The translations under genes were made by a program, and so were the position numbers. Positions 1 to 23,592 of a stretch of DNA of 23,592 nt are shown here, one piece after another. The DNA lies in IMG/VR virus record IMGVR_UViG_3300044701_000970, positions 1 through 23,592 of that record. One strand, given 5' to 3'. How positions within the stretch are numbered: the stretch's first letter is position 1; the number at the start of each line of letters is the position of its first letter. The DNA is from a virus. The notes beneath the pieces were generated by a model. That model was given only the letters and a program-made list of their open reading frames with translations, was not told the DNA's origin and ran no database searches.

Positions 1-463
1 CGCTGGTTGTAAGGATGCTGCCGTCATAGGTCAGCGTCGAGACGCCTGCATTAACACCAGCGTTGTTCCACAGCAGCTGCCCACTAGACCCAGCAACTAA
101 TGCGACCGTTCCCGTTGCATCGGGGAAGCTGATCGTACGGTTTGCGGTGGGGGTGACGGTTTGAACCGTAGTGGTGAAGGTGCCACCGTCATCAAGAGTG
201 ATGTCACCACCAATCTCTAGGTCCTTATTGACATCATCCCAAAGAAGATCCGGGGATGCAGCAAGGTTTGTACCATCAGTGTACTGGATCTCCCCAGCAT
301 TACCTGTAGCAGAGGCATTGCCACCCCCACCACCAGTGTAGGTAGTATCGTTGCTAGGACCGACGCTTACTCGATACCAACCATTGGTAGGTCCGAGATA
401 TTTGTATGTAGTATTGTTCTCAACGTGAGTGTCACCCACGCTCGGATTGTTTGGAAATGGCAT
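1..463 (-). CDS. Putative tail fibre / virion appendage protein, N-terminal part (runs off window)
   Basis: An open frame begins at the ATG at 463-461 and stays open for about 154 codons to the window edge, so the C-terminus is missing. The product starts MPFPNNPSVGDTH. It contains a Gly-rich stretch near residues 50-54 and then a segment reading NRTISFPDATGTVALV (about residues 115-130). I know this kind of phrase from repetitive beta-structured tail-fibre and appendage proteins of marine phages. It sits 20 bp downstream of the LamG-type gene, last in a run of three adhesin-like genes that follow the ejection proteins, which is the T7 gp17 position. It is probably a receptor-contact or fibre-accessory protein displayed on the virion. 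No catalytic motif is visible. The family assignment rests on composition and position, so the reading frame is more certain than the function. Confidence 0.7.
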   Translation of the reverse strand, partial: MPFPNNPSVGDTHVENNTTYKYLGPTNGWYRVSVGPSNDTTYTGGGGGNASATGNAGEIQYTDGTNLAASPDLLWDDVNKDLEIGGDITLDDGGTFTTTVQTVTPTANRTISFPDATGTVALVAGSSGQLLWNNAGVNAGVSTLTYDGSILTTS

Positions 464-483
464 CGTGTGTCAATCGTATAGGT

Positions 484-1278
484 CTAAAGAAATATTGGTC
501 CAGGTACTGTAAAGTTGCTGGTGTATTTAGCGGTGCCAACATAACACCGAATATCTTGTAAATACATTCCAGACCCAAGTGTACGGTTGCAGACCCCATG
601 AACATTGACGTATCCTGCATAGTTTCTGGAATCTGTGCCAGTTGCTTGCAATACACCGTCTACAAATATTCTACCGGTGGTTCCTGATCTTGTGACAGCA
701 ATGTGATGCCAGGTATTTGGCAGCAAACATTGAGATGTCGTTTCATAAAAGAAAGTTGTATTTGGGCCACCGCCTACCCAGATACCACGTTGATATGGTG
801 CGGTATTGACCCAGTTATCTCCCTTAATAGTAATATGTGGAACATCACCAGAAGTAAGTCCTGCACCACCAGTACTAACGCTGTTATAGTTCAGAGTATA
901 GTTTACTAGTCCAGCAAAGTTAAAGTCTTGACTGTACCACCAAAACTCATAACAATAATTCTGAGTTCCAATTGTATTGGAGGCTCCTGTATCTACATCA
1001 AGCTGTGAAGCATGAAATGTTGTTCCAGCTGGACTTGTCTGTGGCTCCTTAGCACTAGATCCATAAAACTTTGAGTTCAAGGAACTAATAACCATTTCTG
1101 GTTGATAGGCCGAAGAATTATAAACAACAGAAGCTGGTCCACCTGCTCCTCTAATCCTATAAGACTGGTCTGTAAAACCATACTTAAAGTTCAAAGGTAA
1201 GGCTTCGGTAAGAAAAGCAGAATACGCGTCCGCTGCTGGAGTCATATCACCTGACCCCATCAATTGAATAATACTCAC
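484..1278 (-). CDS. LamG / concanavalin A-like lectin-fold tail protein
   Basis: The 264-residue product has a C-terminal half typical of LamG-like jellyroll (concanavalin A-like lectin/glucanase) domains. The clearest block is TWHHIAVTRSGTTGRIFVDG (residues 189-208) followed by a conserved-looking QDIRCYVGTAKYTSNF (241-256). Residues 1-85 are of unknown fold. Such domains on phage appendages bind glycans, so a role in attachment to host lipopolysaccharide or another surface sugar is inferred; no glycosidase acid pair can be identified by eye. The start is GTG at 1278-1276, overlapping the TGA of the preceding fibre gene as GTGA, which suggests coupled translation. Sampled lines of this gene are about 40-43% GC, visibly lower than the RNR or capsid genes, which fits a recently exchanged host-range module. 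Domain confidence is high; the ligand is unknown. Confidence 0.8.
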   Translation of the reverse strand: MSIIQLMGSGDMTPAADAYSAFLTEALPLNFKYGFTDQSYRIRGAGGPASVVYNSSAYQPEMVISSLNSKFYGSSAKEPQTSPAGTTFHASQLDVDTGASNTIGTQNYCYEFWWYSQDFNFAGLVNYTLNYNSVSTGGAGLTSGDVPHITIKGDNWVNTAPYQRGIWVGGGPNTTFFYETTSQCLLPNTWHHIAVTRSGTTGRIFVDGVLQATGTDSRNYAGYVNVHGVCNRTLGSGMYLQDIRCYVGTAKYTSNFTVPGPIFL

Positions 1279-2207
1279 GTTAACCCTGCTCCACTAATCA
1301 CAAAAGTGTTACTAGCTACACACAGAATAGTACATAACCCGTACTGAGCAATTGTTCTATTACCTGTAGAAGCAGAACCAGCAAGCCTCAAAGTTGTACT
1401 AGCCCCTTGGGTAATGGTCTGACTGCTGCCGCTGTTGTTGTAAATGCTGATTGCATCACCGACACTAAAGACACCAGAGGGGATTGTAATACCACCAGTA
1501 GTGATCGAGACATGCTTACCTGCATCACTAGCCAGTAGGGTATAGGCAGCTGTCTTAGAGTTTTGTGGAACCTGTGGATATGTTTGACCAGCAACAAATG
1601 TGATTGCGCCAGTCATTGTACCACCAGAACGTGCTAGGGCAGCATTAGCTGTTGTGGAGGCGCTATTAGCTGTACTCAATGCAGTATTGGCTGTTGCTGA
1701 GATACCATTAGCGGTTGTCTCGGCAGCTTGAGCAGTACTTAGTGCAGAGTTAGCAGTAGCAGCAATGCCGTTGGCTGTACTTGATGCTGTATTAGCAGTG
1801 GCAACAGCTGCATTAGCGTTTGTATTAGCAGTATTAGCTGTAGCTACTGCTGCATTAACTTGTCCTTGAATAGCTGATGCATCAGTTCCCTCTGCAAATG
1901 TCTTCGTCTCTTGAGAAACATAAAGGATCTGAGTAAAGTTATCGTTCAGATCCTGAGAGCGAATCGCAGATCCTGGATAAAATGAAGCATTTAGTGTCGC
2001 ATCAGCCGTTTCTCGGTAAATACGGATAGCAGCTCCGTTGGCAGGGGCTGAGTTGAACGAAACCGTCGTGGCATTGGCCAGTGTGTATGCAGTTGTAGGG
2101 GTTCCATTGACACTTACTTTGATGTCAGTGGTTTCAAGGTATGGGAAAGTGAAGGAATAGTTTGTGGTGGAACCATTCCCTGTGTAAGTATTCTGAGTAA
2201 CGGCCAT
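1275..2207 (-). CDS. T7 gp17-like tail fibre, short form with heptad coiled coil
   Basis: The 310-residue protein has three parts. Residues 1-115 resemble the phage T7 tail-fibre N-terminal domain (PF03906 type): beta-rich, with GNGSTTNYSFTFPYL at 10-24, an IRIYRET-like strand at 61-67, and SAIRSQDLNDNF at 80-91. This domain anchors the fibre to the tail. Residues 120-189 are ten uninterrupted heptads of A-x-x-T-A-N-x type, a trimeric coiled-coil shaft. After ALARSGGTMTGAITF (190-204) comes a 100-residue beta-rich tip with alternating Gly/Ser/Thr. T7 gp17 is 553 residues, so this fibre is short and probably delegates receptor binding to the two downstream proteins. The ATG at 2207 lies 5 bp after the gp16-like stop and is preceded by an AAGG at very short spacing. 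Confidence 0.85.
   Translation of the reverse strand: MAVTQNTYTGNGSTTNYSFTFPYLETTDIKVSVNGTPTTAYTLANATTVSFNSAPANGAAIRIYRETADATLNASFYPGSAIRSQDLNDNFTQILYVSQETKTFAEGTDASAIQGQVNAAVATANTANTNANAAVATANTASSTANGIAATANSALSTAQAAETTANGISATANTALSTANSASTTANAALARSGGTMTGAITFVAGQTYPQVPQNSKTAAYTLLASDAGKHVSITTGGITIPSGVFSVGDAISIYNNSGSSQTITQGASTTLRLAGSASTGNRTIAQYGLCTILCVASNTFVISGAGLT
1641..1850 (-). repeat. Ten tandem 21-bp units encoding fibre heptads
   Basis: Residues 120-189 of the fibre form ten consecutive 7-residue units, each fitting A-x-x-T-A-N-x with small changes (Gln for Asn in one; one unit is ANTNANA). At DNA level this is a diverged 21-bp tandem repeat with no indels between units. It encodes the coiled-coil shaft. 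Such repeats can expand or contract by slippage and so change fibre length. Confidence 0.85.
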
Positions 2208-2212
2208 CTGCC

Positions 2213-5200
2213 TTAGTACGGATAGTTGTTGACGACTTCCTGCGGATTTAGAACATCAGCGGTGCGGTTATAGCGTTTCTCTTGTTTGAAGGCACCTTTA
2301 AGCGCCTCCTGCCGCCGCTTAGCAAAGCCCTGGCTGACATCAGTCAGGCCAAGCTCCATCGTTGCTACAGCGCGGTCATGGTGCATACGAACAATCCCCA
2401 TGATGTGTTCATGGGCATAGGTCTTATCTACATCAACACCCTCTTGGCGTTGCCGTTCAGATTCAGGTTTGTCGACGTTCTTGTATTGAGGGCTATTGAA
2501 GTAGGTCAGCAGATCCTTCTTCAACTCACCATCACCTGCGCGTAACCTGACATACTCGACCACCTCTTCGTTGGTCATGTCCTGGGTGTTCAGCTTCCGC
2601 TGGTCGTTGTCAATGTCAACCCCTTCTTCTGCCAGCATCTTGTGGACAGGCTCAAAGCGGTTCTTTGACAGACGGAGGCCAAGACCAATTGGGTTGATGG
2701 TTTGTAGGGCTGAGACAAAGCCGCCAGCCGAACCCAGACCTTCCCTCGACAACGGCTTACCGGTCACTGGATCAAGCTGCTGAGGCAGGGCTGTGGTGCT
2801 ACCCAGGCCAGTGTGTTTCTTCAGATACCAGCTCCAGCTGGGCTCAATCTGAGAACGGACTTCTCGCAGGGCAGAGTCGATGTATTGACCAACCTGATTG
2901 CGCATTCCTGAATATGGAACAAGCCCACGGGCAATGTTCTCGCCAAGCTTCTTGATGTCGTTAGGACTGGAGGCATTGATCAGTTGTGCCATCGTCGAGA
3001 TCTGAGTCAGATACGACTTGTTGACCACGTTTGACATGATTGCAGGCACGATGGCTAGCCAAGCATTCTCCTGTTCACTACGTCCACCAAGGAACAGAGA
3101 TCCCATGTCGGCAAACAGACCAATCACTGTTGTTGCAGGCTCCATGCCCTGATAGTTGATCTCCAGTTCGCCTAAAGTCAGTGTGTATGGCTTGTTATGT
3201 GTCAGCCACGTATCTCGATTCTCTCCACGAAGAGGCCCTGCGCCTGTTAATGCACCTGAAGCCCCACCAATGAATGCTGATGCTCCAATGATGTAAGAGG
3301 CGGCCTCCGCTCCATCCCGCATGGCCCGATAATAATCAGACCCGTTCTTGTAGAGCTGGTCCGAATGCTTAAGTAGTGTCGACAGGCCAGGAGTCAGATT
3401 CGCGGATGCCTTCAGGATGGCAGACGGGGTCTTCACAAAGGTGATACCCAGCGTCTTCATCAAAGGGACTGACGACAGCTGGTTCAGGCGCTTGGTGAAT
3501 TCATCCGACTCACCAATGGGAGTTTGGAAAGTCAGCGTCTGTCCAAGATGCTTAGCTTCCTCATCAATGACCGTAAACCCATCATCAGAGAAGATCTTGC
3601 CAACATGGTATTCCTTCAGTTGTTCGACAAGCTCACCAAACTGCTGACTGCGCTTTCCAGTCAGAGGTGCATCCCCCATCTCAACGAGAGCATCCTCAAC
3701 CGCCCGCCGAGCAGCTACCTGCCTTGCTGCTACTACCTGGAAGAACTTATCCGTAGCCCCCATGAATGCCATCATTGGGCGCATGAACGGTGAATCAACT
3801 AGCTTCCGTACATTGACTGCCAACGCATATGTGCTTTGTTGTGCCCAGCCAAGCTCATCAGCTTCTGCCATGGCCTTAATTCTGGCCATGTTCCTCTCAA
3901 GTTCTTCATCCCAGACGCTGTATTCCTTAATGCCATCATCCATTGCCTTCCACTGTTCTTTGTAAAGGCGTCCGATCAGGCTAGTTAGCTCCTTATAGCT
4001 GTCATAGGTTGCTCCAAGGGCTGCGGTGGCCTGCATGCGGATCTTGGCATTGGCCTTTCCAGGAAGCATGGTTCCCAGATAAGCCTGAACCGGATGTCCG
4101 ACTGCCTGATAGAAGTTACCCCAGAAGTTACGCTGTTGAGTCAGGGGGCCAGACAGAATCGAATTAACGTATAGGGCATCAATATTCTTTCCATTAGACG
4201 CCAGTACTGTCTGCCATACCTTGGCATTCTTTGGGCTATCGACACTGACAGCCATGCCAGCTGCAACCCGCTCCAGGTGCTTAAACGCTGCAGGGTTACC
4301 AGCCCGGATCTCCTTCTTCAGGGCATTGAAGGTCTGGTACATCTGCTGATCCTTGGCCAGATCATCCAGATGACGAGCCTCCAGCTCCTTGAAGAGCTTC
4401 GACTTAGACTTCAGAGTGTCAGGACCATCTGCCAGGTTCTCGGCGATGTAGCCGAGCTCACGGAGCTTTCCAGATGTGACCTGCTTGTGCATGGTGCGGA
4501 GACGAAGCATTGCCCCCATCCGATCAACAAGTCGCAGGGCATCCTGTACGGCCTCTGGTGCTCCGTCCTTAGAGTTGTTGAGGACGCTGTACCCCAGGTC
4601 TTTAGCTTGACGCTGGAGCTCCTTGAGCACAAGACCAGTCGCTGCGTAGCCCTTGGTGGTCAGCATCAGGTGCTCACCATCAACAACCGTACCAATGGCA
4701 GGGTTCTTCAGGGACGCCAGTAGGTCATCATCAGTGGCATCCAACCACTCCTTGGCAAGTTCCGAGGCTGCAGCCATCTTCTCAACAGTCTGAGAAGGGG
4801 TAAACAGCACTTCACGGTCGATGTCACCAACAACCTTCTCCAGGAGCAGGAACCCCTGGGTATCGTTAGACAGGCTGTAGATGTCTGCCTCAGTCAGCGA
4901 CGCCTTACCTGGCTTGGCTGTATTGATGACACTCTCTTCATCATCAAAGGTGTCCAGCAGGCTGGTCCGAGGAACAGCAGGGACTACCTCCCCGACCTCA
5001 TAACCAGCCTCTACGGCCTCCTTACGGGTCTTGGTGGGGATGATTTCATCGGCTTGGCGTGCTGCTACTTCAGCCGCCTCAGGGGCTACTGCAGGGGCCT
5101 TGCTGCCTACCTGAGAGGGCGAGATGGTCCCCTTCCGGATACCATCGCTAAGTTCATCAACAAGCTGGCTCCACCGCGCATAGGGGGTCATCGACTTGGA

Positions 5201-7651
5201 TCCCTTCGGCGCAGGGGCAAGGAAGTCCACAGAGGCAATGGTTCCATCTACGGAGCGGACAGAGCCAGTACCTCCTTGGGTGCCGATCTGTTGGCCTGTA
5301 CCAACCATGTCACCTTCTTTGACCTTGATGCTTCCATCAGCCAGGTGTGCATAGAGCACATCAACGGTCTGACCAGTCTTAGGGTCGATGGATTCGACAA
5401 CAATGTAGTTGCCATAGCCACCAGACTGGTTACCCTGACGGCCAATATCCTTGACACGGCCATCGAGCAGCGCAGGGAAGCGCTTGTCCTCAAAGTAGAG
5501 GTCGACTCCAGGTTGTCCACCACCACGTTCCTTAACGATTGAGGTGATGTTCTTGCTGGTCATGTTGACCGGAATGTAATCCGCAGCGAACTGCTCAGGC
5601 TTAGCGGTCATCTTGGCCATAAAGGCTTCCCGCTGCACCCTCAGGTTCTGGACCTGTGCATCGTTGTCAGCAGCAAAGCGGCGCATAGGTCCCAGCTCTT
5701 GCCGACGTGTCACCACCTCTTGGAACACATCCTGACGCTCTTGCTTCAGCTGTGCCAACATCTCTTGGATGCTTTCCTGGGAGCGGAAGTCGGCAGGGAT
5801 TGGTTCTGGCACACCTACCTTGCCTAGCCGCGCTGCCAGATTTACGGCAACCTGATCGCCTGAGGAGGCCAGTTCGTCAATAGAAGCCTTGAACTCGTTG
5901 ATATTATTCGGCGTCAGACCTTGTACCCGACGCCCAGGCGTGATCGTCACCCCTTCAGGTAGTTGGATCTGCTGGAGACGAGTGACCTGAGCCTTTGATA
6001 GGCTGAACGGAATGCTCTGAGCAGCTTCTGCCTGGGCCCTGCTAGGCAGGTTCGGAAGCTCAGCTTCCAGACCAGCAATTCGCAGGCTAGACGCTCCATT
6101 CAGCTTATCCAGATCAGCAATCAGACTTTCCTGGATGCCCATCGTCTTCTGGACATCAGCCAGATTCTTCTCATAGATTGAGATCTGACCGTCCAGCTGA
6201 CTCAGGTAGTCTGTATATTCCGGTAGCTTCCCACCATCCAGAACTAGCTCGTCCGGCGGACCACCATATTGGACAGTGTTGGCAATATCGTCAAGCTGCT
6301 TTGCTGCAGGATAAGCCTCTACCCTTTGACGTAGATATGAAAAGATCGGGTCTGTCTCGTCTGTAGTACCAGCTGCTTCAGAGATCAGCTTGTTCAACTT
6401 TAGACGCTGAGGATCCTCTGCAATAGCGCGAAGGACCAGGTCAGCCTCAGCAGTCCTTGTATAGTCAAGAGTCCGACCAAACTGGTCATCTGCAAAGGCC
6501 TTAGCTAGAAGCTTCTTCAGCCTTCCCTGTGCAGCAAGGGCAAGCCTAGGAGCTGCAGCTTCTCTTACAGCCCGCTCATATTCAGCAACTGCCTTTGCTT
6601 TGCGTTGGTCTCGTAGAACTTGTGGATCAGACAGCATACTGCGTGTCTTGTCCAACAAGGCCTGCAGCTGCTCCTCAGTTGTTTCTGGTGTTACTGGGTC
6701 CAGCTTAATTCCAAAGTCACTCTGAACTTTGGCAAGAGCATCCTGTAACTTCTTCTGGTTCTTACCTTTGAAGTAGGAGGAACTGAGGTCTCCAAGCTGC
6801 TTGTAGGCCTTACTTGCTCCACTTACGTTCCACATTGCTTTAACAGCAGGAACCCCTGCTGCTTCAAACAAGGCACCCTCCAGGCCCACCAGGGCGCGGT
6901 TATGGATCGGATTGTTGGTGTCCTGGGTCTGTAGCCACTTGGTGAATGGCGTGGATCCAATCAGGGTCTGATCTTCAGCAGTGCCATCAGCACCCAAGAA
7001 GTCCTCAATGAACCCCTGGACCAGACGACCGCCAGCAAGAGCTGCTCCACTCTGTCCAGCAGTCAACGCCCCACCAGTCAGCTTGCTACCCCACAGACCT
7101 CCCGTCACATAACGAGTCAGAGTCCGAAGGCCATCACCAGCAACGGTGTTGTTGTCCTTGATCAGATTGGAGCGGACCGGCTTGTAGTCATTCCCGAATA
7201 GGGTGGTGACTTGTCCAGGAAAGTTGACGGCACCCTCAAACAAGTCCTCAACACCACCTGCAACACCACGGATTACCTCTGCTACAGGGTCCTTTGCTGT
7301 TGCGTCCTCAAAGGCCCGCATTTGCTCCTGGGCCTGACCTCGCTGAGCCTGACGCTCCCTGGCGATTTGATCGGGGGTCTTCTTGTCTCCCTGGAGGTTA
7401 TCGATTGTGTCGACAACGGGGATGGCAATATTTTCTTCTAGCCACTTACCAACACCTTCTAGAGGCTTGGCAATACCAGGGCCCTGCTGTTGAGGCTTCT
7501 GCTGTGGCTTTGCTTGAGCAGACGGCTTTGCCTGTCCTTGAGGGGCCGCTTGCGTCGCCTGCTGCTGTTTCTGTTGTTGGAGCCGCTTAAGCTCCTCGGG
7601 ATCATACTGAGCTTCAGGGGGCAAGCTGACCCCATCAAGAGTAAAAGGCAT
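2213..7651 (-). CDS. gp16-like internal virion (ejection) protein with M23-like domain
   Basis: The gene is in the T7 gene 16 position, between the gp15-like gene (3 bp upstream) and the fibre. The 1812-residue product is much longer than T7 gp16 (1318 residues). T7 gp16 is part of the internal core ejected into the host to form the DNA translocation channel. The N-terminus is Gln/Pro-rich (residues 23-60). Residues about 705-815 have the pattern of an M23/LytM peptidase: GVDLYF (715-720), GGYGNYIVVE (about 740-750), LYAHL with H769, and the GDMVGTGQQIGTQGGTG run. However, the usual first zinc His is Q713 and the usual HxH is S807-V-D809, so peptidase activity is doubtful. Long helical stretches follow, and a hydrophobic Gly/Ala segment lies near residues 1450-1472. 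There is no N-terminal lytic transglycosylase motif like that of T7 gp16. Identification by position and size is strong; enzymatic activity is not established. Confidence 0.87.
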   Translation of the reverse strand: MPFTLDGVSLPPEAQYDPEELKRLQQQKQQQATQAAPQGQAKPSAQAKPQQKPQQQGPGIAKPLEGVGKWLEENIAIPVVDTIDNLQGDKKTPDQIARERQAQRGQAQEQMRAFEDATAKDPVAEVIRGVAGGVEDLFEGAVNFPGQVTTLFGNDYKPVRSNLIKDNNTVAGDGLRTLTRYVTGGLWGSKLTGGALTAGQSGAALAGGRLVQGFIEDFLGADGTAEDQTLIGSTPFTKWLQTQDTNNPIHNRALVGLEGALFEAAGVPAVKAMWNVSGASKAYKQLGDLSSSYFKGKNQKKLQDALAKVQSDFGIKLDPVTPETTEEQLQALLDKTRSMLSDPQVLRDQRKAKAVAEYERAVREAAAPRLALAAQGRLKKLLAKAFADDQFGRTLDYTRTAEADLVLRAIAEDPQRLKLNKLISEAAGTTDETDPIFSYLRQRVEAYPAAKQLDDIANTVQYGGPPDELVLDGGKLPEYTDYLSQLDGQISIYEKNLADVQKTMGIQESLIADLDKLNGASSLRIAGLEAELPNLPSRAQAEAAQSIPFSLSKAQVTRLQQIQLPEGVTITPGRRVQGLTPNNINEFKASIDELASSGDQVAVNLAARLGKVGVPEPIPADFRSQESIQEMLAQLKQERQDVFQEVVTRRQELGPMRRFAADNDAQVQNLRVQREAFMAKMTAKPEQFAADYIPVNMTSKNITSIVKERGGGQPGVDLYFEDKRFPALLDGRVKDIGRQGNQSGGYGNYIVVESIDPKTGQTVDVLYAHLADGSIKVKEGDMVGTGQQIGTQGGTGSVRSVDGTIASVDFLAPAPKGSKSMTPYARWSQLVDELSDGIRKGTISPSQVGSKAPAVAPEAAEVAARQADEIIPTKTRKEAVEAGYEVGEVVPAVPRTSLLDTFDDEESVINTAKPGKASLTEADIYSLSNDTQGFLLLEKVVGDIDREVLFTPSQTVEKMAAASELAKEWLDATDDDLLASLKNPAIGTVVDGEHLMLTTKGYAATGLVLKELQRQAKDLGYSVLNNSKDGAPEAVQDALRLVDRMGAMLRLRTMHKQVTSGKLRELGYIAENLADGPDTLKSKSKLFKELEARHLDDLAKDQQMYQTFNALKKEIRAGNPAAFKHLERVAAGMAVSVDSPKNAKVWQTVLASNGKNIDALYVNSILSGPLTQQRNFWGNFYQAVGHPVQAYLGTMLPGKANAKIRMQATAALGATYDSYKELTSLIGRLYKEQWKAMDDGIKEYSVWDEELERNMARIKAMAEADELGWAQQSTYALAVNVRKLVDSPFMRPMMAFMGATDKFFQVVAARQVAARRAVEDALVEMGDAPLTGKRSQQFGELVEQLKEYHVGKIFSDDGFTVIDEEAKHLGQTLTFQTPIGESDEFTKRLNQLSSVPLMKTLGITFVKTPSAILKASANLTPGLSTLLKHSDQLYKNGSDYYRAMRDGAEAASYIIGASAFIGGASGALTGAGPLRGENRDTWLTHNKPYTLTLGELEINYQGMEPATTVIGLFADMGSLFLGGRSEQENAWLAIVPAIMSNVVNKSYLTQISTMAQLINASSPNDIKKLGENIARGLVPYSGMRNQVGQYIDSALREVRSQIEPSWSWYLKKHTGLGSTTALPQQLDPVTGKPLSREGLGSAGGFVSALQTINPIGLGLRLSKNRFEPVHKMLAEEGVDIDNDQRKLNTQDMTNEEVVEYVRLRAGDGELKKDLLTYFNSPQYKNVDKPESERQRQEGVDVDKTYAHEHIMGIVRMHHDRAVATMELGLTDVSQGFAKRRQEALKGAFKQEKRYNRTADVLNPQEVVNNYPY

Positions 7652-7654
7652 AGG

Positions 7655-10297
7655 TTATTGTCCGCCTAAGGCGTTCTTGAGTGAGTTAAAGCGGTGGTTA
7701 TCGTGTTTCTTATTAAATCCTTCCCAAGCCTTTGAGGCTCTCCAGAGTTGGTTAAGAGTTGGGTTGGGAGCAGTGACGATGTTCCATACAGACGGGTATT
7801 TATTCTTCATCTCCCACACGGCAAACTCCAGCTGGGTCTGTGCATCGTTGGGTGGAAGCCCACGCTGTTTGGCATAATTGACTAAGGCGTCTCTGCGCTC
7901 AAGGCGATGACCAAATAGGCCAAAACCAGTCCCATTGTCATGTACGGTATTTGGATCTCCACCAGATTCATCCATCATGTTTGTTGCTAGCCAGATAGCG
8001 CCTCTCTCTGACAGCTTTGCTGATAGAGCAAATGACCTTGCATAGTCACGGCTTACTCGCTGACCACCATCAGTTCCCTGTAGGTATGCGGGAGTTTGCC
8101 TGACCTCTTTGGGAGGCTCTAGACGTCCTGGCATGTTGTAGAGCTTGGCTTGCGTTTGCAGTAACGCTTCCGGAGTCATCCCAGCTCGTGCAGCAAGCTT
8201 CTGAATTACAGGAAGATGCCCATTACCAGCTTCGTAGTTTGCTGCTCCAGCGATCACCTCATTTGGTGTTAGTACAAGCGAGGTGGTTGCATTAACACGC
8301 CCATAGTTGCCAGACAGCACCTTTTCACGGGCCTTTGCTGAAGTAAAGAACGTCAACTGACGTCCATTAAAGTTGCCTCTTGGCAGAGACGGAACAGCAC
8401 TGGACGAGGGTCGGACTGTTATTCCCCTTGTCAATTCAGGGAAGTTCCCATTCTCGTCAGGGCGGATTGGTGCCTTGATCAGGTCTTGGTTGCTTTGCTG
8501 GAGCCAGTTGCGGAATCCATCAGCTGAAGCTCCAGGCCGCTGCCAGTAGGTCTTTGCCCGACGCTCTAACTCGTCCTGTCGGTTACGGATAACGGCTTTA
8601 AGCTTTTCATCATATCCAGCATCGAGCTTCCGAGCAGCACTAGCTTTTGGATCGATCAGTCCTACAATCGCCCTCTTCGACTCTTCAACCAGCTGTTGTG
8701 CTTCTGGAGATAGTGACTTCTCAAAAGACTTCAGTGCCTTATCTGCCTGTTGCACAACACTATTTGGCAGCCCAGGATTGTCTGCCTTAAAACGAGCAAT
8801 AGCAGCAGGCAGCTGCGCGATTGGTGTTGTCTCAATAAGGTCGTTAAGTGCAGTAGACGCAGAGCTTGCGTCAGCAATAGTTGTCTTGCTGATCTTCTGC
8901 AGCAGAGGTCCGGCCAGATCAATCGGTAATGTGCGGGCCAGCTCCATGTATTTTTCACGGAGAGCTGGAACCTGAGATGGATTAACCTGCGTAAGTTCAC
9001 TAAGGAACGAGCCTTCAATTCGATCGGCGTACTCCTTGTTCGCCTTATCAGCATTACGTGCAGCTGTTTCCTGCCAGTTCTGTTGCCACTGAGCGTATTC
9101 ACCTGCAAGAAATGCCATCTCTGGAACTTGCATTAGGTTGTCCAGAGGAGTCCTGTTGCCAGACATATTGGCCTGGGCTCCATAGCTCTTAAAGAGCTTC
9201 ACCAAGCCATCTGTGCCGCCCAGATTGATAATCTGAGATACAACCTTGGTTGCTTCGTTTACGTCCTTGCCAACCGTTTCGAATGCTAGTAGACCCTCAC
9301 CAAGCGCCACGCGCTCCTGAGTTTCCTTGACATACGCCTTGTTTTCAGCATTAAACTGTTTAACAAGAGATGCTTGTGTTCTCAGTAGTGCATCCCCCAT
9401 GTATTTTGCGGCAATCGCAGGGGGGACCTCCAGCAGACCTTTCTCTACAAAGAACTTTCGAGACGCTGTGTTTAGGATTATACCCAATGCAATATCTGCA
9501 TTAGGATCACCCTTCTTAAGCGTACCGCTAGCCTGAGCTTCATCTACCACTTTCTGAAGGTAGCTAGGTAGGTCTCCAGCTGCCTTTAAGATTAGTCCTT
9601 CCTGCCTTCCATATAGATAGAAAGGATTGTCAGCACGGATGCGTGTAGCATCTACTGGCCGACCATTCTGATCCAGAGTCTGTGCTACTAACTGACCTTC
9701 AGCCTGTCTTGCAAGACGCATGTGTTGGGCCTGGTCAACCCTAGACAGGTCCTCAAGCTTTGTTGATCCAAAGCCCAGAAGTTCATCCATTAGGCCCTGA
9801 CTCTGGAGCTCCTGATTGCGCTTATTGGTCTCTTCAGCTTTCTGCTTCCACAGAGTCTGAGAGAACTGAGCAATGCCAGCTCCCAGGTTGGTAAGGGCCT
9901 CGCTCTCTTGAGCGCTGATCTTCAACCGAAGCTCATCCCGCATGGTCTGGTGGGTCAGCCGGATCCTTTCGATCTCTGACTGCCAACCATCCCGCAGCTT
10001 CATGTTGTCCAGACGCTGCTGGCCAATCATCTGGCTTGCCCGCAAGGCCAACTCATTACGAGTCGACTGCTGGGCCATTGCCACACGTTGGTTGTCTAAA
10101 GCAATGTTATCTAGCCGCTCGTTATTACGTGCAGCTAGTTGGTTAATTTGGTTAATACCTTCCTGGCCAGCTGCAAGGCTACGCTGGTTATATTCCGCAT
10201 TAACCTCTAAGCCCCTAGAGGCATCAGGAGCCTGGAGATACGCTTGACGTTCAGACCTAGACCCCTGGTATTCGACTGTTCTAAACTCATTAGCCAT
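7655..10297 (-). CDS. gp15-like internal virion protein with C-terminal lysozyme-type domain
   Basis: The 880-residue protein occupies the gene 15 slot (T7 gp15, 747 residues), 6 bp after the gp14-like stop. Residues about 40-190 are Gln/Asn/Arg-rich helix, the middle is largely alpha-helical, and residues about 754-880 form a separate domain. That domain reads WLATNMMDESGGDPNTVHDN followed by GTGFGLFGHRLERRDAL, the pattern of phage tail lysozyme domains (PF18013-like). The candidate catalytic acid is E777, with the Gly-Phe-Gly-Leu-Phe block and a downstream QLEFAVWEM helix. In T7 the peptidoglycan-cutting domain is the N-terminal part of gp16; here it appears to have moved to the C-terminus of the neighbouring core protein. 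The likely role is local murein opening as the ejected core crosses the periplasm. Family placement of the lysozyme domain is by motif only. Confidence 0.87.
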   Translation of the reverse strand: MANEFRTVEYQGSRSERQAYLQAPDASRGLEVNAEYNQRSLAAGQEGINQINQLAARNNERLDNIALDNQRVAMAQQSTRNELALRASQMIGQQRLDNMKLRDGWQSEIERIRLTHQTMRDELRLKISAQESEALTNLGAGIAQFSQTLWKQKAEETNKRNQELQSQGLMDELLGFGSTKLEDLSRVDQAQHMRLARQAEGQLVAQTLDQNGRPVDATRIRADNPFYLYGRQEGLILKAAGDLPSYLQKVVDEAQASGTLKKGDPNADIALGIILNTASRKFFVEKGLLEVPPAIAAKYMGDALLRTQASLVKQFNAENKAYVKETQERVALGEGLLAFETVGKDVNEATKVVSQIINLGGTDGLVKLFKSYGAQANMSGNRTPLDNLMQVPEMAFLAGEYAQWQQNWQETAARNADKANKEYADRIEGSFLSELTQVNPSQVPALREKYMELARTLPIDLAGPLLQKISKTTIADASSASTALNDLIETTPIAQLPAAIARFKADNPGLPNSVVQQADKALKSFEKSLSPEAQQLVEESKRAIVGLIDPKASAARKLDAGYDEKLKAVIRNRQDELERRAKTYWQRPGASADGFRNWLQQSNQDLIKAPIRPDENGNFPELTRGITVRPSSSAVPSLPRGNFNGRQLTFFTSAKAREKVLSGNYGRVNATTSLVLTPNEVIAGAANYEAGNGHLPVIQKLAARAGMTPEALLQTQAKLYNMPGRLEPPKEVRQTPAYLQGTDGGQRVSRDYARSFALSAKLSERGAIWLATNMMDESGGDPNTVHDNGTGFGLFGHRLERRDALVNYAKQRGLPPNDAQTQLEFAVWEMKNKYPSVWNIVTAPNPTLNQLWRASKAWEGFNKKHDNHRFNSLKNALGGQ

Positions 10298-10303
10298 ACT
10301 TCA

Positions 10304-11299
10304 CTACCTACTAGGGTCGGTCTTAGGCGTTCCACCTGGTTTCTTGATCATCGACGCCATCGAATAACCAGCATTAATTCCACTCAACACAGAGCCACCA
10401 ATGCCTGCAACAAGTCCAAGCCCACTAGGACCAGGAGTCTTCGTTGGTGCAGGTGCATATACCACTTTCCCTAGATTTGGAATCTTGGTCTGCATTGGAG
10501 CAAACACAGGAGCCTCAGGCATCGACGCATAGACCGGCGCTGGAGCAGCTGGGATGTCAATAGGTTTAATTGGCTCCGGAATGATCTTTGAGATAGCCTC
10601 CCAGTCTGCCTGGACTTTCTTGGTATAGGCGTTGGTTGTGTCTGAGTAGAAGTCTTCTACCCTGTTCTGGAAGTTTGTACCAACCATGCTTAGGTCTCGG
10701 CCATAGGCAGCATCAACGCTTTGTGCTGCAAGACCAATTGACCCACCGGACTTACCAGTAGACAAGACGCTTCCGGTGAACTGTAGGTTAGAAACCATCA
10801 ACCGCTCACCTTCAAAAGCGGCAACCGACTGTGCCTCACGAAGTCGTCGCTGCGCCTCTTCAAGCTCAACGCCTAGACCTCGCTGATTCATCTGCTGCTG
10901 GATATCAGCCATCTGCTTTGACAACTGAGATCTACTTAGCTGCTCAGTAAAGTCAAGCTGTTGATTCAGATTCTGATAGCTATTGGCTACCAGCGAGTTC
11001 TGCCACTCCTGATGTGCTTGCAGATTAGACCGCATTGTCTGGTCCATCTGCATCTTACTTTGCTGTAGGATGTTCTGATTCTGGAACTCCACAGCCATAT
11101 TGTTCTGCTGCAGCTGGAAGATATTGTTCCGTTGTTGCTGCTGAGCCTGCTGTTCGTATTGGCGGTTGGTAAATACTGTCTGTTGCCATGCAGCGTTATT
11201 TGCTGCTGCTACCTGACTCTGTTGTTGTTGATAGCCTGCAACAGTGCCAACACCGCTTACAACCGCTGTTGTGATACCAATGATTACTGGATCGCACAT
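10304..11299 (-). CDS. gp14-like internal virion protein
   Basis: The 331-residue product begins MCDPVIIGITTAVVSGVGTV, a Met-Cys start and short hydrophobic helix like the one that opens T7 gp14. Residues 23-140 are extremely Gln/Asn-rich helix. A second hydrophobic Gly/Ala segment lies at 293-318 near the C-terminus. T7 gp14 (196 residues) is ejected first and forms the outer-membrane pore of the DNA-transfer channel; the two hydrophobic segments fit a membrane-inserting role here. The gene overlaps the upstream gp13-like gene by 16 bp and is followed 6 bp later by the gp15-like gene, so the set is co-translated. The larger size compared with T7 comes from the Gln-rich part and a Pro/Ala-rich region near residues 245-290. 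No Shine-Dalgarno is visible before the ATG. Confidence 0.82.
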   Translation of the reverse strand: MCDPVIIGITTAVVSGVGTVAGYQQQQSQVAAANNAAWQQTVFTNRQYEQQAQQQQRNNIFQLQQNNMAVEFQNQNILQQSKMQMDQTMRSNLQAHQEWQNSLVANSYQNLNQQLDFTEQLSRSQLSKQMADIQQQMNQRGLGVELEEAQRRLREAQSVAAFEGERLMVSNLQFTGSVLSTGKSGGSIGLAAQSVDAAYGRDLSMVGTNFQNRVEDFYSDTTNAYTKKVQADWEAISKIIPEPIKPIDIPAAPAPVYASMPEAPVFAPMQTKIPNLGKVVYAPAPTKTPGPSGLGLVAGIGGSVLSGINAGYSMASMIKKPGGTPKTDPSR

Positions 11300-11769
11300 A
11301 GTTTAGCGAATTCTACGTATGTATGACGTTTTGGTCCCACTGGGACGTAGGACAATCGCTTAAAACCTAAAAGCGTCAATAGCTTTAGGTGAGCCCTATT
11401 TCTGGGATCAGCGATGTTATGGAGCATGTGATACGGCTGGCTGGAGATCCACTCCTTTGCCTCCCTCACTAAGATAAAGGGCATCTTCTCTACAGCCGGA
11501 GTACATAACATCCAAATACGCCCAACACCGTTTCCTTCATCTACGACTCCAGCAAACCCTGCTACCTGCCGATCCTGATTGAAGAACTTAATTGGATCAC
11601 TTGATAGGCCTACAGACAGTGGGAGGGCCACCATTGGATGATGACCAACTCCCATTAATTCTCTGCGGTCTTCAAAGCGAAGATGTGGAGAGTACCGTAG
11701 AGCTTCTTTAATGCCTACGGACTCAATGTACTTAGACTGCCTGGATGCCCCTGTTGGAGTAAACCCCAT
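11284..11769 (-). CDS. gp13-like protein, probable GNAT-type fold
   Basis: The 161-residue product lies between tail tube B and the gp14-like gene, the location of T7 gene 13 (138 residues, needed for proper virion core assembly). The C-terminal half, with IADPRNRAHLKLLTLLGFKR (residues about 120-139), resembles the GNAT acetyltransferase signature in which Asn-x-x-(S/A)-x-x-(L/F)-(L/Y)-x-x-x-GF leads into the last strands. T7 gp13 shows a similar WVGNTSHIRFLKTIGA stretch. The middle, GFAGVVDEGNGVGRIWMLCT, would supply beta strands 3-4. The acetyl-CoA P-loop (Q/RxxGxG/A) is not clear, so an active acetyltransferase is unproven and the protein may be structural. The ATG at 11769 lies inside the end of the tail tube B gene (38-bp overlap), and its own stop overlaps the next start by 16 bp. 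Confidence 0.75.
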   Translation of the reverse strand: MGFTPTGASRQSKYIESVGIKEALRYSPHLRFEDRRELMGVGHHPMVALPLSVGLSSDPIKFFNQDRQVAGFAGVVDEGNGVGRIWMLCTPAVEKMPFILVREAKEWISSQPYHMLHNIADPRNRAHLKLLTLLGFKRLSYVPVGPKRHTYVEFAKLCAIQ

Positions 11770-14149
11770 ACCAGGTTGCTGCTACAAATGATAGTGGAAA
11801 GGGTGTTTCGCTAAAGACCGATACTCTTGCGTCTGTCCCTTTCCCATAGATTGGAATTGTGTTATCAATCAACTCAGGCACTGGTGCTGTGTTTGCATCA
11901 TAGACGTTGGCAACCATCTGCTCAAACACATACGTCTTGGTCGTTCTTCCAAGAAGTTCTACACTTGCGCTATACGGGCCAGTATTGTTCGACTGGATTG
12001 TCATCCGTGTGACCCGAGGGATGTTGCTTACATCAGCCTGAGCTCTGCCATCGCTATATGTCTGTCTGCGATAGAAGACTGGTAGTTCCATTCGGAATTC
12101 ATATGCGTACCCAAGGACGACGTTATACGCCGTTGTTCTGTCCCCTGGAATCTCTACATACCACCCGGTTCCGTCGCTTCCGGTGGTCAAGTTGGCATAT
12201 ACAGTCCCGCGCTGTGTTGTTGTATCATCAACTACCACGACTGGTTTCAGGTCCGGGTCAAAGGACCCAGCTTTGAAATAGACCTTTGTCTTGTCTGTGC
12301 CACTATTGTATGTAAGCGTCGGATTGTCCGTAAACAGGTCTAGGCGATATTCGTAGGGGTTTCCACTTGCATTGATGGCTGTCCCTTCAACGTCTGCCAG
12401 TACTGACACCGTACTTAGGCATACCCCATTGTTCTGTACGGTCACTAGGAAGAGCTGGTCATGGTCTACGCTTTGCAGAAGGCAGTTGCCAGGCAGTTCC
12501 CATTCCATCCAAGAAGCCAGTACCCGTTCGTTCGAATTATTGAAGAACTTGAATACCTTTAGGCTTGTATTGGCTGTAGTCGGCAGGAAGCTGATGATTG
12601 ATGCACTGCTTGATGACGCAATAGACGCCAGCTGGGCTGGTACAAGATTAGGCGCTGTACGCGATAGGTCTGCAATAGACGGTCTGTTGTCAGCTGATGT
12701 TACAACCATTTCAGTCACTGCTGAATATCCCTGGTTGTTATCAACAAAGACAAACGATGTGCCCGTCTCTACAGGCTTGATTGCTGGATTTATATTGAAG
12801 TTACTAAAGGCTTTGACCTGAGCTGATGTTGGGCCAAACTGGTCCTGCTCAGACGTCAGCATGAACTGTGCGGTCTCTGAGAAGATCACCAGGCCTAGCT
12901 GATCACCGAGCCCATATCGCAGGTCCACAGGCCGTAGAGCACCCGTTGAGAGGTCCACTGCATCAGCGTCTGTCTGAGCCAGAGCTGACAGCCGGAAGAG
13001 GTTGAAGTAGCTCCCAGGTTGTGAGCAGATCACATTGCTCCCAGACAACAGCACCAGACGATTCCTGAAGAAACTGATTCCAGAAATCTTCTTCCCTTTA
13101 AAGGATGGAAAAGGGTTGGTCTCGTCATCTCCAACACGCCTCTCCACCCAGTAGAGGTCTTCACCAGCACTCTGGGCTTGGTTTAGAGATCTAAAGGTAA
13201 ACGTCCCATTACTCTCTCGAACAATGACATGTGGCATGGTATCAGGATCTAGATATGTCTGGATGCCAGGAGCTACACACTCCTCCCAGACACCTGTCCC
13301 TACCGTTGTTCCCCCTTGGTTGACCTTAAATTCAACGTAGTAGTCATCACCTGTGGCGTCCTCAAGGTTAGAGACCTTAAGCCTCAAGCCATTCTGACAG
13401 GATGTTGGCAGACGGCTGACATTCGGCACAGCATCCTTATAGACCAGCAGTGCCTGCGAATTCCCCCCACCTTCGCCAGTAATTGTAAAATCGGCCCCGT
13501 TTGCTCTGCGAACAATGATCGTGTTGCCGGCGATGATTGTGGTGTATGTAGAGCCACCAGATAAAGCAGCAATTCCTGTTGCCAGACTGCTAACCACTGC
13601 AGATATGTCAAGCGTTCCAGTGGTCGGCGTAGTGTATGTATAGGTGGCTGCGTCCACCTTTACTGTGTACCTTACGTCGTATCCCATCAGGTTGACGGTT
13701 ACGATTGCAGTCGGCACCTGTGTAGGAGAAACAGTCGCCAGAGTCCCTACAGTCTTCGACCTATTCAGAATGAACGTGTAGTCGTTGATCTGAAGACTCT
13801 CAAAGTCTGCAGCTGCACAGTTGGCAATGTAGTTCTTCGCACTCGTTGCAATTGCATTGACTGTCTTCTGGGTGCCTGTATTCGCATCCCAGACAAGCAG
13901 TGTTCCATCTGTCTTAAACTGTGCAACATACCTCTCGCTACTGTCTCGAAAGATCGAGAACCACCTACCACTGCTTGTGGCATTGGCTAGTGATGAGACC
14001 AACTTAAGCCCTGGACGCTTCAGCATTCCATATGTTGGGTCTGGAATGCAATTGACCGCTTTCCTTACTTGCCCTGGCAGCTTTAGTGAGTCAGGCTGTT
14101 GTGATACACCCCCAAGCAGGTTAGGGATCCTCTGAGATATTGTTGCCAT
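11732..14149 (-). CDS. Tail tubular protein B (T7 gp12-like nozzle)
   Basis: The 805-residue product (T7 gp12 is 794) begins with the strongly conserved pattern IPNLLGGVSQQPDSLKLPGQ (residues 8-27), followed by NCIPDPTYGMLKRPG. This opening is diagnostic of the podovirus tail nozzle, which forms a hexamer below the gp11 adaptor and carries the fibre anchors. Further conserved-looking blocks include KGKKISGISFFRNRLVLLSG (about residues 350-370) and a beta-rich C-terminal half typical of the nozzle propeller. The ATG shares one base with the stop of the tail tube A gene (TAATG), and the 3' end overlaps the gp13-like gene by 38 bp. The assignment is firm from both sequence pattern and order. Confidence 0.95.
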   Translation of the reverse strand: MATISQRIPNLLGGVSQQPDSLKLPGQVRKAVNCIPDPTYGMLKRPGLKLVSSLANATSSGRWFSIFRDSSERYVAQFKTDGTLLVWDANTGTQKTVNAIATSAKNYIANCAAADFESLQINDYTFILNRSKTVGTLATVSPTQVPTAIVTVNLMGYDVRYTVKVDAATYTYTTPTTGTLDISAVVSSLATGIAALSGGSTYTTIIAGNTIIVRRANGADFTITGEGGGNSQALLVYKDAVPNVSRLPTSCQNGLRLKVSNLEDATGDDYYVEFKVNQGGTTVGTGVWEECVAPGIQTYLDPDTMPHVIVRESNGTFTFRSLNQAQSAGEDLYWVERRVGDDETNPFPSFKGKKISGISFFRNRLVLLSGSNVICSQPGSYFNLFRLSALAQTDADAVDLSTGALRPVDLRYGLGDQLGLVIFSETAQFMLTSEQDQFGPTSAQVKAFSNFNINPAIKPVETGTSFVFVDNNQGYSAVTEMVVTSADNRPSIADLSRTAPNLVPAQLASIASSSSASIISFLPTTANTSLKVFKFFNNSNERVLASWMEWELPGNCLLQSVDHDQLFLVTVQNNGVCLSTVSVLADVEGTAINASGNPYEYRLDLFTDNPTLTYNSGTDKTKVYFKAGSFDPDLKPVVVVDDTTTQRGTVYANLTTGSDGTGWYVEIPGDRTTAYNVVLGYAYEFRMELPVFYRRQTYSDGRAQADVSNIPRVTRMTIQSNNTGPYSASVELLGRTTKTYVFEQMVANVYDANTAPVPELIDNTIPIYGKGTDARVSVFSETPFPLSFVAATWYGVYSNRGIQAV

Positions 14150-14751
14150 TAGCGTGCCAGCATATGGTAAGGCATAAACGAGATATAGGTATTCTGTCCG
14201 GACTCCAATCCAAAGACAGACGGCTTGGCTGTCGATGAGTCGTATTCAATACATAGTGACCGGCACACAGCCTCATCCTGTGCAATCAGTTCGACCTGCT
14301 CCTTTGATGTCACAAGCCTTGCCGCATAGGCCCTGGAAGCCCTGGCGGTGATGTACTCCTTAAACGGTTGGGGGCAATCCTGAAACTCAAACCCCCATAC
14401 CACATCGCAATATACAGGCTCAGTAAAGGTATAAGTATGGTTCAGCTTGTCGTAGAACTTGCCCTGCCTTTCAACCAGCTGGTATTCGCCTGCATGGTAT
14501 TCAAAAGCTGGGCAGAATGAAATTAGATTTGATGGTACTGGAATCTCTCCGTTCACCTCAGGTGTGAACTGATATTCCTTCTCAGTGTTAAAGTTCCAAC
14601 CCTCAGCCAGAACAGTCCTCGTAGTCTCATCCAGGATTGCTACAGCCGACGCGACCTCAGGGTTATCAGTATCAAGGGAAACGACAGCCGCGCCACCAAT
14701 GCACGACAGCATTTGGTTGACGGCATCAAGTTGAGTAGTACGAGTAGCCAT
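14149..14751 (-). CDS. Tail tubular protein A (T7 gp11-like adaptor)
   Basis: The 200-residue product (T7 gp11 is 196) opens with TQLDAVNQMLSCIGGAAVVS (residues 6-25), then NPEVASAVAILDETTRTVLAEGWNFNTE in the same order as T7-family adaptors. The protein forms the dodecameric ring joining portal and nozzle and acts as a gatekeeper for DNA. It is separated from the capsid gene by 64 bp that contain a terminator and a second hairpin. It ends in a TAATG overlap with the tail tube B gene. No Shine-Dalgarno precedes the ATG. Expression is likely by read-through of the capsid terminator, as for T7 genes 11 and 12, which would keep tail proteins well below capsid level (inference). Confidence 0.94.
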   Translation of the reverse strand: MATRTTQLDAVNQMLSCIGGAAVVSLDTDNPEVASAVAILDETTRTVLAEGWNFNTEKEYQFTPEVNGEIPVPSNLISFCPAFEYHAGEYQLVERQGKFYDKLNHTYTFTEPVYCDVVWGFEFQDCPQPFKEYITARASRAYAARLVTSKEQVELIAQDEAVCRSLCIEYDSSTAKPSVFGLESGQNTYISFMPYHMLAR

Positions 14752-14765
14752 TATTCATTGGGGTA

Positions 14766-14783
14766 AGATCCAGTCTTGGATCT
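14766..14783 (-). other. Perfect 7-bp hairpin between terminator and tail tube A start
   Basis: On the minus strand the sequence AGATCCA-AGAC-TGGATCT forms a perfect 7-bp stem with a 4-base loop. It lies downstream of the capsid terminator and 15 bases upstream of the tail tube A ATG (14751). It has no U-run, so it is not a second intrinsic terminator. It could be an RNA processing or stability element protecting the downstream transcript, or could modulate tail tube A initiation. The function is unknown. Confidence 0.6.
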
Positions 14784-14787
14784 AAAT

Positions 14788-14812
14788 GGAAAAAGGGGCC
14801 CGAAGGCCCCCA
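14788..14812 (-). terminator. Rho-independent terminator after major capsid gene
   Basis: On the minus strand GGGGCC-TTCG-GGCCCC (14810-14795) is followed directly by TTTTT (14794-14790). It is a perfect 6-bp GC stem closed by a stable UUCG tetraloop with a U-run, about 5 bases past the capsid TGA. The position matches the T7 T-phi terminator after gene 10, which makes capsid mRNA the most abundant late transcript while partial read-through feeds the tail genes. Confidence 0.95.
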
Positions 14813-14815
14813 TTA

Positions 14816-15835
14816 TCAAGCGATGTTGCGGAAAGCACCGGCAACAGACACGCGCACAGAGCCAGCGCCCATTGCAAGCTTGCCAACAATCAGATCACCC
14901 TGGTACATGATGCTCACATCACCAGAGGTGGTCTCAACGGAGGGACCAATGGTCTCCACCACGGCAGCAGCATCCCGATGGAAGATCAGGCCACAGCTGT
15001 TGGTAAAGTCAGCAGTCGCACCGTAGTTGTTCTTCTCGTTGGTAGCATCGGTGTTCTCGATGGCGGGGCCAGTCGAGGTGCCGTACTTACCCAGGAAGGG
15101 GATGTTGTTGGACTTGTAGATCTTGATACCAGCGATCTCGTAGAGACCAGCGCCACTGTTCAGGTTACCCTGAGTGTTACCAATCTCGCGATTGAGGATA
15201 TTCGTGTCCACAGAGGAAATCAGACTGTAGTACTGCCGGGGAGACAGAACAGCCACACGACCCTCGCGAGGAGCAGAGCGCTCATCGAGAACAGCCGCAG
15301 CCTCGAAGAAGCCATCAACCAGGGCCTGAGCGTTGTACTCGTTGTTAGCACCCAGCTTCACCTGGAAGCCACCAGGCTCACCGGTAACCGGGCTGGCAGT
15401 ACCAGAGGCACGGTCCAGAACACGGAACACACGACGGTCATAATGCTCGCTCAGAGCTTGACCGATTTGACGCGAGATGGGACCACGCAGATCGTAGTGG
15501 GCAAGGACCTCATCGAGCTCATACAGGAACGCAGAGCTGATCAGCAGCTGGTCCACAGTGATGGTCGTTTCGGCCTGCGGAGGAGCACCATTAGTACCAC
15601 CGCCATTTCCGAGGATAGGCGTGCCGGGTGTATGGAACCCCGCCGTCATTTTACCCGTATGGATAAACTGGGCTTCCTTTCCGTTGCGCAGAGTGCGGCT
15701 CTGAACAAGGTCCTTCGAGATCAGGTTATTGCGGAAGCTTTCATACACTTCCCCAGTAAAGAGCTTAAGGAGAAGAGCGCGGGAATCGCCCGCCTGGTTT
15801 ACTTGGCCAGGACGGGTAAGAAGAGTGTTTGCCAT
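14816..15835 (-). CDS. Major capsid protein (T7 gp10A-like)
   Basis: The 339-residue product matches the T7 gp10A size class (345 residues) and its pattern. It has an N-terminal helix (residues 18-45, including LKLFTGEVYESFRNNLISKD), then RTLRNGKEAQFIHTGKMTAG (47-66) equivalent to the HK97-fold E-loop region. Then come TITVDQLLISSAFLYELDEV (about 89-108) and VLSPRQYYSLIS near residue 200. It forms the icosahedral shell on the scaffold. It is preceded by the only large non-coding stretch in the window and followed by a strong terminator, the arrangement expected for the most highly expressed late gene. Codon choice is biased (many GTC/ACC/CTG-type codons), which leaves a long spurious open frame on the opposite strand. 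There is no Shine-Dalgarno before the ATG at 15835 and no sign of a T7 10B-type frameshift extension. Confidence 0.96.
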   Translation of the reverse strand: MANTLLTRPGQVNQAGDSRALLLKLFTGEVYESFRNNLISKDLVQSRTLRNGKEAQFIHTGKMTAGFHTPGTPILGNGGGTNGAPPQAETTITVDQLLISSAFLYELDEVLAHYDLRGPISRQIGQALSEHYDRRVFRVLDRASGTASPVTGEPGGFQVKLGANNEYNAQALVDGFFEAAAVLDERSAPREGRVAVLSPRQYYSLISSVDTNILNREIGNTQGNLNSGAGLYEIAGIKIYKSNNIPFLGKYGTSTGPAIENTDATNEKNNYGATADFTNSCGLIFHRDAAAVVETIGPSVETTSGDVSIMYQGDLIVGKLAMGAGSVRVSVAGAFRNIA

Positions 15836-16100
15836 TGTCGTTATTTAAGGAAATTGGTGTTTGCTTTAATAGCGCCAGTTCCTATTTAAGATCGATCTAT
15901 TGTTCTAAGAGTATTCAATTGGTAATTACCGACGTGGGGTATCCTCTCGGGCCCACTGCAGCGGGCACGGTTTTTAACGTGGTCCTAGTGCGTCCACAAG
16001 GCATAGTCAGGGAATCGAACCCCAATGAATCACCAGATCTATGCAGATGGCCTAAGCGTGATATGCCTCATCAGGACATAACAGGGGCTTAGGCTCTGTC
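15836..16100. other. 265-bp non-coding spacer between scaffold and capsid genes
   Basis: This is the only gene-free stretch over 100 bp. It contains a structured element (15999-16094, listed separately). It also has an imperfect 16-bp palindrome with a PstI-like core (GCCCACTGCAGCGGGC, about 15951-15966), a perfect 10-bp palindrome GGTAATTACC at 15921-15930, and another, AGATCGATCT, at 15889-15898. T7 has promoters and a leader upstream of gene 10 in the same place, so a late phage-RNA-polymerase promoter is expected here. I could not identify a consensus, and no convincing sigma-70 -35/-10 pair was seen on the minus strand. Confidence 0.7.
15999..16094 (-). other. Structured RNA / tRNA-like element in capsid leader
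   Basis: Read on the minus strand, AGGCATA (16068-16062) and TATGCCT (16005-15999) form a perfect 7-bp acceptor-like stem enclosing 56 bases. Just inside the 3' side is a T-arm-like hairpin, TGGGG-TTCGATT-CCCTG, with the invariant GTTCGAT-C pattern. The total is 70 nt, but no proper D-arm or 5+7 anticodon arm can be drawn and the T-arm is two bases too far from the acceptor end, so it is not a normal tRNA. Upstream, GCCTAAGC (16094-16087) pairs perfectly with GCTTAGGC (16057-16050), enclosing TGAT-GAGGCAT-ATCA. The loop of that inner hairpin contains the acceptor-like strand, so the two folds compete or form a pseudoknot. It may be a degenerate tRNA, a processing site or a leader regulator. 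Confidence 0.5.
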
Positions 16101-16967
16101 TTACAGGAGGTTGCCGCTACGAGCGAGCTTCTCCTGCACATCAATTCGATAGGCAGGATCGTCTTTGTATCGAGGATCGGCGATGGCTCGTGCCAGCTCT
16201 GCTTGGCTGCGGAACCCAGGCTCGGGAGCAGGTGCTCTCGATCCCGTATAGCGTTGTCCCTCGTAGCCAGCCTCAGAGCTGTAGCGGGCTTTCAGACCCT
16301 GTGCAGCCCAATACATCGCCCCTGCGTCACCACCGTTCATAACAGCGTCGTAGGTGGCAATCTCATCTGGAGTTAAGTTATCTGCTGCCCATCCCAGCAT
16401 CTCTGAGTAGGCCTGCTGACCTCCCACAGACTGTGTGATGTAGTCGGCCTGCTCCTTGGTAACTGCTCCTTGTACGGCCTGCTCTCGCTGGCTCTTGACG
16501 TATTCAGCCCAGGTTTCCACCAGGGTGCGACTGTCAAGCTCTGCCAGCTTGTCAATGGTCTCCTTGCTCAGACCGCCGTTCTCAAATTCAGAAGAGGCTT
16601 CTGTAAGGGCTCTGAGGGCGTCTGTGAGCTCCTCATCTACCTCCTCGTCCTCTCCCTCATCTGAAGCCTCTTCCTGGGACTCCTCGGCGTCTTGCGCGGC
16701 CTCCTCAGGTTCTTGGTTATTACCTTTCTCGCCTAGCTTCTTCTGGAGCTCAAGGTAGGCCTTCTCCAATTCCTCTGCTGAGCGGTATTTGCCTGCAAAG
16801 CGGGCATCATTCTCGTCGATTTCACTTGCCTTACGGAACCGCTCTTGAGCGGCTTCTTCCTGGCTCTCAACGAGTTTGGAGCCTACTTCAAGAGCACGGC
16901 GTTCTGCCGCTTCCTGCTCAGTGAGGTCGGCTCCATCCTGCGGATCAAAAGTGTTTACGATTGCCAT
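16101..16967 (-). CDS. Capsid assembly (scaffolding) protein, T7 gp9-like
   Basis: The 288-residue protein (T7 gp9 is 307) is very acidic and helical. The block FAGKYRSAEELEKAYLELQK (residues 57-76) is the typical podovirus scaffold N-terminal motif. Residues 85-118 are almost entirely Glu/Asp/Ala/Ser. The C-terminus has the usual DPRYKDDPAYRIDVQEKLAR helix (about 264-283), which in this family contacts the capsid protein. It directs procapsid assembly and then leaves. Its ATG overlaps the stop of the 75-residue gene (TAATG), suggesting coupled translation, and it directly precedes the structured leader of the capsid gene. Confidence 0.93.
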   Translation of the reverse strand: MAIVNTFDPQDGADLTEQEAAERRALEVGSKLVESQEEAAQERFRKASEIDENDARFAGKYRSAEELEKAYLELQKKLGEKGNNQEPEEAAQDAEESQEEASDEGEDEEVDEELTDALRALTEASSEFENGGLSKETIDKLAELDSRTLVETWAEYVKSQREQAVQGAVTKEQADYITQSVGGQQAYSEMLGWAADNLTPDEIATYDAVMNGGDAGAMYWAAQGLKARYSSEAGYEGQRYTGSRAPAPEPGFRSQAELARAIADPRYKDDPAYRIDVQEKLARSGNLL

Positions 16968-17194
16968 TAGTTAATGACGGTGCTAACTGAATTGAATTTC
17001 GGCGTGATGCGCTCCTTCGGGCCGCCAACCTGGTTCCTACCAATCGTTGGTTTAACCCGTGCTTGAGGCACATACTTACGCTTAGGAGTAAGTTCAGATA
17101 CTTGTTCCGTCTTCTGGGCCTTGGGCGCCTTCGGCTGGGCCGCTTGGGGCGAATCCAAGTCCACCTGGGACTTCTCCTGTTTGTTGTTGGGCAT
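16967..17194 (-). CDS. Small basic protein overlapping portal gene, unknown function
   Basis: This 75-residue ORF starts at an ATG inside the last 101 bp of the portal gene in another frame and ends in a TAATG overlap with the scaffold gene. It spans the 126-bp gap between them exactly. The N-terminal 30 residues are Gln/Lys/Pro-rich and probably disordered. The rest is basic with KRKYVPQARVKPTIGRN (about 39-55). I do not recognise a family. Its place between portal and scaffold, and the tight coupling to scaffold, suggest a head-assembly or minor virion role (inference). The N-terminal composition may be constrained by the portal reading frame it shares. That it is a real gene is supported by the tiling of starts and stops. 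Confidence 0.75.
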   Translation of the reverse strand: MPNNKQEKSQVDLDSPQAAQPKAPKAQKTEQVSELTPKRKYVPQARVKPTIGRNQVGGPKERITPKFNSVSTVIN

Positions 17195-18818
17195 TACTAA
17201 ATGCGTCTAAAACTGCTGGGTTCTTGCTCGGATCCATCATTGGAGATCCAGCCAGTTGGCCCATCTGGTCCATCACTGACTGCTGCTGTTGCTGCTGTTG
17301 AGCTGCCTGCTGTTCTTGTGCAAGCTCTTCATCAGTCTTAATCAGACCAAGGTAGTCAATGCCAGCTGCTGCTGCCAACCGCTTGATTGCCTCTCCCGGC
17401 TTCATATGACTTCCCATGACTTCCGGACCAAGGGTTTGAGCAATGGTCTGCATGAACAGCATCAATGCTTCACGATCCTGTGCCCTTCCAACCCCTTCAA
17501 GGCCTGCAACTACAGTTGGGAATACCATCCCCTTCGGGAACGTAGGTAGCATCTTCTGACGTTGTAGGTCAGCCAGCTTGCGGTTTACATAGGGTCGCAG
17601 CAGATCACTGGTAAGCGCACCCCACAGGCCGCCCAATTGCTCGTTCACCTCATTCTGAACGGCCCTCACCTCTTCAGCTGTAGTGCGCTCAGACTGACGA
17701 ACATTCAGGACAAGGAACGCTTCTGACAGACGCTGGGTCAGCATTGTGATCATGTCGTAAGCAGTCTTAAAATCGGCCGTTTTGCCGACTTGTATGACGC
17801 CCACATCGTCCGGGCGGCCCTGGATAATTGCTCCAGAACCTGCTTGAGCCAGCTGGTTTGGCTTGGTGGTGGCAGAGGGGCTGACTGTAAAGACAACCTT
17901 AGCCGCAGCGGCAGAACCCTCTACGATGGCCTGAGACAAAGCCTCCAGGGACTTGAGATCCCCCAGGTACTCCTCAATACGACCACGTCCGAAGTCTTCG
18001 CCGTCAACGACATTAAACCTCAGAGCCAGCCACTGGGAGATGTTCTTGGGAGATGTTGATTCCGTTCCAGGAATCACGCGATCATCTGCTTCTTGATGCC
18101 ACTTCCACTGCCCATCCTGAAGCTTTGCCCAGGTGTAGACAGCCACCTCATTATTGTTTGGATCAAGCTTTAGGTCGGCAATACTGCCAGCACCTTCGTC
18201 ACCTGTGTGGTTATCGGGTGTGGTGCCTGTAGACCCACGATCCTTCAGCATTTCTGCCGTTGTCTTCTTAAAGAAGTCTTTCGGAAGGAACTGACGATCA
18301 ATGGCTTCTACAGTCACAATCTCCGTGACTGTGCCCTCCCCATCCCGGACAAGGACATACCTATCCAATGGGTAGAGCTTGATACCCTTCCGTCCAAGGA
18401 ATAGAAGGACATTGCCGCAAACAACCAGGTGCTTCATTGCCTGGTGCAGTACGATCCGATCCGTACTCTCGTTTACGTGCTGCATGACAACTCGTTCCAT
18501 CTTCGACAGAACAAGGTCGATTTCAGAGCGCGCCTGAGCATCCACTTCTGGATCCTTGGCTAGAGCTCCGTCACTAATTTGAAGCTTAAAGAACTTTGTG
18601 TTTACAGGGAACAAGCTCAACATGAGTTTGCTCGCCATCACATTCACGCCTTTGGCACCCACTGCTTGCCAGGGAGTCCTAAGTTTTGTCCCGCTATAGT
18701 GACCGCTAGGCGGCATGATATAGGGAACACTTAGCCTGGCACATTCTCGGGCAGCATCAAGGAACTGTGTGCGATTGCTTGTCAGGCGGGCGTAACGCTC
18801 TGCTGCAGTCTTTTCCAT
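17094..18818 (-). CDS. Portal (head-tail connector) protein, T7 gp8-like
   Basis: The 574-residue product is close to T7 gp8 (536). The N-terminus shows the family pattern ARECARLSVPYIMPPSGHYS (about residues 22-41), then TPWQAVGAKGVNVMASKLML (49-68) and LFPVNTKFFKL. A later block, LNVRQSERTTAEEVRAVQNE (about 372-391), is also typical of the stem/wing region. The dodecamer sits at one capsid vertex and is the docking point for terminase and tail. The C-terminal 90 residues are low complexity with a run of Gln (encoded by CAG/CAA repeats near 17277-17312) and a Gly/Pro/Ala tail. The last 33 codons are shared with the 75-residue gene. The ATG is 5 bp after the stop of the preceding gene. Confidence 0.95.
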   Translation of the reverse strand: MEKTAAERYARLTSNRTQFLDAARECARLSVPYIMPPSGHYSGTKLRTPWQAVGAKGVNVMASKLMLSLFPVNTKFFKLQISDGALAKDPEVDAQARSEIDLVLSKMERVVMQHVNESTDRIVLHQAMKHLVVCGNVLLFLGRKGIKLYPLDRYVLVRDGEGTVTEIVTVEAIDRQFLPKDFFKKTTAEMLKDRGSTGTTPDNHTGDEGAGSIADLKLDPNNNEVAVYTWAKLQDGQWKWHQEADDRVIPGTESTSPKNISQWLALRFNVVDGEDFGRGRIEEYLGDLKSLEALSQAIVEGSAAAAKVVFTVSPSATTKPNQLAQAGSGAIIQGRPDDVGVIQVGKTADFKTAYDMITMLTQRLSEAFLVLNVRQSERTTAEEVRAVQNEVNEQLGGLWGALTSDLLRPYVNRKLADLQRQKMLPTFPKGMVFPTVVAGLEGVGRAQDREALMLFMQTIAQTLGPEVMGSHMKPGEAIKRLAAAAGIDYLGLIKTDEELAQEQQAAQQQQQQQSVMDQMGQLAGSPMMDPSKNPAVLDAFSNAQQQTGEVPGGLGFAPSGPAEGAQGPEDGTSI

Positions 18819-18823
18819 AATAC

Positions 18824-19474
18824 TTATTTATCCTGCTTGGAAATGCCAAGCCCATTAGTTGCACCACCTGCATCACCAATACCTAGCCCTGTGGCTTGAG
18901 GCTTTGCTGTTGCCTGGTTTGTGGTACTCGTCTTCTTTGTGCGCTTCTTAATCTTTACCGCAGCAGCATCCTGTGCGCCGGCTACGCCTGTAATACCGCC
19001 ACCCGTGCGCTGGGGTGTTGCTCGAATGGACTCCATTTGGCTCAAGAAGGCTGAGTTCATTGCGTCCATTGACTCCCACACAGCCTGCTGACGTGCCATC
19101 ATTTCGGCGTTCCAGGCGTTCCAATCAAACTCCGGTACTGCTGAAGGTTGACTTGTAATAGGACTTGCGCTTTCAACCTTCCGGAACGAGCCGGGGTCGT
19201 TGCTGTTCCAACTAACTTGCCCGTAAGTAACGCCCCCTGCCGGCTGTCCTTGTTGCTGCTGTTGTGGAGCACTAACTCCAGGAGCCGCTGACTTCGGCGC
19301 CGATGACCCAGACCACGGGATTTCAACCTGTTGTGGTACCTGATTTCCTGACGACGGTTGTGGGGGCTTTGGTGCTGGGGTTCCTACTTGTTGCCCCTTA
19401 ACTGTCATTGCCGGGTTGATGGCAGCTGCAACCTGCGCCCTCTGCCGGTCTCTGTTTCTCTGATTGTTAGCCAT
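18824..19474 (-). CDS. Putative minor virion protein (T7 gp7.3-like position), low complexity
   Basis: I chose the ATG at 19474 (216 residues, starting MANNQRNRDRQRAQVAAAIN). The open frame extends upstream to a GTG at 19528, but that would overlap the previous gene by 62 bp; the chosen start overlaps it by 8 bp. The product is rich in Gln, Pro, Ser and Gly (roughly residues 25-95), followed by a short helical part, WNAWNAEMMARQQAVWESMD. It ends in a Lys-rich patch, AVKIKKRTKKTS, with a Gly/Ser tail. Genes just before the T7 portal encode small virion proteins (gp6.7, gp7.3), and the basic patch plus Gly tail resembles gp7.3 in composition. I see no recognisable domain. A tail or virion-assembly role is inferred from position. 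Confidence 0.7.
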   Translation of the reverse strand: MANNQRNRDRQRAQVAAAINPAMTVKGQQVGTPAPKPPQPSSGNQVPQQVEIPWSGSSAPKSAAPGVSAPQQQQQGQPAGGVTYGQVSWNSNDPGSFRKVESASPITSQPSAVPEFDWNAWNAEMMARQQAVWESMDAMNSAFLSQMESIRATPQRTGGGITGVAGAQDAAAVKIKKRTKKTSTTNQATAKPQATGLGIGDAGGATNGLGISKQDK

Positions 19475-19964
19475 TCCCCATTGAAATTGTAAGTGGGTTA
19501 ACCAATTGTGCAGTCCCAACAGACGCACTCTTTCGTGCCTTTGCCTTTGCCTTCGAACGAACCTTTACTGCCTCTGGATCTTGGCCAACCAGCTTCAATC
19601 CTTGGGCCCGGTTGGCAGCCTCTTCAGACCTACGGGCCATCTCTTCGTTCTGTTGAAGCTGCATCTCTAGGGCCATGCGCTGTTGCTCTTGTGCCCTGGC
19701 AAACTGCGCTTCCTGCGTCATCATTTGCGCTTCAGCAACTTCTCTCTGATTACCCTGAGCAATATAAAACTGATCCCATGAGCTCTTTTGAGCTGCATCG
19801 AACTGCTCTTTACTACTTGCAAGGTTTTCATCATGCTGAGCCTTGGCATTACTTTGCGCGGTCTTAAACTGCTCGTTCTGTTTCTTGCGAAACTTCTTCT
19901 GGCGGTTAGCCTCTTTCTTAAGGTCAGAGCTTGATGGCCCGCCTCCTCCGCCTCCTCCACACAT
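19467..19964 (-). CDS. Putative minor virion protein with poly-Gly start and long coiled coil
   Basis: The 165-residue product starts MCGGGGGGGPSSSDLKK, then has a continuous charged/Gln-rich helix over about residues 14-125 with heptad-like periodicity. It ends with a basic patch (KVRSKAKAKARKS) and a short SMGNG tail. T7 gp6.7 and gp14 also start with Met-Cys, and T7 gp7.3 ends with a similar basic-then-Gly tail, so it is probably a minor virion or ejected protein. The next gene has the same kind of basic C-terminus, so the pair may work together. A good Shine-Dalgarno (AGGAGAGG) lies just before the ATG, unusual in this window. The ATG overlaps the preceding stop (TAATG), and the 3' end overlaps the next start by 8 bp. 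No known domain was recognised. Confidence 0.72.
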   Translation of the reverse strand: MCGGGGGGGPSSSDLKKEANRQKKFRKKQNEQFKTAQSNAKAQHDENLASSKEQFDAAQKSSWDQFYIAQGNQREVAEAQMMTQEAQFARAQEQQRMALEMQLQQNEEMARRSEEAANRAQGLKLVGQDPEAVKVRSKAKAKARKSASVGTAQLVNPLTISMGNG

Positions 19965-20164
19965 TAGTCCTCTCCTCTAAGTTCTTTTAGTTTGTACTTC
20001 AACCGCCGAACCACTGACACCTGACCAGCTCTGTAAGCTATTTCTTGGATGCTAAGATTATGGTCAGGGTAGCTGTCGGGATAGTATGAATCTAATTCTT
20101 CGACAAGTTGGGAAAGGGCCCCTGCAGATATCTCTGCGAGACCCAGTTGTTCTGTCACAATCAT
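19964..20164 (-). CDS. Small helical phage protein, unknown
   Basis: The 66-residue product has an acidic N-terminal half with LSQLVEELDSYYPDSYPDHN (about residues 18-37). A basic helix ending with IAYRAGQVSVVRRLKYKLKE follows (about 42-61). The phrase 'AGQ-x-x-VV-(R/x)' recurs in small uncharacterised podovirus proteins in my recollection, but I cannot name a family. Its ATG overlaps the RNR stop as ATGA, and its own stop overlaps the next start as TAATG, so it is tightly coupled on both sides. This is good evidence for a real gene. Its location between nucleotide metabolism and structural genes does not settle which group it belongs to. Confidence 0.75.
   Translation of the reverse strand: MIVTEQLGLAEISAGALSQLVEELDSYYPDSYPDHNLSIQEIAYRAGQVSVVRRLKYKLKELRGED
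19968..19982 (-). promoter_or_regulatory. Strong ribosome binding site for poly-Gly protein
   Basis: On the minus strand AGAGGAGAGG ends a few bases before the ATG at 19964-19962, inside the last codons of the preceding 66-residue gene. Most other starts here have no clear Shine-Dalgarno, so this one stands out and supports the chosen start. Confidence 0.65.
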
Positions 20165-22407
20165 GTCTGTGGTGCCTTCTCTTCAAACAGACACTTATCT
20201 GAATCACACGCAGCAGGACCAGCCGCGTCATGCCCCCCTGCATAGGCCGACATGGCCAGGCCAAATTCGGACGTGATACGACGACTTACTACTTCGTCCG
20301 TAAGCGTTTGGAACGTGTCCTTATCGATTGGTTCGAACGGAAGTCGGGGAAAGGTCTCGTTGGCATCGAAGCGGGCCAGCAGGGCTGCGGAGATGTAGCC
20401 CTGGCCGATGCTGTCATAGATCAGCTGGGAGAGCGTCTCAATCTCATTCTCTCGGAACTCTAGAGTTGCCGACGTATTATGAGTTGTGTAGTGCTGCTGC
20501 ACCTGCATGTAAAAGTCGAACTGGGCAGCCACTGAAAACTTGTTGACATCAATTCCATCGCATCCTTCAATGTTAGCCCAGATGGTTTCTGTCGGAATCT
20601 CTACCAACCATTCATTGCATCGCGGATCTCGTGGGTCGTCGAGCAGTGCTCCGGTTTCATCTCGGTCAGACTGACTTGGAATGATCTTGTACCCATAAGC
20701 CTCACAAGCCAGCGCCACCGGATCGTTCTTAGCGAATGTAATTCGGCGGATGAAGCGGGCAGCTTTAGGTGGGTGCCAGCCGGGGGACGCCCCAGTTAGG
20801 AGACTCTTCGTGCCAGCGGGTTGCACGGTGGTGAACCGGTTAGGAACCTTCAGCCCATGCTTTGAGCAATACTCTTTGACTGTGTCCTCAACAATGCGCC
20901 GCCAAGTCTTTAGGTAGGTAGCCTCTACATCTTGATAGTATTCATTCCGTGGACGGCCTGCCTCCCACCACTCAAGCCACTCCGCACCAAACCGCTTGAC
21001 AAAGAAGTCAAACAGACCTGTAAAGCTTACGCCAATGATTGGATCTACTGAACGGCTGTATTGATACCGCTCCTCCTTAAACTTGTGATGCAGTAGCGCA
21101 CATGCGCTCAGAGCTGCTGCCTTAAATGCGGCAGCCTGTCCTTCCTTATCCCGAGGGTCGAGGGTGTTCAGGTGAACTTCAGACAGGTTGCAGTGGAAGT
21201 CGGCACCGAGAATTTCACCGCAGGGGTTGAGGCCGTAGCGGCTGAGGCGGTGCTCCACCTCTTGGTCGCTCAGCAAGGGCTCGCAGCGTCGCAGGTAAAG
21301 ACCTGCCGCTTCCCGACCCAATGTCTCATAGATCTGGATGAACCTCTCTTGTAGCTCCCTGATGAACAAGAGATCCGCATTGGAGCGCGCAATTGCCTCA
21401 GGTGCATACTGGATTGCACCTTCACCAGAATAGAACTGCTTTGTAACCGATTCCTTGACGTCTTCAAAGGTCGGCTTTTGGTGGAACACCCGTGTGTGGT
21501 TGGCCATGCGCAGGGCATCGCGCTCGGGGTCGATCCGCCACTTACCATCTTCACCTTGCTGCCAAAGATTGTCCTTTGCTGCTGCAGCTTCTTTATCCCA
21601 ACTGCTGAACTGACGCATCCCAGCACTGCGGCGCACGTTTCCGGCGACCACAGCCAGTGAAGACTCATCGAGCAGCAGACAACACTCAACGGAAGTCAAT
21701 TGACGACCGTGTGCTTTTTGGAGAATCTCGCCAGCGCGGCGATAGAAATGGGCAAGCTTGACGGGGTTAGCTACACCCCCGAAACCTTTAATGGCGGTTC
21801 CAGGGGGCCGAACATTACTCAGGTCTACCGTAACGCTAGTAACACTCTTGTTCGCATCGGTAGCCAACTCCAGGAGAATGAGGAAGGCGTCGGTCCAACC
21901 TTCGCGTGAATCGCCAACATAGATTGTGGCGCTTTCTCCTTCCGTAATGTCTATCCTGCTATTAGGATCGCTAATGCTTGCCTCCCCAATATTCTCCAAC
22001 ACCGTTAGATCAAAGCGGTTGCAAACCACCGGAAGCTGATCAATGCAGCGAGGCTCAAGGATCGCTCCAGTACCGCTACCCATCATTAGCAGTTCCATCT
22101 GCAGAGGGAACGCCTTAAGATCGCAGGTATCAGTGCTTGTGCAGTTGTAAGCGCCAGAGTAGTTCTTCTGTTCTTCTACCCATGGAGTGCCTCCAACCCA
22201 CAGCCAACGCCCTGACGGCAACGAGTGCAGTCTTTCCATTTGAGCGCGTACTAGCGCCTCTTCTTCAGCGGTAAACTTTCCGACCTTTGCCAGCCCCGCT
22301 ACGCAGCGCTCAACGACATCAGCCCACGACTCTTTACCACTGTCAGTTCGGCGGCTATAAGTACGATAGAAGACTGGGTTTGCGGATGGTGCGCTTTCAG
22401 GAAACAT
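20161..22407 (-). CDS. nrdJ: Class II (adenosylcobalamin-dependent) ribonucleotide reductase, monomeric
   Basis: The 748-residue enzyme reduces ribonucleoside triphosphates to dNTPs using a cobalamin-generated thiyl radical. Length and architecture match the monomeric Lactobacillus leichmannii type (739 residues). Visible key residues are C89 in AYNCTSTD (first redox Cys), N394/C396/E398 in GLNPCGEILG (radical Cys and general acid), C406 in HCNLSEVHLN (second redox Cys), and a C-terminal CDSDKC pair (C734, C739) that re-reduces the active site. The LLMMGSGTGAILEP block (about 105-119) and PPGTAIKGFGG (201-211) also fit. All catalytic residues are present, so it is predicted active, needing host B12 and thioredoxin. 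It follows thyX and a mazG-like gene in a dNTP-supply cassette. The ATG overlaps the upstream small ORF by 11 bp. Confidence 0.96.
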   Translation of the reverse strand: MFPESAPSANPVFYRTYSRRTDSGKESWADVVERCVAGLAKVGKFTAEEEALVRAQMERLHSLPSGRWLWVGGTPWVEEQKNYSGAYNCTSTDTCDLKAFPLQMELLMMGSGTGAILEPRCIDQLPVVCNRFDLTVLENIGEASISDPNSRIDITEGESATIYVGDSREGWTDAFLILLELATDANKSVTSVTVDLSNVRPPGTAIKGFGGVANPVKLAHFYRRAGEILQKAHGRQLTSVECCLLLDESSLAVVAGNVRRSAGMRQFSSWDKEAAAAKDNLWQQGEDGKWRIDPERDALRMANHTRVFHQKPTFEDVKESVTKQFYSGEGAIQYAPEAIARSNADLLFIRELQERFIQIYETLGREAAGLYLRRCEPLLSDQEVEHRLSRYGLNPCGEILGADFHCNLSEVHLNTLDPRDKEGQAAAFKAAALSACALLHHKFKEERYQYSRSVDPIIGVSFTGLFDFFVKRFGAEWLEWWEAGRPRNEYYQDVEATYLKTWRRIVEDTVKEYCSKHGLKVPNRFTTVQPAGTKSLLTGASPGWHPPKAARFIRRITFAKNDPVALACEAYGYKIIPSQSDRDETGALLDDPRDPRCNEWLVEIPTETIWANIEGCDGIDVNKFSVAAQFDFYMQVQQHYTTHNTSATLEFRENEIETLSQLIYDSIGQGYISAALLARFDANETFPRLPFEPIDKDTFQTLTDEVVSRRITSEFGLAMSAYAGGHDAAGPAACDSDKCLFEEKAPQT

Positions 22408-22573
22408 TGTTTTCGAAATATGCTTTGTACAGTTGATTTACTTTGGGTTCTACTAGGTGCATTGATGACACCCATCCCACCTGGGTGCCTAGCCTGATTT
22501 CAACTGTGCCGTCTTCCAGATTCTTAATATCCGGCAGCGGCAGCGGTGTCAGGGAAGAGCTTTTTAAAGACAT
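22397..22573 (-). CDS. Small ORF between thyX and RNR, unknown
   Basis: A 58-codon frame from the ATG at 22573 fills the gap between ThyX and RNR. It overlaps the 3' end of thyX by 50 bp and the RNR start by 11 bp. An in-frame TTG six codons earlier is also possible. The product ends with EPKVNQLYKAYFENNVS and contains DGTVEIRLGTQVGWVSS, which could be a small beta structure. I recognise no family. The overlaps on both sides suggest a coupled small gene, but with a short length and no Shine-Dalgarno it is less certain than its neighbours. Confidence 0.55.
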   Translation of the reverse strand: MSLKSSSLTPLPLPDIKNLEDGTVEIRLGTQVGWVSSMHLVEPKVNQLYKAYFENNVS

Positions 22574-23153
22574 CTCTAATTCGGATGGCAATTTCTCGAT
22601 GCTCTAACTGTGTTGCTGGATCACAGCGTACATCGAAGTAATGGATCCAGGATCGAACTGTTCCGTTCATATAGATCCTGGTAGGCGTGCATAGCGGCAT
22701 GATTCGCCTTGCACACTCCTTGGCAATGCCTAGCTCTAACATCTTCTGGTATGCCCTGTATGCTGTGCTAATCGCTTTGGCATTCTCCCTGTCTGCTTCG
22801 GCGATGACACCTAACGGAAGATCATCGATCGAATTCTGTCGGTTCTTCGTATCTTGTCGCCGTAGGTCAAATAGCTCTGGGAGTGATGCCTCTGCATACC
22901 TCTGGCTAAACTCCTGGAACGAGAAGCTTTTATGCCGCAGGATCTGTGCTGAGATGTCACGCTCAGTGTTGATCTCTACGCACATATTGACCATCTCAAA
23001 TGGAGACCAGTGTTTGTGGTCGATCAGATATCTAATTAGCTTCTTGTGTGGGTCTCCAGGCTTTGCGCTGGGGTTTGATACCCGAGCCATGTATGACAGC
23101 AGCTCATCGCCATTTGCTGTCGCCCAGATCAGGCGTACAGTGTCGGTCTTCAT
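22524..23153 (-). CDS. thyX: Flavin-dependent thymidylate synthase ThyX
   Basis: The 209-residue product makes dTMP from dUMP with methylene-tetrahydrofolate and FAD/NADPH. The ThyX signature (RHRxxSxNExSxRY) appears as RHKSFSFQEFSQRY at residues 73-86, with Lys for the third Arg and Gln for the usual Asn. KHWSPFEMVNMCVEI (47-61) before it and MPLCTPTRIYMNGTVRSWIH nearer the C-terminus are also typical, the latter holding the RSW-type substrate-binding region. The enzyme acts as a homotetramer and would supply thymidine nucleotides independent of host thyA. The ATG overlaps the preceding stop as ATGA, and the gene sits between the MazG-like and RNR genes, so the three enzymes form one nucleotide-synthesis unit. 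Confidence 0.96.
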   Translation of the reverse strand: MKTDTVRLIWATANGDELLSYMARVSNPSAKPGDPHKKLIRYLIDHKHWSPFEMVNMCVEINTERDISAQILRHKSFSFQEFSQRYAEASLPELFDLRRQDTKNRQNSIDDLPLGVIAEADRENAKAISTAYRAYQKMLELGIAKECARRIMPLCTPTRIYMNGTVRSWIHYFDVRCDPATQLEHREIAIRIRDVFKKLFPDTAAAAGY

Positions 23154-23536
23154 ACAAGGTCAATCAGTACAGGAGGTTGATAATTAGGCCCTTTCATGAC
23201 CTTTCCTTGCTCGTTCTTCAGTGGCTTTCCATCTACCAGCTTTGACATGTTGCTGCGATGTACTCGCGCCATAGCTTCGTCGAGCTCCCAGTCGGCAGCG
23301 GCAGCAAACTGGAAGCAAACGTAACCAAGGTCCGCAAGTTCTTTAAGCGCATGTTCTCTAGACCTAAGATTCTGGAGATCACTAATAGCCTCTTTGTAGG
23401 CCTCGACAAACTCTTCAAACTCTTCTTGGATTAACTGTAGCTGTAGGCCCAGAACCTCCGGTGCAAATCCGCCAATCGGCTGGTCATTCGCTATTCGGAA
23501 CTGAAGGGCTTGGCCTTGTAGATCTGGTGCAGGCAT
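23150..23536 (-). CDS. MazG-like NTP pyrophosphohydrolase
   Basis: The 128-residue all-helical protein carries the MazG/dUTPase-superfamily metal motif: E38-E39-x-x-E42 in QEEFEEF and E66-x-x-D69 in KELADLG, about 24 residues apart. The C-terminal stretch NMSKLVDGKPLKNEQGKVMK (96-115), then GPNYQPP, is typical of the phage MazG-like/HisE-like small pyrophosphohydrolases, where Lys and Asn contact the nucleotide. The expected reaction is NTP or dNTP to NMP plus pyrophosphate. In this cassette it may cleave dUTP or dCTP to feed ThyX, or clean modified nucleotides. The exact substrate cannot be read from sequence. The ATG follows the upstream stop by 2 bp and its end overlaps thyX. Confidence 0.88.
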   Translation of the reverse strand: MPAPDLQGQALQFRIANDQPIGGFAPEVLGLQLQLIQEEFEEFVEAYKEAISDLQNLRSREHALKELADLGYVCFQFAAAADWELDEAMARVHRSNMSKLVDGKPLKNEQGKVMKGPNYQPPVLIDLV

Positions 23537-23538
23537 GT

Positions 23539-23592
23539 TTAGCGGTTTCTTGATTTAGATACAAGCTGGATCTTCTTATCGATATAGGCCTT
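23539..23592 (-). CDS. C-terminal end of an upstream gene (partial)
   Basis: A frame open from the window edge encodes 17 residues, KAYIDKKIQLVSKSRNR, and stops with TAA two bases before the MazG-like ATG. The spacing and basic C-terminus fit the tail of another tightly packed phage gene, presumably for replication or nucleotide metabolism. The fragment is too short to identify. Confidence 0.5.
   Translation of the reverse strand, partial: KAYIDKKIQLVSKSRNR

Follow-up and report, generated by a model that had tools for sequence, protein, structure and literature searches.

A tRNA-like element in an exchangeable slot before the capsid gene of T7-like cyanophages, a candidate processing site for the capsid mRNA

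The spacer between the scaffold and capsid genes of a T7-like cyanophage carries a minimal tRNA-like element (the mini-tRNA) that, judging from sequence comparisons, is rather likely to be a processing site at which host RNase Z, perhaps with RNase P as well, makes the 5′ end of the capsid mRNA. The DNA analyzed here (the window) is 23,592 nt long and represents part of the phage genome (IMG/VR record IMGVR_UViG_3300044701_000970); its capsid protein is 91% identical to the counterpart in Synechococcus phage S-CBP2, the nearest named relative. Both structures in the spacer, their compensatory conservation, the boundary at which neighboring sequences are swapped, the 13-14 nt spacing to that boundary and the existence of further copies are strongly supported by computation.

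Results

Two separable RNA elements lie between the scaffold and capsid genes

A preliminary description of this stretch read the spacer as one tRNA-like, possibly pseudoknotted element. All of the strings that it named are where it placed them, including AGGCATA (16068-16062, minus strand) and TATGCCT (16005-15999, minus strand), which span 70 nt end to end, and the GCCTAAGC/GCTTAGGC pair (16094-16087/16057-16050, minus strand). Their assembly into a single fold did not survive comparison with relatives; instead, the spacer comprises two neighboring RNA elements, one at 16100-16046 (element A) and one at 16044-16000 (the mini-tRNA) (Table 1). The separability of these modules, the exchangeable nature of the slot and the presence of similar elements in early intergenic regions had been overlooked. 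DNA searches with the 5′ part of the spacer (approximately 16100-16046) returned matches directly upstream of tRNA-Ala genes in the cyanomyoviruses S-CREM1 and S-SZBM1, and searches with the 3′ part returned matches in the capsid leaders of S-CBP2 and S-TIP37. A pattern scan with the core of the 5′ part found 24 viral stretches bearing the same hairpin; because this core recurs in several contexts, the modules appear to move independently.

Table 1. Coordinates of the features discussed (window positions, or positions in the locus named)
Feature	Position	Strand	Basis or remark
Scaffold (head assembly) gene	16101..16967	-	Open reading frame; PHROG head assembly, 9.7e-59; upstream of both elements
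Element A, structured leader hairpin	16046..16100	-	About 55 nt; usual place is before cyanomyovirus tRNA genes
Element A outer stem, 5′ strand GCCTAAGC	16087..16094	-	Covariation
Element A inner stem, 5′ strand TATG-T-CC	16074..16080	-	Bulged U at 16076; covariation
Element A inner stem, 3′ strand GGCATA	16062..16067	-	The formerly proposed "acceptor" 5′ strand minus its first A; covariation, folding
Element A outer stem, 3′ strand GCTTAGGC	16050..16057	-	Covariation
Mini-tRNA (tRNA-like element)	16000..16044	-	Discriminator-like base at 16000; covariation and locus searches
Acceptor stem, 5′ strand GCATAG	16039..16044	-	Covariation; pairing probability 0.66-0.89
D-loop-like linker CTGGTG	16031..16036	-	Conserved among mini-tRNAs
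T-stem, 5′ strand TTGGGG	16020..16025	-	Covariation set; weak in single-sequence folding
T-loop TTCGATT	16013..16019	-	Sequence inspection
T-stem, 3′ strand CCCTGA	16007..16012	-	Covariation set
Acceptor stem, 3′ strand CTATGC	16001..16006	-	Covariation; folding
Predicted 3′ processing site and occupant swap boundary	16000/15999	-	Leader comparison, spacing counts
Capsid leader	15836..15999	-	5′ start TTGTGG; P1 hairpin 15997-15994/15982-15979 by folding; same sequence behind different slot occupants
GGCC-stem-GGATACC hairpin, capsid leader	15934..15956	-	Conserved; present in nearly all leaders inspected (by eye)
Major capsid gene	14816..15835	-	Open reading frame; PHROG major head protein, 2.2e-75
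Intergenic tRNA-like elements outside the capsid slot	L507 2699-2746; L508 986-1033, 1441-1486; L509 23725-23770; L510 603-647, 975-1044; L511 1245-1324; L513 587-633, 929-975, 1313-1371		
Glutamine-II riboswitch RF01704	L004 2324-2377; L069 863-914; L073 770-853; L079 835-888; L154 142-193		

A pseudoknot in which AGGCATA/TATGCCT crosses GCCTAAGC/GCTTAGGC to give one tRNA-like fold is extremely improbable. Both helices can be drawn in the window, and AGGCATA/TATGCCT is kept in leader L031, whose acceptor stem has one C-A mismatch; the helix is broken in L008, however, where the 3′ strand reads TATGCGT, and is missing from relatives in which the mini-tRNA stands without element A, which lack AGGCATA and retain their own acceptor partner. 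AGGCATA is, moreover, accounted for within element A, where GGCATA forms the 3′ strand of the inner stem (TATG-U-CC/GG-CATA). As an acceptor stem, AGGCATA/TATGCCT is marginal at best: shuffling the 75 nt upstream yields an equal or better partner 4% of the time, and its pairing probability in the window is 0.00 versus 0.66-0.89 for GCATAG/CTATGC, under a folding method that cannot model pseudoknots. GCATAG, previously ranked second among the partners of the acceptor 3′ strand, is the one upheld by compensatory change in relatives, and with CTATGC it forms a nested stem; the pseudoknot is not conserved. The 8-bp stem is likewise real, but belongs to element A rather than to a tRNA-like pseudoknot.

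Compensatory change maintains the mini-tRNA acceptor stem

The mini-tRNA joins its acceptor stem to its T-stem by a 13-nt link, which includes CTGGTG and so resembles the GG of a D-loop; it has no anticodon arm. A conserved acceptor/T-arm helix thus stands between two reading frames, and the acceptor/T-arm stack ends one base before the predicted 3′ processing site, 13 nt after the T-loop. The tRNA-likeness first ascribed to the hairpin with the TTCGATT loop holds up, as T-arm and acceptor occur together far above chance: the loci searched (5.5 Mb counting both strands) gave 33 mini-tRNA matches and shuffled sequence none, and 25 of the 28 distinct matches fall in capsid leaders.

Compensatory change in the acceptor stem, for which the preliminary description had proposed a check, is found across relatives both by strand-swap permutation and by alignment of fixed-length strings. 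Among the TGG-linker leaders (26 distinct), the leader's own acceptor partner scored 13.6, a value reached in 0 of 20,000 permutations, versus 7.4 for swapped strands; leaders entered this set only with an own score of 8 or more, which inflates the observed mean somewhat, and the permutation counts are not strict probabilities since the sequences are related. Alignment of 22 distinct relatives showed that 99.0% of acceptor cells are paired versus 69.7% upon shuffling, with a covariation score of 0.89 versus 0.26. All five acceptor pairs in this alignment exhibit changes on both sides, and shifting the partner by a single column lowers the score to 0.11-0.21. Fixed-length strings were used because MAFFT misaligned the free acceptor sequences; the strings join non-contiguous pieces, and three rows (L197, L008 and L031) were entered by hand from the sequence. 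A per-leader shuffle test, in which most single leaders were not significant, is weak because any helix within 75 nt competes, and was replaced by restricted searches together with the strand-swap permutations.

The T-stem of the window contains G-U pairs, and nearest-neighbor folding favors another inner helix, leaving the T-arm a probability of 0.07-0.13 in a model that does not take in tertiary contacts. Inspection of S-CBP2 revealed the T-arm and the spacing, and no local acceptor partner. The tRNA-finder and Infernal check suggested at the outset came back negative: ARAGORN called no canonical tRNA gene in the window, the best Rfam match (to tRNA-Sec) reached 14 bits versus a gathering score of 47, neither program called a tmRNA there, and neither recognized either element. 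No known Rfam family matched the elements of the window or of its relatives at the gathering threshold; only tRNAs and glutamine-II riboswitches were called, elsewhere.

Different elements exchange at a boundary matching a tRNA 3′ end

In other phages, the slot before the capsid gene is occupied by a full tRNA gene, a tRNA-like element with a UGCAA loop, or a hairpin containing ACCUCAG. When 155 capsid leaders were classified by regular expression, a TTC T-loop was assigned to 49, a TGC (UGCAA-type) loop to 43 and the ACCUCAGAGUCGGA hairpin to 47, leaving 16 unclassified; these classes are approximate in that a few leaders (such as L036 and L203) were placed through the wrong hairpin and several of the 16 also have T-arms. 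Real tRNA genes in the slot include an annotated tRNA-Gly in NATL1A-7 and a complete tRNA-Trp in L025. The UGCAA class, too, has its own acceptor partner (11.9 versus 8.9 for swapped strands; 0 of 20,000 permutations as high).

The ACCUCAG hairpin has a nearly invariant 14-nt loop, occupies the same slot in about one third of leaders (among them L069, L073, L074, L075, L077, L030, L047 and L048) and is absent from Rfam. It is almost confined to this position, with 114 of 120 viral matches lying 80-400 nt upstream of a T7-like capsid gene; matches in a scan of cellular genomes lacked the flanking stem, save for one Synechococcus single-cell record in which a T7-like capsid gene lies downstream.

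Comparison of leaders with different occupants shows that they can be identical after a TTG and unrelated before it. Across 119 different-class pairs with at least 90% identity over the 30 nt following this junction, identity over the preceding 40 nt averaged 37%, a few of these pairs including regex-unclassified leaders that are in fact alike; 130 same-class control pairs averaged 78% over the same 40 nt. L030 and L031, both close to the window, share an identical first 30 nt from TTGTGG, preceded by the ACCUCAG hairpin in the one and by a mini-tRNA in the other. The position of the junction is also regular: the distance from T-loop to TTG is 13 nt in 36 and 14 nt in 20 of 73 distinct T-arm leaders (56/73), and most of the remainder have TTCG, TTAAGG, ATGAAGG or a similar variant at about that position; the window has the 13-nt spacing (CCCTGACTATGC plus C). 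Because five T-stem, seven acceptor and one discriminator nucleotides follow the loop, a canonical tRNA also ends 13 nt after its T-loop, which places the boundary at the RNase Z position. In most examples that were folded, the sequence after the junction forms a stem beginning 2-3 nt from the new 5′ end.

Neither class of T-arm hairpin was found in the leaders of roseophage CRP-125 and Desulfovibrio phage ProddE, the two non-cyanobacterial relatives compared, and the system may be limited to cyanophages. Something similar to the 5′-terminal and GGCC-stem-GGATACC hairpins, which nearly all cyanopodovirus capsid leaders carry, is seen in CRP-125 (L080). Within the clade of the window, the loop of the first leader hairpin may pair (GCAC/GTGC) with nucleotides that follow GTTAAAAAC; relatives seem to compensate for changes in this pairing. 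In several cyanopodoviruses, small genes between psbA and capsid are preceded by glutamine-II riboswitches (Table 1).

Element A is associated with cyanomyovirus tRNA genes

Approximately 100 distinct copies of element A were collected from cyanophages (L001, L002, L005-L028, L082-L084, L335-L447 and the window), mostly with a T4-late-like promoter box before them and a tRNA gene after. An ARAGORN tRNA lies within 250 nt in 77 of 100 distinct copies, and in 55 it starts no more than 8 nt after the element; a TATAWA box precedes 60 of the 100, nearly always 10-13 nt upstream, a spacing that fits the expectation for T4-like late promoters. The variable pairs of the outer stem are 100% paired versus 73% when strands are permuted, and across 48 distinct copies the inner stem shows A-U to G-C co-variation while keeping its bulged U. 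No Rfam family matched element A, either at the gathering threshold or at E values up to 10. To judge from its location, element A may lead phage tRNA transcripts at their 5′ end. The complete tRNA-Trp of L025 comes directly after a copy of element A and before a leader like capsid leaders L008 and L013; this order suggests that the arrangement in the window is a captured tRNA cassette in origin, with element A probably acquired together with the tRNA as one cassette.

Inspection of element A for a hammerhead ribozyme, which its CUGAUGA might recall, showed that the GAAA partner is absent. An alternative, pseudoknotted pairing within the element (AYAGAG with CYCUGU) was tabulated and shows little variation among copies. 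In cyanomyoviruses, copies also stand before small genes, and in many contigs (L009, L019, L027, L336, L349 and others) the element is followed by GTAGGAAGTGCAA..CCTCTC..CTGGT..GTCCGCACATAGAGATCCCTCCTAC, which looks like another structured RNA. An abiF RNA motif (Rfam RF03085) lies between element A and a tRNA or mini-tRNA in L002 (2562-2598) and was recognized by eye in L033, L034, L022 and L408; no abiF gene was seen adjoining these copies. AbiF is a toxin neutralized by an RNA bearing this motif (PMC12373285), and the phage copies could be antitoxin mimics. Cyanomyovirus tRNA clusters further contain tRNA-shaped elements with acceptor, D-like and T arms and without an ordinary anticodon arm (L083 1347-1420; by eye also in L006, L084, L002 and L359), one of which ARAGORN calls tRNA-???.

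Related elements recur elsewhere in cyanopodovirus genomes

A search for a T-arm with an acceptor stem in seven complete genomes and the window returned 21 elements, as compared to about 3 expected from shuffles and 2-7 under four scrambled-loop control rules. All 21 are on the coding strand, and by annotation the T-loop is intergenic in 16, the window included; intergenic DNA makes up about 7% of S-SBP1 and about 9% of S-TIP37 by a hand count from annotation. The five elements within genes are probably chance occurrences. Early-region or other non-capsid sites are represented in six of the seven genomes (Syn5, S-TIP37, NATL1A-7, P-SSP7, S-CBP2 and S-SBP1). The elements outside the capsid slot are mostly early, often have a second short arm and are soon followed by a TTG.

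Discussion

Taken with the covariation, the swap boundary and the spacing, an RNase P/RNase Z-type processing site for the capsid mRNA is the best supported of the several options that the preliminary description offered. From this pattern we infer that cleavage occurs, which enzyme cuts and that the message is thereby protected. A minimal tRNA mimic would act as a processing signal in a transcript running from scaffold to capsid. The features that tRNA-end enzymes read are retained, namely the T-loop, a D-loop-like linker containing GG, and a stack of acceptor and T-arm that measures about 12 bp; those needed for translation, the anticodon arm and an encoded CCA, have been dropped. The discriminator-like base would be the last before the cut by host RNase Z (16000|15999), and RNase P may assist by cutting at 16045|16044. 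The predicted product is a capsid mRNA that starts with UUGUGG and bears a UU-GUGG...CCAC hairpin 2 nt from its 5′ end, a structure expected to keep RNase E and RNase J off the monophosphorylated end. Hairpins at the 5′ terminus generally protect bacterial mRNA.

Genes for RNase P, RNase Z and RNase J are present in cyanobacteria (PMC10989914), and the tRNA elbow is a recognition feature for both RNase P and RNase Z (PMC4810234). A cut by RNase P on the 5′ side is less certain because CCA, which the E. coli enzyme prefers (PMC5723415), is absent, and because the stop codon of the upstream frame would be lost with such cleavage in some relatives (P60 and the L203-L210 group, by inspection). Counting against processing as a whole are the lack of a local acceptor partner in S-CBP2, the weakly predicted T-arm of the window and the ACCUCAG hairpin, which is carried by about one third of leaders and is not obviously tRNA-like. 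A broader proposal, toward which we lean a little less than halfway, is that T7-like cyanophages punctuate their transcripts with tRNA mimics dispersed through the early region and before the capsid gene, host tRNA-maturation enzymes taking over the role of RNase III in coliphage T7, and that the mimics of the capsid slot are exchanged with real tRNAs and with the unrelated ACCUCAG hairpin, which would have the same role.

Several other explanations account for part of these data. One is translational control, whereby the structure would insulate or couple translation of the capsid gene and of the frame before it, be that scaffold or a small gene, and set their ratio with no need for cleavage. 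In 14 of 26 mini-tRNA leaders, an open frame of 30 or more codons that comes in from upstream has its stop codon inside the 5′ half of the element, and by inspection the acceptor 5′ strand appears inside the scaffold gene in P60 and the L203-L210 group. The scaffold stop of the window is upstream of both elements, however, and translational control leaves unexplained the tRNA-like T-loop, the real tRNAs in the slot, the tRNA-length spacing and a sharp swap boundary more than 150 nt from the capsid start codon; we regard it as unlikely as the main function, while a switch for the capsid to scaffold ratio may be a secondary role of the mini-tRNA. About equally unlikely is a role for the mimic in stabilizing the preceding message at its 3′ end, or in titrating or sensing enzymes that act on tRNA (CCA-adding, modification or tRNA-cutting defense enzymes), with the capsid mRNA start being incidental. 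The acceptor/T-arm half is indeed what CCA-adding and other elbow-reading enzymes recognize (PMC4810234), but the conserved, exchangeable boundary is shared by a hairpin that is not a tRNA, and the conserved side is the capsid leader, a better fit to a 5′-end function.

A role in transcription is less probable again. Every slot occupant is a G+C-rich hairpin and TTTT follows 13 of 47 ACCUCAG hairpins, as might be expected of a terminator or pause site between scaffold and capsid; mini-tRNAs, in contrast, are followed not by a T run but by N-TTG in most relatives (CTTGTGG in the window), and a terminator would need neither a T-loop nor a paired acceptor at a fixed distance, making this reading improbable. 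Marginally less credible still is a promoter, in which the TTG of the boundary would be the transcription start and the upstream hairpins parts of a promoter for a phage RNA polymerase. The sharp conserved boundary could be a +1 site, and coliphage T7 has its strong phi10 promoter before the capsid gene. Unrelated occupants with RNA-type covariation are nevertheless hard to square with a single polymerase, and the published Syn5 promoter (PMC3950665) was not found in the Syn5 capsid leader, its occurrences in that genome being at 4929 and 44797. A tRNA origin of the element is plausible, given that element A accompanies tRNA cassettes in cyanomyoviruses and a complete tRNA-Trp stands in one capsid-type leader. 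That the element is a decayed tRNA or attachment-site remnant, two of the options first listed for it, and has no function is nonetheless hard to credit: the spacing is conserved, and in many relatives compensatory changes preserve the acceptor stem. As to attachment, the element lies in the structural block and the integrase in the early block of annotated relatives, and the acceptor sequence varies freely from one relative to the next.

The mini-tRNA, the ACCUCAG hairpin and element A represent candidate RNA families absent from Rfam, and a full-text search of largely open-access literature turned up no account of tRNA-like elements in the capsid leaders of phages. If the proposed cleavage is true, a DNA bacteriophage in an ocean-abundant virus group would use tRNA mimicry as mRNA punctuation. 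Cleavage would also explain the 5′ end of a capsid message that has no known Syn5-type promoter nearby, would tie cyanomyovirus tRNA cassettes to gene regulation in podoviruses, and would offer compact natural RNA-processing sites for use in cyanobacteria.

Processing at tRNA-shaped sequences has precedents of several kinds. In mitochondrial tRNA punctuation, RNase P and RNase Z excise tRNAs and thereby release mRNAs. In the arrangement described here, reading frames are likewise separated by an element of tRNA shape, and the 3′ end of that element would be the start of the next message; the arrangement differs in belonging to a phage-host system, in consisting mostly of mimics without an anticodon arm and in that excision is predicted. 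Coliphage T7 relies on RNase III processing sites and on its phi10 leader. T7 and the cyanophages, which have one genome plan in common, would both place processing signals between genes, with RNase III stems and a promoter in the former and tRNA mimics in the latter. The mascRNA of MALAT1 is a tRNA-like element processed by RNase P and RNase Z and, like the mini-tRNA, a non-translational RNA that would direct end formation of another transcript; mascRNA, however, acts at the 3′ end of a nuclear RNA and keeps the clover leaf, whereas the mini-tRNA would make the 5′ end of a phage mRNA. The use of RNase Z in that system is documented (PMC5723415).

Among phages, RNase P substrates include the T4 gene 32 mRNA, phage M3 RNA and the P1/P7 C4 antisense RNA (PMC11143913). 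These too are phage RNAs processed by a host tRNA enzyme, as we propose here, but they are single cases and, unlike the slot occupants, do not make up an exchangeable family before a capsid gene. Mimicry of tRNA is also known from the tRNA-like structures of RNA viruses (PMC5723415), which share with the mini-tRNA the acceptor/T-arm half; those structures belong to RNA genomes and often have a pseudoknot at the 3′ end, whereas the mini-tRNA belongs to the transcript of a DNA phage and is not pseudoknotted. The mini-tRNA also resembles the canonical tRNA genes of cyanophages themselves, such as the tRNA-Gly of NATL1A-7: these share with it the T-loop and the 13 nt to the 3′ end, and element A stands before such genes in cyanomyoviruses as well, but the mini-tRNA differs from them in having no anticodon arm and in going uncalled by ARAGORN and Rfam.
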